This document shows, piece by piece, positions 1 to 57,906 of a DNA stretch of 57,906 nt. How positions within the stretch are numbered: position 1 is the first letter of the stretch; every line of letters begins with the position of its first letter. The notes under the pieces were generated by a model that saw nothing but the letters and a program-made list of their open reading frames with translations, made no database searches and was not told the DNA's origin. This stretch comes from an uncultured Verrucomicrobiales bacterium (GTDB lineage: Bacteria; Verrucomicrobiota; Verrucomicrobiia; Verrucomicrobiales; Akkermansiaceae), in contig CALDZJ010000016.1 of assembly GCA_937944055.1 (NCBI GenBank), positions 1 through 57,906 on the forward strand, in the 5' to 3' direction. The position numbers and the translations under genes were made by a program.

Positions 1-104
1 TGAGCGATTTCAGCGACCGGCTTTCCTGCGGCACAGAGTTCGAGAACTTGGGTTTTGAATTCGTCGGTGTAGCGATTTCGCTTTTTCATGGGTTCAGTCT
101 TCAT
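1..104 (-). mobile_element. IS3-type transposase OrfA, N-terminal part (runs off window)
   Basis: On the minus strand an open frame starts with ATG at 104 (second ATG at 89) and reads MKTEPMKKRNRYTDEFKTQV, followed by a helix-turn-helix stretch with LCAAGKPVAEIA, then leaves the window at base 1. A basic start, the YTDEFK motif and a following HTH are typical of the small OrfA protein of IS3-family elements (HTH_Tnp_1), which binds the element ends and is joined to the OrfB integrase by frameshifting. Only 34 codons are visible, so intactness and exact IS group cannot be judged. Confidence 0.6.
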
Positions 105-138
105 TTAGTTCAGACGTGGTCCAAGAAATTACCGCACC

Positions 139-192
139 TCATTGCTCTAGGATTCGGACTTTCTGTTCTTCGGTAAATCGACTTCGTTTCAT
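139..192 (-). pseudogene. Truncated start of a second IS3-type transposase OrfA
   Basis: A minus-strand ATG at 192 opens MKRSRFTEEQKVRILEQ and then meets a TGA at 139-141. MKRSRFTEEQ is a very common N-terminus of IS3-family OrfA proteins, which normally run to about 90-100 residues, so this is a 17-codon stub. It lies just upstream of the other OrfA start at 104, which suggests that one element inserted into or recombined with another. The flanking 193-260 holds an AT-rich piece and a GGGGTCAGGCC stretch that could belong to an element end, but no terminal inverted repeat could be paired inside the window. Confidence 0.5.
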
Positions 193-304
193 TTTCTGAT
201 TTGGTTTTACACCAAATCCACAATCTTAAAGCGTCCATTTTTCTGGGGTCAGGCCAGAAGTTATGGGCCCCCATTTTACGGCGCAGGGTATTGGCGATGT
301 TCTA

Positions 305-334
305 GAGCTGGGATTAGAGCTGGGATTAGAGCTG
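305..334. repeat. 12-bp tandem repeat, 2.5 copies
   Basis: The unit GAGCTGGGATTA occurs at 305-316 and 317-328 and is followed by a half copy to 334. It lies in the 217-bp gene-free stretch between the transposase remains and the kdsD stop codon. No gene, terminator or promoter was recognised in the rest of that stretch. Confidence 0.7.
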
Positions 335-409
335 CTTCTTGTGGTGGTCTGCGATGTGAGTTTTCAGGCTGGGTTGACTAGAAGATGGGGAGAAGATGGG
401 GAGGGCTTG

Positions 410-1465
410 CTAGGTGAGTCCTTGGCGGGAGAGGTCTTGGACGTCGATGAGGCCGACGCTTTGGCCTTCTGCGTTTAGGACGATGAGGTCATCTACCCGG
501 TGTTCACGGAGGGTTTTGATGACTTCGACGGCGAGGTCATTTTCTTGGATGGTGATGGGCTGGGTGGTCATGTGCGCGGTGACGGGGGAGTCGCCAATGT
601 GACGGTCCTTTTGGTAGCCACGGACGAAGTCGCCATGGGTGAAGATGCCGGCGAGGGAGTGATCTGGATGGGTGATGATGGCGGCACCTGCGCGAGCTTC
701 TAGCATTTGGAGGACGGCGGTCTGGACGCTGGCGCTGGTGGGGACTTTTGCTAAGGCGGAGCCGCTGCGCATGATGTCTCTGACGCGGGTGAGGAGGAAT
801 TTGCCAAGGCTGCCTCCGGGGTGGAGTTCGGCGAAGTCTTCGGCACGGAAGCCGCGTTTCTCAAGGAGAACCATGGCGAGGGCATCGCAGAGGCCGAGCA
901 TGTTGGTGGAGCTGGAGGTGGGGGCGAGTTGGAGTGGGCAGGCTTCTTCTTCGACGTGGGTGTCTAGGGTGAGGTCGCTATGTTTTGCGAGGGTGGAGGT
1001 GATGGCGCCGGTGATGGCGATGATTTTAGAGGCTCGTTTTTTGACGTGAGGGAGGAGGCTGATCATTTCAGCGGTTTCTCCTGAGTAGCTGAGGGCGATG
1101 ACGAGGTCACCGTTGGAGAGGACGCCGAGGTCTCCGTGGAGGGCGTTTAGGCAGCTGAGGTTTACGGCGGTGGCTCCGGTGCTGTTGAGGGTGGCGACGA
1201 ATTTATGCCCGATGCTTTCGGATTTTCCGACGCCGATGACGACGATTTTTCGGTCTTGGGCGAGGGTGTCTACGAGGGCCTGAATGGCGTTGGTAAATGT
1301 GCCGTCGAGTCTTTTGGCGAGTCTTTCCAATTGGGAGGCTTCAATGGCGAGGACGGCGCGTGCTTTTTCGATCAAATCCACGGGGGGAGCCTGCCTGAAG
1401 GGATGCGGTGGGTCAATCCAAGTAAGTCTGGTGATCTGGGCGAGGCGGTTTATTCTCTGGGGCAT
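410..1465 (-). CDS. kdsD: Arabinose-5-phosphate isomerase (KdsD/KpsF/GutQ family)
   Basis: Predicted cytoplasmic enzyme converting ribulose 5-phosphate to arabinose 5-phosphate, the first step towards Kdo for lipopolysaccharide. The N-terminal SIS sugar-isomerase domain (about residues 45-190) carries GVGKSESIGHKF, the SYSGET phosphosugar-binding motif and the ELHPGGSLGK segment that follows it in this family. Two CBS domains fill the C-terminal third (about 225-350). The 351 codons slightly exceed the usual 320-330, and homology begins only near residue 30 (DLIEKARAVL), so the first 25-30 codons may be untranslated; a GTG at residue 29 is one alternative. The ATG lies in a CATCGATG palindrome two bases from the divergent msbA start. 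Its place beside msbA and glycosyltransferases fits an LPS role. Confidence 0.92.
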   Translation of the reverse strand: MPQRINRLAQITRLTWIDPPHPFRQAPPVDLIEKARAVLAIEASQLERLAKRLDGTFTNAIQALVDTLAQDRKIVVIGVGKSESIGHKFVATLNSTGATAVNLSCLNALHGDLGVLSNGDLVIALSYSGETAEMISLLPHVKKRASKIIAITGAITSTLAKHSDLTLDTHVEEEACPLQLAPTSSSTNMLGLCDALAMVLLEKRGFRAEDFAELHPGGSLGKFLLTRVRDIMRSGSALAKVPTSASVQTAVLQMLEARAGAAIITHPDHSLAGIFTHGDFVRGYQKDRHIGDSPVTAHMTTQPITIQENDLAVEVIKTLREHRVDDLIVLNAEGQSVGLIDVQDLSRQGLT

Positions 1466-1467
1466 CG

Positions 1468-3210
1468 ATGAAGCGGTTTTGGCCTTATCTGAAATATTTT
1501 AAGCCGGTGAGGTGGCACTTTTTAGGGAGTGTCATTGCGGGTTTGTGCTATGCGGTGGCGACGGGTGCGGGCTTGCCTCTGGCGGCGAGGGTGGTGTTTC
1601 CGTTGATTTTTGAGGATGATCAGGCTGGGGGAGGGGGTGATGAGTCGAGCGTTTTTGTGGGTTTCTTGCGGGCTTGGTTAGAGGGTTTGCCGGAGGGTTG
1701 GGTTCTGGTGGCGGCGTGTGCTTGGTTGCCTTTGATGTTTTTGATCCGGGCGCTGGGGGGCTTTATTAATACTTATCTGATTAGTTATTGTGGCTTTCGT
1801 TTTCTGGAGCAGATCCGTGATGAGGTTTTTTCAAAGCTGCAATCTTTGCCGGTTGCGTTTTTTCATAAGCATCAATCGGGTGATCTTTTGGCGAGGTTGG
1901 TGGGGGATGCGGAGGTGGTGCGGGGGACGGTGAGTAAGGTGTCGGTGGATCTTATTAAGCAGCCGGCGACGCTGGTGGCGGCTTTGATTTTTCTTCTTTC
2001 GGAGGCGATGTCTAATGAGGGGACTTCTTTGGTGCTTTTTGCGATTATTTCTATTCCGGTTTGTGTGTTGCCGTTGCGGGCGATCGCGAAGAAGTTGGGG
2101 AGGAAGGCGAAGCGCTTGCAGGCGAATGCGGGTGATTTAAGTGGGCAGATATCGGAGTCGATCCAGGCTCCGATGGAGATCCGGGCGTATAATATGGAGG
2201 CGGAGGTGCTGGGGAGATTTCGTGAGCGGGTGCGGGGGATCGTGCGTTATTCGATGAAGGTGGTGAAGTATCGCCAGATGATTTCTCCGGTGGTGGAGTT
2301 CGTCTCGGTGGTGGGCTTAACGGTGGCGATTTATTTAGGGGCGGAGCAGGGGATGAAGCTTTCAAGTTTTATGGCGATCGCGATGGCTCTGTATTTGTGT
2401 TATGAGCCGGTGAAGAAGCTGGGGGCGATTCAGGGTCATTTGAAGCAGGCGGAAGTCTCGCTGGATCGTTTGGAGGAGATTTCTCTGGCGGTGGATGAGT
2501 TATCAGAGCCGGCTTCGCCGAAACGTCCGGATCGTTTTGTGAGTCGTGTTTGCTTGGAGGGGGTGGATTTTTCTTATGGGGAGGATCGGATTTTGGAGGG
2601 GATTGATCTGACGGTTGAGCCGGGGGAGTGTGTCGCTTTGATCGGGCCGAGTGGGGGTGGAAAGACGAGTCTTTTTAATCTGATTCCGAGATTTTATGAT
2701 ACGACTGCGGGTCAGGTCTCGGTGAGTGGAATCGATGTGCGGGATTGGAAGAAGAGTGAGTTGCGAGCGCGGGTGGCGCTGGTGGCGCAAACGGCGATTC
2801 TTTTTAAGGGGACGATCCGGGAGAATATTCTTTTGGGGCGCCCGGGGGCGAGTGAGGCGGAGGTTGAGGCGGCGGCGCGGCGAGCGAATGCGCATGATTT
2901 TATTTTGGAGCAGGAGAGGGGCTATGATACGGAGGTGTCAGAGCGGGGGGCGAGTCTCTCGGGCGGGCAGCGCCAGCGGATCGCGATTGCGCGGGCCTTT
3001 TTAAAGAATGCTCCAATCCTCCTTTTAGATGAGGCGACGAGTGCGCTGGATCAAGGAAGCGAGGCGATGATTCAGGAGTCGCTGAGGGAGCTTATTAAGG
3101 ATCGTACGACGATTTTGATCGCGCATCGCTTGAGTACGACGAAGATTGCGAGTCGGGTGATTGAGCTGGATCAGGGGAGGATTATTGCGGAGAGGGCCGA
3201 GGCGGAGTGA
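1468..3210 (+). CDS. msbA: Lipid A export ABC transporter, fused permease/ATPase (MsbA-like)
   Basis: Half-transporter of 580 residues with an N-terminal six-helix membrane domain (about 15-330) and a C-terminal nucleotide-binding domain (about 345-575). The NBD shows Walker A GPSGGGKTS near residue 392, the signature LSGGQRQR near 497, Walker B ILLLDEATSALD near 515 and the switch histidine in IAHRLST. This is the MsbA/LipA-exporter architecture, which as a homodimer flips lipid A-core or other lipids across the inner membrane. Substrate is inferred from the neighbouring LPS genes; a generic multidrug exporter of the same family cannot be ruled out from sequence alone. The gene is divergent from kdsD and its 3' end overlaps the convergent glycosyltransferase gene by 29 bp. 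Confidence 0.85.
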   Translation: MKRFWPYLKYFKPVRWHFLGSVIAGLCYAVATGAGLPLAARVVFPLIFEDDQAGGGGDESSVFVGFLRAWLEGLPEGWVLVAACAWLPLMFLIRALGGFINTYLISYCGFRFLEQIRDEVFSKLQSLPVAFFHKHQSGDLLARLVGDAEVVRGTVSKVSVDLIKQPATLVAALIFLLSEAMSNEGTSLVLFAIISIPVCVLPLRAIAKKLGRKAKRLQANAGDLSGQISESIQAPMEIRAYNMEAEVLGRFRERVRGIVRYSMKVVKYRQMISPVVEFVSVVGLTVAIYLGAEQGMKLSSFMAIAMALYLCYEPVKKLGAIQGHLKQAEVSLDRLEEISLAVDELSEPASPKRPDRFVSRVCLEGVDFSYGEDRILEGIDLTVEPGECVALIGPSGGGKTSLFNLIPRFYDTTAGQVSVSGIDVRDWKKSELRARVALVAQTAILFKGTIRENILLGRPGASEAEVEAAARRANAHDFILEQERGYDTEVSERGASLSGGQRQRIAIARAFLKNAPILLLDEATSALDQGSEAMIQESLRELIKDRTTILIAHRLSTTKIASRVIELDQGRIIAERAEAE

Positions 3211-4147
3211 GTGGATCTAGGTGCTGGAGGAGGCGTTTTTCAAAGGCGGCGGTGTTTTCTAGGGACCAAGCGCGGGCGGCTTGAGTTTGCTCTGTCCATT
3301 GCTGCGGGGGGGTGGCGATGATTTCTTCAATGATTCTCTCGAGCGAGGTGGGATGGATGAAGTAGTTGGTTCCTAGGTGGCGGGGTTCGCTTTTTTCGAT
3401 GTCGATGAGGAGGCCGCGGGCAGGGGTGATGAGTTCGTTCATCGGTGGTCCATCGCTGGTGATGACGAGGGCTCCGCAGGACATGGCCTCGACGATGTAG
3501 TGGCCCCATCCTTCTGAGCGAGAGGGGCAGAGGTGAATGGGGTGGGAGTTGTAGAGTTGTGCGATTTCTGCGTTGCTGAGGTAGTCACGGTGGAGCGTGA
3601 CATTAGCGGGGACGCTTTCTGGCGCGTTGTCCTTGGTTTGGACGAGGGTGAGGGTGGGCCACTCGGGGTGTTTTTCCCAGAGTTGGAGGATGGCTTCGGT
3701 GCCTTTGAGGGTGCTTTTCCCGGCAAGGTGGAGGAAGGTTTTCTGTTCGCGGGTGATCGCAGGGTTAAAGAGGTCCTCTGAGCTAAATCCGGTGAAGTGG
3801 CAGGCGGGGTGAAGTTGAGAAAAGATCTCGAGGGCGTGCTGGCTTTTGCAGAAGATGGCATCGAGGCGGGTGAGGTGGTGGAGATGCCGCTTGGGGAAGC
3901 GTTCTTGATTCGGGATGAGGATGTTTTTTTCAGCGGCTCCGAGCCAGCGGGGGAAGATGCGTTCTAGGAAGAGGTTGGCGCTGAAGTGCTTTTTTTGAGG
4001 GAGCCAGCGCCGGAGCGCGGAGATTCCTCTGCTATGGCTGAGGGTGACTTCATAGCCGGCGGCGCTGACGATTTCACGGATGATTGAGACATCACGATCA
4101 AGGCCGACGCCATTACTGCGGGCGATGATATTGAGGTGCTTAGGCAT
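3182..4147 (-). CDS. Glycosyltransferase, GT-B fold (group 1)
   Basis: A 321-residue glycosyltransferase with the C-terminal GT4-type signature SEGWGHYIVEAMSCGALVIT, an EX7E-like motif that contacts the nucleotide-sugar donor, followed by a donor-site GPPMNEL loop. The N-terminal acceptor half starts MPKHLNIIARSNGVGL. An upstream in-frame extension exists, but the ATG at 4147 is preferred because protein similarity begins there and it overlaps the stop of the upstream gene by 8 bases, suggesting translational coupling. It probably adds a sugar to the LPS core or a related glycolipid at the inner face of the membrane; donor and acceptor cannot be read from sequence. The 3' end overlaps the convergent msbA gene. 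Confidence 0.85.
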   Translation of the reverse strand: MPKHLNIIARSNGVGLDRDVSIIREIVSAAGYEVTLSHSRGISALRRWLPQKKHFSANLFLERIFPRWLGAAEKNILIPNQERFPKRHLHHLTRLDAIFCKSQHALEIFSQLHPACHFTGFSSEDLFNPAITREQKTFLHLAGKSTLKGTEAILQLWEKHPEWPTLTLVQTKDNAPESVPANVTLHRDYLSNAEIAQLYNSHPIHLCPSRSEGWGHYIVEAMSCGALVITSDGPPMNELITPARGLLIDIEKSEPRHLGTNYFIHPTSLERIIEEIIATPPQQWTEQTQAARAWSLENTAAFEKRLLQHLDPLTPPRPSPQ

Positions 4148-5276
4148 GAGGGTGGAGGGCTTCTCGGTAGTGGGAAATGGTTTGCTTGGCCATGATCCTT
4201 TTATGGAACTTGCTATCAATGAGGTGGTGGGCGTTTGTGGCAAGTTGTTTGGCGAGTTCGGGCTGGGCGATGAGTTTTAGGAGGGCGGTGCTGAGGGCGG
4301 CCTCATCTCCGATGGGTGCGAGGAGGCCGCTTTGGTGGTCTTCGATGAGTTCTGGAATGCCTCCGGCAGCGGTGGCGACGACGGGTTTTAGGCTGGCGAA
4401 GGCATCAAGAATGGAGCTGCCTAGGCCCTCTGACTGCGAGCTGGTGAAGAAGATATCGGCTTCCTGAAGGAGCTCGGGGATGTCTTGGCGGAAGCCTGCG
4501 AGGGTGACGTGATCATTTAGCTGGAGGGTTCGAATCTCGGCTTCGAGGGCTTGTTGAAGCGGGCCGGATCCGGCGATGAGGAAGTGGACGGGTGGTGACC
4601 CTGCGGGGAGTGTTTGGCAGACGCGCTTGGCTGTGCGGAGGAAGGTGAAGAGGTCTTTATCGTGGCTGAGGGCGGCGATGTTGAGGATGAGGCAGCTTTT
4701 CTTTGGGATCTGGAATGCTGCGCGAATTTCCCCGGAGCGGCTGATGTTTTTAAAGCGTTGTGGGTCGATCCCGTCATAGACGGTGACGATTTTTTCTGCT
4801 TGTTGGATCGCGGGGCGGAGGATCTGAGCTGCGGCATGGGAGACGCAGATGAAGCGCTTAATGGAGGTGTGATTATATTTCCAGGGTGTCGTGATTTTTT
4901 TCTTAACGGGGATGATGACCTTGCGGCTTACGATGAGGGGGGTGGGGTTCCCGAGGCTTGCTGAGATGATGGCGGCGTTTTGTGCGTGAGAGCTGTGGGC
5001 ATGAATGAGGGAGATTCCTTGTTCGCGGCATAATTTTTTGATGCTGAGTGCGGCTGGAAGGCCTGCGAGTTTTCTGAATGAGAGACTGGTGTGTGGAATG
5101 GAGTGGTGGAGGCAGTGGCTTTCAAAGGCGGAGTCTTTTTGGCAGGCGACATGGATTTGGAGGCCGAGCTTGAGTGATTCCTCGATGAGGTAGGCGATTT
5201 GTTGTTCACCGCCGCGCCAGCTTTTTTCAGCACTGAGGTGAAGGATTTTGGTGAGCTTTGCGGAGGGATGACTCAT
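4140..5276 (-). CDS. Glycosyltransferase, GT4 family (group 1)
   Basis: A 378-residue GT-B fold glycosyltransferase. The N-terminus has the glycine-rich acceptor loop SWRGGEQQIAYLIEE, and the C-terminal half has the GT4 donor motif SSQSEGLGSSILDAFASLKPVVAT followed by GGIPELI. It is the first gene of a two-gene unit with the next glycosyltransferase (8-base overlap). Both lie in the LPS block between msbA and the kinase-glycosidase fusion and are likely to act in core oligosaccharide assembly. The exact sugar is unknown. Confidence 0.88.
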   Translation of the reverse strand: MSHPSAKLTKILHLSAEKSWRGGEQQIAYLIEESLKLGLQIHVACQKDSAFESHCLHHSIPHTSLSFRKLAGLPAALSIKKLCREQGISLIHAHSSHAQNAAIISASLGNPTPLIVSRKVIIPVKKKITTPWKYNHTSIKRFICVSHAAAQILRPAIQQAEKIVTVYDGIDPQRFKNISRSGEIRAAFQIPKKSCLILNIAALSHDKDLFTFLRTAKRVCQTLPAGSPPVHFLIAGSGPLQQALEAEIRTLQLNDHVTLAGFRQDIPELLQEADIFFTSSQSEGLGSSILDAFASLKPVVATAAGGIPELIEDHQSGLLAPIGDEAALSTALLKLIAQPELAKQLATNAHHLIDSKFHKRIMAKQTISHYREALHPHA

Positions 5277-5375
5277 GAGGGGAGGATGGGTGGAGGGGTG
5301 GAATTACTGTGAATCTTGTGACTGTGCGATTCTTTTTGGGCTGAGACTTGTGAGTGATGAGGGATTCGAGGGGGA

Positions 5376-7589
5376 ATGGAATTGTCAATGTCTCCCTCTT
5401 CCGCCAGTTTACGCAGGAAAGTGAACGGCGGTAGGGAAGTTAAGATTGGAAAATTTAAGGGTGAGCTGTCTTCAGAATTTTGCGAGCGCTTTGAAGGGTG
5501 GTCTCCGGATGAATTGGCGGAGTTAATTGCGAGGGAGGAGGAGGGCTTGATCGCTGCGGGAAGACATCGGGTGGTGGTGTTGCCTTTTGAGTTGAGAGGG
5601 GGGGTGGTCCGTGTGGCTGTGAAGGCCTTTGGGAGGCAGGGGAGGTTAAAAGACCGCTATGATGCGCGGCGCGGGTCAAAGGCGGCGAGGTCATTTAGGG
5701 CGGCAGATTTTTTGACTCGTGGGGGAGCGGGAACGCCGACTCCGATTGGTTATCTGGAGCGCTGGGAGGGTGGAAGACTGGCGGAGAGTTATTATTTATC
5801 AGTGTATGTGGAGGGTCTTTTGTCTTTTAAGGATGAATTGGTGATGCTTTATCGGGAGGACCCGCGAACGGAGCGCTTGGTGAGCCTTTTGAGGCATGTT
5901 GCTGGGGCGATCCGAGCGATGCATGATGTGGGGTTTTGTCATCGTGATTTAGGGAATCAGAATATTGAACTGGAGCGTCCGCAAGCTGGGGAGATGTGGG
6001 GGCGGGTGTGCTTTATTGACCTGAACCGGGGGCGAATGAGGGAGGGTTTAAGCGCGGTGGAGCGAGCGAGGGATTTTGCGAGAATCCGGATCCCGGGGGC
6101 ATTTTTTGATGTGTTTGTCGTGCTCTATTGGGGGGGGAGTGCCCCTAAGAGTTTTCTGAAGAAGATGGGTAAGATGCGCAGGCGTTTTCGGCGCTGGGAG
6201 GCGACGCGGAAGTGGCGGCACCCTTTTCGTAAATCTCAGCAGGGGCCGGGCTTACGGGAGATGAAGGCAAAAGATATCTGGGTGTGGGATGAGAAGACGG
6301 CGCAGGCCTCAGTGATGCTGAACCGGATGGAGCGGCAGCAGGCGCATTCAAAATCGAAGTATCTGAGTTTGGCGAAATCTGTTCTGAGTTCCGGGGGGGC
6401 AGTGTGGCGGAACTATGGTGAGCTTTTGCCGCAGGCGTTTTCTAAGCGGGTTTCGTTGGCTGGAAAGATCGGGATGAGTTTGGAGATGGCTGATCTTGAT
6501 TTGGCCAAGCAGGTGGATTTTTTAGATGAGTTAGGAAAGATCCCAGTGTTGGTGCGTTTTTGTCATCATGAGGGGCGGGAGCAATGGGAGCGATCCTTGG
6601 AGGATTTGGCGAGAATCCATGCAAGGGGGCATGCTCTGCGGGTGGCGATTTTACAGGATCGCCGAGCGGTGCTGGAGCCTGATTCGTGGCGAGAGTTTCT
6701 GGAATGTGTTTTGCCGAACTGCGCGGAATTGGTGGAGGGTGTGGAGATTTGTCATGCGGTGAACCGCTCGAAGTGGGGAGTGCATTCGCCGGAGGAGCAG
6801 GCTCAGCTTTTGGAGCCGGTGGTGGATATTTTAAGGCGTTTTCCACAGGTGAAAGTCACGGGGCCAGCTTGTATCGATTTTGAGTATCACTTTGTCATTG
6901 CGGCTTTGGATAAAACTCCGAGGGGGCTGCGTTATGAGGCTCTCTCTCATCATCTTTATGTGGATCGCCGGGGTGCGCCGGAGAATAAGCAAGGGGTGTT
7001 TGGGGTGGTTGAGAAGTGCGCCTTATTGAGGGCGATCGCGAGGTATTCTCCTCATTGTGAGGAACGCGTGATCATTTCTGAGGTGAATTGGCCGGTGAAG
7101 GGAAGTGGGATTTATTCTCCGGTGGATGCGACTTTTATGTCGGCGGAGCAGCCGGAGAGTCAGCTCAATGTTTCGGAGAAAGATTACGGAAGTTTTATGC
7201 TCCGTTATCTCGTGTTGGCGCTTTGTTCAGGCTATGTGGATGAGGTTTATTGGTGGCGTCTCGTGGCCCATGGGTTCGGACTGGTTGATGAGCGGGCCGA
7301 AGGTGGCTGGCGGGCGCGGCCGGGTTTTGCGATGTTGAAATACTTCCTGGAGACGCTGGGGGACGCGACCTTTATTCAAAGGTTAGAGACTGAAGAGGAT
7401 GTCTATGCTTTGCGTTTTGAAGTCTCCGATGGTGAGCTTGTGATGGGGTGGGTGAATGGGGGGAGGGCGGCGCCAAGTTGGTCGCTGGAGGGAGCTCAGT
7501 GCTACGATGCTTTTGGGAACGAGCAGGAGGCTGGGGAGTTAAGCGATGAGCCTTCTTACTTTTTTTTCCCAAGATCGAGAAGGAGCTGA
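5376..7589 (+). CDS. Kinase (LPS/Kdo-kinase-like) fused to a TIM-barrel glycoside hydrolase-like domain
   Basis: A 737-residue two-part protein with no signal peptide. Part one (about 20-250) has a protein-kinase-like fold of the WaaP/InaA LPS-kinase group: VAVKAF with Lys83, the catalytic loop CHRDLGNQNI with Asp191 and Asn196, and FIDLNRG with metal-binding Asp215. Part two (about 360-737) resembles clan-A glycosidases: beta-4-like GVEICHAVNRSKWG with Glu457, SHHLYVDRRG, and ISEVNWPVKG with Glu569 as candidate nucleophile, then a small C-terminal domain. Linker 255-330 is basic. It is divergent from the glycosyltransferase pair. A purine-rich GAGGGGGA stretch may support either ATG at 5376 or 5388. 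Phosphorylation of an LPS-core sugar is likely by context; why a hydrolase is attached is unknown. The glycosidase assignment is weaker than the kinase one. Confidence 0.75.
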   Translation: MELSMSPSSASLRRKVNGGREVKIGKFKGELSSEFCERFEGWSPDELAELIAREEEGLIAAGRHRVVVLPFELRGGVVRVAVKAFGRQGRLKDRYDARRGSKAARSFRAADFLTRGGAGTPTPIGYLERWEGGRLAESYYLSVYVEGLLSFKDELVMLYREDPRTERLVSLLRHVAGAIRAMHDVGFCHRDLGNQNIELERPQAGEMWGRVCFIDLNRGRMREGLSAVERARDFARIRIPGAFFDVFVVLYWGGSAPKSFLKKMGKMRRRFRRWEATRKWRHPFRKSQQGPGLREMKAKDIWVWDEKTAQASVMLNRMERQQAHSKSKYLSLAKSVLSSGGAVWRNYGELLPQAFSKRVSLAGKIGMSLEMADLDLAKQVDFLDELGKIPVLVRFCHHEGREQWERSLEDLARIHARGHALRVAILQDRRAVLEPDSWREFLECVLPNCAELVEGVEICHAVNRSKWGVHSPEEQAQLLEPVVDILRRFPQVKVTGPACIDFEYHFVIAALDKTPRGLRYEALSHHLYVDRRGAPENKQGVFGVVEKCALLRAIARYSPHCEERVIISEVNWPVKGSGIYSPVDATFMSAEQPESQLNVSEKDYGSFMLRYLVLALCSGYVDEVYWWRLVAHGFGLVDERAEGGWRARPGFAMLKYFLETLGDATFIQRLETEEDVYALRFEVSDGELVMGWVNGGRAAPSWSLEGAQCYDAFGNEQEAGELSDEPSYFFFPRSRRS

Positions 7590-8194
7590 TCATCTGGAAA
7601 GTGAATCTCGGGGAATTTGTTTTTCAGGTAAGCGACGAAGCGGTTCCAGCGCCGGGCAATCTTAGCGTCAGCGAGGGGTCCGATGTAGTTTAGCAAAGGG
7701 ATCGCAACTTTATCTCCGATGCCATCGACAATCATGGCGGAGGGGGGCTGATTTTTAGTGACTCGGATGAGGATGTTTTTCACGTGGAGGTCACTGATGA
7801 TGATGCGATTTTGCAGCAGGTAGGTGGCGAGGCCGCGCAGTGCGGTAATGATTGCGCCCAGCATTTCTGGGTGTGCGTTGATGTAGTGGTCGAGGGTCTT
7901 TGAAACCGTTCCATCAGAATCCGTGATGCATTCATAAAGGTGGCCGGGGCCGAGGTCCGTCATGCAGGATCCGAGCATGTCAGAAACTTGGGCGAGGTTC
8001 TTTTTCTGAGCATGGAGTTTTTTGTAGTAGGAGACATCTGTGCTCAGGCGTTTTGCGGCTTTGGGATTAGAGGTGGCAATTTTGATGCAGAGGTCTGCCT
8101 GTTGGGGGTGGCGGTAGCAGTGCGCAAAGGCGCCGGAAGCGATATGCAGATTTTTTTCCTGCTCTTTGAGGAGGATGATGGATTGGCTCTGCAT
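7556..8194 (-). CDS. YrbL-like kinase-fold protein (PhoP-regulated YrbL family)
   Basis: A 212-residue protein whose pattern fits the YrbL-PhoP_reg family, a small kinase-like fold. IASGAFAHCYRHP resembles a glycine-rich loop, LCIKIA supplies the lysine, IISDLHVKNILI is the catalytic loop and AMIVDGIGD the metal-binding segment. The substrate of this family is not established. It is the last gene of a minus-strand run behind ugd and the LpxL-like gene and overlaps the convergent kinase-glycosidase fusion by 34 bp, so two unlike kinase-fold proteins sit tail to tail in the LPS block. A role in envelope modification is inference from location. Confidence 0.75.
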   Translation of the reverse strand: MQSQSIILLKEQEKNLHIASGAFAHCYRHPQQADLCIKIATSNPKAAKRLSTDVSYYKKLHAQKKNLAQVSDMLGSCMTDLGPGHLYECITDSDGTVSKTLDHYINAHPEMLGAIITALRGLATYLLQNRIIISDLHVKNILIRVTKNQPPSAMIVDGIGDKVAIPLLNYIGPLADAKIARRWNRFVAYLKNKFPEIHFPDDQLLLDLGKKK

Positions 8195-8251
8195 TGGCTT
8201 TTTGTTTTTTTAGCGACCTGCGGCAAGGGGCCTCAGTTGGTGAGCTGCGAG

Positions 8252-9610
8252 CTAGCTACGGCCGACTCCGTGGGTGATGAAGCCGATGTTTTTAAGGGCC
8301 TCTAGATCGAGGATATTACGGCCGTCGAAGACGAAGGCGGGCTTGAGCATTTTCTCGTAGATGCTCTTGTAGTTGAGGTCTTTAAACTCATCCCACTCGG
8401 TGAGGACGGCGAGAGCATGTGCGCTGTCGCAGGCTTCTTCGGCGGTCTGGGCGACGTGGACGAGGGGGTGGTTTTCTTGGATGCCGAGGTCAGCACAGAT
8501 TTGAGCTTTGGAGACTTTGGGGTCGTAGATGTGGACTTCTGCTTGTTCTTCGAGGAGGTCTTGGCAGATGGAGATGGCGGAGGATTCGCGGGTGTCGTTG
8601 GTGTCTTTTTTGAAGGCGAAACCGAGGATCGCGATTTTCTTTCCGGCAACGGTGTTGAAGAGGGTCTGGACGATGCGTTTGACGAAGCGGCTGCGCTGGT
8701 AGTCATTCATTTTGATGACCTGTTCCCAGTATTCGGCGACTTCTTTAAGGCCGTAGTGTTCGCAAAGGTAAACGAGATTATAGACGTCTTTTTGGAAGCA
8801 AGATCCCCCAAAGCCGATGGAGGATTTTAGGAACTTGGATCCGATCCGTGAGTCGGTCCCGATGGCTGCGGCGACTTCGTCGACATTTGCCTCAGTCGCT
8901 TCGCAGAGGGCTGAGATGGCGTTGATGGAGGAGATGCGCTGGGCGAGGAAGGCGTTGGCAGTGAGTTTAGAAAGCTCGGAGGACCAGACGTTGGTGGTGA
9001 GAATTTTTTCGCGCGGGACCCAGCGGGCATAGACCTCGACGAGGGTCTGGATGGCGGCCTGTCCTCCTGGTGTTTCAGCTCCTCCGATGAGGACGCGGTC
9101 AGGGGCGAGGAGGTCTTCAATCGCGGTTCCTTCAGCGAGGAACTCAGGGTTTGAGAGGACTTCAAAGTTCACATTTGAGGGGCAGTTATCAAGGATCGTG
9201 CGGATCGTTTCGGCGGTGCGAACTGGGAGGGTAGATTTCTCAACGACGATTTTATCAGAAGTGGAAACCTCGGCGATTTTTCGCGCACAGAGTTCGATGT
9301 ATTTCAGGTCGGAGGCTTTTCCTGCTCCGGTTCCGTAGGTCTTGGTGGGGGTGTTCACCGACATGAAGATGATGTCAGCTTCGGCGATGCTTTGGTCGAC
9401 CTCAGTGGTGAAAAAGAGGTTCCTTCCCCGGGCTGCGGTGACTAATTCGTCGAGGCCTTTTTCGTAGATTGGGAGGTTTTCGCTATTCCAAGCGGCGATG
9501 CGCTCCTCATTGATGTCGACCACGGTGACCTGAATATCCGGGCACTTGTGGGCGATCATAGACATAGTGGGTCCTCCAACATAGCCGGCTCCGATGCAGC
9601 AAATTTTCAT
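8252..9610 (-). CDS. ugd: UDP-glucose 6-dehydrogenase, animal-type
   Basis: NAD-dependent four-electron oxidation of UDP-glucose to UDP-glucuronate. The N-terminal Rossmann motif is [11 protein letters not shown] (residues 4-14), [14 protein letters not shown] marks the substrate pocket, and [10 protein letters not shown] near residue 270 holds the catalytic cysteine. The length of 452 residues and phrases such as [24 protein letters not shown] and [20 protein letters not shown] match the animal UGDH type rather than the shorter E. coli type. The product can feed glucuronate, galacturonate, xylose or aminoarabinose into surface glycans. The gene sits between the LpxL-like acyltransferase (25-bp gap) and the YrbL-like kinase on the same strand, probably one operon. 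Confidence 0.95.
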
Positions 9611-9634
9611 AGAAATAAATTAAGTAAAGTGAGA

Positions 9635-10798
9635 TTAGGGGGCGGCGGAAACTGACAGGATTTGTGTTTTTAGCGAGAGCTTTTTAAGCCTAGCTGAGTG
9701 CTCTGGTGGACAGATATAGACGTCAGGGGCAACGGGGCCGCGCTGCTTGATCTCATCTAAAGCTTGCGTGAGGGTGGCGTCATCCAGCGAGAAATCGAGC
9801 GTGGCATTTTCTTGCGTGATGATGGATGCAGGGTGGGGGAGCGCGCCCGCTCCACCTACGAGGTTCACGAGTCTGAGCGGACGGGTGACGCCGCTATGCT
9901 CCGTATATTTATCGAGAAATTTAAGAGGATCTTTTCCTTGGATACGCCAGCGATCCTCAAACCAAAAGACATCAGCCGGGGAATGTCGCCATGCTTCTTC
10001 GAGGCTATTAGCACAAGCTTGAGCGGAAATTTCTGTGATTGGGGTGAAGCTGACTTTCCATTGGCAGGGGGATGTTGTTTCACAGATGAGTCGCATCAGC
10101 TGGGCCTTTGCGCGTTTCGCAATGAGATGAGGAAGCGGTGAGAGGGTGGTGGGGCGGCCGAAGAAGGTCCCTGCGATTCCGCGGCTTCCTACTCGCTGGT
10201 CCGCTAAGATTCCCATGCCGCCGCCGTCTCTGACAAAGCTGATGAGTCGATGTGTGGAGGCGTGTTTTGGGAAAAGTTGGAGCCCTCTTCTGGTGCGCCG
10301 ATGCTCGACGATCTCATTGATGAGAGAGTTGTTTAGCGGGCGGTAGTGAGTTCCTACCGCCATTTTTTCTTTGGTTAGGAAAACCGCTTGCGCAAGGATT
10401 TCCCAATTTCCCATGTGCGGTGAGACGAGGACGATCCCGCCTTTTTCTGCCTCGATGAGTAGATCATCCAGCCCCTCAAAGCTGAGGTGTTTTAAAATTT
10501 CTTCATCGTTCAGAAAGGGGGTTCGCAAGGAGCACAAAAGATTGGCCCCGCAGCGCTCGAAGACCTCTCGGCTGAGGTTGTAAATTTCTTGAGCCGTCTT
10601 CTCGTCTCCGAAAGCGTAGGTGATATTACGGATCACCTGATCCCTGCGTTTCTTAAGCAGATGGTGCGCAATCCTCCCGATAAACTCACCGACCTTGTAA
10701 CTCGTCTCCAGCGACATCAGCGCCAAGACTCCTTCGAAGGATCGGTATAAGACGAACTGGAGCCGATGGCTGATCGTGGGGGACGAGGTGCGATTCAT
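9635..10798 (-). CDS. Lipid A biosynthesis acyltransferase (LpxL/HtrB-like) with C-terminal extension
   Basis: Membrane-associated late acyltransferase of lipid A assembly. The catalytic HX4E motif is VSPHMGNWEIL near residue 130, and ADQRVG plus GTFFGRPTTLSPLP are the conserved acceptor-side blocks of the LpxL/LpxM family. The family is usually about 290-310 residues; here about 85 more follow residue 300, starting at VTRPLRLVNLVGG, with no recognised domain. It is the first gene of the minus-strand run with ugd and the YrbL-like kinase, and is divergent from dnaK. Whether it transfers laurate, myristate or another chain cannot be told. Confidence 0.85.
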   Translation of the reverse strand: MNRTSSPTISHRLQFVLYRSFEGVLALMSLETSYKVGEFIGRIAHHLLKKRRDQVIRNITYAFGDEKTAQEIYNLSREVFERCGANLLCSLRTPFLNDEEILKHLSFEGLDDLLIEAEKGGIVLVSPHMGNWEILAQAVFLTKEKMAVGTHYRPLNNSLINEIVEHRRTRRGLQLFPKHASTHRLISFVRDGGGMGILADQRVGSRGIAGTFFGRPTTLSPLPHLIAKRAKAQLMRLICETTSPCQWKVSFTPITEISAQACANSLEEAWRHSPADVFWFEDRWRIQGKDPLKFLDKYTEHSGVTRPLRLVNLVGGAGALPHPASIITQENATLDFSLDDATLTQALDEIKQRGPVAPDVYICPPEHSARLKKLSLKTQILSVSAAP

Positions 10799-11020
10799 GA
10801 AAAAATAGCGGGAACAGGGCTGGGGAAGATCTCTAGCAGTGAAGAAAGTCGATGTTAAGGATCAAAATTCGACAAGCTCACCTGCTCAAGAGTTTCTTGA
10901 AAACTCCTCATCGTAAGAGTGCGACATGATGACGCTCGTGGCGGCGCGGATCGCGTCACTTTGGCGCGCGCGATGGGGAGGGCTGTCGTTTTTTCCTTCT
11001 ATTTACGACCTTTTAGGAAG

Positions 11021-11037
11021 TGGCACGCAAGTTGCCA
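11021..11037 (+). promoter_or_regulatory. Sigma-54 (RpoN) promoter for dnaK
   Basis: TGGCACGCAAGTTGCCA matches the -24/-12 consensus TGGCACG-N4-TTGC(A/T) at every strongly conserved base, with GG at 11022-11023 and GC at 11034-11035 separated by exactly ten bases. The predicted start of transcription is about 11047, giving a leader of some 60 bases to the dnaK ATG at 11110. The same bases also form a TGGCA/TGCCA inverted repeat. It would require an AAA+ enhancer-binding activator, none of which is encoded in this window. Confidence 0.7.
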
Positions 11038-11053
11038 TTCTTTTGGCAAAAGC

Positions 11054-11079
11054 GGTCCTAGCGTCAGCTCGGACCTTTT
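11054..11079 (+). promoter_or_regulatory. Leader hairpin with T-run ahead of dnaK
   Basis: GGTCC-T-AGC-GTCA-GCT-C-GGACC folds as a 5-bp stem, a one-by-one mismatch, a 3-bp stem and a four-base loop, and is followed by TTTT. It lies between the predicted sigma-54 start and the dnaK start codon. It could be a weak attenuator, a heat-sensitive leader structure or an mRNA-stabilising 5' stem. The structure is seen in the sequence; its role is a guess. Confidence 0.4.
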
Positions 11080-11109
11080 AAGATCTAAAGAATAACTAGA
11101 AATAAAATC

Positions 11110-13053
11110 ATGGCTAAAATCCTCGGAATCGATCTCGGAACCACCAACTCCTGCATGTCTGTCATGGAGGGTGGAGAAGCAAGCGTTCTTGAAAACTCGG
11201 AAGGCGCCCGCACCACTCCTTCAGTGGTCGCTTTTGCAAAAAATGGCGAGCGCCTCGTCGGTCAGGCCGCCAAGCGCCAAGCCGTCACAAACGCTAAAAA
11301 TACCGTCTTCTCTGCGAAGCGGCTCATCGGGCGTAAATTTGACGAACTCACTGACGCAGATAAGCGCGTTCCTTATAATATCGTTAAGGCTGACAACGGT
11401 GACGCTCACATCGAGGTGGAAGTTGAAGGAGAAAAGAAGGTCTTCTCCCCACAAGAAATTGCCGCCATCATTCTCGGGAAATTAAAAGCAGACGCCGAGT
11501 CTAAGCTGGGTGAAACCATCACGGAGGCAGTCATCACCGTTCCTGCCTACTTTAATGATTCCCAGCGTAACGCGACTAAGGCTGCGGGAGAGATCGCGGG
11601 CCTGAAAGTCCGCCGTATCATTAATGAGCCCACCGCTGCCTCGCTCGCATACGGGCTAGACTCTAAGACCGATCAGCAAGTCGCCATTTATGACCTCGGT
11701 GGCGGCACCTTCGATATCTCAGTTCTGGAAATCTCCGATGGCGTTTTCGAGGTTCTTGCAACCGATGGTGACACTCAGCTTGGAGGTGATGATTGGGATA
11801 ATGCCCTGATTGATCACATCGTAGCAGAATTCAAAAACAGTGAAGGCATTGATCTCTCAGGCCAGCCCGATGCTCTTCAGCGGATTAAAGAAGAGGCCGA
11901 GAAAGCAAAAATTGCCCTCTCCTCATCTCAGAATTACGACTTAAACCTCCCCTTCATCACAGCTGATGCCACCGGGCCAAAGCACATTCAGTTAGAGCTC
12001 TCCCGTAATAAGCTCGAGCAGCTGACTGATCACCTTTTCGAGCGCACCAAGAAGCCCGTCACCGACTGCCTGAAGGAAGCTGGCGTCAGTGCTGGTGAGC
12101 TTGATGAACTGGTCCTTGTCGGTGGAATGACCCGCATGCCTCGTGTTGTCGAGACCGCTAAGGAACTCGCCAGTAAGACCCCTCACCAAGGAGTGAATCC
12201 TGATGAAGTGGTCGCCATCGGTGCCGCGATTCAAGGTGGAGTTCTCCAAGGGGACGTGAAAGATGTGCTCCTTCTCGATGTGACTCCGCTCACCCTCTCA
12301 ATCGAGACGGAAGGCAGCCGTGCCACCGCCATGATCGAGCGCAATACCACCGTTCCCGTGAAGAAATCACAGGTCTTCTCCACTGCGGCGGATAACCAAC
12401 CAGCCGTCGATATCCGCATCTGTCAGGGCGAGCGCCCGCTCTTCGCTGATAACAAATTACTCGGTAACTTCCAGCTCTCGGGGATCGATGCCGCTCCTCG
12501 TGGCATGCCCCAGATCGAGGTCACCTTCGACATCGATGCCAACGGAATCCTCCACGTCTCCGCAAAAGATAAAAACTCTGGAAAGGAGCAAAAAATCTCC
12601 ATCGAGGGCTCGAGCGGACTTTCAGAAGAAGAGATCGAGAAAGCCAAGCGCGAAGCTGAAGCTCACGCTGATGAAGATAAAAAGCGGGCCGAGGCAGTGG
12701 ATACTAAGAACAAAGCTGAGTCCATGGTCTACCAAGTTGAAAAGCAAATCACTGAGCTTCCTGAGGAAGCCCCAGCAGAGCTTAAGGAAATGCTCACTAG
12801 CAAGCTGGATGCCGTAAAAGGCGCCCTCAAGGCAGATGACCTAGACCTAATTAAATCCACCACCGCTGAGCTTGAGAGCTCCCTTGGCGAACTCGCCCAA
12901 GCTGCCCAAGCCGCTGGGGCTGAAATGCCCGATATGGGAGGAGCTCCAGACGTAGAGCCTGCGGGTGATGCCGATGCGGAGCCACGCCAAGCCAAAGGAA
13001 AAGTCGTCGACGCTGAAGTGGTAGATGCTGACGCTGAAACCTCAGAAAAATAA
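11110..13053 (+). CDS. dnaK: Chaperone protein DnaK (Hsp70)
   Basis: ATP-dependent Hsp70 chaperone of the cytoplasm. The 647 residues match the usual 600-650. The actin-like ATPase domain (1-385) begins [13 protein letters not shown] and contains [30 protein letters not shown] and VGGMTRMP. The linker [16 protein letters not shown] leads to the substrate-binding domain and helical lid, with an acidic Ala/Asp/Glu-rich tail. It is followed 134 bp later by groES and groEL. No dnaJ or grpE is in the window. The coding sequence is C-rich at third positions compared with the LPS genes to its left, as expected for a highly expressed gene. Confidence 0.99.
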
Positions 13054-13077
13054 ACCAGCTCTGCTCACTGAAATTTC

Positions 13078-13093
13078 AGGGGAAAGATCCCCT
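13078..13093 (+). other. Hairpin between dnaK and groES
   Basis: AGGGGA-AAGA-TCCCCT is a perfect 6-bp stem with a four-base loop, 25 bases after the dnaK stop. No T-run follows on the plus strand, so it is more likely a processing or 3'-end-stabilising stem than an efficient terminator. Confidence 0.5.
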
Positions 13094-13123
13094 TAAGAAG
13101 AACAAACACGAAAAGCAATTTCT

Positions 13124-13139
13124 CCCACCGCTTGGTGGG
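13124..13139 (+). other. Second hairpin between dnaK and groES
   Basis: CCCACC-GCTT-GGTGGG is a perfect 6-bp GC-rich stem with a tetraloop, directly followed by an A/C-rich tract leading into groES. There is no T-run after it on either strand, so it may separate the stability or level of the dnaK and groESL parts of one transcript. Confidence 0.5.
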
Positions 13140-13140
13140 A

Positions 13141-13179
13141 AAACAAAACCACAAAACAAAACCACAAAACAAACCAACA
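13141..13179 (+). repeat. 13-bp A/C tandem repeat in the groES leader
   Basis: AAAACAAAACCAC is present twice exactly and then once imperfectly, ending about ten bases before the groES start. The leader contains almost no G and lacks a normal Shine-Dalgarno sequence, so an unstructured CA-rich tract may replace it as the ribosome landing site. That last point is inference. Confidence 0.6.
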
Positions 13180-13187
13180 AAAATAAC

Positions 13188-13481
13188 ATGTCTAGTATCA
13201 AACCACTCGGAAACCGCGTTCTCGTAAAGCGGCTCGAAGCAGAAGCCGTCTCCGCCGGGGGCATCGTCCTTCCTGACTCCGCTCAAGAAAAACCCCAAGA
13301 AGCTGAAGTCACCGCACTCGGCACTGGCGGGACTGATGAGAATGGCAAGGAAATTGTCTTTGACGTCAAAGTCGGCGATAAGGTCCTCATCTCAAAATAC
13401 GGCGGCACTGACGTAAATGTCGGTGGCGATGAACAACTCATCCTCTCCCAGTCTGACATCCTCGGTGTCATCACTGACTAA
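13188..13481 (+). CDS. groES: Co-chaperonin GroES
   Basis: 97-residue lid protein of the GroEL chaperonin. It shows the family pattern IKPLGNRVLVKRLEAE, GGIVLPDSAQEKPQEAEV (including the mobile loop), GDKVLISKYGGTDV and a C-terminal DILGVI. Length is standard. It is followed 59 bp later by groEL. The stretch before its start has no clear Shine-Dalgarno sequence but a CA-rich tract instead. Confidence 0.98.
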   Translation: MSSIKPLGNRVLVKRLEAEAVSAGGIVLPDSAQEKPQEAEVTALGTGGTDENGKEIVFDVKVGDKVLISKYGGTDVNVGGDEQLILSQSDILGVITD

Positions 13482-13516
13482 GCTCACCAGAGCTCCCAAA
13501 TTCTAAGAACTAATAA

Positions 13517-15172
<1,656 letters not shown>

Positions 15173-15198
15173 ATCGCCTCTCAAGAGAAAATCTTAAC

Positions 15199-15230
15199 AA
15201 GCCGGGCAGGGAAACTTGCCCGGCTTTTTT
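15199..15230 (+). terminator. Rho-independent terminator after groEL
   Basis: AGCCGGGCA and TGCCCGGCT pair as a 9-bp GC-rich stem around an 8-base loop and are followed by six T residues, 27 bases after the groEL stop codon. Confidence 0.93.
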
Positions 15231-15308
15231 GTGGAAAAATTTCGGGAATAAACAAATTTTCAACTTTTGGAATAAGCTGCCCATCTCTCCCTTCTCATAG
15301 TCGTAATT

Positions 15309-15728
15309 ATGAAAGCACTATCAAAAATAACTCGCCAATTCACCGCCTCCCTCGTCCTCACCTTCTTCTCCCTTGCAGGGCTTGGACTGGCTCAGGCTGA
15401 AAAACTCAACTCGGGAACTTGGCAGAAAAAAACCTACTCCGCCGCAGGGAACTGGGCGATTGAGTCAGAAGGGGAGCAAAAATTTCTCATCATCAATAAT
15501 CTTAAAACGAAATCTGGCCCAAACTTGACCCTCTTTCTCTCCCCACTCTCGGCATCGCAAGTGAAGGGGAGCAACGCCACTCAGGGATCCTTGAAGCTTG
15601 CGCTTCTGCCAAGTCATCGCGGTAGCCACAAGATCGCCCTGCCAAGAGGCACTGATCTGTCACGCTTTCAATCCGTCCTAATCCATTGCGAGAAGTTCTC
15701 AAAGCTCTGGTCTGCTGGACAACTTTAA
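15309..15728 (+). CDS. Exported DM13-domain protein
   Basis: 139 residues with an N-terminal signal peptide (basic MKALSKITRQF, hydrophobic core, likely cut after LAQA near residue 30). The mature part matches the DM13 electron-transfer-type domain: SGTWQKKTYSAAGNWAI, LTLFLSP in the middle and the closing LIHCEKFSKLWSAGQL. DM13 proteins are thought to bind a redox cofactor or cell-surface ligand; the single cysteine in the HCEKF motif is the typical conserved one. It stands alone between two terminators, so it is a monocistronic unit with its own promoter in 15231-15308. Confidence 0.82.
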   Translation: MKALSKITRQFTASLVLTFFSLAGLGLAQAEKLNSGTWQKKTYSAAGNWAIESEGEQKFLIINNLKTKSGPNLTLFLSPLSASQVKGSNATQGSLKLALLPSHRGSHKIALPRGTDLSRFQSVLIHCEKFSKLWSAGQL

Positions 15729-15752
15729 ATTTCATATGTGTTGTTAGTGGAA

Positions 15753-15789
15753 AAGCCGGACTGCTCTTTCAAAGAGCGTCCGGTTTTTT
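15753..15789 (+). terminator. Rho-independent terminator after the DM13 gene
   Basis: CCGGAC and GTCCGG enclose GCTCTTT-c-AAAGAGC, giving a nearly continuous 13-bp stem with one bulged T, followed by six T residues. Confidence 0.93.
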
Positions 15790-15822
15790 CGTGCTGCGGA
15801 CTGGGCGTGTTACGCCGCCTTG

Positions 15823-15846
15823 TTGAAATCTTGAAATCTTGAAATC
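15823..15846. repeat. 8-bp tandem repeat, three copies
   Basis: TTGAAATC is repeated three times head to tail, 34 bases upstream of the amidohydrolase start. It might be a phase-variable spacer in a promoter or a binding site array; nothing else supports a role. Confidence 0.7.
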
Positions 15847-15879
15847 TTGGCATCTTCTCAGATTCGTAGAGAGTAAGAC

Positions 15880-16953
15880 ATGCTTTGGTTTCTCGGAGTT
15901 CTCGCCGTCTTGTTCATTCTTCGCCTCGTCTTCTTCAAGGGGCCGATGGTTCCAGTCGTGAGCGAGATCCCGCGTGGGATTCTCGACATGCACTGCCACA
16001 CTGCAGGCTTTGGAGCGGGGGAAAGTGGTGCGCGGGTTTCGCGGACCTTGCGAGAGAGTTGGAAGTTTAAGCTCTACCTCAAAATCTTCGGCACAAGCGA
16101 AACTGAGCTCACCGAAAAAGGTGACGGCCGCGTGATGCAGATCATTGCCGACTCAATCCGAGGGTCGGAGTATGTCGAGGATGCCGTCATTCTCGCGATG
16201 GATGCTCCTTATGATGCTCAAGGGAAACTCGATGAGGATGCTCTAGAGGTTTTCGTCCCCAATCGCTTTGTTGGAGAAGAAGTCAAAAAACATAAAGCCC
16301 TTCACTTTGGTGCCAGCGTCCATCCAAACCGAGAGGATGCGCTGGAAGAGCTGGAATGGTCCAAGTCCAATGGCGCAGTCTTCGTGAAATGGCTTCCCAA
16401 TATTCAAGGAATCGATCCCTCCAACGAACGCTACCGCGACTACTACCTCAAGCTTGTGGAACTCGACCTTCCGCTCCTCACGCACGTGGGCGATGAGGAT
16501 TCCTTTTCTAAAACCGATAATGCCCTCGGAGATCCCAAGCTCCTCAAGTTCGCCCTCGATTGTGGCGTTCGCATCATCGCGGCTCACGTGGCGAGCTCTG
16601 GCGAACGGGAAGGGGAGGAAAACATTGAGTGTCTTCTGAAAATTATGCCGACCTATCCCAATCTCTTCGCCGATCTTTCCACGCTAACACAGTTCAACCG
16701 TGCCAAGTATTTTCCTCAGGTCCTCAACGATGAACGACTGAAAGGCCGCGTGATGTATGGTACTGATTACCCTCTCACGAATACCCCTCTTGTCACCGCT
16801 CTCCAATTTCCTCTACGCCTCACCCTCAAACAAATGTGGGAGATCGTGCGGACTAGAAATTCCTGGGACCGCGATGTGAAGCTGAAAGCAGCTCTCGGTT
16901 GTCCCAAAGAGGTCTTCGAGTTAAGCCGGACTTTTCTTGCTTTGGCAGAGTAG
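15880..16953 (+). CDS. Membrane-anchored amidohydrolase-family protein
   Basis: 357 residues with one N-terminal membrane helix (LWFLGVLAVLFILRLVFF), then an amidohydrolase-2-type TIM barrel. Metal-binding motifs visible are MHCHTAG (strand 1 HxH, near residue 38), LLTHVGDED and IIAAHVASSG (later histidines), and VMYGTDYPL with the strand-8 aspartate. Such enzymes hydrolyse or decarboxylate small substrates using one or two metal ions; the substrate is unknown. The anchor suggests catalysis on the periplasmic side if the helix is N-in. It is followed by a convergent HicAB module. Confidence 0.8.
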   Translation: MLWFLGVLAVLFILRLVFFKGPMVPVVSEIPRGILDMHCHTAGFGAGESGARVSRTLRESWKFKLYLKIFGTSETELTEKGDGRVMQIIADSIRGSEYVEDAVILAMDAPYDAQGKLDEDALEVFVPNRFVGEEVKKHKALHFGASVHPNREDALEELEWSKSNGAVFVKWLPNIQGIDPSNERYRDYYLKLVELDLPLLTHVGDEDSFSKTDNALGDPKLLKFALDCGVRIIAAHVASSGEREGEENIECLLKIMPTYPNLFADLSTLTQFNRAKYFPQVLNDERLKGRVMYGTDYPLTNTPLVTALQFPLRLTLKQMWEIVRTRNSWDRDVKLKAALGCPKEVFELSRTFLALAE

Positions 16954-16983
16954 GAGGGTGAAGAGATGTCGTAAAAATCACAC

Positions 16984-17205
16984 CTAGGCTGTAAAATCTT
17001 CAACGGCTAAACCGCTCTGACGGATGATGGAACGAAGCGTTCCTGTCTTCAGTTCTTTATGATTTGGAACTGGGACCGTGATGGTTGAGTCGACTAAAGC
17101 CTTCTGCATGATGATGTGGCTCCCACGCTGTCTCACCTGCTCGAAGCCGTGTGAAACAAGGATCTTGCAAACAGCTTTTCCAGATAGAACTGGAAGACTA
17201 GGCAA
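16984..17205 (-). CDS. hicA: HicA-family toxin (mRNA interferase)
   Basis: 73-residue double-stranded-RNA-binding-fold toxin that cuts mRNA. LPVLSGKAVCKIL, GFEQVRQRGSHIIM with the active-site histidine, VPVPNHKELKTGTLRSIIRQSGL are the typical HicA blocks. An upstream in-frame extension exists, but the best start is the TTG at 17205: it is preceded by GGAGG with six bases of spacing, gives the normal family length and overlaps the hicB stop by eight bases. Order here is antitoxin first, toxin second. Confidence 0.88.
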   Translation of the reverse strand: MPSLPVLSGKAVCKILVSHGFEQVRQRGSHIIMQKALVDSTITVPVPNHKELKTGTLRSIIRQSGLAVEDFTA

Positions 17206-17419
17206 CTTCCACCTCCAGTGATGAAATGAATGACTCGCTCGACATCCTTTGAGAAATCTCGTTAGGAGAGGCGCATTCGAAAAAGAGTTCAACTGCCTCT
17301 ACGAGATTTTTCTTAGCCTCTTCGACCGAATCCCCTTGAGAGGCTACATCGACTTCAGGGCAAAGGCCAACGAAGCCGGAACCCTCTCGAGTAAACAAAG
17401 CTGTTAGTGATTTAGTCAT
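17198..17419 (-). CDS. hicB: HicB-family antitoxin
   Basis: 73-residue antitoxin with the partial RNase H-like HicB fold: LTALFTREGSGFVGLCPEVDVASQGDSVEEAKKNLVEAVELFFE. The ATG at 17419 is preferred over the upstream one at 17434 because the first HicB strand starts there. There is no separate C-terminal DNA-binding domain beyond about 20 residues, so autoregulation may rely on the complex. It overlaps hicA by eight bases, ensuring coupled translation. Confidence 0.87.
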   Translation of the reverse strand: MTKSLTALFTREGSGFVGLCPEVDVASQGDSVEEAKKNLVEAVELFFECASPNEISQRMSSESFISSLEVEVA

Positions 17420-17523
17420 GCCGAAACCTAGCACAATGATTGATTCGAGCGCAAGGGGAGGAATTTACAGGAGCTTCAATGTAATCCTTCACGTCGATAA
17501 CTTCACAGTGCCAAGGTTCCGGA

Positions 17524-18306
17524 TCAATTTCTGATGCGCATGTGGAATCCCGTGAATTTGTAACGTTTCTCCAATTGTTCCAGCGAGAGTAATTCTCGAC
17601 CTTCCAAGGGGTCTCCGACAATGAAGTGCTCTCCTTCTTGTCCAAGAACGGGGATAAAGTGGCCGATGGAACCGAGCTGAACGCCCACGACAGCGGGGAG
17701 GCCATCTTCAGGGGTGAATCCTTGCGTGAAAGCGAAGTCGACCTCACATCCACGGGATCTTGCGGCCCTTGCCAAATACCAAGCTTCCGTTCCGCCGGCG
17801 TAGGAGTGAGCTTCTTTCGCGAGTTTGGCCTCGCTCACCTCGATTCCGAGTCCTTTCAGAATGGTCGCGGTCGAGGCTGCTCCGCAGGTCGTTGGAGTGC
17901 TCTGAAGGCAAACCTCGCCATCCCATTCTTCCTGGAAAGTATCCGCTGGAATCGGCCCAATGAAGGGTTTGATAATCGGAGCAATCGAGAAGGCGGCGAG
18001 ACCTAGCAGCGGGAGAACAAGAATGACTCGCGGCAAAAGGGTGGCAACAAATCCTCCGGCAAGTCCGATCAAGACAATCAGAAGTTCTGTTCCAGTAATG
18101 CTACGGAACTGGTAATACCAACTCGGTTCCGGAAAAATGTGTGCGTAATACGCCGCAAAACTTGCGCCGGGAATTGCGGCTATTGATGCCAAGAGAGCAA
18201 AAAGAAGGCGCTTCTTAAGTGGTGCATTTTTGGCACAACGGTAGACCACGAAGAAGGCCGTAAATGCCAGAATCGTGGAGATGACGCCGAGCCAGTTAAG
18301 GTTCAT
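17524..18306 (-). CDS. Membrane protein with C39-like cysteine peptidase domain
   Basis: 260 residues. The first 120 hold about four membrane helices. The rest is a papain-like C39 domain: CLQSTPTTCGAAS with the oxyanion Gln and nucleophile Cys, GSIGHFIPVL with the catalytic His and VGDPLEG with the Asp. C39 domains normally cut double-glycine leader peptides within ABC exporters, but here no ABC transporter is fused or adjacent, so the substrate is unknown. The gene starts four bases after the stop of the lipoprotein gene at 18310, so the pair is probably co-transcribed. Confidence 0.78.
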   Translation of the reverse strand: MNLNWLGVISTILAFTAFFVVYRCAKNAPLKKRLLFALLASIAAIPGASFAAYYAHIFPEPSWYYQFRSITGTELLIVLIGLAGGFVATLLPRVILVLPLLGLAAFSIAPIIKPFIGPIPADTFQEEWDGEVCLQSTPTTCGAASTATILKGLGIEVSEAKLAKEAHSYAGGTEAWYLARAARSRGCEVDFAFTQGFTPEDGLPAVVGVQLGSIGHFIPVLGQEGEHFIVGDPLEGRELLSLEQLEKRYKFTGFHMRIRN

Positions 18307-18309
18307 TTT

Positions 18310-18759
18310 TTAGGGGGTGTCTGAGTCCCGCGACTGGGGGTTCTCCTTCGATTCCTGAGCCGCAACGGGCTGTTCTGCCTTGGTTGTTTGGAGCCACGTT
18401 GCTGCGCTGTAAACCTTGTCGAATTCTTTCGGCTTCCGGTCGGGGTAATACTCAAACACTCCAGCGCCATAGTCTCGTAACCATCGGAAGGATTCCTTTT
18501 CTTTTCGTGTGTTGAGGTCGTTGGCGATGAGCTGAAACTGGTTGGGGTGGTTGCCAAAGGCTTCGCCGACGAGAGCCATCTTGAGGTAGCTCATCGCTCC
18601 GTCTGTGCGCAAGTTGAGAAGTTCGCGTAGCTGCGTCTCTGCTGGATCATTCTCGAAGGATTGGCTGCGGGCGAAAAGCACCTTCTCGGAGCCTACCAGG
18701 GTCTCATCGCACGATACTAGAGCAGCTGTAATTAGGAGACATTGGATCAGGCTCTTCAT
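18310..18759 (-). CDS. Putative lipoprotein of unknown function
   Basis: 149 residues. MKSLIQCLLITAALVSC is a signal peptide ending in a lipobox (LVSC), so Cys17 is probably lipidated. The mature part is hydrophilic with a Trp/Tyr-rich centre (RWLRDYGAGVFEYYPDR) and a low-complexity tail. No family was recognised. It is directly upstream of the C39 peptidase gene on the same strand and may be its partner or substrate; that is only inference from adjacency. Confidence 0.65.
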   Translation of the reverse strand: MKSLIQCLLITAALVSCDETLVGSEKVLFARSQSFENDPAETQLRELLNLRTDGAMSYLKMALVGEAFGNHPNQFQLIANDLNTRKEKESFRWLRDYGAGVFEYYPDRKPKEFDKVYSAATWLQTTKAEQPVAAQESKENPQSRDSDTP

Positions 18760-18871
18760 TTCTCGGCAGAGAGGTATTTATTAGTAGGCTGTTCGAGGAG
18801 GTTATCTCAAAAAAAATTTAATCGGGGAATGTTTAGCGACTTTGTCTTTGGATCAAGGAGAATTGAGTGGG

Positions 18872-18977
18872 ACCGAAAGCTGGAGCTTTCGGCTACGCCG
18901 CTAGTCTGGCCACGGAGCGGTGGCGTCTCACCACCGGATCTTGCGAAGCGAAGGCGGCGGGACGCCGTCACTCCGTG
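18872..18977. repeat. Intergenic palindromic element (two nested hairpins)
   Basis: CCGAAAGC-tgga-GCTTTCGG (18873-18892) is a perfect 8-bp hairpin. It is followed by CACGGAG at 18911 pairing with CTCCGTG at 18977, with a long imperfect continuation (GGTGGCGTC against GACGCCGTC) around a loop containing TTGCGAAGCGAA. The block ends 11 bases past the stop of the haem-binding protein gene. It looks like a REP- or BIME-like intergenic element; it might also end transcription of that gene, although no T-run is present. Confidence 0.6.
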
Positions 18978-18988
18978 TTTCTCGTGAT

Positions 18989-21313
18989 CTACTTTTTCTT
19001 CACAGGAAAGTCGGCCTGCGTATACATTTGGCCGGGTGAGCGGTCTTTGGTCTGCTTGCGGATCCGTGCCACGGTGGCGGCCGTGACTTGTGGGGCGCGG
19101 TTGCTCCAGTTTGCTCGAATGAAGGTGGCGATGTCGGCGATGTCTTGATCCTTGATGCTGGGGTTCTGTCCTAGTCCGGGCATGGCAGCGAGAGGAGTGA
19201 AGTCTTTGCCGTTGATTTTAATAGGACCGGTGAGGCCGTGAAGGAGGATTTTCACCAGACGGCCTTGGCTCCCGGTGACCCAGTTGGAGCGATCGAGCTG
19301 TGGGCCTAGGTTTTCTAGCCCGGCTCCATCTGCGCCATGGCAGCCGATGCAAGCGTTGGCGCTAAAGAGTTTTTTCCCCCGATGGAAGGAGGTGAGATGT
19401 TCGCCTTGGAGCAAGGTGGCGGGATCGATTTCGTCCTGCGGGCCTCGCTGTGATTCGGCGAGCAATTGGTCGAAGGTTTTTTCACTGAAGCGGCCTTGAT
19501 TCACTTCGGAGAAGAGGGGGGCATTTTCGGAGAGACCAGAGATGGCGGCTTCTTTGAGGAAGTCGACTTTGGGATGGTCCTGCAAGAGGGAAATAAGGGC
19601 GTCTTGTGCTTCAGGCAGGGGAATGGCGGCAAGAACGCGCGCTTGGTAAGGCAGCGTCATGGGCTTGGCCGGAAGTTTGGCGACGGTGGAGGCGAGCTTT
19701 CGCAGTTCAGAATCTGAGAGAGAAAGGGCGGCGTAGAGGGCGGAGGAGATGAGTTCATCATCCTTGGTGGAATCCAAAAGATGGCTGAGGTGATCGGCCT
19801 TGAGTGCGCCGAGTCCCTCGAGGGTCCAGATGAGGTGAATGGTGGTGAGCTTGTCATGACGGTGGCTCACGAGGGAGGCGCTCAGCGGAGCGGGATCGAT
19901 CTTGCGGGCGATGAGTTCGGCTTGTGAGAGGTCACGCACTTCCCCGATGGGGCTGCCGAGGTTTTTCATGAGGGTGTTTGTCTCTGCTTTGGTGAGGTCT
20001 GGCACTTTTGCGATGGGCTGATCGGCGGCGCGGATGCGGTAGATGCGGCCGTGGCCGAAGCCGGGGCCCTCGAGTCCACGGCTGAGGGTCTGCTCACGGA
20101 GGTAGGTCGTCATGTAAGTGCGGTGCTGGATGATGCCGTGATACATGTCGAGGAGGTAGAGTGAGCCATCCGGTGCGTTGTAAAGATTGACGGGGCGGAA
20201 GCGCTCATCAGTCGAGGTGAGGAAGTCGCGATTCTCGAGCGGGTGAGAGCCGCTGAGTTGGCCGTCCCGCGTGTCTACCTTGATCATTTTTACGAGTTGG
20301 GCGGCGGATTCACAGACGAAGGCGTGGCCTTGATATGGGGCTGGGAAATTGTTCCCTCGATAGATCACGGGACCACAGGCGCCGGTGGCATTGATGAGTT
20401 TAAAGCTGACGGGGTCGAGGGTGTCATCCTCGTATCCATTGAGGGTGGAGATGTAGGCGCGGTTGATCCCGGGAGTGACGCGGCCGGGATAGACTCGGTT
20501 ATCACCGGCTTTCCCTGAGATGCTTTTTTTCATTTTCACGGTCTCATTGCCGAGAAGGAGATTTGGTAAAACGCGGTCTCCAATGAGGAGCGTGCTATTA
20601 GAGTTATGAAAAATACGGCCTAAATCATCGTGGGAAATTCCCCATTGCCCCCGCATGTGGGTGCTTTCTTTCATGACCTTATTTTCCCCGGGGATGAACT
20701 TAAAGCGGACCTTCGACTTGGCGTTATACATCCAGTTGTCGATGTTGGTCATCAGGCCGTTCGTTTTGTGTTCGACATTCGAACCGACTGCGTATTCGGG
20801 ATCGACGACGACGGGCTCGGCAGTGGGTTGGTCTCCATCACTGGCGACGAAGTAGAGCTTATCTTGATCACCATAGAGAATGCCGCCGGGGACTATCGCG
20901 ATGGAGCGGGGGAGGACGAGTTGATCGAGGAAGGTGCTGCGCTTGTCCGCTTTGCCATCGCCATTGGTGTCTTCGAGGATGGCAATACGGCCGGTGGGCT
21001 TGTCCTCGTCCGTGCCGTCGATGTTGGGCATGTAGCCACGCATTTCGCAGACCCACATGCGGCCGGAGGCGTCGAAGGTGAGGGCGACGGGTTTCTCGAT
21101 GAGAGGCTCGGCTGCGACGGCCTCGATGACGAAGCCTTTCTCGATCGTAAAGGCCTTGAGCGCTTCATCAACACTCAGAACGGGCGCGGGTGGGATCAGT
21201 TCCTCGGGAACGATCTTGCCCATGGCGTCATGCCCTTTCCGGTCGCCTTGCTGGGCGAAGGCGCTTGTCGCTGTGATGGCAGTGATCAGGAAGAACTGGG
21301 CAAAATGCTTCAT
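18989..21313 (-). CDS. PVC-type haem-binding CxxCH dehydrogenase-like protein
   Basis: 774-residue exported protein (signal peptide MKHFAQFFLITAITATSAFAQ). The N-terminal 400 residues form a PQQ-dehydrogenase-like beta-propeller of the PVC membrane-bound dehydrogenase type: VALTFDASGRMWVCEMRGYM, EDTNGDGKADKRSTF and DMYHGIIQHRTYMT. A repeat-rich middle follows, then a C-terminal cytochrome c domain with the haem motif CIGCHGADG and the axial-ligand region AAMPGLGQN. Such proteins are greatly expanded in planctomycetes and verrucomicrobia and are thought to oxidise sugars or other substrates in the periplasm, passing electrons to the haem. The substrate is unknown. Confidence 0.88.
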   Translation of the reverse strand: MKHFAQFFLITAITATSAFAQQGDRKGHDAMGKIVPEELIPPAPVLSVDEALKAFTIEKGFVIEAVAAEPLIEKPVALTFDASGRMWVCEMRGYMPNIDGTDEDKPTGRIAILEDTNGDGKADKRSTFLDQLVLPRSIAIVPGGILYGDQDKLYFVASDGDQPTAEPVVVDPEYAVGSNVEHKTNGLMTNIDNWMYNAKSKVRFKFIPGENKVMKESTHMRGQWGISHDDLGRIFHNSNSTLLIGDRVLPNLLLGNETVKMKKSISGKAGDNRVYPGRVTPGINRAYISTLNGYEDDTLDPVSFKLINATGACGPVIYRGNNFPAPYQGHAFVCESAAQLVKMIKVDTRDGQLSGSHPLENRDFLTSTDERFRPVNLYNAPDGSLYLLDMYHGIIQHRTYMTTYLREQTLSRGLEGPGFGHGRIYRIRAADQPIAKVPDLTKAETNTLMKNLGSPIGEVRDLSQAELIARKIDPAPLSASLVSHRHDKLTTIHLIWTLEGLGALKADHLSHLLDSTKDDELISSALYAALSLSDSELRKLASTVAKLPAKPMTLPYQARVLAAIPLPEAQDALISLLQDHPKVDFLKEAAISGLSENAPLFSEVNQGRFSEKTFDQLLAESQRGPQDEIDPATLLQGEHLTSFHRGKKLFSANACIGCHGADGAGLENLGPQLDRSNWVTGSQGRLVKILLHGLTGPIKINGKDFTPLAAMPGLGQNPSIKDQDIADIATFIRANWSNRAPQVTAATVARIRKQTKDRSPGQMYTQADFPVKKK

Positions 21314-21491
21314 ACGCCCATAAATACGCCCGTAAATAGCGATTACTACCGAATTTTTGCCAAAAATGGGCTTATTTTTCAGATTGTTGCATGCATCAAA
21401 GAGCCGTTTCTCTTCCTGAGAGGGAGGATTGAGGTGATTTGGTGCTGGGAATGAGCCTTGTTTCTAAATGTGCCCACGCTGATCAAAATTG
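21314..21491. other. Intergenic region upstream of the haem protein
   Basis: This 178-bp stretch should carry the promoter of the haem-binding protein gene on the minus strand. A short direct repeat of the form ACGCCC(A/G)TAAATA occurs twice at about 21313-21339. No gene or strong terminator for gltB was recognised. Confidence 0.4.
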
Positions 21492-24400
21492 CTACGCCAT
21501 CACGCCGTCGGCGTCTTCGTGTTGCTGTTCGGCTTGCTCGAGGTCGTATTTCTCTTTGGCAATGACGCGGATGAGTTTTGGGAGGCTGCCTTCCCAGTCG
21601 GCGAGGAGTTCCTTAGCGCGTGGGGAGCCTGTTTTCTCAGCGTGTTGCTCGATGAGATCTTTCATCTCGGCGATGTCTTGCTCGCGCTTGACGGGGCGGG
21701 CCACGACCATCTCAGGGTTGAGGCGGCTTTGGAATTTCCCATCAATGTCGTAGATGTAAGCGGTTCCACCGGACATTCCGGCTCCGAAGTTTTTCCCGGT
21801 GATTCCGAGAATGACGGTGAGGCCATTGGTCATGTATTCGCAGCCGTGATCGCCAACGCCTTCGCAGACGGAAGTGGAACCAGAGTTCCGCACGCAGAAG
21901 CGCTCACCGGCGCGACCATTGACGAAGAGCTTGCCGCCCGTCGCTCCGTAGAGGCAGGTGTTCCCGACGATGGAGTTCTCGGCGGCAACGAAGTCGGAAC
22001 AAATATCAGCAGGTGGGCGGACGATGATTTCGCCGTTGCTCATGCCTTTTCCGACGTAGTCGTTTCCTTCACCAATGAGGGTGAGCTTGATGCCCCCGCA
22101 GAGGAAGGTGCCGAAGGATTGGCCAGCGGAGCCGCGGAAGGTGAGGTCGATCATCTTGGCGGAGAGGCCGTGGTTTTCGAAGACCTCGGCGACGCGACCA
22201 GCGGTGCGGGTGCCAATATTACGGTCGGTATTCACGACGGAGTATTCTTTGACAAAAGGCCCTCGGTCCATGAGTCCGGAAGTGGGATTGTCATCCGGGC
22301 CCGCGCCTGTGTGAGCGGCGAGGTCTTTGAGGATTTCTAGATCCAGCGCGGGTTTATGAATTCCATCATTCCGGTCGAGGGTGCAGGTGCGCACGGCCTG
22401 ATCATCTGCCTTGTCAGCGAGGACGGCGGAGAGGTCAAGGGTGTGGGCCTTGGGGTGATCTGGGACTTCGCGCTGTTCTAGGAATTTGGCAGGACGGCCG
22501 ATGAGCTCGTTGAGAGTGCGGACGCCGAGGGTGGCCATGATTTCACGTGCTTCTTCCGCGACGCCCATCATGAAGTTTACGACGTGATCTGGGCTGCCTT
22601 TAAATTTGGCGCGCCACTTAGGATCGGTGGTGGCGACTCCTACGGGGCAATTGTTTAAGTGGCACTTGCGGACGTAAACACAGCCCATCGCGATCATGGC
22701 GATGGTGCCGAAGTTCATCTGCTCTGCACCTAGGATGGCGGCGATGATGACGTCCCGCCCGGTGCGGAGTCCGCCGTCAGTGCGGAGGGTGACGTTATTG
22801 CGGAGTTTATTCATCATGAGGACTTGGTGAGCCTCTGAGATGCCGAGCTCCCATGGAAGTCCGGCGTGCTTCGTACTTGAGAGGGGAGAGGCGGCAGTGC
22901 CGCCATCGTGACCCGAGATGAGGATATTATCCGCGCTTGCTTTAGCGCATCCTGCCGCGATGGTGCCGACTCCGGACTCGGAGACAAGCTTCACTGTTAC
23001 TTTGGCGCGTGGGTTCACTTCCTTGAGGTCATGGATGAGCTGGGCGAGGTCCTCGATGGAATAGATATCGTGATGGGGCGGGGGTGAGATGAGCTGGACC
23101 CCGGGCTGCGTGTTGCGCAGCCGAGCGATGAGGGCATTCACCTTATGGCCGGGGAGTTGGCCACCTTCGCCGGGCTTGGCGCCCTGTGCCATTTTGATTT
23201 CAAGCTCATCGGCATTGACGAGGTAGTGAGCGGAGACTCCGAAGCGACCGCTGGCGATTTGCTTAATATAAGAGCGGGCGTGATCGCCATTTGGGTAAGG
23301 TTTGAAGCGGCGTGGATCTTCTCCGCCTTCTCCGGAGTCTGACTTGCCGCCGATGCGGTTCATGGCGATGGCGAGAGTTTCGTGAGCTTCGGGAGAAAGC
23401 GCACCCATGGACATCGCGGCGGTGGTGAAGCGTTTTACGATTTCCTCGGCGGGCTCAACATCATCGAGAGCGACGGGGGAGGCAGGAACCTTGAATTCAA
23501 GGATGTCTTTAATCGTGATGGGATCGTTTTCGAGGGTGACCTTCACGTAGTCATCGTAGTCTTCCTTTTTGCCGGCGCGGACGAAGGTGTGGAAGTTCTT
23601 GATGACATCGGTGGTGAGGGCATGGGCCTCTCCAGATTTCCGATAGCGATTGTAGCCGGGGTCACCGAGATTGAGGGGCTGGCCATCCTCTGCTTCAGCT
23701 TGGAAGGCGGCGCGGTGACGGATGAGGGATTCCTCGGCGATCTCGCGAAAGCCCACTCCGCCGATGCGGGAATGAACTCCGGTGAAGGCGTATTGCACCA
23801 CTTCTTTTCCGACTCCGAGAGCCTCGAAGATCTGCGCACCTTGGTAGGAGTTCAGCACGGAGATGCCCATTTTAGACATGATTTTCAGGAGGCCTTTTTC
23901 GAGCGCCTTTCGGTAGTTCGTCATGGCGGTCTCGGGGGTCATGTCTTCTCCGAGTTTTTTCTTGTGATCGGTGGCTACGACTTGGCGCACCGTGGAGTAG
24001 CCGAGGTAGGGGCAAACGGCGGTCGCGCCGAAGCCGAAGAGGCAGGCGATCTGGTGCGTATCGCGGGCTTCTCCGGTGTCGATGACGAGGGAGGCACGCA
24101 GGCGTTTGCGGCAGCGGTTTAGGTGGTGATGGACAGATCCGGTAGCGAGCAGGGATGGGATGGGGACGCGCTCAGCGGAGGTGGCGCGGTCAGAGAGGAC
24201 GAGGACTTCGATCTTTTCGTTCACGGCTTCTTCTGATTCCGAGCAGATGCGATCGAGCGCTTTCTTCAGCCCGGGCTCTCCTTCAGAAGCGGGCCAAGTG
24301 ATGTCGATGACTCTGCTGCTGAAGCCGTGCTCCTGCCGCTTGATGATGGTTTCTAATTCTTGTTCGAAGAGGATGGCGGACTTTAGATGGAGGATGCGAG

Positions 24401-26078
24401 CGTGTTCGGCTGTCTCGTTGAGGAGGTTTTGTTCTGGGCCAAGTCCTGCTCCGAGGGTCATCACGGCCCATTCGCGGATTGGATCGATCGGAGGGTTGGT
24501 CACCTGAGCGAAGAGCTGCTTAAAGTAGGTGAAAAGAAGGCGTGGGTAGCGTGAAAGCGGAGCGAGAGGGATGTCATCTCCCATTGAGAAGACGGCTTCT
24601 TGTGCGCCTTTGATCATGGGTGGGAAGACCATGTCGAGGTCCTCGGCGGTGACTCCGTGAGTCACTTGCTGGCGTGAGAGGCTGAGGGGATCAAAGTCCT
24701 CGGTGGGGACGATGGCGTCATCAGAGGTGAAGGATCTGAGGTCGACGCGGTTTTCATCGATCCACTTCGCGTAAGGTTTTTGGGCGGCGAGTTGTTCTTT
24801 AATTTCTTTATCGAGGAGGAGCTCGCCTGTTTCGGTATCGGCGGAGAGCATTTGCCCGGGACCGAGGCGCCCGCGATGGGTGATTTTCGCATCAGGGAGG
24901 GCGACGGCGCCGGACTCCGAGCCGATGTAGAGGAGTCCGTCTTCAGTGAGGGTGTAGCGTGAGGGGCGGAGACCATTGCGGTCTAGTCCAGCGCAGAGTT
25001 TACGGCCATCTGTGAAGCAGAGGCCGGCCGGGCCATCCCAGGGCTCAGAAAAGGAGCGGATGTAGCTGTAGAAGGCGCGGACTTCTTCTGAGATTTCTTG
25101 ATCGTAGCGGAAGGCGGGTGGCACGAGCATGCACATTGCGTGTTCAATGCGCCGTCCTGAGAGGACGAGTAGTTCTAAGGCGTGATCGAGCGAGGATGAG
25201 TCGGACTCATCCTCGAGCATGAGGTTCTTGAGCAGCTCGACATCGTCTCCCCAGACTTCGGATTCGAAGAATTCCTCGCGTGAGGCCATCCAGTTCCGAT
25301 TGCCGCGAACGGTATTAATTTCGCCGTTATGGCACATCATGCGGAAGGGTTGTCCGAGGGGCCAAGCGGGGAAGGTATTGGTAGAAAAGCGCTGATGGTA
25401 GAGTGAGATGCCGGTTTGGAAATCGGAGTCCTGAAGGTCTGCGTAAAAGGCGCGCAGTGTGGCTGGCATGGCGAGCCCTTTATAGCTGATGAGGCGGCTG
25501 GAAAGAGTGGGGATGTAAAAGGCGGCTTCTTTGGTGAATTCACGCTCGATTTCCCGGCGGACTAGGTAGAGGAGCCGCTCGAAGTGGTCGGCATCTACTT
25601 CAGTGGGGCGGCTGATGAGGAGGTGGGTGATTTCGGGCTGCGTGAGGCGGCCTAGCTCCCCGAGTTCATCTGGGTGCACGGGGACTTCTCGCCAGCCAAT
25701 GAAGGGGATCTGGCGCTTTGTGAGGACGGACTCGGTGAAGGATTTTATATTTTTAGAGATCCCTTCTGGGAGGAAGAAGACGCCTACGCCGAGGTCAGCG
25801 GCCGGGCCTTGATAGCCGAAGGCGGCGGCGGCTTTGGCGAAGAGAGGGCGGGGGATCTGGCAGAGGACTCCGGAGCCATCGCCCGTTTTCATGTCGGCAT
25901 CGACCGCGCCGCGATGCGTCATGTTACAAACGGAGGTGAGAGCGTAGTCGATGATGTCGTAAGATTTCTCACCTCTTAAATTTGCGATCGCTCCCATTCC
26001 GCAGTTGGCGGTCTCGTTACTCCATTGGTGGAGAGTTCCGGATGAGTCTGGGGTGTGGCGTGGATCGTAAAATTTCAT
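21492..26078 (-). CDS. gltB: Glutamate synthase, large (alpha) subunit
   Basis: Makes two glutamates from glutamine and 2-oxoglutarate. The N-terminal glutaminase domain starts with its nucleophile in NCGMGAIANLRGEKS, so a propeptide of about 25 residues must be removed to expose the Cys. The central and FMN-binding synthase domains follow, with the 3Fe-4S ligands in CVYVRKCHLNNCPVGVAT, then the beta-helix GXGXG domain. The first ATG at 26078 is preferred to the upstream TTG at 26084. The total of about 1528 residues is normal. No gltD small subunit is in the window, so the electron donor subunit must be elsewhere or ferredoxin may be used. A sigma-54-like promoter lies upstream. Confidence 0.98.
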   Translation of the reverse strand: MKFYDPRHTPDSSGTLHQWSNETANCGMGAIANLRGEKSYDIIDYALTSVCNMTHRGAVDADMKTGDGSGVLCQIPRPLFAKAAAAFGYQGPAADLGVGVFFLPEGISKNIKSFTESVLTKRQIPFIGWREVPVHPDELGELGRLTQPEITHLLISRPTEVDADHFERLLYLVRREIEREFTKEAAFYIPTLSSRLISYKGLAMPATLRAFYADLQDSDFQTGISLYHQRFSTNTFPAWPLGQPFRMMCHNGEINTVRGNRNWMASREEFFESEVWGDDVELLKNLMLEDESDSSSLDHALELLVLSGRRIEHAMCMLVPPAFRYDQEISEEVRAFYSYIRSFSEPWDGPAGLCFTDGRKLCAGLDRNGLRPSRYTLTEDGLLYIGSESGAVALPDAKITHRGRLGPGQMLSADTETGELLLDKEIKEQLAAQKPYAKWIDENRVDLRSFTSDDAIVPTEDFDPLSLSRQQVTHGVTAEDLDMVFPPMIKGAQEAVFSMGDDIPLAPLSRYPRLLFTYFKQLFAQVTNPPIDPIREWAVMTLGAGLGPEQNLLNETAEHARILHLKSAILFEQELETIIKRQEHGFSSRVIDITWPASEGEPGLKKALDRICSESEEAVNEKIEVLVLSDRATSAERVPIPSLLATGSVHHHLNRCRKRLRASLVIDTGEARDTHQIACLFGFGATAVCPYLGYSTVRQVVATDHKKKLGEDMTPETAMTNYRKALEKGLLKIMSKMGISVLNSYQGAQIFEALGVGKEVVQYAFTGVHSRIGGVGFREIAEESLIRHRAAFQAEAEDGQPLNLGDPGYNRYRKSGEAHALTTDVIKNFHTFVRAGKKEDYDDYVKVTLENDPITIKDILEFKVPASPVALDDVEPAEEIVKRFTTAAMSMGALSPEAHETLAIAMNRIGGKSDSGEGGEDPRRFKPYPNGDHARSYIKQIASGRFGVSAHYLVNADELEIKMAQGAKPGEGGQLPGHKVNALIARLRNTQPGVQLISPPPHHDIYSIEDLAQLIHDLKEVNPRAKVTVKLVSESGVGTIAAGCAKASADNILISGHDGGTAASPLSSTKHAGLPWELGISEAHQVLMMNKLRNNVTLRTDGGLRTGRDVIIAAILGAEQMNFGTIAMIAMGCVYVRKCHLNNCPVGVATTDPKWRAKFKGSPDHVVNFMMGVAEEAREIMATLGVRTLNELIGRPAKFLEQREVPDHPKAHTLDLSAVLADKADDQAVRTCTLDRNDGIHKPALDLEILKDLAAHTGAGPDDNPTSGLMDRGPFVKEYSVVNTDRNIGTRTAGRVAEVFENHGLSAKMIDLTFRGSAGQSFGTFLCGGIKLTLIGEGNDYVGKGMSNGEIIVRPPADICSDFVAAENSIVGNTCLYGATGGKLFVNGRAGERFCVRNSGSTSVCEGVGDHGCEYMTNGLTVILGITGKNFGAGMSGGTAYIYDIDGKFQSRLNPEMVVARPVKREQDIAEMKDLIEQHAEKTGSPRAKELLADWEGSLPKLIRVIAKEKYDLEQAEQQHEDADGVMA

Positions 26079-26122
26079 GGTCAAAAAAGAATTGGGTGAG
26101 AAGGGAGGAATGGGAAAAAGGA

Positions 26123-26140
26123 GAGCAGAAAGTGTGCCTC
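26123..26140 (-). promoter_or_regulatory. Candidate sigma-54 promoter for gltB
   Basis: Read on the minus strand, AGGCACACTTTCTGCT has GG (26138-26137) and GC (26126-26125) exactly ten bases apart and matches TGGCACG-N4-TTGCW at most other positions. A start of transcription near 26113 would leave a leader of about 35 bases before the gltB ATG. Control of nitrogen assimilation by sigma-54 makes this reasonable. Confidence 0.5.
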
Positions 26141-26255
26141 AGAGAGGGGGTGAGAGGGTAAGGTGAGGTGGGGTAAGTTGCCAAGTGGAACTTGCTCAGC
26201 TCCTTAGGATGAAAAATTATGAATTTTTTTGGAGGGCTGGCGTCATAAGGAGGTC

Positions 26256-26420
26256 ATGTCAGCACTGGTCCGCGTATTCTTTGCCCTTTTAGGTTATTTT
26301 CTCCTGTTAAACAGTGTTGCGAAGAGTGAGGAAAATTTGGAGAAGGTGGAAGATGTGAGTGAGGGGCTGGCGTCTCCGGTCCTAAGTTTTTTAGAGGAGG
26401 TCACGGCCTTGGTCTGCTGA
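26256..26420 (+). CDS. Possible small exported peptide
   Basis: A 54-codon frame beginning MSALVRVFFALLGYFLLLNS, a good signal peptide or membrane helix, followed by an acidic stretch (SEENLEKVEDVSEG). AAGGAGG ends two bases before the ATG, which is closer than usual. It lies alone in the 384-bp gap between gltB and dprA, convergent to dprA. No family was recognised. It may be real or a chance frame. Confidence 0.3.
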   Translation: MSALVRVFFALLGYFLLLNSVAKSEENLEKVEDVSEGLASPVLSFLEEVTALVC

Positions 26421-26462
26421 GATCGGTGAGAGGGCTGAGAGTCTCCGGGCTGGCCTCGTGCT

Positions 26463-27566
26463 TTAGCGGCGGCGGCTGAAGCGCTGGCCGGGCTGCGCTT
26501 GGACGAGGTTCCGGAGTTCGAGTTTCATGAGGATGACGGAGATTTTATGAGCGGGGAGCTGGGTTTTCTCGATGAGTTCATCGATCGTTTGCTCGGAGCT
26601 GTCTAGGGATTTGAGGGTCTGATTTTCTTCGTCGCTGAGGTCGAGGTAGGTTTCGGCGGGGCGGGGTTCTTGATCAGGTGGGGTGGGGAAATTAAGGTGA
26701 CTGAAGTCATCGAGGATTTGGGAGCCGTCGGTCACGAGAGTGGCACCATCGCGGATGAGGTCATGACAACCGCTGGAGCTGGGGCGATCAATGGGGCCGG
26801 GAATGGCGTAAATCTGACGGCCGATTTCGTTCGCCATGTTGGCGGTGATGAGGGAGCCGGAGCGGGAGGGGCACTCGACGACGAGGAGGGCGCGGGACCA
26901 GTGGGCTACGATGCGGTTACGCTGTGGAAAGGTCTGGCGATCGGGCGGGGTTTGGAGGGGGAATTCTGAGATGATGGCGCCATGTCCACTGGCGATTTTT
27001 TCGGCGAGGGCGAGGTTCTCTGGGGGGTAGAGCTGCATGAGGCCGGAGCCGAGAATACCGATGGTGCGGCCCTTGGCGGCGAGGGCGCCTTCATGGGCAT
27101 AGGTGTCAATGCCCCGCGCGAGTCCTGAGATGACGGTGAGTCCTGCGCCCGCGAGTTGGAAGGCGAATTTCCGCGCAGTTTCCCGTCCGTAGTGGGTGAC
27201 TTTCCGTGATCCGACGATTCCGATGGAATGGAGGTCACGTTCTTGGAGCTGGCCCCAGACGTAGAGGATGACGGGGGCGTCAAAGGAGTCGCGAAGGGCG
27301 GCGGGGTAGTCTGGATCTTGTTGGGTGAGGATTTGAATATTCCGTTCCTTGGCGAGGGTAATTTCAGCGGAGGGGTCACTGTGGCTTTCGGAGTCGGCGA
27401 TGATTTTTGCGATTTCAGGTCCGATGCCGGGGACCTCTTGAAGGGTGCTGCTTGACTGTTGCAGGGCTTTTGCGGCGGAGCCGAAGTGGGCGATGAGGGC
27501 GCGGATTTTGACAGGCCCAGTTTTCGGAACTTGGTTGAGGGTGATGAGGGCTTCAGCTTCAGTCAT
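26463..27566 (-). CDS. dprA: DNA processing protein DprA (Smf)
   Basis: 367-residue protein that loads RecA on incoming single-stranded DNA during natural transformation. An N-terminal helix-hairpin-helix/SAM-like region (LQEVPGIGPEIAKII) leads into the Rossmann-like domain with GIVGSRKVTHYGRETA, SGLARGIDTYAHEGAL, GSGLMQLYPPEN, ISEFPLQTPP and FPQRNRIVAHWS. A C-terminal winged helix (about 300-365) is present. Length is typical. It lies 59 bp downstream of the DUF2851 gene in a minus-strand run. Its presence hints at transformability but proves nothing alone. Confidence 0.96.
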   Translation of the reverse strand: MTEAEALITLNQVPKTGPVKIRALIAHFGSAAKALQQSSSTLQEVPGIGPEIAKIIADSESHSDPSAEITLAKERNIQILTQQDPDYPAALRDSFDAPVILYVWGQLQERDLHSIGIVGSRKVTHYGRETARKFAFQLAGAGLTVISGLARGIDTYAHEGALAAKGRTIGILGSGLMQLYPPENLALAEKIASGHGAIISEFPLQTPPDRQTFPQRNRIVAHWSRALLVVECPSRSGSLITANMANEIGRQIYAIPGPIDRPSSSGCHDLIRDGATLVTDGSQILDDFSHLNFPTPPDQEPRPAETYLDLSDEENQTLKSLDSSEQTIDELIEKTQLPAHKISVILMKLELRNLVQAQPGQRFSRRR

Positions 27567-27625
27567 GAGGATTTTTTTATTGAGGAGGGGCTTGTTCTGG
27601 GGGGCTGGGTTTCTGGGAGGGGTGA

Positions 27626-29014
27626 TTAGGGGCTGTGGGTTGCTTTGTATTGGGAGAGTTGGCTGGGGAAGGGGCAGTCTTGGCAGTCGCTGAGGTCTTG
27701 GAGGCAGAAGTCTTGGTAGATTTGGAGGATGGCTTGGTGTTGCCAGGCGAATTTGAGGTAGGGCTTGGCCTTCTCGAGTGAGCCGAAGAGCCGCTCGCAG
27801 GCGCGTTTGATTTTTTGATTAGGGGCTGCGGCACGGAGCGTGGCGAAGGCCTGCCAGTCTTGAGCGTGGAGGGGGTAGAGGGTGTTGATGAGGAATTCTT
27901 CTAGGCGGGATTTGCCGATGAGTTTGATGGGGTTCTGGGTCCGCTTGGATTGGAGGGTGTGGTGCTGGTCCCAGAAGGGGTCGCTAAGGGCGGAGAGTGC
28001 TTTTGATAATTGGGAGAAGGGTGGGTCTTGGCGAGCGAGGGCTGCGAGAGAGGGCCAGTGAGTGGCGGCTGCGGCGAGGGCAGCAAGCCGACGTTGTGGG
28101 TGGTTTCCGGGGCGGGTGGCGCGCGTGGACCAAGCGGGGCGGCGCTCGCTGGGGAATTCATAATCAAGGCGCTGTTTCCACCAACGGGTCCAGAGCTCCT
28201 CGAGCCATTCGCGGGATTCGGGCGGGGCTGATTCGTGGAGATCTGGGGCGAGAAAGCCGGCGCTGCCGTAGATGATGGCTTGGCGATCGGCGGGTGAGTG
28301 AGTGAGGAGTTTACGGATGGGGAGACGTTGGGCAAGAAGCCGCATGGGGAGGCGATTGGCGGAGAAGCCGAGGGCATCTGCGAGTGCTTCCCAAAGCGCT
28401 TGGGAGCTGTGGTGAAGGGTGGAGGTTTGTCTAAAGCGGGAGGCTTTGAGAGTTGCGCGGTGCAGGGCGGATTCTTTGAGCAGGGCGGAGAGGTGCTCCG
28501 CGGGCATCTCGGCAAGGGGGCGGAGGCAGAGGCCGGGGCGGGCGAGAGCCTGGGAGAGGCGAGGGCGCCCGAGGGCTGACTTGACTTCTGGCTCGGAGAG
28601 CGTGATGCGGGGGATGTCACGATCGCGCGAGCTGCGGGTGAAGTAAGTGGGGCCCTGATCCCTTAGGACGACGTGAAGGATGACGTCATCGAAGTAGGGG
28701 CTGTGGCTGTGGCCGTGGAGGTCCCAATTCCGGCAGTCTAGATCAAGCTCGATCGGTCCGTGGTGGCTTTGGCCATCAATCTCGATGCTGGCATTTAGAA
28801 AGTCTGGACCAGCACCGCGATTCCATTCACCAGGTGAGAGGATGGTGATTTTTTGTCCATGATTCGAGAGGTGGTGGCGCGAGAAGTGGCCGGCAAACCA
28901 GCGGGATTGGACTTCGATTTCGTCGAAGGCTTTGTGAGGGGGGCTTAGAGAGGAGTTTTCGCAGAGAATTTCTGGGAGAGTGGCGGTGGCCTCAAGGAGG
29001 TGTTGATAAGTCAT
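27626..29014 (-). CDS. DUF2851 family protein
   Basis: 462 residues. The N-terminal half carries the DUF2851 marks GEWNRGAGPDFLNASIEIDG, GPIELDLDCRNWDLHGHSHSPYFDDVILHVV, which resemble a nuclease-like or beta-sheet fold. The C-terminus ends in a cysteine cluster (CLQDLSDCQDC) that could bind a metal. The family is widespread in Bacteroidota and Verrucomicrobiota with no known function. Here it sits between TIGR03790 and dprA, two bases from the former, so co-transcription is likely. Confidence 0.85.
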   Translation of the reverse strand: MTYQHLLEATATLPEILCENSSLSPPHKAFDEIEVQSRWFAGHFSRHHLSNHGQKITILSPGEWNRGAGPDFLNASIEIDGQSHHGPIELDLDCRNWDLHGHSHSPYFDDVILHVVLRDQGPTYFTRSSRDRDIPRITLSEPEVKSALGRPRLSQALARPGLCLRPLAEMPAEHLSALLKESALHRATLKASRFRQTSTLHHSSQALWEALADALGFSANRLPMRLLAQRLPIRKLLTHSPADRQAIIYGSAGFLAPDLHESAPPESREWLEELWTRWWKQRLDYEFPSERRPAWSTRATRPGNHPQRRLAALAAAATHWPSLAALARQDPPFSQLSKALSALSDPFWDQHHTLQSKRTQNPIKLIGKSRLEEFLINTLYPLHAQDWQAFATLRAAAPNQKIKRACERLFGSLEKAKPYLKFAWQHQAILQIYQDFCLQDLSDCQDCPFPSQLSQYKATHSP

Positions 29015-29016
29015 AC

Positions 29017-30576
29017 TTATTTCACCTTTTTGGTGGGAGGGGGAGCGGGGGGATCTAGGATGGTGAGGAGGCCGGCGATGGCTTGGGCCTCGGGGATGTT
29101 TTTAAATTCTAATTTGGCCTGTTTTAGGAGTTGGATCGCGGCGCTGGTGTTTTTTTTGCGGCGCTGTAGCTCGACGAGGTTGAGGTCTTGGCGGAGCTTG
29201 TCTGCGGGTTGGGAGAAGAGTTCTTTGGCGCGGGCGAATGCTTGGCTGGCGGCGGGGAAGTTCTGGAGCTCGAGGGAGCGGAAGCCAGCCATTTCATAGA
29301 TGCTGCCATTTTTGGTTTTTTCGGCGACTTTGAGGAGTTCTCGGTGCCGGGTGTCTGGATCTGGGAATTTGCGCTGGGCGTAGCGGATGACTTTGTATTC
29401 CCGATCATTCTTGAGGGTTTCTTTGCTGACTATGGTGGTTTTGAAAGGACGATAGAGAGGGTCTCCGAGGATGATGTTTTGCCAAGAAAGCGCGTTCATG
29501 GACATGTAGCCAGCCTCGATGAGGGAGTATCCTTGGCGGAGGCGGGCGTAGAGGATATTGAAGTGGTGGCTGAGTTGCAGGAAGGGTTCCCAGGTGTTGC
29601 CGATGGTGGCGGCGGCTCCGCGGTCGAGCAGGGCGGCGCTCCAGTTTTGGCGTGGGTTGAGGAGTTGGGCGGCACTCAGGGAGTGGAGGTGGACTGCGAT
29701 GGCTCCTTTTTTAAATTGGAAGTCATCGTTCAGGAAGGGGCCGTTTCGGTGGAAGGTGTACCAGCCAAAGTAGAGGGCGCAATCCGTCATGGGGTAGTTG
29801 GTGACGAAGGTGTTAGACATGCGGTCGGTGATGGTGGGGTGACCGGCGGCGATGCTGGATTTGGCAATTTCATCGATCCAGGAATCACCGATCGCGAAAC
29901 CGCCTCCTTTTTTTGAGAAGTCGAGGTAGGTGCGTCCCCAGAGGCCTTCTTTCTCGGTGTCAATCGCATCAAGAATCATGCGCTTACATTGATCATAGTT
30001 TTTCGCATCGAGCCGCCCGACCATGATGAGGAATTTGCTAGGACTCTGGGCGGCTGGGTAATTTTTATTGAAGTAAGGATTCGGGATGGCTCCTCCGATG
30101 GGGTAAGCGCTGACGCCCATGAGGCTGAGCTCGGAATCGACGGCGGCTTCATTGTTCTGATTGAACTGGCGGGTCTCTTTCGTCTCGCCTTTGGGAAGAG
30201 GGCTACGGCTGATGCGCAGCGGGATGCCTTTCATGAGGGCGATGCATTTGATGCGGCCAGCGACGGGGAGTTTTGTGCCGTTGCGATCTTGGCCAAGGGT
30301 CCACCATTTTTCATCGGTGAATTTTTTTACGAGTGGCTTGCGGATTGTTTTTTCAAAGGTGGCGCGGTTGATCGTCGCTTTTTCGGTGCATGAGATGCCG
30401 ACGATCTGAGTGCTGGGAATGCCGCGCACAAGGGAGTAGAATTCGGCAAGTTCTCGTGACTCAGGGACTTCCGTATTATAAACGATGACGACTTGTCCGG
30501 GGAGCAAGGCTTTTTGCTCTGCGATGAGGGGGAGGCAGAAGCTGAGCGTGAGGAGGAAGAGAAGCCGAATGTTCAT
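29017..30576 (-). CDS. TIGR03790 family exported protein
   Basis: 519 residues with a signal peptide (MNIRLLFLLTLSFCLPLIA). The pattern LLPGQVVIVYNTEVPESRELAEFYSLVRGIPSTQIVGI and CIALMKGIPLRI identifies the TIGR03790 family, found in verrucomicrobia, planctomycetes and some cyanobacteria, with no assigned activity. The last about 120 residues look like tetratricopeptide-type helices (AEKTKNGSIYEMAG, ASQAFARAKELFSQ). It is located six bases after the MBL hydrolase gene and two before the DUF2851 gene. Confidence 0.83.
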   Translation of the reverse strand: MNIRLLFLLTLSFCLPLIAEQKALLPGQVVIVYNTEVPESRELAEFYSLVRGIPSTQIVGISCTEKATINRATFEKTIRKPLVKKFTDEKWWTLGQDRNGTKLPVAGRIKCIALMKGIPLRISRSPLPKGETKETRQFNQNNEAAVDSELSLMGVSAYPIGGAIPNPYFNKNYPAAQSPSKFLIMVGRLDAKNYDQCKRMILDAIDTEKEGLWGRTYLDFSKKGGGFAIGDSWIDEIAKSSIAAGHPTITDRMSNTFVTNYPMTDCALYFGWYTFHRNGPFLNDDFQFKKGAIAVHLHSLSAAQLLNPRQNWSAALLDRGAAATIGNTWEPFLQLSHHFNILYARLRQGYSLIEAGYMSMNALSWQNIILGDPLYRPFKTTIVSKETLKNDREYKVIRYAQRKFPDPDTRHRELLKVAEKTKNGSIYEMAGFRSLELQNFPAASQAFARAKELFSQPADKLRQDLNLVELQRRKKNTSAAIQLLKQAKLEFKNIPEAQAIAGLLTILDPPAPPPTKKVK

Positions 30577-30582
30577 GTTCGT

Positions 30583-31377
30583 TTAAAAAGTAATGCGCAA
30601 TGAGTCGGATGCGAGTGAAACTTGGCGAGGGAGGGCATCGTTCGTTTCTTGCCACTGGATTTCGTGAGAAAGGTGGGTGAGGTAGGCGCGTTTTGGTTTG
30701 AGGAGCTGGATCGTGGCGAGGGCCTCAGAGACACTCATGTGAGTGCGATGTTCCTCATGGCGGAGGGCATCAATGATGAGGACATCGAGATTAGTAAGAA
30801 GTGAGAGCGATCTCTCTGGGATGCTTTTGACATCTGGGAGGTAAGCGAGAGCTCCGATGCTGGGGTGCTCAAAACGGAAACCGTGCGTGCAGACGCTGCC
30901 GTGGAGAACTTTGATGGGGGTGATTTTTAGACCATTAAATTCGAAGGGCCCGTGAAACGGGCGGGCCTCTGGCCGGATGTAGCCGGGATGGTGATCCTCG
31001 AGCAGGAATGCCCAAGGATACATGCGTTCTAGGGCGGTGAGAGTCTCCGGAGAGGCGTAGAGGGGGAGGGCGGATTCACGCCGCCAACAAAATGCGCGCA
31101 GTTCATCAAACCCCGCGACGTGATCGAGGTGCTCATGGGTGTACAGAACGGCGTCAACACAGGTGATTTTCTCACGAAGGGCTTGTTGTCTGAGGTCTGG
31201 GCCGCTGTCGATGAGGAGGCTGCCCCAAGCGCCCTTGAGGAGAACCGAACTGCGAGAACGTTGATCATGCGGGTGATCTGAGCGGCAAGTAGGACACTCA
31301 CAGCCGATGACTGGAACACCCACCGAGGTGGCCGTTCCTAAAAAAATGAGGTGAGATTGCGGTCGGGGGTCAGTCAT
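30583..31377 (-). CDS. PhnP-like metallo-beta-lactamase-fold hydrolase
   Basis: 264 residues. LIFLGTATSVGVPVIGCECPTC is the PhnP/cyclic-phosphodiesterase-like start, LLIDSGPD gives a metal Asp, and YTHEHLDHVAG is the HxHxDH metal site; LTHLSHEI supplies a late histidine. The paired cysteines in CECPTC are a known feature of this subgroup and may bind an extra zinc. ATG at 31377 is chosen over the one at 31404 because similarity begins there. It probably hydrolyses a cyclic or ester phosphate. It is divergent from recN (53 bp). Confidence 0.85.
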   Translation of the reverse strand: MTDPRPQSHLIFLGTATSVGVPVIGCECPTCRSDHPHDQRSRSSVLLKGAWGSLLIDSGPDLRQQALREKITCVDAVLYTHEHLDHVAGFDELRAFCWRRESALPLYASPETLTALERMYPWAFLLEDHHPGYIRPEARPFHGPFEFNGLKITPIKVLHGSVCTHGFRFEHPSIGALAYLPDVKSIPERSLSLLTNLDVLIIDALRHEEHRTHMSVSEALATIQLLKPKRAYLTHLSHEIQWQETNDALPRQVSLASDSLRITF

Positions 31378-31430
31378 CGTTGCATCGGCGGGCAAGACTT
31401 GCATAATCCTTTCGTCACCGCAAAACTCGA

Positions 31431-33071
31431 ATGCTTACCCTCTTAAAGATCCGAAACCTCGCCCTTGTTGATCGCCTCGAATGGGAGCTAGGAAGTGGGC
31501 TCGTGGGCGTGACCGGGGAGACCGGGGCGGGCAAGTCCGTCATCGTGGGTGCTTTAAAATTAGTCCTCGGGGAGCGTGCCGGAAAGGGTCTGATCCGAAC
31601 CGGGGAAGATCAATGCACCGTCGAGGCTATTTTTAATCTCGCAGAACCGGGGGCGATTAATGCGATCTTGGAAGAGGTTGGCCTAGATCCTTGCGAGGAA
31701 GATGAACTCATCATTCGGCGCGTGGTGGGAGCGAGTTCTAATAAGCAATTTGTCAACAATGGCGCGGCGACTTTAGGAGTGCTAAAGCGCATCGGGCAGC
31801 ACCTTGTTGACCTGCATGGGCCCCATGATCACCAGTCCCTTCTCTCGCCGGAGCGGCAGCTCGCCTTGCTGGATGCTTATAGCATGGTCAGTCCGGAAGT
31901 CGCAGCTTACCGGGAGCACTGGAGCGCGTGGCGGGAGGCGGCTGAGGAGTATGAGACGGCCCGGGCGCAGCGCGAAATCAGTGAGCAAGAGAAGGAGCTT
32001 TTACGCTTTCAAGTGGAGGAGATCGATGCCGCTGAAGTGAAGTCTGGGGAGGAAGCAGAGCTGGAGGAGCGGTATCGACGGACCAGCAATGCCAGCCGCC
32101 TAGCAGAACTGGCAGGGAAGGCCGCCGGAGATTTGAGCGAGCGTGTTTGCCCCGCCTTGGAGGACCTGCAAAGAGCCACCGCAGAGCTGTGCCGGATCGA
32201 TCCTGCGACCGGTGAGCTCGCGGATGAAGTGGAGTCCGTGGCGGTGCAAATGCAGGAGCTAGAGCGCAGTGTGATCGACTATCTAGATGAGCTAGAGCTT
32301 GATCCCTCAGAGGTGCAAGAGGTGGAAGAGCGCTTTAATCTCGTAGAGACGCTAAAGCGGAAATACGGACCCAGTTTACAAGATGCGCTAGACCACGCCG
32401 AGGAAGCGCGGCTCCGTTTAGAGGGCTCTGATAATCGTGAGGCATTTTTAGGGAGGCTAAAAAGCGAGCTCGATGAAAGGCTTAAAAAACTGAGAGCCGC
32501 AGCTCGTAAAATGACGAGTAAGCGCAAGAAGCATGCCCCACTTTTGGCGGAAGAAGTGCGCGGGCACCTCGTCGATCTAGGCTTCAAGCAGGCCGAGTTT
32601 GAAGTCCAACTTTCTCCTCGAAGTGAGCCGGGCCCGCAAGGGATGGAGGAGGTGGAATACCTCTTCGGGCCGAACCCGGGCGAGCCCTTGAAGCCTCTGC
32701 GGCAAGTTGCCTCAAGTGGTGAAATTTCACGCGTCATGCTCGCGGTGAAGAATGCTCTCGCCGATCAAGACTCTACTCCTCTCATGGTTTTTGATGAAAT
32801 TGACGCGAACGTTGGGGGAGAAATTGCGCGGGCCGTTGGCGAGAAGATGGCCAGCCTTGGCGAGCGCCACCAAGTCGTCGCCATCACTCATTTCCCACAA
32901 GTCGCAGCGGTGGCTCATCAGCATTTCCTCGTTGAAAAAAGAGTGGAAAGAGGCCGCTCGCTCTCCTCACTCACCGAGGTGAAAGGGGAGGCCCGGCTTG
33001 ATGAACTGGTTCGTATGTTAGGTGGGGGTGGTAAGCAGGCCCGCGAGATGGCCAAGACCTTACTAAAGTAA
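31431..33071 (+). CDS. recN: DNA repair protein RecN
   Basis: 546-residue SMC-like ATPase acting in double-strand-break repair. Walker A is GVTGETGAGKSVIVGALKL, the Q-loop/recN-type block is VDLHGPHDHQSLL, a coiled-coil middle (about 150-380) follows, and the C-terminal ATPase half has the signature LRQVASSGEISRVMLAVK and Walker B LMVFDEIDANVGG. The length is normal. The next gene begins 14 bases downstream on the same strand. Confidence 0.97.
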   Translation: MLTLLKIRNLALVDRLEWELGSGLVGVTGETGAGKSVIVGALKLVLGERAGKGLIRTGEDQCTVEAIFNLAEPGAINAILEEVGLDPCEEDELIIRRVVGASSNKQFVNNGAATLGVLKRIGQHLVDLHGPHDHQSLLSPERQLALLDAYSMVSPEVAAYREHWSAWREAAEEYETARAQREISEQEKELLRFQVEEIDAAEVKSGEEAELEERYRRTSNASRLAELAGKAAGDLSERVCPALEDLQRATAELCRIDPATGELADEVESVAVQMQELERSVIDYLDELELDPSEVQEVEERFNLVETLKRKYGPSLQDALDHAEEARLRLEGSDNREAFLGRLKSELDERLKKLRAAARKMTSKRKKHAPLLAEEVRGHLVDLGFKQAEFEVQLSPRSEPGPQGMEEVEYLFGPNPGEPLKPLRQVASSGEISRVMLAVKNALADQDSTPLMVFDEIDANVGGEIARAVGEKMASLGERHQVVAITHFPQVAAVAHQHFLVEKRVERGRSLSSLTEVKGEARLDELVRMLGGGGKQAREMAKTLLK

Positions 33072-33085
33072 AAAATGCCCCTCTC

Positions 33086-33493
33086 ATGCGCAGTCAGATG
33101 AAGGTGATCATCGGAAGAAATGAGTGGTTTTCGATCCCCGAATACGGGGTCGATTGGTTCCGCGCAAAAATCGATACCGGAAAGAAAAATTCCCAGCTCC
33201 ACGCCAGTGCCATCAGCCCCTTCCAGCGTGATGGCGCGCAGTGGGTCTCCTTCAAGACGATTGATGAAATCGAATGTGAGGCAATTGTGCTACTGGAGAA
33301 GGAAGCCGAAGAAGGCGGAGAAAAACGCTACTTCATAGAGCTCAGCTTGCTGAGCCTAGATGAGCAAGAGCATCAGCTATTGGTTCAGCTCAGCGAGCGA
33401 GGAACGAGCCGATATCTCTTACGGCTCGGGCGCCGCACCCTGCGTGAGTTTTTAGTCGATAGTTCCCGCAGCCAGATGCTCGGGAAATTTTAA
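33086..33493 (+). CDS. Retropepsin-like protease, RimB/PF05618 family
   Basis: 135 residues. IGRNEWFSIPEYGVDWFRAKIDTGKKNSQLHA is the hallmark of the putative ATP-dependent zinc protease/retropepsin-like family often encoded beside RimK-type ligases; the Asp-Thr-Gly triad is the expected aspartic active site of a single-domain, dimeric enzyme. No rimK gene is nearby. The start could be the ATG at 33086 or 33098 (MKVIIGR). It follows recN by 14 bases and its stop nearly abuts the convergent PBP gene. Confidence 0.8.
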   Translation: MRSQMKVIIGRNEWFSIPEYGVDWFRAKIDTGKKNSQLHASAISPFQRDGAQWVSFKTIDEIECEAIVLLEKEAEEGGEKRYFIELSLLSLDEQEHQLLVQLSERGTSRYLLRLGRRTLREFLVDSSRSQMLGKF

Positions 33494-33494
33494 G

Positions 33495-35117
33495 TTATTT
33501 TGCTGAGATCGCATCGAGCTTGCGGCGGATGGTCTCGCGGAGTTCTTCAGTGAGTTGGAGCCTTTTGGGGCGATCAAAGCCGATCCAAATGACGCTGACT
33601 TGCTCCTCGCTAAGGGCGGCGGCCCAGAGGTCGGTTTTTGGTAAAGAAAGCCCGCTCAAATAGCGCGGGATGACTTCAAGACGGGCATGTTTTGAGAAGG
33701 CTGGATAAAAGGCAGGAGGGCGGCGGAAGAGGCTTTTTCCCTCGCGTTGCAGCTCTCTGATGAAGACTGGAGCGGGGCGGGATCCTTCCTGCAAAATCGT
33801 GGCGTAGGCCGTGGCTAGCTCAAGTAAGGACACACTCAGCGAGCCTCGGTAAAGATCATCTCCTTGCTGGAATTTTCCCTCCAGACCGAAGCGGCTCAGC
33901 AGCTGAATGGCATCCCTCTCTTGAAGCTGGCGTCCGGTCGCCACTGGGTTCCCCGCGATCGGGAGGTGGCCGCGTTCTAGCGCAATCGTCCCGATCAGCG
34001 GCTCGATCATCGCTGGGCCCAGATCACGGCGAGAATCAAGTGCACGATTAAACCCCGTCGGCCTTTCTTCCCGGCATCCGACCACTCCAAGAATGTCACC
34101 ATTGCGCGGATCAAGCGAGAGGGCTGCGATTTGGCAGCCGATCGGCAGGGCTAATTCGCTGACCATTTTTTCCAAAGCAGCCTGCACCGTGAAATCGATA
34201 GAGGTGATCACGCGGAGCCCTCCCGAGGTGATTTGTGCATTGCTTAAGACGATCTCCAGAGGGCGGCGGAGGACGCGGCTCCCGTGGCTCGATTCAAGCC
34301 CCCCTTCATCCGGAGTGCGGAGATTGAGAGGGCTGTCCTTGATGGCAGCTGCTTCCTCTTCCGTGATCACCGCAGTCGCCACGAGTCGTGCTAGCACCTC
34401 CGCCTGTTGGCGGAGAGCCCCCTTAAGATTTCGCCGAGGGCTACATGCGTGAGGAGCTCGGATCATCCCTACTAAAAGAGCGCACTGCCCTCTGCTTAGC
34501 CTCGCCGTAGGGCTGCCGAAGTAGGTTTGAGCCGCCTCCTCAATCCCATGGCACCCAGAGCCAAAGTAGATCCGGTTCAAGTAACTCCTTAAAATTTCCT
34601 CCTTAGAAAATTTAGCCTCTACCCGATAAGTCAGCGCGATTTCTAGGAACTTCCGATTGAGCGATTTCTTCTCGCGCAGGTCGTAAGTGTTCCGAGCGAG
34701 CTGCATCGAGAGCGTAGAGGCGCCTTGGGTGAAATCGAAGTCCTTGAGATTTCGCAAGCTCGCCCGTGCAAGGCCTAGAAAATCAACTCCCTCATGGTCT
34801 AGAAAACGTGCGTCTTCCCGAGCAAAAAGGCATTTCTTCAAGAATTGCGGGATTTCCTCATACTCTACCAGTCGCCGGTTTTCGCCGTGGATACTGCCGA
34901 ATTCTAAGCCCTCGCGGTCGATCAAAACCGTCCGCGCTGGCATGCGCGTCACCTCGGCTAGATCGAACTGATTTGCCTGATAAGCATACCAAGCAATCGC
35001 TAAAAGAACTGGGACTAGCAAAGTCAGACAGGCCTTCCAAGTGAAGGACCAAACGCGCCTTAAAAAACGCACAAAGCCGCTCCAGCGCGATTCGCGGTGG
35101 TAGGAACTCCAGCTCAT
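33495..35117 (-). CDS. GT51 penicillin-binding protein with degenerate transpeptidase domain
   Basis: 540 residues, one N-terminal membrane helix (about 28-46), then a complete glycosyltransferase-51 domain: AREDARFLDHEGVD with catalytic Glu101, QGASTLSMQLARN (131-143), RKFLEIALTYRVEAKFSKEEILRSYLNRIYFG (165-186). This domain polymerises lipid II into glycan strands. The C-terminal half (about 300-515) aligns with a PBP transpeptidase domain by FNRAL, LSVSLLELATAYATI and WIGFD, but the expected SxxK site reads AMIE (369-372) and the KTGT site is replaced by SGLSLPKTD (488-496). It is therefore probably a glycosyltransferase only. The gap to the next upstream gene is 15 bp. Confidence 0.85.
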   Translation of the reverse strand: MSWSSYHRESRWSGFVRFLRRVWSFTWKACLTLLVPVLLAIAWYAYQANQFDLAEVTRMPARTVLIDREGLEFGSIHGENRRLVEYEEIPQFLKKCLFAREDARFLDHEGVDFLGLARASLRNLKDFDFTQGASTLSMQLARNTYDLREKKSLNRKFLEIALTYRVEAKFSKEEILRSYLNRIYFGSGCHGIEEAAQTYFGSPTARLSRGQCALLVGMIRAPHACSPRRNLKGALRQQAEVLARLVATAVITEEEAAAIKDSPLNLRTPDEGGLESSHGSRVLRRPLEIVLSNAQITSGGLRVITSIDFTVQAALEKMVSELALPIGCQIAALSLDPRNGDILGVVGCREERPTGFNRALDSRRDLGPAMIEPLIGTIALERGHLPIAGNPVATGRQLQERDAIQLLSRFGLEGKFQQGDDLYRGSLSVSLLELATAYATILQEGSRPAPVFIRELQREGKSLFRRPPAFYPAFSKHARLEVIPRYLSGLSLPKTDLWAAALSEEQVSVIWIGFDRPKRLQLTEELRETIRRKLDAISAK

Positions 35118-35132
35118 TGATACGTTAAAAAA

Positions 35133-35882
35133 TTAGGGGAAGACTGGGAGAGGCGCTTTTAAGTTCGCCATCGCAGGAGGTTTGATCTGAAAGGGGCTGG
35201 CGCCTTCACTCTGGTATCTCACTGCATTTAGCGGCACCAAGGTGAGCAGCAAGACGCTACGGCCCTCGAACTCCGTCGTGCCGACATTTAGAATCGCGGC
35301 GCAATCACGCTGTTTTTTATGCATTCGTAATTTCAGAATCTCACCGACTTTGAAATTTTCCAAAGCCGCCTCCTCAGTGGGGAAGAGCACCTCCACAAAG
35401 ACTGGATAAGAGATCGGGTCCGCAACTGCATCTGGCCGCACTAGGGCCTGCGCCTTCACCACCACCCCGGGGCTTAAAAAATCATCCTCTCCCAGTTCAC
35501 GCACCCCCAGAATGCGAAATTCACCCCGCACGAAGGTCAGGAACTTAGGCTTTTTATAATTGGTGAGATAGGATCTGCGGAGCTCGCGGTTCAGCGTGTC
35601 TAGATCTGAGGCGCTGAAGGACTTAAACTGTGCTTCCAGTGCCTGTGCATTACTCACCTTTTGCGCGGGCGGCACATCCTTGCCCACAAAGGCCTCTAAA
35701 GGCGCAATCCGGCCCACCTTCATCATCAGCTCATAGCTGGTAGGATTCGTAGGATCACGGAATAGATTTAAACACACAATCCAGGCCGTAATCGCGAAGG
35801 CAATCGCCAAGATGTTCGCTAAGAGCCACCAAAAAAGAGGCGGGCGCTTCTTACGAAAATCGTCAAAATCGCTGCGGGCCAT
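35133..35882 (-). CDS. Membrane-anchored protein of unknown function
   Basis: 249 residues. A charged N-terminus (MARSDFDDFRKKRPP) precedes one membrane helix (about 17-41), then a large, probably periplasmic domain with mixed strands and helices. No family recognised. It lies between the Fe-S carrier gene (12 bp upstream) and the PBP gene (15 bp downstream) on the same strand; the close spacing to the PBP suggests it may be an accessory subunit in peptidoglycan synthesis, which is inference only. Confidence 0.6.
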   Translation of the reverse strand: MARSDFDDFRKKRPPLFWWLLANILAIAFAITAWIVCLNLFRDPTNPTSYELMMKVGRIAPLEAFVGKDVPPAQKVSNAQALEAQFKSFSASDLDTLNRELRRSYLTNYKKPKFLTFVRGEFRILGVRELGEDDFLSPGVVVKAQALVRPDAVADPISYPVFVEVLFPTEEAALENFKVGEILKLRMHKKQRDCAAILNVGTTEFEGRSVLLLTLVPLNAVRYQSEGASPFQIKPPAMANLKAPLPVFP

Positions 35883-35894
35883 TCTTAAAAAAGA

Positions 35895-36275
35895 TTACTT
35901 ACAATTCGTGCCGTCCAGCGCGGGATCATAGCTGGGCTTCTTTCCCTCCTCGCTCGGCTCAAATGAGGTTCCACATCCGCAAGAGCGGGAGGCATTTGGA
36001 TTAAAGATTTTAAAGCCCCGGTCTGAGAGCTCATCTGCAAAATCCACCGTGCAACCCTCCAGAAAATCAAAAGAATCATGCGCCACAATAAAGCGTGTCC
36101 CATTTAGATTGATCACCTCATCACCCTCCTCAGCCTCAGCAATCCGCATGGTGTAAGCGAGGCCGGCGCACCCACCGCGCTCGACTCCCAGTCGGAGGCC
36201 GCTGCCCTCTGGTGCATTCTTAGAAGCCAGAAGCGCAGAGAGCTCAGTGGCAGCTTTTTCGGTGACCGTGATCAT
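35895..36275 (-). CDS. erpA: A-type iron-sulfur cluster carrier (ErpA/IscA/SufA)
   Basis: 126 residues of the HesB/IscA family, which carries [2Fe-2S] or [4Fe-4S] clusters to target enzymes. The three cluster cysteines are in RGGCAGLAY and the SCGCGTSF motif; the family's FVxH-like and IFNPNASRSCGC segments are present. A C-terminal tail of about 20 residues with an extra Cys (GTNCK) extends beyond the usual end. It heads the minus-strand run with the two genes that follow it. Which of the three family names applies cannot be decided by eye. Confidence 0.9.
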   Translation of the reverse strand: MITVTEKAATELSALLASKNAPEGSGLRLGVERGGCAGLAYTMRIAEAEEGDEVINLNGTRFIVAHDSFDFLEGCTVDFADELSDRGFKIFNPNASRSCGCGTSFEPSEEGKKPSYDPALDGTNCK

Positions 36276-36436
36276 ATCCTTGTAGGAGGAAGCTAGGAGG
36301 AGAGGGGGCTTTTTTCCAGAGTTCTTTTTTCTCCCTGCACCAGCGAGCGCACAGACTCAGCCCCTTCAGCCCCATAGAGGGAAGAGACTCATGACTGAGA
36401 GATTGCCAAAGGGGGTGAATTTGAAGAGAATGCGAC

Positions 36437-38128
36437 GTGAAGTTCTTGTTTCTCCCTCTTTTTTTATGTCATGCCTTTTTTTCTAGCGTGTGGGCTGAGG
36501 AATTTAAGGTGGAGGAGGTGATTCACCCGATTGTGGCTCAGTTGCCTGCGCCGAAGGTGATGGAGGGATTTGGAGAGGGATTCATGGCGATTTCTACGAA
36601 TTCAGATGAGGCGGCGAAGCATGTTGCGCAGGGGATGGGGCAGCTGAATGGTTCTTGGGACTTTGAGGCGTATCGTCATTTTGTGGAGGCGGCGAAGCTG
36701 GATCCCGATTGTTTGATGGCGTATTGGGGGATTACGATGAGTCTGGCGGGGAGTCAGCATGAGTTTTTTGACGAGCGAAAGAGGGCGGTGGATCGGATGC
36801 TGGATCTTATGGAGTGGGCGCAGCGAGAAGGAGTGGAGAGGTGGACTGAGATTGAGCGGGGTTACGCACAGGCGGCCGGGCGTCTTTTGACGGAGGGGGC
36901 CAAGGGAGCCGGGGAGACCTTCGCACTGCTTGCTGAGAGGTTTCCAAATGATGTGCAGGCGCGGCTTTTTTCTGAGTTTTTAAAGCGGGATGGCTTTGAT
37001 GAATTTGGCAAGCCCCGCATCGGTCAGCAGCGGGCTGGGGAGGCGATTTTTGAGATTTTAGAGCGGAATCCTGAGAATCTAGCCGTGATGTCATTTTGGG
37101 TGACGAGCCAGACGGAGGGGCCACTAAAGCACCCGAAATTGCGAACGGATGTGTTGCCGGTGGCGCGGAAATTAGTGCGGCTGCATCCGGGATATGCTCC
37201 GTTTTATCTGATGCTGACTCATGCCGAGGCGCACTGTGGAAATGCGGCTTTGGCGATTGAGGCGGCGGAGAAGGCGGCGGAGCTCTATACGAAGTATATG
37301 ACAGAGGAGAAGGTCCCGCTTTACGATTGTGAGGGCTGGGTGCGGGCGAAGGTTTATTTGGTCAATCTCCATGAGTCGAAGGGGGATCATGCGAAGGCGG
37401 TGGAGCTGGCCACGGAGTTGGGAAAAATCCGGCTGCGTAAGGAGCGGATTTTTTCCCGTGGGGCGGGCCTACTTCTGTGGGAGGGGCGGAGTGCGGGAGC
37501 CCGCTTGATGATGGGGCGGAGTGATAAAGAGTCCTTCTATGCTGGGCAAAAAATGTTGGAAATCTTGCCAGAGGATCAGTGGTTTAAGGAGGAGTCCTTT
37601 GCGATCTACTATCGTGATTGCTTGGCTTTCTACTTGGGGATCCGGGTGGCTTTGAGCGTAAAAGATACGGAGAGTGCGCAGGGGCTTTATACGAAGTTTG
37701 TGGAGCGGGTGGTGGCCTTGAGGCAGCGCGCTAAGGTGGCACAAAAGACGAGTTCTTATGCGAGTTGGCGGCGAGCCACGCGGACGCTCGGCTTGGCGAG
37801 CTATGAGTTAAAAGGGATGCTTGCAGCCTTGGAGCCAGAGCCTACCAAGAGTACGGCGGTGAATTGGTTTCGCGGCGCGATCGACCGCCAGCATTGGTCG
37901 GCGAATCTTTTGCCGCCAGCGCTTGCTTACCCGATGCAGCTCCGCCTTGGCGATTTCTACATGGGGCAGGGCGAGTTTAAGAAAGCGGGAAGAGCTTACC
38001 GTGAGGGTTTAGAGGTCCGGCCGAATCATCTCGCCACTTTGAAGGGCTATCAGGGGGCTCTTTCTAAGCTAGGGAAGGCTGAGGACGCGGCCGTGTTGTC
38101 GAAGCGGATCGAGGCAGTGACCCGTTAA
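36437..38128 (+). CDS. Exported tetratricopeptide-repeat protein
   Basis: 563 residues with a signal peptide (MKFLFLPLFLCHAFFSSVWA). The mature protein is made of helical repeats: HFVEAAKLDPDCLMAYWGI near the N-terminus, a second typical repeat NAALAIEAAEKAAELY, and a clear pair at the end (MGQGEFKKAGRAYREGLEVRPNHLATL). Start SMART-like TPR patterns suggest a scaffold for other proteins in the periplasm. No enzymatic motif is visible. It stands alone, divergent from the Fe-S carrier gene. Confidence 0.75.
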   Translation: MKFLFLPLFLCHAFFSSVWAEEFKVEEVIHPIVAQLPAPKVMEGFGEGFMAISTNSDEAAKHVAQGMGQLNGSWDFEAYRHFVEAAKLDPDCLMAYWGITMSLAGSQHEFFDERKRAVDRMLDLMEWAQREGVERWTEIERGYAQAAGRLLTEGAKGAGETFALLAERFPNDVQARLFSEFLKRDGFDEFGKPRIGQQRAGEAIFEILERNPENLAVMSFWVTSQTEGPLKHPKLRTDVLPVARKLVRLHPGYAPFYLMLTHAEAHCGNAALAIEAAEKAAELYTKYMTEEKVPLYDCEGWVRAKVYLVNLHESKGDHAKAVELATELGKIRLRKERIFSRGAGLLLWEGRSAGARLMMGRSDKESFYAGQKMLEILPEDQWFKEESFAIYYRDCLAFYLGIRVALSVKDTESAQGLYTKFVERVVALRQRAKVAQKTSSYASWRRATRTLGLASYELKGMLAALEPEPTKSTAVNWFRGAIDRQHWSANLLPPALAYPMQLRLGDFYMGQGEFKKAGRAYREGLEVRPNHLATLKGYQGALSKLGKAEDAAVLSKRIEAVTR

Positions 38129-38166
38129 AAGGGGGGACTCCCTTAAGGGGACGCGGGTGAGAGGAT

Positions 38167-38883
38167 TTAACTCCCGAGGTCGATGATGATGGTATCGCCA
38201 GCTTGGATGTCTGGGTAGCCATCTGGGGAGTATCCGTGGGGCTTCATGGTGGCGACGTATTCACCGCTCTCGTCAAGGCGGTCGATCACGATTTTACCAA
38301 TGATGCCGGTATTACGGCGGACCGCGAGGATGCGGCCGGGTTGGAAATTACTGCTCTGTGTGGGGGTGAAGATGACGACGGCATTTTCTTTACTAGCAGA
38401 GGTGACGGTCCCCATTGTGAGGGCGTTTTTCACGCGAAAGGCGGCCATGCGTTGCTCGTCTTGGTTTTCTTTTTTCTCTTCAAAGATCTCTTCGTTTTCT
38501 TTTTCAAGGGTGGTCTTGTCCATGGCGAGCTCTGCTTTCTCGCTTTCGAGGGCATCAATCTTTTCCTGCTGAGATTGTATGATGGCCTGCATGTCAGCGG
38601 AGATGGGCGCGGGCTCAGGTTCTACCATTTTGGTGGGTTCTGGAGTGGGTGTGGGGGTGGTAACGGGGGGGAGGATCGGAGCGGGGTTCGCCATGGCACG
38701 GAGGCGGGCGATTTCAAAGGCCCGTTCTTCTGCGTCGAGCTTCGCAAGTTTTGCGCGGAGTTCGGCGACTTCTTCCTTATCAGAGTCACTGGAGCGGCTT
38801 TGCGTAAAATTGCCGAAGGAAAGGGCAAAGCCCACGACGAGAAGGAGAGACGTCGTTCCTAGGAGAAGGTTCGTGGTGTTCAT
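38167..38883 (-). CDS. Membrane-anchored coiled-coil protein of unknown function
   Basis: 238 residues. One N-terminal membrane helix (about 5-25), a charged coiled coil (35-65), a Pro/Thr-rich linker (70-95), a second coiled coil (105-145), then a small beta-rich C-terminal domain (about 150-238: FRVKNALTMGTVTSAS, FQPGRILAVRRNTGIIGKI, DIQAGDTIII). The layout resembles MreC-like or similar envelope spacer proteins, but no family can be named. Convergent with the TPR gene. Confidence 0.65.
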   Translation of the reverse strand: MNTTNLLLGTTSLLLVVGFALSFGNFTQSRSSDSDKEEVAELRAKLAKLDAEERAFEIARLRAMANPAPILPPVTTPTPTPEPTKMVEPEPAPISADMQAIIQSQQEKIDALESEKAELAMDKTTLEKENEEIFEEKKENQDEQRMAAFRVKNALTMGTVTSASKENAVVIFTPTQSSNFQPGRILAVRRNTGIIGKIVIDRLDESGEYVATMKPHGYSPDGYPDIQAGDTIIIDLGS

Positions 38884-38986
38884 GGATGTGGTCTGGATAG
38901 TAGGAGTGAAAGAGAGACTTTGTCAAAAACGGATCTTTCTATTGTATCATTCTTGCAGGATGGGCTTAGGAGGATAAGATGAGAAC

Positions 38987-39730
38987 ATGTTAAGCACTTT
39001 TGATTTTCTGGCGATGGCCCCTTCTGGGGGGAGTTTTTTCGGGATTCCGATGCTCTATTTTTTGATTTTAGGAGGATCGATGTTGGTGAGTTGGTTGGTG
39101 AGTTCTAAGTTAAAGAGCCGCTTTCGTGAGCATTCTGAGGCTCCTTTGCAGTTCTCTGGACGTGAGATTGCGGAGAAGATGCTCTCGGACGCTGGGATTC
39201 ATGACGTGAAGGTGATTAGCACTCCGGGACGCCTGACTGATCATTATAATCCGAGCGATAAGACGGTGAACTTGAGTGAGTCCGTTTACAATATGAGAAA
39301 TGTTGCGGCGGCGGCGGTGGCCGCGCATGAGTGCGGTCACGCGGTGCAGCATGCGAAGGCTTATGCGTGGCTGACTTTCCGCTCAAAGATGGTTCCCATG
39401 ACTCAGCTTGCCTCGAAGCTCATGAATGTCATTTTTATGATTTCGATTGTGGGGATGTTCGCCCTCCAGATTCCGGGTTTGCTATGGATCGTGGTGGCCT
39501 GTTTGGCCGTCACCTCGCTCTTCGCGGTGGTGACCTTGCCGGTCGAGTTTGATGCGAGTAAGCGTGCTCTGGCTTGGATGGAGGGAAGCGGGATTGCGGG
39601 ATCGATGGATCAGGGCCGAGCGAGAAATGCTCTCTTTTGGGCTGCGATGACGTATATGGTGGCTGCGATTTCTTCTTTGGCGTGGTTAGCGTACTATCTC
39701 TTCAGACTCCTCGGCCAGGGGGATGATTAA
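38987..39730 (+). CDS. Zinc metallopeptidase, YugP family
   Basis: 247-residue membrane protein with the zinc site AAHECGHAVQHAKAY (HExxH variant) and several membrane helices before and after it. LTDHYNPSDKTVNLSESVYN is the conserved block just before the active site, and LPVEFDASKRALAWM the one after it. The family (PF04298) is common in bacteria; its substrates are unknown. The stop codon shares one base with the ATG of the next gene. Confidence 0.93.
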   Translation: MLSTFDFLAMAPSGGSFFGIPMLYFLILGGSMLVSWLVSSKLKSRFREHSEAPLQFSGREIAEKMLSDAGIHDVKVISTPGRLTDHYNPSDKTVNLSESVYNMRNVAAAAVAAHECGHAVQHAKAYAWLTFRSKMVPMTQLASKLMNVIFMISIVGMFALQIPGLLWIVVACLAVTSLFAVVTLPVEFDASKRALAWMEGSGIAGSMDQGRARNALFWAAMTYMVAAISSLAWLAYYLFRLLGQGDD

Positions 39731-40038
39731 TGGATTTTACCGAGATTGATCGGGAGGATTTCCGCAATCTCCTGAGTGAGATTGCGGGGGCTTACATGCC
39801 TTTTGGTAAATTTGGGCCGAAGGATTATCCTCCGCGTGGGGTTCCGCTGACTGATTTACCGCCGGAGTATCTCACTTGGTTTCAGGAGCGCGGCTGGCCT
39901 CAGGGGAGGCTGGGCGAGCTGATGGAGATGGTTTGTGAGATTAAGGCGACGGGGGCGGATCAAGTCTTCGAGCCGCTGCGGCGGGCGCGCGGGGGGAGGG
40001 TCTCGGTCAGGAAACGGCGACCAGAGACGGATTTCTAA
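39730..40038 (+). CDS. DUF3820-like small protein
   Basis: 102 residues. AYMPFGKFGPKDYPPRGVPLTDLPPEYLTWFQERGWPQGRLGELM fits the DUF3820 pattern (putative quorum-sensing-regulated virulence factor family), a small domain also found beside exonuclease domains. Its ATG overlaps the stop codon of the YugP gene by one base, so the two are translationally coupled. Its last four bases overlap the stop codon of the convergent EEP gene. Confidence 0.7.
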   Translation: MDFTEIDREDFRNLLSEIAGAYMPFGKFGPKDYPPRGVPLTDLPPEYLTWFQERGWPQGRLGELMEMVCEIKATGADQVFEPLRRARGGRVSVRKRRPETDF

Positions 40039-41042
40039 TTTCGGAAGACGAAATCGGCGACAAGGAGACGGTGATCTGAGTTGCCGCCTTTAAAGGCACG
40101 CGCGCGGACGGGGACAAGTTTGTCTGAGCCGTAGATATGATCGATACGGAGTAGGGGGAGGGCGCGGTGGTAGGTATTGGCCCAGCCGGTGCCGACTTCT
40201 GAGAAGGCATTGATGAATTCTGGCTCGAGGATGCGGTAAACGACGTCATTGGCGGGGGCGTTAAAGTCTCCTGCGACGAGGGTGGGAACACGGGGGAAGG
40301 AGCTTTGTTGTTTTAGGATGCCGAGGGCGTAGAAGAGCTCGATCTGGCGGAGGCGGCGGTTTTCGCTATGTTCTTGCCAGCATTTACGATCGAAGAAGCG
40401 GAGATTAGTGGCGGCGGGTTGGAGGTGGAGGTTGAGGAGTTGCACGCTACGGCCATTTGGGAGCTCGGCGAGGAGAATTTGGCTCCGGTATTTGGGGATT
40501 TTAATTTCGTTCATTAGGGTGCCGCGAACGATGATTGCACAGCCTTTTGAGGGGGCGAAGCGGTAGTCTCCTGCGCCGTTAAAAAGTTGGTCGATGAGTT
40601 GCTTAAGGAGGTAGTTATGTGGGACTTCTTGGAGGAAGATGATGTCTGGTTTGAAGCCGCGAATGGCTTCCACGGGGTTGGCGGAGCGGGCGCAATTATA
40701 GGTGATGACGCGCAGGACCTGGCTGCCGGCATGAGGCTCTGGCGCTGAGTGGGTAAGCGGTTCAATGCCGATCCGTCCGAGCGAGCGCGCCTCGTCTGAG
40801 AGGGTGAGGATGGTAAAGGTCCACACGAGGACGAGGGTGAGAGAAAAGCGGGCGCGGTAGAAGATGAAGGAGAAGGCGGCGAGGAAGAGGCCAAAGGAGC
40901 CCCAAAGCCAGATGGGGAAGACGGTGAAGGCCGCGAAGGGTGCGGGGAGGCGGATATAGAGGATGAGGGTGAAGAGGTGCAGGAGGAGTGAGAGGCCGAG
41001 GAGGGCCATCGGGAGAGGGTGCCATGGGCGGCGGTAAATCAT
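40035..41042 (-). CDS. Endonuclease/exonuclease/phosphatase (EEP) family membrane protein
   Basis: 335 residues. Three membrane helices (about 10-100) precede an EEP domain: VITYNCARS with the Asn, IIFLQEVP with the metal Glu, VAGDFNAPAND with the Asp-x-Asn and GGNSDHRLLVAD with the terminal Ser-Asp-His. Such proteins cleave phosphodiesters in DNA, phospholipids or small molecules; with the anchor, the domain is probably periplasmic. It is 11 bases downstream of dnaX on the same strand. Confidence 0.87.
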   Translation of the reverse strand: MIYRRPWHPLPMALLGLSLLLHLFTLILYIRLPAPFAAFTVFPIWLWGSFGLFLAAFSFIFYRARFSLTLVLVWTFTILTLSDEARSLGRIGIEPLTHSAPEPHAGSQVLRVITYNCARSANPVEAIRGFKPDIIFLQEVPHNYLLKQLIDQLFNGAGDYRFAPSKGCAIIVRGTLMNEIKIPKYRSQILLAELPNGRSVQLLNLHLQPAATNLRFFDRKCWQEHSENRRLRQIELFYALGILKQQSSFPRVPTLVAGDFNAPANDVVYRILEPEFINAFSEVGTGWANTYHRALPLLRIDHIYGSDKLVPVRARAFKGGNSDHRLLVADFVFRN

Positions 41043-41053
41043 GGGTGGAGAGG

Positions 41054-42574
41054 CTAGGTGATCAGCCGCCCTTTGAAGACTTTTAGGGCCTCGATGATGA
41101 GGGGGTCCTGATGGAAGTCGCTCGCTGGAGCGGCGGTGTTTTCTTGGTCTGAGGGGGCTTCTTCTGCGGGAGTCGCAGCCTTATCTGCGGGCGCGGGGTT
41201 CAGGGTGACAGGCTGTGCTTCTGGTTCTGGGGCGCTCTCTGGAGCATTGGCGATGAGATTATCAATCGTGGAAAGTTTGGGGTCCTCAGCGGGAGGGCTG
41301 GCTGTTTTTTCTGCTGCGGGAGGAGGGCTGGCTGGGGGAGCGGGAGTGTTTGCGGGAGTGGGAGTGCTTGGTGTTTCAGGTGGGGGCGTGGCAGCAGGTG
41401 GGGGTGAGGGTGAACTTTGTAGGGCTGTGTTCAGTTCAGCGGGGTCTGCCTTGCCAATGGCGGAGATGACATCGCTGAGGCGGATTTCTTGGAGGTTCTG
41501 AACTGCCTTTAAGGCGGCGATCTCGAGGTGGAGGCGTTTGTTGGAGGCCCATTTCATGCGGCTTTCTGCTTCTGAGAAAGTATCGATCACGGCGAGGAGG
41601 CGATCGGGCTTCAGCGAGGCGGAGGCATTTGTGAGGTCCGTCCAAAGCGCTTCAGGGAAGCCCTCGCGGCCAGCGGAGGGATCGAGCTGGGCTACGACGA
41701 GGGCGCGGATGCCGCTGACCACTTCGCCGAGGAGCTGGGAGAGGTCTTTGCCTTTTTCGAACTGTTCTAGAATGACGGCGAGAAGCTGAGCCGGGTTTTT
41801 TTGAAGGATGCCGAGGAGGAGGGAGGCTACGGTTTCTCGTGAGGTGAAGCCGAAGATGTCTAGGACATTGGCTTCGGTGATTTCATTGCCACAAAAGGCG
41901 ACGAGCTGATCGAGCATCGATTGGGCGTCTCGCATGCCGCCATCGGCCCCTTTCGCGATGGCCCAAGCGGCGGAGTCATCCAGTTTTACGGACTCTTCAG
42001 AGGCGATGTGCTGGAGGTGACTTGCGATGATCTCGGTGGGGATGGGGCGGAGGTCAAAGCGCTGGCAGCGTGAGATGATGGTGGGGAGAATCTTGTTCGG
42101 CTCGGTGGTGGCAAAGATGAATTTGACGTGCGGAGGGGGCTCTTCGAGTGTTTTGAGGAGGGCGTTGAAGGCGCCGGTGGTGAGCATGTGGACCTCGTCA
42201 ATGTAGATGATGCGGAAGCGACTGGAGGCGGGCGCAAAGCCTACGCTTTCTAGGAGGGAGCGGACTTCATCTACTTTATTGTTAGAGGCGCCATCGATTT
42301 CTAGGACATCAAGAGAACGGCCTTCCGCGATTTCGATGCAGAGGGGATCATCTGGGTCGAAGTCGATAGAGGGGCCGCCGGGGCAGTTAAGGGCCTTTGA
42401 AAAAATGCGGGAGGTCGAGGTCTTGCCGGTGCCGCGTGGACCTACGAAGAGGTAGGCGTGGGCAAGGCGATCTTGCTCGATGGCGTTACGCAAGGTTTGC
42501 ACGACGTGGTCTTGGCCTAAGACGTCGGCAAAAGTGCGGGGGCGGTATTTTCTGGCAAAAACCTGATAGCTCAC
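41054..42574 (-). CDS. dnaX: DNA polymerase III subunit gamma/tau
   Basis: 506-residue clamp-loader ATPase. The N-terminus is the standard YQVFARKYRPRTFADVLGQDHVVQTL, Walker A GPRGTGKTSTSRIFSKALNC, Walker B YIDEVHMLTTGAFNALLKTLEEPP, sensor 1 ATTEPNKILPTIISRCQRFDL. The zinc-binding loop after Walker A keeps only two of the four usual cysteines. Domains II and III follow to about residue 370, then a Pro/Ala-rich linker and a short C-terminal region. No slippery run for a programmed frameshift was noticed. recR and ybaB, frequent neighbours, are absent here. Confidence 0.97.
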   Translation of the reverse strand: MSYQVFARKYRPRTFADVLGQDHVVQTLRNAIEQDRLAHAYLFVGPRGTGKTSTSRIFSKALNCPGGPSIDFDPDDPLCIEIAEGRSLDVLEIDGASNNKVDEVRSLLESVGFAPASSRFRIIYIDEVHMLTTGAFNALLKTLEEPPPHVKFIFATTEPNKILPTIISRCQRFDLRPIPTEIIASHLQHIASEESVKLDDSAAWAIAKGADGGMRDAQSMLDQLVAFCGNEITEANVLDIFGFTSRETVASLLLGILQKNPAQLLAVILEQFEKGKDLSQLLGEVVSGIRALVVAQLDPSAGREGFPEALWTDLTNASASLKPDRLLAVIDTFSEAESRMKWASNKRLHLEIAALKAVQNLQEIRLSDVISAIGKADPAELNTALQSSPSPPPAATPPPETPSTPTPANTPAPPASPPPAAEKTASPPAEDPKLSTIDNLIANAPESAPEPEAQPVTLNPAPADKAATPAEEAPSDQENTAAPASDFHQDPLIIEALKVFKGRLIT

Positions 42575-42638
42575 GGGGGGATTGTAGGGATGAATGAGGG
42601 TTTGTCAGTGCCGAGTTTTGGAAATACGTTTCGCGCCG

Positions 42639-43097
42639 ATGAGTTCTGAGAAGGAGCAGCAATATGCGAAGTGCCGGGAGCGGGCGGTGGCCCTCTGTGA
42701 GGGTGAGCGTGATGTGATCGCGAAGATGGCCTCACTGGTGGGCGTCTTGCATAATGAGATGGCGCAGTATTATTGGACTGGGTTTTACCGTGTGGTGGGG
42801 GGTGATTTATTGATTGGCCCCTATCAGGGAACGGTGGGCTGTGTGCATATTAAATTTGGGCGTGGGGTGTGTGGGACTGCGCTGAAGCTGGAGGAGACGC
42901 AGGTGGTTCCGGATGTCTGCAAGGTTCCGGAGCACATTGCTTGTGATTCGAGAACGCGCAGTGAAATCGTGGTGCCGGTGAGGGATGCCAGCGGGGAAAT
43001 CATCGCGGTTCTGGATGTTGACTCCACGGAGGAGGGCACCTTTGATGAGGTGGATCAAAGGGAGCTGGAGCGTATGGTGGCTGAGATTTTTTCTTAA
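42639..43097 (+). CDS. msrC: Free methionine-(R)-sulfoxide reductase (GAF domain)
   Basis: 152 residues forming one GAF domain. YYWTGFYRV, LLIGPYQGTVGCVHIKFGRGVCGTA and VPDVCKVPEHIACDSRTRSEIVVPV hold the three cysteines used by fRMsr to reduce free methionine-R-sulfoxide, and VLDVDSTEEGTFDEVD closes the domain. The frame is open further upstream, but the ATG at 42639 matches the family start. It is divergent from dnaX. Confidence 0.92.
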   Translation: MSSEKEQQYAKCRERAVALCEGERDVIAKMASLVGVLHNEMAQYYWTGFYRVVGGDLLIGPYQGTVGCVHIKFGRGVCGTALKLEETQVVPDVCKVPEHIACDSRTRSEIVVPVRDASGEIIAVLDVDSTEEGTFDEVDQRELERMVAEIFS

Positions 43098-43159
43098 AAA
43101 ATCCTCCACGCGTCCGGGTCCGGACTTCGATTGTGTTTTCCTTTTCTCTCTCCTCGTTT

Positions 43160-44653
43160 CTAGTGCGGAGGGGGAGGTGATTGGATGAGGAGGCAGCCCT
43201 CTAGTAGGGGCTGCAATACGTGGACGAATTGCTGGCCTTGGTCACGAAGGCGATCCCCGAAGCGCTGCTCGACCTGGCTTAAGACGTAGTCTAGATCGGC
43301 TCGGGCGAGGGCGTTGATCGGGCCGCGAATGGAGGCGAGGAGGAAGCAATTTTGGCCGCAGCGGACGACGGCGGTATTATTATTGGGAAGCTGGAAACTT
43401 TTGCGGAGCTCGCCCTCGTCATCGGTGAGTTCTTCTACGAGGCGGCTGAGGTCATACTTAATTTTACGCGGTGTGGCGTGGCGCGACGGATCGTGGCTGG
43501 CGTATGAGATGAGGGAATTTGATTGATAGCGGAGGAGGTAGACTTCCTCGACGCGGTAGCGATGGGTGCGCTCGAAGACGATGTCATCGTATGTGCGGCT
43601 GGTGAAAAGAGCCTTGAGCTTCCAAGAAATGCGGTCGATCAAGCTAATCTGGCCGAAGTGGTGGATGGTCTGCATCTGCTCGGCAATGGCGCGGCGAACG
43701 GTGGCCCGGAGCATGGGCTCGAGATACATGTGAAGGCCGGTCTTGGGAGCGTAGAGGGCTTTTTCGAGCGAGCTTTCCACAATGGGGAGCAGGGCCTCCA
43801 CGAGTTGTGAGTCGGTGGTATTTCTTTCGATCTCCTCGAAGCCGGGAAGGGTTTGTTGGGAGTTGGGGAAGGAGGGAGCAGTCTGGTGAGAGGTCTCTGA
43901 AGAGCGAATGGGAGTCGGCTCGGTGGGTTCCTTCTCGGGGCTTTTTTGAGAAAGTTCTTCTGGGGGGGGCTTTTCGGGATCTTTTTCGGGATTTTTTTGC
44001 GGCTCTTGTTCGAGCTGCGATGGAGTGGTGATGAAGGGGTCCTCGATCGGGGTGACTGGGGAGAGGGGAGCGGGCTCGCTGGGCGGAGTTGTCGGGGCGG
44101 AGAAAGAAGGAGAGTCAGCGATGGAGTTAGAAGAACTGAAGGGGTGGGTGTTTTCAGTTTTTATCTCAGGCTGAGTTTCAGGCTGCTTCTCGTTTTTGAC
44201 TGCGGGCTCTGGAGTGATTAGGGGTTCCAGAGCGAGTTGAGTGGGGGTGAGGGGCCTTGCTGGGCTGGCTTCTGCGGCGAGTGGAAGTGGGAGTGCGGGG
44301 GTGAAGGGATTCGGGACGATGGGGTCCGCAATCACGGGAGCCGGCATCGCGACGGGTGGGGCATGCATTGCAGTGGCCACTGCCTCGCTCAATTCGCCGA
44401 GTTCTCTCGGGTGCGGTAGGGAGGGTAGGCTATCGAGCCGAGTGAGGTCGGCAGGGTCTTGGGCGGGTGAAGGGGAGTTTTCTAAAAAGGCGGGTAGCTC
44501 GGTCTCAAAGGTGGTAGGGGTGAAGGGCGAGGGAGGGGCGGAAGGGGCGCTACAAGATGAGGGCATGGTGTTCCCTGAGAGAAGCTCGGTAATACGGGGG
44601 AAGGAGGCGTATCTCTCGGGCTGGTCGAGGCTGCTTTTCGCTGAGTCGGTCAT
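43160..44653 (-). CDS. Proline-rich protein with C-terminal domain resembling OmpA-family sensor proteins
   Basis: About 497 residues. The first 270 are low-complexity Pro/Ser/Glu-rich. The C-terminal 220 form a folded part: LVEALLPIVESSLEKALYAPK, MLRATVRRAIAEQMQTIHHFGQISLIDRISWKLKALF, YDDIVFERTHRYRVEEVYLLRYQSNSLISYAS. The order of a lipid/OMP-like helix, a W-K-L-E/K-A-type helix and a yRVEqVyLi strand with a small GAF- or roadblock-like sensor recalls the middle part of a group of large OmpA-family proteins, but no OmpA peptidoglycan-binding domain is present. It ends the minus-strand run that begins with the coiled-coil gene at 45252. The ATG at 44653 is preferred over the TTG at 44659. Confidence 0.55.
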   Translation of the reverse strand: MTDSAKSSLDQPERYASFPRITELLSGNTMPSSCSAPSAPPSPFTPTTFETELPAFLENSPSPAQDPADLTRLDSLPSLPHPRELGELSEAVATAMHAPPVAMPAPVIADPIVPNPFTPALPLPLAAEASPARPLTPTQLALEPLITPEPAVKNEKQPETQPEIKTENTHPFSSSNSIADSPSFSAPTTPPSEPAPLSPVTPIEDPFITTPSQLEQEPQKNPEKDPEKPPPEELSQKSPEKEPTEPTPIRSSETSHQTAPSFPNSQQTLPGFEEIERNTTDSQLVEALLPIVESSLEKALYAPKTGLHMYLEPMLRATVRRAIAEQMQTIHHFGQISLIDRISWKLKALFTSRTYDDIVFERTHRYRVEEVYLLRYQSNSLISYASHDPSRHATPRKIKYDLSRLVEELTDDEGELRKSFQLPNNNTAVVRCGQNCFLLASIRGPINALARADLDYVLSQVEQRFGDRLRDQGQQFVHVLQPLLEGCLLIQSPPPPH

Positions 44654-44712
44654 CTGCAAAGGGGGGAGAAGTCTTGGAGGGAGAGCTGGTGGCTGATCTT
44701 TCGGCTCGAATT

Positions 44713-45252
44713 CTAAGCGAAGTAGGCCTCACTTGTTTCTCCGTCATTTTGAGCTGGCGGCCTGGTGGCGGCGCTGACGGCAGTGGCGAGGCGGGTGAAA
44801 CGTTCGCTGAGTTCACTACGGTCTGCTTTGCTGAAGTTTAGATCATGAACTTCCTCGTTAAATTCGCCTTTCAGCTTGGCGAGCTCTTTTTCCAGATGAG
44901 AGAGGATTTCGCGGTAACGGGCATCGATATGAGCGGCCATTTCTGAGGAAAGCTGTGCTTGCAGTGCGGTCAAGCCATTCGCGACGGATGCGGTAGGCGC
45001 GGGCTCATTGTGCGGGGGGAAATCTTTTTTTTCTAATTTTTGGACCTGAAGTTCTTCGCGCAGAGCTGTCTGCTCTTCTTTAAGGCGGGCCAGAGAAGCC
45101 TCGACTTGGGAGGGATCTTGACTGGGTGGAGATTTCTCGAGGGCGCCCTCAATGCGAGAAAGACGACCGTGCATATTTTGCAGGTCTCTTCCGATCAGGA
45201 TCTCACGGATCCTTTCAACATGCTGAGAAGGATTCAGCGGTGAGGATGTCAT
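44713..45252 (-). CDS. Coiled-coil protein, possible partner of the preceding gene
   Basis: 179 residues, almost entirely helical: an N-terminal segment HVERIREILIGRDLQNMHGRLSRIEGAL, heptad-type coiled coil (45-75 and 100-150), and a short disordered tail. The REILIGRD...L..RL phrase is the usual N-terminus of the same OmpA-family proteins whose central part is seen in the next gene, so the two genes look like a split version of one sensor. The gap to the next gene is 60 bp. Confidence 0.55.
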   Translation of the reverse strand: MTSSPLNPSQHVERIREILIGRDLQNMHGRLSRIEGALEKSPPSQDPSQVEASLARLKEEQTALREELQVQKLEKKDFPPHNEPAPTASVANGLTALQAQLSSEMAAHIDARYREILSHLEKELAKLKGEFNEEVHDLNFSKADRSELSERFTRLATAVSAATRPPAQNDGETSEAYFA

Positions 45253-45422
45253 AGTCGCAGTGGGTTAGGGTTTTCTGACCGGCAAGGGGTGAACTTTCGG
45301 CCAGAACTAACGGTGATTTTTTTTAGAACTTATCCTGAGTGAGGGGGAATTTGCAATAAAATCCTCTTTTATTTGGGGGGCTGAGGTGATTTTTGAAAAA
45401 GGCTGTTTTGGGAGCCGTTGCT

Positions 45423-46229
45423 TCATTTTTTCAAATGAGCGGTGATGGAAAAGTACTGCTGGGCGATTTTCAGGACGCCGGGAAGGGAGCTAGCGCCTTT
45501 GGGCGAGAATTCAGATCTGGGGACGGTGAAGAGCCATGAGCCATCGTCTTGGAGGCTGAATTTTTGTGTTTGATCGGATGAGATTTGGCCATCGCTTGAG
45601 AAGAAGTAGAGCTCGGCGGGGGAGGTTTTTTTGAGGCCAGAGAGACGCATTTTAAGGAGGGGGGCATCTGGTTCGTTGAGCAGGGTGGCGTGGAGCTGGT
45701 GTTCGCTGGTGGGGAGTTCTGATAGGGCTTTTTTGATGAGGGCCTGAGCGGTGGGATCTACGATCGGTTCTGCGCTTACCGGAAGAGTCATGTCGAAGCT
45801 CTTTAGGCCGGGGAAACAGCCTTTTGCGCAGCACATCCACTGGGCTTTGGCACGCAGAGTGACGAAGGGCGCTACGAGCTCTGCTGGAGGGGTGATGGTG
45901 ACAAGGAGGGTGACGGGGCGTTCATATCCGTGGCAGGGGTAGGGGCCCATGAAGGAGTTTTCTGGATGGGGCCAAGAAATTTCTGAGGCGGTAAAACCTG
46001 CAGGAAGGGTCCACTCGATGGAGGTCGCGACGCCTACGATTCCGGGGTTTTTCCAGTATGAGTGGAAGCCCGCGAAATGATGAAGGTGAAGGCCCAGCGT
46101 GAAGGGGCGCCCGGGGCTGACGCTGCGAGTCTCAGAAATGAGGTCGATCGCGAGTCCGGGACCTTTGAGCTGCCCATCGTAAGCTCGGAGGGAGGCGATG
46201 AACAAAGTGAGGAGTAAAAAAACCTTCAT
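45423..46229 (-). CDS. Exported protein with stand-alone DsbD N-terminal (thiol-disulfide) domain
   Basis: 268 residues with a signal peptide (MKVFLLLTLFIASLRA). The family pattern is the DsbD alpha / DsbC-like domain: GRPFTLGLHLHHFAGFHSYWKNPGIVG, PYPCHGYERPVTLLVTITP and KAQWMCCAKGCFPG with the redox cysteines. In E. coli this domain is fused to a membrane transporter and a thioredoxin domain; neither is present here or nearby. It probably passes electrons to periplasmic partners from an unlinked donor. A weak A/T hairpin (AATAAAA/TTTTATT, about 45355-45373) lies just past its stop codon. Confidence 0.85.
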   Translation of the reverse strand: MKVFLLLTLFIASLRAYDGQLKGPGLAIDLISETRSVSPGRPFTLGLHLHHFAGFHSYWKNPGIVGVATSIEWTLPAGFTASEISWPHPENSFMGPYPCHGYERPVTLLVTITPPAELVAPFVTLRAKAQWMCCAKGCFPGLKSFDMTLPVSAEPIVDPTAQALIKKALSELPTSEHQLHATLLNEPDAPLLKMRLSGLKKTSPAELYFFSSDGQISSDQTQKFSLQDDGSWLFTVPRSEFSPKGASSLPGVLKIAQQYFSITAHLKK

Positions 46230-46291
46230 AGAGGAGTTCTATTACGTTTGCGAAGGGCTCGCAAATTTCACCGGAGTGCTGGCGGGTGCTT

Positions 46292-46918
46292 TTAGCGGGG
46301 AATGATGTAGGAGCGCCCGGTGATGATGGTGCTTCCGGAGATGCCATTGGCCCGCTTGATGGCTGAGATGGAGGTGCCGTAGCGCTTGGCGAGGCCGTAG
46401 AGGGTGTCTCCCTTTTTCACGACGTGCCGCCTTGTTGTGGGTTTGGCGGCTACGGGCTTGGGCCGAGGCTTAGGCTTTACGAGGACTGGTCTGGGCTGAG
46501 GTCTAGGAGCTGGCGCGACTCTGGGCACAACTCTGGGCGGGGTGACTGGACGGGCGATCGGGGTAACTGGGACCACTGGGACTGGGGTAGCCTGAGCGAC
46601 TGGAGCGGGACGCGGTGCTGGTCTGGTGCGTGGTTTAGGCTCAGGTCTTACTTTTGCTTTAGCGATTGGTTTGACTCTAGGCTGAGCTTTGGGTTTCGGG
46701 CTTGCTTTGGGCTTTGCCTTGGCTTGGGCCGTGCGAGCTGAGCGGCGCTTTGAGCCACGCTTTGGCGGGTTATCAGCCCATGCTTCCACGTAGTTTCCAT
46801 CTTCATCAAAGGGGCCAACATCTGGATTATAAGCGGGCGTCCCCTTGGAGCCGGAGCAGCTGACGAAGATGAAAGAAGTCAGAAGGAGGACGGAAAGTTG
46901 GCAGAATCGCAGAAACAT
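46292..46918 (-). CDS. LysM-domain lipoprotein
   Basis: About 208 residues from the ATG at 46918; a TTG eight codons upstream is also open. The signal peptide ends in a lipobox (FIFVSC), a long Lys/Pro/Arg/Ala-rich linker (about 50-165) follows, and the C-terminus is one LysM domain: HVVKKGDTLYGLAKRYGTSISAIKRANGISGSTIITGRSYIIPR. LysM binds peptidoglycan, so the protein probably tethers the outer membrane to the wall; the linker length would span the periplasm. Confidence 0.85.
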   Translation of the reverse strand: MFLRFCQLSVLLLTSFIFVSCSGSKGTPAYNPDVGPFDEDGNYVEAWADNPPKRGSKRRSARTAQAKAKPKASPKPKAQPRVKPIAKAKVRPEPKPRTRPAPRPAPVAQATPVPVVPVTPIARPVTPPRVVPRVAPAPRPQPRPVLVKPKPRPKPVAAKPTTRRHVVKKGDTLYGLAKRYGTSISAIKRANGISGSTIITGRSYIIPR

Positions 46919-47094
46919 GAGTGAAAGGGGGGTGGATCTCAAGAGGGTGAATTTTTTTGATGAGCCGATGGCTTGCTCAGGGAAGACTGTTACTTTTGAG
47001 ACGCTGTGACAATCTCACGAATTCAGCTTCTCAGCAAGGATAGGCATTTGAAAAATTCCGCTTTTAGCTTCTCTTGACCATTTTCCTAGGCTAT

Positions 47095-47275
47095 CGAGCC
47101 CCGCCGCTCCCCTCGAAAGGGAGCGGTGATTTCGGGAAGCCCTTCGTAGGGGCAGGAAATTGATGGGGAATCCGGTGCCTTTCGTGCCTTAGGGTGGAAG
47201 AATTCCGGAGCGGTCCCGCCACTGTGAGCGCTGATTTTTTTTCTTTGAAAATCGGAGCGAGCCAGATCGCCAGCC
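47095..47275 (+). promoter_or_regulatory. Cobalamin riboswitch
   Basis: The B12 aptamer is recognisable: GGGGAATCCGGTG at 47164-47176, AATTCCGGAGCGGTCCCGCCACTGTGA at about 47200-47227 (T-loop and core), and the B12-box-like AGCCAGATCGCCAGCCTG at about 47260-47277. An 8-bp hairpin (CCGCTCCC/GGGAGCGG, 47104-47126) lies near the 5' side. After the aptamer, ACCTG...CAGGGGT followed by six T residues (about 47310-47327) could be the switch terminator. It should turn the receptor gene off when cobalamin is plentiful. Base pairing is read by eye; exact edges are approximate. Confidence 0.88.
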
Positions 47276-47334
47276 TGATGTCTTTTTTAGAATCAGAAAC
47301 CTGCGGATTTCAGGGGTCTTTTTTAGAGCACTTA

Positions 47335-49188
47335 ATGACACATCAAATGAGGGCCCTCATCGGGCTGACAGGATTACTGAGCACTGGCCAAGGCTTCGCT
47401 CAGATGGTCGAGGAATTCGAGGCGGTCACCGTATTAGCGCGGCGGATCACTTCAACGAGCGAGGAGCATGTCTCTCGCATCACGGCGATTCGCGGTGAGG
47501 AACTGGCTCGCCAGCAGAGGCATCTTCTTCTGGAGTCACTGAATCTGAACCCGGGGACACAGGGGCTTTCTACCGCTGGTCTAACGGGGAATACGGGGAC
47601 GGTGATCATACGAGGTTTGCCATCGAGCTACCAACAGATCGTGGTGGATGGCGTGAAAATTGCCGATGTGGCAAACCCGGTAGGGAGTTTTCTAGGAAGC
47701 GCCAATTTAGGTCAGATTGATCGCCTTGAAGTCCTCCGGGGGCCTCAGAGTGTCCTCTTTGGCACTGGAGCGGGTGGGGGAGTCTTGGGCTATGAGACGG
47801 CGGTTGGTGAGGGAGCCCCTTCCTTCAAGTTCTTCGGAGAAGGGGGGAGTTTCGAGAGTTTCCGGAGCGGCCTTAGCTCACAGGGGAAAATTGGCAATTT
47901 CTCATACGGAGCCGAGCTGGGCTATCAGGTCACTGCGAATGATACTTATGCCGCGTTGCCGATTCACGACTTCGAGCAAGGATACGCGAACCTCGCTCTG
48001 GAGTGGGAGGTGGGAGATGATCTACGCTTGAAGTTCAGCTACCGAGGGACCGATAATTTTTTAAGAACCCGCTCCATCACGGAGTTCGGCACGTCGGATT
48101 CTGAGGTCCACACTGAGACTTCGATCTTCGCGCTGAATGCCTTTTATCAAGTCAACCCTGCTTGGCAGTCGCGCTTTACGCTAGGTTACTATCAGGAGAA
48201 CTTTGCGGGTGATTTTTTGTCCGCTTTCGGCTCGTCTCGCTTCGGGATCGATTACGAGCGCTTCACCTTCAACTGGAGTCATGAATTAGAAGTTTCTGAT
48301 TCGCTGAGCGCGGTGGCTGGCGTGGAGCTTGGGAAAAGTGATTTCTCAAACACGAGCGGCCAAGCGACTGAGCAGGAGAATTATGGCGCTTACGCCAAGC
48401 TTTACTACCGCCTCTCGGAACGTCTCTCACTAGAGGCGGGGGGGCGCTATGATGAGCATGATGAATTCGGCGGGGATCGTGCGTGGAGCTTGGGAGCCAT
48501 TTACACCATCGAGCAAAGCGATACCCGTTTGCATGCGCGCTTGAGTGAGGCTTTCCGAAATCCCACGCGCCTTGATTCTGAGTTTTTCCAGTCGCTTTTC
48601 TCGACTCAAGAGGCGAACCCGGATCTGCAATCTGAGACGATCAGGGCTTATGAAATCGGAGTGACTCAAGCCTTCGGGAATCACAAGGCGGAGCTGACTT
48701 ATTATCATCAAGAGGTCACGAATGCTGTGGTGACTGAGAGCCTCGGACTGGGGCGGACTCGGCGGATCAACTCTCCGGGGGAGTCATCGCTGAGCGGCTT
48801 GGAGTTGGCGGCGAGTGGTCATTTTCTCAATGAACGCCTGCGCTATCGGCTCGCTTTCACGGCGCAGTTTGATGAAGAGGTGATCGATCTCCCTGACTAC
48901 TTCGGAAGCCTCGATGTCTCCTATGATGGCGGTTCATATTTGCTGGGAATCGGGGTGAGTTATGCTGATGGGGCCGCTTACCTTCCGGCGGGAAATCCAC
49001 AAACTGACGACCGCCTCGTGACGCGGATTTATGGAGAATATCAACTCACGGAGTCCGTGCGTTTTCATGCTCGGATCGAGAACCTTTTCGATGAAAATTA
49101 TGAACTTTTTTCAAATGCCTTTGGTCAAGGAAGTGAGATCATAGGACCGGGACGGGCTTTCTCGCTAGGAGCGACGGTGACGTGGTAG
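47335..49188 (+). CDS. TonB-dependent outer-membrane receptor, probably for cobalamin
   Basis: About 617 residues from the ATG at 47335 (or 47347). Upstream codons of the open frame fall inside the riboswitch, so a later start is needed. A signal peptide (RALIGLTGLLSTGQGFAQ) leads to a TonB-box-like FEAVTVLARR, the plug domain (GTVIIRGLPSSYQQIVVDGVKI, LGQIDRLEVLRGPQSVLFGTGAGGG) and a 22-stranded barrel ending in the outer-membrane signal FSLGATVTW. The riboswitch strongly suggests BtuB-like uptake of cobalamins, but no btuCDF or cob genes are in the window. It has no direct downstream partner. Confidence 0.9.
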   Translation: MTHQMRALIGLTGLLSTGQGFAQMVEEFEAVTVLARRITSTSEEHVSRITAIRGEELARQQRHLLLESLNLNPGTQGLSTAGLTGNTGTVIIRGLPSSYQQIVVDGVKIADVANPVGSFLGSANLGQIDRLEVLRGPQSVLFGTGAGGGVLGYETAVGEGAPSFKFFGEGGSFESFRSGLSSQGKIGNFSYGAELGYQVTANDTYAALPIHDFEQGYANLALEWEVGDDLRLKFSYRGTDNFLRTRSITEFGTSDSEVHTETSIFALNAFYQVNPAWQSRFTLGYYQENFAGDFLSAFGSSRFGIDYERFTFNWSHELEVSDSLSAVAGVELGKSDFSNTSGQATEQENYGAYAKLYYRLSERLSLEAGGRYDEHDEFGGDRAWSLGAIYTIEQSDTRLHARLSEAFRNPTRLDSEFFQSLFSTQEANPDLQSETIRAYEIGVTQAFGNHKAELTYYHQEVTNAVVTESLGLGRTRRINSPGESSLSGLELAASGHFLNERLRYRLAFTAQFDEEVIDLPDYFGSLDVSYDGGSYLLGIGVSYADGAAYLPAGNPQTDDRLVTRIYGEYQLTESVRFHARIENLFDENYELFSNAFGQGSEIIGPGRAFSLGATVTW

Positions 49189-49272
49189 ATGGCGAGATGA
49201 AAGTGGGGGTCAGTCCTGATCGAGGAACCCGTAGATTTAAGCCTAGGCTGAGGCTTAAGCTGAGGCCCTAGC

Positions 49273-49308
49273 CTTAGCGGAGCAATCTAGCTTAGCGGAG
49301 CAATCTAG
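49273..49308. repeat. 18-bp tandem repeat, two copies
   Basis: CTTAGCGGAGCAATCTAG is exactly duplicated at 49273-49290 and 49291-49308 in the 266-bp gap between the receptor gene and argB. A related palindromic AGGCTGAGGCTTAAGC stretch precedes it. Confidence 0.8.
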
Positions 49309-49319
49309 CTTGATCCCAA

Positions 49320-49360
49320 TGTGCAGGAGAGTGGAGACTTTCATCCCTCTCTCCTGCACA
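49320..49360. terminator. Strong intergenic hairpin between convergent receptor and argB genes
   Basis: TGTGCAGGAGAG and CTCTCCTGCACA form a perfect 12-bp stem around a 17-base loop, between the ends of two convergent genes. It is well placed to stop both, but no T-run follows on either side, so it may instead block RNA decay or be a small repeat element. Type is a best guess. Confidence 0.5.
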
Positions 49361-49454
49361 AGGAACAACAACGTAAGACCCCTTCGGGTCGATGGGAAGT
49401 TGGACCAAATCTTCTTTTTGTCATCCAGAAATATGCGGTATTTTCGGAATGATC

Positions 49455-50324
49455 TTAGCGGATTTCGGTGCCGATCCCTGATTGGGTGAAGATCTCTAGA
49501 AGGAGAGTGTGCGGAGTGCGGCCATCGATGAAGTGGACCTTTTCAACGCCGCTTTGTAGGGCCTCTCGTGCAGAGGTGATTTTAGGGATCATTCCGCCAG
49601 AAATGGTGCCGTCGTCCATGAGTTTTTGCGCTTCATCGCTCGAGATTGACTCGATCAAGGTCGTCTCATCAGAAGGGTCACGCAGTAGCCCGGGAACGTC
49701 AGAAAGGTAGACGAGTTTGGCGGGCTTGAGAGCGCAGGCGAGGGCTGCCGCCGCGAGATCAGCGTTAATATTATGAGTTTCCCCGCTGTCTTCATGCTGA
49801 CCGAGGGGGGAGATGACCGGCACAAATTCTGATGAAAGAGCGGTGGCGACTTCTTCAACAAGAACCTGTGAGACTTGGCCAACGCGCCCAATATCGACCT
49901 CTTGATGCTCGGCATTAGTGCCGAAAAGCTGCCGAGCTTTAAAGACTGAGGTCCCGTGAATCGAGGTCGCCTTGCCCCCGAATTCATTGATCGTCTCCAC
50001 AAGGGATCGATTGATTTCGCCATGCAGCGTGTCATCCACGATTTTGATCGCTTCCTCGGAGGTGACGCGTAGTCCGCCGATGAACTCAGCATTCAATCCG
50101 GATTTTTTCATCGCGGCAGAGATGGCCTTGCCCCCGCCATGCACGATGACGGGGCGGATTCCGGCAACTTCTAGGAAAACGATATCGCGCATGACCTCGC
50201 GGACCAGAGCGGGATCATCCATGGCTGAGCCCCCCATCTTAATGAGGAAGGTTTTCCCGCGGAAACGTTGGAGGTAGGGAAGGGCCTTGATGAGCACGGA
50301 GGCTTTTTCAGCGGCGGAGGTCAT
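49455..50324 (-). CDS. argB: Acetylglutamate kinase
   Basis: 289 residues. ATP-dependent phosphorylation of N-acetylglutamate, the second step of arginine synthesis. FLIKMGGSAMDD is the N-terminal nucleotide-binding lysine and glycine loop, VIVHGGGKAIS the substrate loop, NINADLAAAALACALKPAKLVYLSDVPGLL the core and GGMIPKITSAREAL the C-terminal part. An N-terminal helix of about 25 residues is present as in arginine-sensitive hexameric forms. No other arg gene is nearby. Confidence 0.97.
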   Translation of the reverse strand: MTSAAEKASVLIKALPYLQRFRGKTFLIKMGGSAMDDPALVREVMRDIVFLEVAGIRPVIVHGGGKAISAAMKKSGLNAEFIGGLRVTSEEAIKIVDDTLHGEINRSLVETINEFGGKATSIHGTSVFKARQLFGTNAEHQEVDIGRVGQVSQVLVEEVATALSSEFVPVISPLGQHEDSGETHNINADLAAAALACALKPAKLVYLSDVPGLLRDPSDETTLIESISSDEAQKLMDDGTISGGMIPKITSAREALQSGVEKVHFIDGRTPHTLLLEIFTQSGIGTEIR

Positions 50325-50405
50325 GCGGTGAGCCTAATGAGGGGAGATGGATTTGACCATGGTAAAGGCGTTGAGCGCGGCGGTAAAAGCGGAGAGAAGA
50401 GAGAG

Positions 50406-50993
50406 CTACTTCCCCGTGATGAGATACCAGTGATAGAGCGCGAACTCCCCGAAGAGGAATTTCGACTTCGCCCCTAGGGAGCGGAAGCGAGAGGAAGGAG
50501 TGGCTGAGACATAGACTTCTAAATCGAGGTCGCAGGCCATTCGGCGAGCTCGCTTGAGGTGCCAAGGGTCACTGACGAGAACGGCATGTTCAAAGCCCTT
50601 CTCCGCCATGATGACTTTAGCCTCCTTGAGATTGTCTAGGGTATTGAGAGACTCGAGCTCCGCGTGAATGGCATCCCGCGGGACTCCTTGTTTTACACAG
50701 TATTCTAGGCCCACTTCTGATTCGGCAAAGTCAGCACCTTTTCCGTATCCGCCGGTTAGGACTAAGCTACGCACTGCGCCATTTTGATGGAGATGAATCG
50801 CGTGGTTGAGCCGTTCACGTAGCACGGGAGAGGGTTTGTCATGCCAAGCAGCGGCCCCGAGAACGATCACGCAGTCCGCCTCACGTTTAAGATCAAGATG
50901 GCCCACTCTGTGGATATCCCAAAGCTGCCCACCGATATACATCAGGAGTAAGGCGCTTAGGATGATGATGAGACGTCGGCGAGAGAAAGGCAA
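50406..50993 (-). CDS. YdcF/SanA-family (DUF218) membrane protein
   Basis: 195 residues. One N-terminal membrane helix (about 7-25) and a DUF218 domain: DCVIVLGAAAWHDKPSPVLRERLNHAI, LVLTGGYGKGADFAESEVG, NTLDNLKEAKVIM and VLVSDPWHLKRARRMA. Members such as SanA and ElyC affect envelope integrity and peptidoglycan or antigen-related processes. Reaction unknown. It lies between folP-ribD_C and argB on the same strand, with an 81-bp gap to argB. Confidence 0.88.
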   Translation of the reverse strand: MPFSRRRLIIILSALLLMYIGGQLWDIHRVGHLDLKREADCVIVLGAAAWHDKPSPVLRERLNHAIHLHQNGAVRSLVLTGGYGKGADFAESEVGLEYCVKQGVPRDAIHAELESLNTLDNLKEAKVIMAEKGFEHAVLVSDPWHLKRARRMACDLDLEVYVSATPSSRFRSLGAKSKFLFGEFALYHWYLITGK

Positions 50994-51042
50994 AACGAGA
51001 AGGAGGAATGGGGCGAATTATGCATCCACCTGTTAGGAAGAA

Positions 51043-52521
51043 TCAAGGGAGCTTTTTAGTGTAGGTTAAAAAGAACTCATCCTCATCATTGGGTGAAAAT
51101 TGTGAGAGTTCATAGTGGCGAGACTGAGGGAGAAAATCACCAGGCTGGCCAGTAAGGGTCGGCGCATCTCTCCCCCCCAACACAGTGTGAGGCGCCCAAG
51201 TGAGATTTATTTCATCCACCACATCGAGTTCGAAGAGTTCTTTCACCAAGCGGCCTCCTCCTTCGCAAAGCAGGGTGTTCATTCTGGGCTCTTGGCGGAG
51301 TTTTTCTAGAAATTCTGCGAGGGTGCTGCGGTGGATTTTGGCGGGGAGATCTGGAACGGTAGAAGCAGAAGTCACGATGAGATGGCGCTCACCACCCTCG
51401 GAGGTGAAGAGGGGATGCTGAGGATCAAATTGACCACTCTCCGAGATGACGCAGCGCCAAGGACTCAGATCCGCCACGGAGAGCGTCATCTGATCCGCTT
51501 CTAAGGTCCCGCGCCCCACGAGGATCGCATCAGCTCTTTTTCTGATTTCAAGAAGGCGAGCGAGATCGTTTTCCGAGGTGAAATGAGCGGGAGATTTCCC
51601 GCTTGTGGAAATTTTCCCATCAGCAGAGATGGCGAGGTTCAGGATGATGCGTAATTTTTTCGGAGGCAGCGGAGTCAGGACCTTGAGAGCCTCCCAACAG
51701 GCCCGCGTATTATGAACGCGGAAGATGTGAGCTCCTTTCGCGAAGCCCTGGGTGAGTAAGGCGATGGTTCCTGGGTCACGCTCCCTCGGATCAGGCAGCT
51801 CTAGAACGTCCCCGATAATGGTCTTTCGAGAAATGGGAAGGAGGACGGGGCAGCCCAGCTTGGTGAGTTTTTCTAATTCGCGAAGGACGAGGAGGTTATC
51901 GTCCTTCTGCTTGGCGAAATCGAGCCCCGGATCGAGGATGATTTGTTCTATAGAAAGGCCAGCAGTTTGCGCGATTTTGATCTTCTCTTTAAAGAAGGTG
52001 AGCATGGAGCCCATCAGGTCATCCCAGCGTTGATGAGTGTGGGAAATTTTAGGTTGCCCCACCGAGTGCATGATCAGAAGGGCCACGCCATGCGCTGCGC
52101 AAAGTCGGGCATTCCGATCATCTGGGAGCGCTGACATGTCGTTCAGGAGATCGACCTGCTCCTTGATAATCTCAGCGACGACCTCGGGCCGCCAAGTGTT
52201 AATAGAGAGTAAGACGGGGGAAAGTTGCTCCTCATCAGCTCCGCGTGTTTCATCTCGGAGGCTTGGCCAATGGTTTAAAAATGACTTCAAGCGGCGGACT
52301 TCTTCACTGACCGAAATAGCGTCGCGGTTCGTGCGGGCCGATTCCGCTCCGATGTCGATGATGTCTGCGCCCTCCTGAATGTGACGGCGCGCCTGCTCCA
52401 GTGCTTCGCGCGGGTCTAGGGTGCCATCGCCAGAAAATGAGTCATCGTTAATGTTTACGATGCCCATGAGCAGGGGGCGGCGGGGAAAGGAAATACTCCT
52501 TGCTGGAAGTTTCAGAATCAT
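51043..52521 (-). CDS. folP: Dihydropteroate synthase fused to RibD C-terminal (dihydrofolate-reductase-like) domain
   Basis: 492 residues in two domains. Residues 1-280 are a dihydropteroate synthase TIM barrel joining p-aminobenzoate to the pterin diphosphate: MGIVNINDDSFSGDG (19-33), ADIIDIGAES, DLLNDMSAL, DPGLDFAK, PISRKTIIG (229-237) and HIFRVHNTR. Two deviations stand out: the usual SIDT pterin-binding motif reads SINT with Asn108, and HD near the end reads HN. Residues 287-492 are a RibD_C reductase domain (NADPH-binding, DHFR-like fold): RIILNLAISADGKI, ADAILVGRGTLEAD, LLCEGGGRLVKELF, TVLGG. The upstream SDR stop overlaps its ATG (ATGA), implying coupled translation. The second domain may make dihydrofolate or a related pterin. 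Confidence 0.88.
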   Translation of the reverse strand: MILKLPARSISFPRRPLLMGIVNINDDSFSGDGTLDPREALEQARRHIQEGADIIDIGAESARTNRDAISVSEEVRRLKSFLNHWPSLRDETRGADEEQLSPVLLSINTWRPEVVAEIIKEQVDLLNDMSALPDDRNARLCAAHGVALLIMHSVGQPKISHTHQRWDDLMGSMLTFFKEKIKIAQTAGLSIEQIILDPGLDFAKQKDDNLLVLRELEKLTKLGCPVLLPISRKTIIGDVLELPDPRERDPGTIALLTQGFAKGAHIFRVHNTRACWEALKVLTPLPPKKLRIILNLAISADGKISTSGKSPAHFTSENDLARLLEIRKRADAILVGRGTLEADQMTLSVADLSPWRCVISESGQFDPQHPLFTSEGGERHLIVTSASTVPDLPAKIHRSTLAEFLEKLRQEPRMNTLLCEGGGRLVKELFELDVVDEINLTWAPHTVLGGRDAPTLTGQPGDFLPQSRHYELSQFSPNDEDEFFLTYTKKLP

Positions 52522-53189
52522 GGAGCGGTCAGAGAGGCTCCATTATCTGCGGGCGTCAGGGAGGTCAGATAGGGAGCGGCGGTGGTGGCCCAACTTTCGG
52601 CTGAGGGATAGTCTGCGGCGGCTTCGCCCATGCAGGTGTAAAGCATGCTTGTGGCGATGATTCCGGGGTTCAGAGCAACTGTGCCCATGCCCGCTGGGAG
52701 GTCCTCAGCGAGGGCTTTGGTGAGGCCTTCGATAGCCCACTTGCTGGTGCAATAAGGCGCGACACCCGCTGAGGTAGAGCGGCCCCAGCCGGAGGAGAGA
52801 TTCACAATGATCCCCTTTTCTGCGCTTAGCATGGCAGGGAGGGCATGGCGAATGAGGTTGGCAACCCCATTGATATTGATCGAGGTCAGTTGATCAAAGT
52901 CATCCGCGCTGATCTCCCAAAGAGGAGCGGGGGGGTGAATGATAGCGGCGTTGTTAATGACGAGGTCCGGCGCGCCGCCACAGGCTAGAGCGGATTCACA
53001 GAACTCTGCTACGGAAGAGTCACTGGCGACATCCACCGCAAAAAAATGCCCGTCTGGGAATTCTTTCTTCAGGTGAGCGAGGGCGATTTCATTCCGTCCG
53101 CAGCCGACCAAAAGGTGCCCCGCTTTTAAAAATTCTGGCACTAAAGCCCTGCCTAATCCCGCCGTGCAACCAGTCAACCATATCGTCAT
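52518..53189 (-). CDS. Short-chain dehydrogenase/reductase coupled to the folate fusion gene
   Basis: 223 residues of an SDR: TGCTAGLGRALV is the cofactor glycine motif, LVINNAAI the structural NNA, NLSSGWG...YCTSK the Ser-Tyr-Lys triad, ALNPGIIATSML the post-active-site loop. ATG at 53189 is preferred over the upstream start at 53225, because the first beta-strand begins there. Its TGA overlaps the ATG of the FolP-RibD_C gene by one base. Some SDRs of this size are pteridine reductases (FolM, PTR1); with this neighbour such a role is reasonable but unproven. Confidence 0.85.
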   Translation of the reverse strand: MTIWLTGCTAGLGRALVPEFLKAGHLLVGCGRNEIALAHLKKEFPDGHFFAVDVASDSSVAEFCESALACGGAPDLVINNAAIIHPPAPLWEISADDFDQLTSININGVANLIRHALPAMLSAEKGIIVNLSSGWGRSTSAGVAPYCTSKWAIEGLTKALAEDLPAGMGTVALNPGIIATSMLYTCMGEAAADYPSAESWATTAAPYLTSLTPADNGASLTAP

Positions 53190-53278
53190 TGCCAAGATCC
53201 TAAGTCGCTTTCCGAGTAATGACAATCGCGCTCAGCGTCGGAGTTTATCGTCGGAGTTCGGTTTAGGGGTGAGGAGAT

Positions 53279-54343
53279 TTAGAAAAGCTCACGCGTCACA
53301 TCGGGCGGGGTCTCTGTCACCTCCGCGTTAGCACTGGCCGGCCCAGCGACGGGTGCTAGCGGAGCCACGAGAGGAGCGGGGAGAGGGAATTTTTTCTCAA
53401 AAATCCCCGGTGCGCTCTCGTTTGCAGTGGCGTAGGCATCTTTGACCATTTCCAATTTTGCATCGAGATTATCGATGTAGTGCAAGGCGTGGGCCTCGGG
53501 AGTGCGAGGAAGAGTGGGGGAGCCAAACTCGTAGAGCCCATGGTGAGAAGCGACGAGATGGAGAAGATGTAGGCGCACTTCTTCACTGGCTGGAGTGAGG
53601 TCTCTCCAAGTTTTAAGTGGAAGCTCACGCCAGAGCTTATTTACCAATTCCATCCCCAGCGGAATGTGACCCAGCATTTCCCCATGCATGAGATGCAGTT
53701 GATTAAAGCCCTCCTCTGGGTAGGTGTTTTCCCAGAGCTTACCACAGTCATGGAAAAGGACGCCAGCGATCATGAGATCGCGATTTAGATAGGGGTAGAG
53801 TTCGCAGACTGCCACCGCGGTGCGCATCATCTGTGCAACGTGTTCTACGAGACCGCCGCGCCGTGCGTGGTGGTTTCTCCGCGCGGCGGCGGTCCTGCGG
53901 AAACGGTCTTCAAATTGCTCCACAAAGTCATCGCAAAGCGCCTTTAATCTAGGGTCGTTAATCTGGCTGAGGTAATCGCTGAGATCTTCCCAATCAGCCA
54001 TTTGCTTTTCTCGTGTTGCGGGGTCGCCCGCTAAGAAATCGTTCTTTTCTTCATCGCTTAAGAAGCGGAATTTCCATCCCTTACCATCCACTCCGTATTG
54101 GTTCTGGGTCCACTCACCCGAGAAGTGGAGGAGGGTTTCTGGGTCGATTTCTTCAGCACTCGCGAACTGGGGGTGATTATTCCAGACTTTTAAGGTGATG
54201 ATCCCGGTGGCGTCTGCGATGGCCCATTCGAGGTAGGGCTTGCCGCCCTTAGTTTCGCGTTGCCGGATCCCTTGCAGCTGGGCGCTGAAGGAGGCTTCGA
54301 GAGGGCTCTCATTCGTGGTGGCTAGAAGTTCACTAATCGACAT
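53279..54343 (-). CDS. 3'-5' exoribonuclease YhaM-type (OB fold plus HD domain)
   Basis: 354 residues. An N-terminal OB-fold nucleic-acid-binding domain (about 15-115: AIADATGIITLKVWNN) and a metal-dependent HD domain (about 155-330: HHARRGGLVEHVAQMM, GVLFHDCGKLWEN, HLLHLVASHHG, ALHYIDNLDAKLE). This is the YhaM architecture, which degrades RNA and single-stranded DNA from the 3' end. A Pro/Ala-rich tail follows. The gene starts three bases after the stop of the upstream membrane-protein gene. Confidence 0.9.
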   Translation of the reverse strand: MSISELLATTNESPLEASFSAQLQGIRQRETKGGKPYLEWAIADATGIITLKVWNNHPQFASAEEIDPETLLHFSGEWTQNQYGVDGKGWKFRFLSDEEKNDFLAGDPATREKQMADWEDLSDYLSQINDPRLKALCDDFVEQFEDRFRRTAAARRNHHARRGGLVEHVAQMMRTAVAVCELYPYLNRDLMIAGVLFHDCGKLWENTYPEEGFNQLHLMHGEMLGHIPLGMELVNKLWRELPLKTWRDLTPASEEVRLHLLHLVASHHGLYEFGSPTLPRTPEAHALHYIDNLDAKLEMVKDAYATANESAPGIFEKKFPLPAPLVAPLAPVAGPASANAEVTETPPDVTRELF

Positions 54344-54346
54344 GTC

Positions 54347-55165
54347 TCAACAGAGACGGATCATGTCTTTCACTGATTGGATCCAAAGGAAAAAAAGCCC
54401 TTTCGTGGAATATCGGAAATGCCCATCTCCGGTCATCTCGATGAGGCCGCAATCAACATTATGATCAATTTGGCGCTGCATCTCCTCCTCCACTTGTTTG
54501 AGGACTTCATCAGGATCAGGCATCATGAGGGATTCACGAGAGATGCCGAGTTTCGCAAGGTGGCTCTCATGGTCACGGTAAATGGCCTCGAAGTTATTAC
54601 GCTCACAAGGTAGGTGGTCCCAGTGAACGTGAGGAGAGTGCTTAAGGGTCGGTGAAAAGGGATAATTAGTGGTGTGAATAGAACGCCCATCCGGAGCGCG
54701 CGAGGATACGGTGACGAAGGCGAAGGCCACTTGTTCTTGCTCGCAAAGGCACACCGCGGCGACGGCTTTGGCTTCTGGGTTCCAAAAAAAGCGGAAATGT
54801 TGCTGCATGCCCGCCCAGTCCCAACCGCTATCGATGACATGATCGAACTCTGCCTCCTCAATCTCGTGGATCAGGCGGGGCGCATTGGGGAAGTAGTCTT
54901 CAGATGGTGGGCTCTGCTGGTTGAGGCGATTTTCAAGCGGGATCCGCTGTTTGCGGATCCGAGTGAGAAGATCATACCAGGGGAGAAAAAACCACAGAGC
55001 AGCGCCAAAAACTCCTGCCCAAAGAGAGCCAAAGAGCAAGTAGAAGGTCAGAAATGAAGCGATCAGAAAAGTGAGAGCCCCCAATTTTCTGAAAAGCAAA
55101 GTCCGGCAAGAGCGCAATGCGATACCTACGATGAGGCAGGCCAGAATGATGAGGAAATTGTGCAT
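54347..55165 (-). CDS. Membrane protein of unknown function
   Basis: 272 residues from the ATG at 55165 (a longer frame to 55222 is open but unlikely). Two or three membrane helices lie in the first 80 residues (HNFLIILACLIVGIALR, LGALTFLIASFLTFYLLFGSLWAGVFGAALWFFLPWY). A soluble domain follows with SGWDWAGMQQHFRFFWN, HTTNYPFSPTLKHSPHVHWDHLPC and a helical end. No family recognised. Its stop lies three bases before the YhaM gene, suggesting one operon. Confidence 0.6.
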   Translation of the reverse strand: MHNFLIILACLIVGIALRSCRTLLFRKLGALTFLIASFLTFYLLFGSLWAGVFGAALWFFLPWYDLLTRIRKQRIPLENRLNQQSPPSEDYFPNAPRLIHEIEEAEFDHVIDSGWDWAGMQQHFRFFWNPEAKAVAAVCLCEQEQVAFAFVTVSSRAPDGRSIHTTNYPFSPTLKHSPHVHWDHLPCERNNFEAIYRDHESHLAKLGISRESLMMPDPDEVLKQVEEEMQRQIDHNVDCGLIEMTGDGHFRYSTKGLFFLWIQSVKDMIRLC

Positions 55166-55356
55166 GAGAGCTAGGGTGGGTGCGGAGGGCTCCGCGCGGG
55201 AGAGGGTCTGTAAAATGGGCAAGATTCAAGTCAGCAAGATTCTGTTAGATTCTCGCCTAGTTTTCCAGATTTGGGAACTTCAGGCAGATTTCTAAGAATG
55301 CGAATGATTTTCTCCCATTCCTTGCGAATTCCTTTTGAACTCTCTAGGCTTCGGTG

Positions 55357-55881
55357 ATGGCAATTGAACCTTTCTGCGATATTTGGCCCAGCATTCCTGA
55401 CTCGAGTTTCATTGCGGCTAGCGCAGACATTATTGGGCGTGTCACGCTCGGTGAGCAGTCAAGTATCTGGCACAATGCCACGCTGAGAGGGGATATAAAC
55501 GAGATTACGATTGGGCCTCAGAGTAATGTCCAAGACAATGCTGTGATTCATTTGGCCGATGACTTCGGCTGTCATGTTGGCGAACTGGTGACAGTCGGGC
55601 ACTCGGCGATTTTACACGCCTGCACGGTGGGAGACGAGGTCTTGGTGGGGATGGGCGCTTGTGTGCTGGATGGGGCTGTGATTGGCGCGCGTTCCATCAT
55701 AGGGGCGAATGCTCTCGTCACAGGGGGGACGGTCATACCAGAAGGTTCACTCGTGTTGGGGAGTCCTGCCAAGGTGATCAAAACTCTCGATCTCAAGGAG
55801 CAACAAGAAATCAAAAAATGGGCCGAGAAGTATGTCCGGAATTCTCGCCTCTTTAAAGAGCGTGCATTTACGCCTCGCTAG
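55357..55881 (+). CDS. Gamma-class carbonic anhydrase family protein
   Basis: 174 residues from the ATG at 55357; a GTG one codon upstream is also possible. It is a left-handed beta-helix of hexapeptide repeats: GRVTLGEQSSIWHNATLRGDINEITIGPQSNVQDNAVIH, with the metal histidines in VIHLADD, VTVGHSAILHAC. A C-terminal helix closes the protein. Family members bind zinc or iron and form trimers; not all are active carbonic anhydrases. Divergent from the membrane protein gene. Confidence 0.92.
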   Translation: MAIEPFCDIWPSIPDSSFIAASADIIGRVTLGEQSSIWHNATLRGDINEITIGPQSNVQDNAVIHLADDFGCHVGELVTVGHSAILHACTVGDEVLVGMGACVLDGAVIGARSIIGANALVTGGTVIPEGSLVLGSPAKVIKTLDLKEQQEIKKWAEKYVRNSRLFKERAFTPR

Positions 55882-55910
55882 CTTTTCTCCTGCCTCTGGT
55901 CTCTTTTCTC

Positions 55911-56654
55911 ATGACAGATCCACTTGATGACCTTCTTGCTCAAATGCCGCCTGCGGATGCCTCTGAGGCTGAGATTGAGAGCTTCATGGAGAGAGTGATG
56001 AATACGCCGGGCGGCGCGGAGTTAATCCACGATTTTGCCGGGAAAATCACGGCGGGGGGCTCACTGGATACGATGCTCAAAGAGGAGGAGGCGGCCGTGG
56101 AAAAGCGCTCTCTTAAAAGCCCGGCTCGTTTCGTCATTAGGGTGTCTCTTTTAGGAATTGAACCCCTTATTTGGCGACGTTTTAGCCTCCCAGCGGATTG
56201 TGCATATGTTCATTTGCATGAAGCGATTCAGGATGCTTTTGGCTGGGAGGGGAGGCAAGATCACCGTTTTGAAATTTGGGAAGAGGGGCAATTGGAAGTG
56301 AGTTTTAGCGCGTCTGAAGACGGGGAAGATTACTGCGAGGTGGAGAATCGGCTGATCGATCTCTTTCGAGAAAATGTCTCGGAATTTCAATATCTCTACG
56401 ACTTTCAGGACAAGTGGCGGCATCGCATTGTGATTGAGAATTTGGTGCGAGCCGGTCTGAATGGCACTCGCAAGGAGCTCAGGCCTCACCTTCATACGGG
56501 GGAGCGTCATGGTCCGCCGGAAGACTGTGGCGGACCGCCGGGCTTCGCGAAGTTCCTTCAAGGAGAGCACCCTTTGTGTCGAAAATATGAGCCCGAAATT
56601 TTAGCGGAATTTAAAACGGGGCATCCTGATTTTGAGAAAATCACTTTGCGCTAG
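55911..56654 (+). CDS. Plasmid pRiA4b ORF-3 family protein
   Basis: 247 residues. An N-terminal acidic helical region (about 1-65) precedes the ORF-3 domain: FVIRVSLLGIEPLIWRRFSLPADCAYVHLHEAIQDAFGWEGRQDHRFEI, YLYDFQDKWRHRIVIE and the closing GPPEDCGGPPGFAKFLQ. The family (PF07929) is spread among bacteria and mobile elements with no assigned function. It follows the carbonic anhydrase gene by 29 bp. The last 14 bases overlap the convergent aconitase-like gene. Confidence 0.88.
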   Translation: MTDPLDDLLAQMPPADASEAEIESFMERVMNTPGGAELIHDFAGKITAGGSLDTMLKEEEAAVEKRSLKSPARFVIRVSLLGIEPLIWRRFSLPADCAYVHLHEAIQDAFGWEGRQDHRFEIWEEGQLEVSFSASEDGEDYCEVENRLIDLFRENVSEFQYLYDFQDKWRHRIVIENLVRAGLNGTRKELRPHLHTGERHGPPEDCGGPPGFAKFLQGEHPLCRKYEPEILAEFKTGHPDFEKITLR

Positions 56655-57513
56655 ACGCGGAGTTGTGACCTTCGAGATTGGGATTCAGAGAATAGGGAGC
56701 GATGCCGCCGGAGAGATAGAACTCGATTTCGGCGAAGCTGTGAAGTTCCGCAATGAGGGGTAATTGGAGGCCACAATCACTCAGGAGGGTGGCGACGAGG
56801 GTGATTCGAGCGGCCGGGGACTGAGGTGAGGGAGATTGGCCATGTTTAAGCTCATGGCTCTCCGTGATGTCTACGATGCTGAAGATGGATGAGTGGAGGT
56901 GGGCGACCCGCTGGTAGTCGCCCTTGTTTTTAAAGGTGAGGGGAAGAATTCCGAAGCGGAGGAGTTGGGTTCGCTGGTTTTCGTGGATTGATTTGGCGAT
57001 GATGCTTTTGACTCCGAGGAGAGCGCTGCCTTTTGCGGCCCAGTGTTGGGTGGGGCCGCAGCCGTAATTTTCACCAGCGATGATGGTCAATTGGCGTCCG
57101 CTTTGTTGGTAGGCGATGGCAGCATCGAAGATGAAGGTTGCTTTAGCCATCTTTGCGGCAGGGATGTAGTGATCGGGAGCGGTGACGTGAGCGTCTCCAA
57201 AATATTGAGTGTAAGCGCCCGGAGCATTGGGCGTCATCGTATTATTGAGGCAAGGGTGGTCGAAGGTGCCCCGTATCATCAGGTGGTCGTTTTTATCGTG
57301 GGAGGCGAAGTCACCGAGCGGCGATTTTTTCCCCCAATCTTGCTCGATTAAATACCGCCCAGCGGGGCTAGTTTCGTTAATTTTTCCACTAGGAGAAATC
57401 GTCTCAGAGCTTACATCATCGGCAAAAACAGCGAGCGGGCGAAGATCGTTGAGATCGCAAAGATCGGAACAAAGGGAAGAGTCGGGAGAGGGAATATTGC
57501 AATTGGTTAGCAT
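56641..57513 (-). CDS. Stand-alone aconitase-type swivel (C-terminal) domain
   Basis: 290 residues from the ATG at 57513; an open frame continues to 57732 but its N-terminal part is Arg/Ser-rich and looks non-coding. LRPLAVFADDVSSETISPSGKI, MIRGTFDHPCLNN, FIFDAAIAYQQSGRQLTIIAGENYGCGPTQHWAAKGSALLGVKSIIAKSIH match domain 4 of aconitase A. The catalytic loop usually reads YGSGSSRDWAAKG; here the Ser-Ser-Arg-Asp is Pro-Thr-Gln-His, so the base and substrate-binding arginine are missing. The three-domain part carrying the Fe-S cluster is absent from the window. It may be a decayed fragment, a small subunit of a split enzyme, or have another role. Confidence 0.7.
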   Translation of the reverse strand: MLTNCNIPSPDSSLCSDLCDLNDLRPLAVFADDVSSETISPSGKINETSPAGRYLIEQDWGKKSPLGDFASHDKNDHLMIRGTFDHPCLNNTMTPNAPGAYTQYFGDAHVTAPDHYIPAAKMAKATFIFDAAIAYQQSGRQLTIIAGENYGCGPTQHWAAKGSALLGVKSIIAKSIHENQRTQLLRFGILPLTFKNKGDYQRVAHLHSSIFSIVDITESHELKHGQSPSPQSPAARITLVATLLSDCGLQLPLIAELHSFAEIEFYLSGGIAPYSLNPNLEGHNSASSAK

Positions 57514-57800
57514 TGGGCAGGAATCTCGCTGAAAAGAAACTAACTTAGCGGGACAACTCGACAAGCCCTCACTCAGAAGCGCCCAGGTCGTGTGAACAAA
57601 TTGAAAACGGGCCTTCGAAGTGCTTTGAATCCTTCGAGGCGCTCGCCCTAAAAGTCGTCGAGAGAAAATTTGCGGCAGTCGACTAAATCCTGAGCCCCTT
57701 CGAAGCGAAGCGGGAACAAAGTTAGGCGACATACAAATTAGGTGACAGGCAACCAGTCTTGACGAGCGGGGGTTTTTGGGGCATGGAGGGGGCTGAAGTT

Positions 57801-57906
57801 ATGAAGAATGAAGAGGTAGCGGAGATGTCAGATTTGGAGAAACTGGATTGTTTGACGGGGAAGATGTTGGGCGGAATTGCTTTGAAGGCGCCGAATTTTG
57901 GACAAG
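57801..57906 (+). CDS. Start of an unidentified gene (cut by window end)
   Basis: MKNEEVAEMSDLEKLDCLTG opens at 57801, with GAGGGGG eight bases before the ATG, and stays open to the window end (35 codons). An in-frame ATG at 57783 is possible but would overlap the ribosome site. No family can be named from so short a piece. It is divergent from the aconitase-like gene. Confidence 0.45.
   Translation, partial: MKNEEVAEMSDLEKLDCLTGKMLGGIALKAPNFGQ

Follow-up and report, generated by a model that had tools for sequence, protein, structure and literature searches.

A WaaP-like kinase fused to a glycosidase-like barrel in an uncultured Verrucomicrobiales bacterium: a possible LPS-core sugar kinase with a pseudo-glycosidase partner

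From sequence comparisons, predicted structures and gene neighbourhood, a cytoplasmic kinase of LPS-core sugars that carries its own pseudo-glycosidase barrel for acceptor recognition is proposed, with about even confidence, as the product of a fusion gene in the window, that is, the whole 57,906-nucleotide stretch of contig CALDZJ010000016.1 that was analysed (Table 1). The WaaP-type domain would take ATP and, as its family and motifs suggest, pass the phosphate to a hydroxyl group of an inner-core sugar. The barrel may derive from a clan GH-A glycosidase that lost its acid/base glutamate, and the old active-site cleft could hold an anionic core oligosaccharide or a lipid A-core acceptor beside the kinase. 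The interpretation given in the earlier note on this DNA stands for the WaaP-like kinase, the GH-A-like barrel, the LPS gene neighbours and Glu569, and falls for Glu457 as the acid/base residue.

Table 1. Features of the fusion gene and its neighbours in the window
Feature	Position (nt)	Strand	Basis or remark
SIS+CBS protein	410..1465	-	PF01380, PF00571
ABC transporter	1468..3210	+	PF00664, PF00005
GT4-type glycosyltransferase	3182..4243	-	PF00534
GT4-type glycosyltransferase	4140..5276	-	PF00534, PF13439
Whole fusion gene, 737 aa	5376..7589	+	exact open frame; homologues; start possibly GTG 5421
WaaP/Kdo-family kinase domain, ~residues 55-285	5538..6230	+	PF06293; Foldseek, WaaP 6dfl
Lys83, putative ATP lysine (VAVKAF)	5622..5624	+	46/47; Arg in L083
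HRDLGNQN catalytic loop (H189, D191, N196)	5940..5963	+	D191 and N196 46/47 each; lost in L054
FIDLN, DFG-like metal-binding motif (D215)	6012..6026	+	46/47; Asn in L054
Conserved connector RHPFR...DIWVWD..AQA, residues 281-311	6216..6308	+	W304, D305 47/47
(beta/alpha)8 barrel, clan GH-A type, residues 356-661	6441..7358	+	eight strands predicted
Strand 4 and acid/base slot, GVEICH-A461	6738..6758	+	Ala/Val where canonical enzymes carry Glu
D501-F502-E503 after strand 5	6876..6884	+	forward 47/47, reversed 7/7, stand-alone 5/5
Glu569, nucleophile slot, end of strand 7	7080..7082	+	47/47; 0/7 in reversed barrels
C-terminal beta-sandwich, ~residues 662-732	7359..7571	+	predicted; no invariant residue in 47
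YrbL-like kinase	7556..8194	-	PF10707; convergent, its end overlaps the end of the fusion gene
UDP-glucose dehydrogenase-like	8252..9610	-	PF03721/PF00984/PF03720
Lipid A acyltransferase, LpxL-like	9635..10798	-	PF03279

The fusion gene and its distribution

The kinase-barrel fusion is real and conserved. The single frame described in the earlier note, with a kinase half followed by a glycosidase-like half, coincides exactly with a 737-residue open frame, and near-full-length copies were found in 15 of the 27 genomes of the genus that were searched, the window's own included; the other 14 are 51-71% identical to the window's fusion protein (P0001), and of two further genus copies G009 runs off its contig and G003 has decayed. 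Among public genome contigs from PVC phyla and some Pseudomonadota, both domains lie in a single frame at 63 of 65 loci, the exceptions being an ORF that starts within the barrel (L037) and one ended by a contig edge (L058). Because the same fusion recurs in the genus and at these loci across several phyla, the sequencing or assembly join against which the earlier note had cautioned is ruled out, as is a recent accidental fusion; no point in favour of such an accident was found, and its probability is regarded as practically nil. A plasmid or phage source of the gene was also rejected, neither collection giving a match at E 1e-5. The alternative GTG codon (Table 1) may be the true start, as the N-termini of relatives begin there; residues 1-17 have a pLDDT below 50 in the AlphaFold2 model. 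The main alignment sets (A4/A5) comprise 46 of the 65 loci and P0001 (47 rows, the forward members), the 19 omitted loci being genus near-duplicates or having frames that were truncated, contained N or began with a long extra N-terminus; alignments A2/A3 used 12 of 15 rows.

The pairing is shared by quite dissimilar bacteria, and the order of the domains varies: the two domains were also found as adjacent overlapping genes and as a reversed barrel-kinase fusion, and barrels occur in stand-alone form. Reversed fusions keep the kinase Lys, Asp, Asn and Asp in 6/6, while their barrels have lost both catalytic glutamates and retain the cleft signature described below, which suggests that the arrangements share cleft residues, not glycosidase catalysis. 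The split kinase gene falls under the PF06293 cut-off (E 0.018). Around the stand-alone barrels, in four genomes of the class of Saccharospirillum, no kinase match was obtained in the surrounding 9-13 kb, and the barrel can therefore exist without a neighbouring kinase. Distances between members in the kinase half and in the barrel half correlate (Pearson 0.87, Spearman 0.66, 1081 pairs). In a kinase tree that included 24 of the 47 forward members, forward and reversed pairings form separate groups with long branches between them. The kinase profile was built from A4, whose members match it by construction, and PF06293 served as the independent check.

The kinase half and the LPS gene neighbourhood

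Judging from its sequence, the N-terminal half probably phosphorylates outer-membrane sugars. The search against kinase profiles that the earlier note had outlined gave PF06293 at residues 102-237 (E 5e-10; 39.6 bits against a cut-off of 21.3), a model matched by all 47 aligned members (E 1e-3), and the best PDB fold for this half by Foldseek is WaaP (6dfl, E 8e-12). The catalytic set previously read from the letters (Lys83, HRDLGNQN and FIDLN) was confirmed as present, with Lys83, Asp191, Asn196 and Asp215 occurring together in 45 of the 47 members; L054 lacks the last three and yet keeps its barrel. No other protein encoded in the window's genome assembly (92% complete) matched PF06293. The fusion protein stays below the NCBIfam equivalog cut-offs of PRK15123 (29.2 against 170 bits) and of the Kdo kinase PRK01723 (25.8 against 142), and a full-length search of PDB sequences returned weak kinase matches only (28 sequences, best E 0.011).

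The heptose I kinase WaaP (RfaP; PF06293, 6dfl; PMC6147952) shares with the fusion protein a common fold, the ATP lysine, the HRD and D188-type motifs, the lack of a membrane segment and an LPS-locus context, and the role of Lys83 as ATP lysine is assigned from K51 of WaaP in PMC6147952. Unlike WaaP, the fusion carries an additional barrel half of 380 residues and a conserved connector, and the alphaC glutamate (E78 in Pseudomonas aeruginosa) is replaced by Ser, Ala or Thr in 47/47 members, as aligned with one canonical WaaP row; two aligned stand-alone kinases have Ser or Ala there. The pairing of this glutamate with the ATP lysine, which marks WaaP proper, is thus missing. Hydropathy gave no sign of a transmembrane or signal segment in P0001 (best 19-residue mean 1.29), and the mean exceeds 1.6 in 6 of the 47 relatives. 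The basic linker reported after the kinase was borne out, with 14 K/R within residues 256-290, and the two-domain AlphaFold2 model (pLDDT 91.6, pTM 0.91) implies a fixed relative placement of kinase and barrel.

The LPS-core setting suggested in the earlier note also agrees with the neighbourhood, since LPS genes adjoin the fusion in the window and in some relatives, and the genome survey proposed there found the same domain order beside them. In the window, the product of the SIS+CBS gene is presumably KdsD/GutQ-like, and we take the ABC transporter to be MsbA-like. Homologues of MsbA and of LpxL each occur at 13 of 18 genus loci, and the YrbL-like kinase at 9 of 18. LPS genes lie near the fusion in the window, in its genus and at 7 of 47 distant loci; MsbA homologues occur at 4/47 (three of them Saccharospirillum), LptF/G at 4/47 and a KdsD-like protein at 1/47. 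The remaining 40 of the 47 gave no MsbA, LptF/G, LpxL or KdsD-like homologue at E 1e-10 in the available flanks, many of them on short contigs. Among 120 of 156 neighbouring ORFs (scan A6; 36 omitted as overlapping, very long or short), LptF_LptG and GT4 were jointly the commonest families (6 each), and BLAST clustering of neighbours revealed little beyond the genus.

The LPS context could be incidental, the pair acting instead on another cell-surface glycan (capsule, exopolysaccharide or a lipid-linked sugar) or phosphorylating a protein. These 40 loci would fit such a target, as would the ORFs beside the stand-alone barrels, which presumably do not resemble LPS genes; however, the PF06293 membership of all 47 members and the occurrence of msbA/lptFG/lpxL/kdsD-like neighbours in more than one phylum argue against it, and another target is considered improbable.

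The barrel half, its catalytic slots and its cleft

The C-terminal half, read in the earlier note as clan-A glycosidase-like, is predicted to fold as an eight-stranded barrel (AF2, pTM 0.93), and the structure search suggested there placed GH30 xylanases first among PDB folds (Foldseek, E 1e-12, TM ~0.6, rmsd ~6 A). Further down that list, from about rank 31, Foldseek also placed other barrels, among them the alpha-amylase type. The window's barrel was matched by none of the Pfam or NCBIfam models in the releases scanned, and its profile found four matches among PDB sequences, all at E 0.88 or worse. Profile-profile comparison gave GH39 with a probability of 23% (E 9e-4) and GH30 with 2% (E 0.025), and neither family was matched at the level of a sequence profile. 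Each of 13 Pfam families hit no more than two of the 47 members (best E 0.0029), and a single NCBIfam model hit a single one (E 0.058); these hits were taken as chance.

Among known enzymes, the retaining hydrolases of clan GH-A are the closest, GH30 (XynC, Xyn30D) by fold and GH39 by the weak profile match. They share with the fusion barrel the (beta/alpha)8 barrel with beta-sandwich, the strand 7 glutamate and the positions of motifs on strands 4-8, whereas identity is 10-12%, the acid/base glutamate is missing from every aligned member, the signature is its own, the barrel is tied to a kinase and P0001 lacks a secretion signal.

The earlier note placed Glu457 and Glu569 at plausible acid/base and nucleophile positions and asked for acidic residues ending strands 4 and 7. 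The assignment holds for Glu569, which closes strand 7 (565-569 or 565-570 in two models) and together with N571 and W572 is invariant in the 47 forward members and in 5/5 stand-alone barrels; this invariance exceeds the need of a binding platform and is an observation against a recognition-only barrel. It does not hold for Glu457, which lies within strand 4 (453-458 or 455-460 in two models), aligns in three canonical enzymes with a Glu/Gln that precedes the Asn of their Asn-Glu pair by three residues, and is replaced by Gln or Trp in 5/5 stand-alone barrels. The acid/base slot is Ala461 (Ala in 43 and Val in 4 forward members, G or A in 5/5 stand-alone and T in 7/7 reversed barrels, as against E in 3/3 canonical controls). 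The canonical strand-4 motif '[FYL]E[IV]WNE' corresponds to 'VEICHA' in the window's barrel, so that P0001 has His-Ala in place of the Asn-Glu typical of the clan, with which the predicted fold (AF2, Foldseek) and the strand 7 nucleophile agree; stand-alone barrels read 'WIGNAVNR' or 'FQIGNASNR', with Asn retained and Glu changed to Ala.

This strand-4 register is based on MAFFT alignments with the three canonical enzymes, model strand ends and the stand-alone barrels. The barrel profile recovered the canonical enzymes (E <= 8e-5) by matches to the latter half of the barrel, and their rows are imperfect (L171 poorly aligned at strand 7, L232 gapped at strands 2-3). When profiles were scanned without gaps or constraints, the Asn-Glu column of GH39 or GH30 was not the one selected; hhalign with GH39 slid strand 4 and set the canonical Glu opposite a gap, and with GH30 it left strand 4 uncovered. 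Since the acid/base slot is Ala461 and Glu457 is not the acid/base residue, sugar trimming in the classical sense is unlikely, and of the roles offered in the earlier note a carbohydrate-binding guide is the better one on the sequence evidence.

The cleft face has 106 of the barrel's 306 residues but 22 of its 28 invariant positions (hypergeometric 8e-7, although adjacent positions are not independent). The cleft signature N463-R464-x-[KR]-W467, D501-F-E503, R531 and K547 is kept by reversed barrels, and W438, N463, R464, W467, D501, F502, E503, R531, P535, K547, W572 and G635 are invariant in 47/47 forward, 7/7 reversed and 5/5 stand-alone barrels. Q427, D501, F502, E503 and R531 are matched in 0/3 canonical glycosidases, where some cells are gaps. 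With H460, invariant in 47/47 forward members, D501 and E503 are also the candidates for a relocated acid, one of which could serve as acid/base for a trimming glycosidase with Glu569 as nucleophile. H460, however, occurs in 0/12 reversed and stand-alone barrels, and D501 and E503 survive in reversed barrels although the nucleophile is gone there, a sign of binding. It would also be hard to see why the product should be hydrolysed within the same cytosol, and a trimming enzyme of this kind seems unlikely.

A working barrel without an acid/base residue is a possible but less probable alternative. Glu569 would act as nucleophile on an activated donor, and one protein would add both phosphate and sugar to the core; with a good leaving group, as in a nucleotide sugar, sugar phosphate or lipid-phosphate sugar, an acid would be unnecessary. 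The invariant E569, N571 and W572 favour such a transferase or hydrolase, whereas the reversed barrels, which lack E569 and keep the rest of the signature, speak against it; nor are we aware of a motif by which such a barrel would bind a donor. According to PMC7519651, engineered retaining glycosidases with an inert acid/base slot do use activated donors and strong nucleophiles. In these thioglycoligases, acid/base mutants with the nucleophile kept, the slot is man-made, whereas that of the fusion barrel is natural and family-wide. As a far-fetched extension, the Glu569 barrel might be a natural 'glycoligase' that links the sugar of an activated donor to the LPS-core phosphate placed by the kinase, giving a glycosyl-phosphate (phosphodiester).

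Proposed recognition beside a kinase and its significance

Counted against a kinase with a recognition barrel are the kinase-free stand-alone barrels, the kinase residues lost in L054, the replaced alphaC glutamate, the split kinase under the PF06293 cut-off, the distant loci without LPS homologues and the relatives with high hydropathy. To our knowledge, WaaP is a kinase without such a barrel, and LPS-core kinases are kinases without such a partner domain. A likeness in outline is offered by Klotho proteins (PMC10628560), pseudoglycosidases of GH1 that partner FGF-receptor kinases. In them a clan GH-A barrel short of a catalytic glutamate serves recognition beside a kinase; they are not the same system, being eukaryotic, extracellular and GH1, with a receptor kinase.

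The barrel family lies outside the scanned Pfam and NCBIfam releases, and one organism with a homologue, Saccharospirillum impatiens, a non-pathogenic isolate from a saline lake, is in culture. Catalysis without an acid/base residue, should the barrel have it, would make it the natural counterpart of an engineered enzyme type, and if the 'glycoligase' were true, fused and adjacent kinase and barrel genes would reflect two steps of one reaction sequence. Acceptor recognition by LPS-core kinases is poorly understood, and under the preferred reading, a disarmed glycosidase barrel as partner in either order, the family would provide a handle on it and would be a bacterial parallel to pseudoglycosidases that serve as recognition modules.

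Kinase half and predicted fold of the fusion protein

The kinase half of P0001, the 737-residue fusion protein of the window, matches PF06293 above the cut-off, and WaaP (6dfl, E 8e-12), with GH30 xylanases next, is the best solved Foldseek match of the whole model, in agreement with the kinase assignment of the earlier note. Because P0001 scores far under the cut-offs of the NCBIfam equivalog models for WaaP and Kdo kinase, the sequence supports the name "a PF06293 kinase" and supports neither "WaaP" nor "KdkA". Lys83, Asp191, Asn196 and Asp215 are each retained in 46 of the 47 aligned kinase-barrel (forward) members, P0001 included; Lys83 is lost in L083 and the other three in L054, a possible pseudokinase-pseudoglycosidase judging from its residues. 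Lys83, Asp191 and Asp215 correspond to K51, the HRD Asp and D188 of P. aeruginosa WaaP (excerpts of PMC6147952). The position of the WaaP alphaC Glu (E78) holds Ser, Ala or Thr in 47/47 forward fusions; two stand-alone kinase relatives have Ser or Ala there. The window's genome assembly has no PF06293 match besides the fusion; six genomes from elsewhere contain 2 to 13.

Coordinates of the fusion, its parts and notable relatives
Feature	Location	Strand	Remarks
Fusion gene (P0001)	window 5376-7589	+	737 codons, single unbroken frame; starts ATG 5376 and GTG 5421 equally compatible with N-termini of relatives
YrbL-like small kinase	window 7556-8194	-	convergent; overlaps the end of the fusion by its final 34 bases
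PF06293 (LPS kinase family)	P0001 residues 102-237		E 5e-10, 39.6 bits vs cut-off 21.3
Strand 4	residues 455-460 (340-737 model); 453-458 plus bridge at 460 (whole model)		residue 461 beyond the strand in both
Strand 7	residues 565-569 (340-737 model); 565-570 (whole model)
PF06293 in L167, L168, L172	within residues 547-707		E 3e-10, 1.5e-4, 1.5e-4
L175, genus copy	G003:C81 about 65254-66204		kinase and barrel fragments left, most of middle gone
L054	L054:5102-7117		Asp191, Asn196, Asp215 all replaced; barrel signature intact
L173, kinase-barrel	L173:2034-4139		kinase motifs and barrel signature both look degenerate; frame still open
L229	L229:4278-5912		forward-type barrel, 545-aa frame; kinase mostly absent

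For the second half of P0001, neither Pfam nor NCBIfam has a matching model; a PDB sequence search with the whole protein returned weak kinase matches alone (best E 0.011), and one with the barrel profile gave no meaningful match. AlphaFold2, supplied with the 47 aligned sequences, predicted the whole protein with a mean pLDDT of 91.6 (pTM 0.91) and residues 340-737 with 93.7 (pTM 0.93). The first 14 Foldseek rows for the second half are GH30 xylanases (E 1e-12 to 5e-9; TM about 0.6, rmsd about 6 A, identity 10-12%), followed by glucocerebrosidase, galactanases, GH5, GH1 and GH51, with amylase-type barrels lower; one of the 14, 1nof, is titled a family 5 xylanase and has since been reassigned to GH30. 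From this ranking, the second half is modelled as a clan GH-A type barrel plus a beta-sandwich, which bears out the glycosidase-like clan-A half proposed earlier, although its profile-profile links are weak (GH39, E 9e-4, probability 23%; GH30, E 0.025, probability 2%).

Catalytic positions and cleft of the barrel

Since strand 7 is predicted to end at residue 569 or 570, Glu569 occupies the nucleophile position of the clan, as had been proposed, and it is Glu in 47/47 members. Glu457, proposed as the acid/base, was rejected. At strand 4, three canonical enzymes found via the barrel profile have LEIWNEYN, YEVWNEPH and WQIWNEPN; Glu457 aligns with the Glu (or Gln) three residues ahead of the Asn of their Asn-Glu pair, and their acid/base Glu aligns with Ala461, a slot with 43 Ala and 4 Val among the 47. 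In four stand-alone barrels this stretch is FQIGNASNR or YWIGNAVNR, with the Asn retained and Ala in place of the Glu. Neither of two automatic tests settled the strand-4 register, and in neither did Glu457 line up with the Glu of the canonical enzymes.

Glu569 is strictly conserved in forward and stand-alone barrels, which gives some weight to the alternative that the barrel is catalytic and acts on activated donors, for which engineered acid/base mutants (excerpts of PMC7519651) offer a chemical precedent; we regard this alternative as rather unlikely. The favoured reading is that the barrel binds instead of cutting, which would explain why the acid/base is absent from every aligned member, why the nucleophile too could be lost in the reversed (barrel-kinase) fusions, and why what stays constant is a charged cleft signature; the conservation of Glu569 is what it explains least well. 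With the cleft side defined from the strand ends of the whole model (106 of 306 barrel residues), 22 of the 28 positions invariant in the 47 barrels lie on it (hypergeometric 8e-7, neighbouring positions being non-independent). W438, N463, R464, W467, D501, F502, E503, R531, P535, K547, W572 and G635 are common to 47/47 forward, 7/7 reversed and 5/5 stand-alone barrels, and Q427, D501, F502, E503 and R531 are matched in none of the three canonical enzymes (some cells are gaps). The cleft is thus conserved, charged and specific to the family, and the glycosidase pair is not part of its common core.

Distribution and arrangements of the two domains

Among 58 related genomes searched, matches occur in 17 of 27 of the genus, the window's own included (15 nearly full-length, one truncated at a contig end in G009 and one decayed in G003); a kinase-only relative in G029 is the sole match in the rest of the family (9 genomes), and the rest of the order gave none in 22. 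In the phylum, the barrel profile matches 41/240 genomes. The 30 best of these matches all lie in frames also holding the kinase, and 8 of the remaining 11 were classed: one split (G273), five reversed (two broken), one degenerate (G153) and one canonical glycosidase (G202). Searching genome contigs by pattern brought up 65 loci, most of them in Verrucomicrobiota, Lentisphaerota and Kiritimatiellota; a few are from Pseudomonadota, and two on MAG contigs carry the labels Planctomycetota and Thermoanaerobaculales (Acidobacteriota), one locus each. A single frame holds both domains in 63 of the 65, the exceptions being L037 (frame starting inside the barrel) and L058 (contig end). With this recurrence, and that among the genus genomes, an accidental fusion or a sequencing or assembly join, the doubt attached to the earlier note, was rejected. 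In three loci (L055, L065, L080; frames of 1178-1258 aa), about 400-550 additional residues precede the kinase, which may form a further domain or reflect a wrong start.

Kinase-half and barrel-half distances correlate (Pearson 0.87, Spearman 0.66; 1081 pairs from 47 sequences), as expected if the fusion is inherited as a unit. In the kinase tree, 23 of 24 sampled forward fusions fall on one side of a branch (92/86, below the tool's star), the outlier being the long-branched L085. Saccharospirillum and Natronospirillum have the fusion (L061, L066, L071, L079), and the position of two Saccharospirillum sequences within a starred group alongside Verrucomicrobiota suggests, on the tree, horizontal transfer into this cultured genus. 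Strands 4-5 of the barrel in L012 (G023) read nearly letter for letter as in L011 of another genus genome, beside a short deletion, through either gene conversion or an assembly chimera.

The same two domains occur in four ARRANGEMENTS: kinase-barrel, which is P0001's own order, split genes, stand-alone barrel and barrel-kinase. The split form, in G273 of the window's class (L166, L231), consists of overlapping same-direction genes, kinase before barrel, adjoining a gene read as an MsbA-like ABC transporter; its kinase matches the P0001-family kinase profile at E 3e-43 and PF06293 at E 0.018, below cut-off. In Saccharospirillum's class, the barrel profile matches 10/274 genomes: two forward type (including L229), four stand-alone, three reversed (L227, L228, L230) and one canonical glycosidase. 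The four stand-alone barrels, of about 350-390 residues, have no kinase match within the surrounding 9-13 kb; we take the adjoining genes to be thiG- and trmB-like (L223, L224) or rpiA- and thyA-like (L225, L226). Reversed fusions, including L167, L168 and L172, are full-length in 3/230 phylum genomes. In 6/6 they retain all four kinase residues (Lys, Asp, Asn, Asp), but neither catalytic Glu is present: in 7/7 barrels the strand-4 pair reads Ser-Thr and strand 7 lacks a Glu, the seventh barrel being that of L169, which has a truncated kinase half. Genes within 6 kb of L230 are presumably hldE and waaP, the one read as waaP matching the kinase profile.

Gene neighbourhood and proposed role

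In the window, the fusion is surrounded by KdsD/GutQ-like, MsbA-like transporter, two GT4 glycosyltransferase, YrbL-like kinase, UDP-glucose dehydrogenase and LpxL-like acyltransferase genes, some of these names being presumed, which fits the LPS-locus setting claimed earlier. Window proteins and one LptF/G-like query were searched at E 1e-10 against flanks of up to 8 kb at the 65 loci (18 genus, 47 distant). Genus and distant counts were 13/18 and 4/47 for MsbA (three Saccharospirillum loci and L084), 13/18 and 0/47 for LpxL, 8/18 and 1/47 for KdsD-like (L076), 9/18 and 0/47 for YrbL, 4/18 and 0/47 for Ugd, and 0/18 and 4/47 for LptF/G (L053, L057, L061, L071). Seven of the 47 distant loci thus have MsbA, LptF/G or KdsD, and 40 have none of these within that range and threshold. 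Among the nearest ORFs of distant loci (120 of 156 used) were LptF_LptG (6), GT4 (6), GT2 (4), GH2 (3), O-antigen ligase (2) and LpxL (1). PTP-NADK, a dual-specificity phosphatase family, was seen in 3 of these 120 fusion-neighbouring ORFs (L038-L085).

Among the papers listed in searches of open-licence literature, including excerpts of PMC1262709, none was found to describe a kinase-glycosidase barrel pairing, most subscription journals lying outside this scope. Klotho (excerpts of PMC10628560) is an analogy in working, with no kinship to the P0001 barrel. We give about even chances to P0001 being an LPS-core kinase joined to a pseudo-glycosidase barrel, in which the kinase domain would phosphorylate and the barrel would bind the acceptor.
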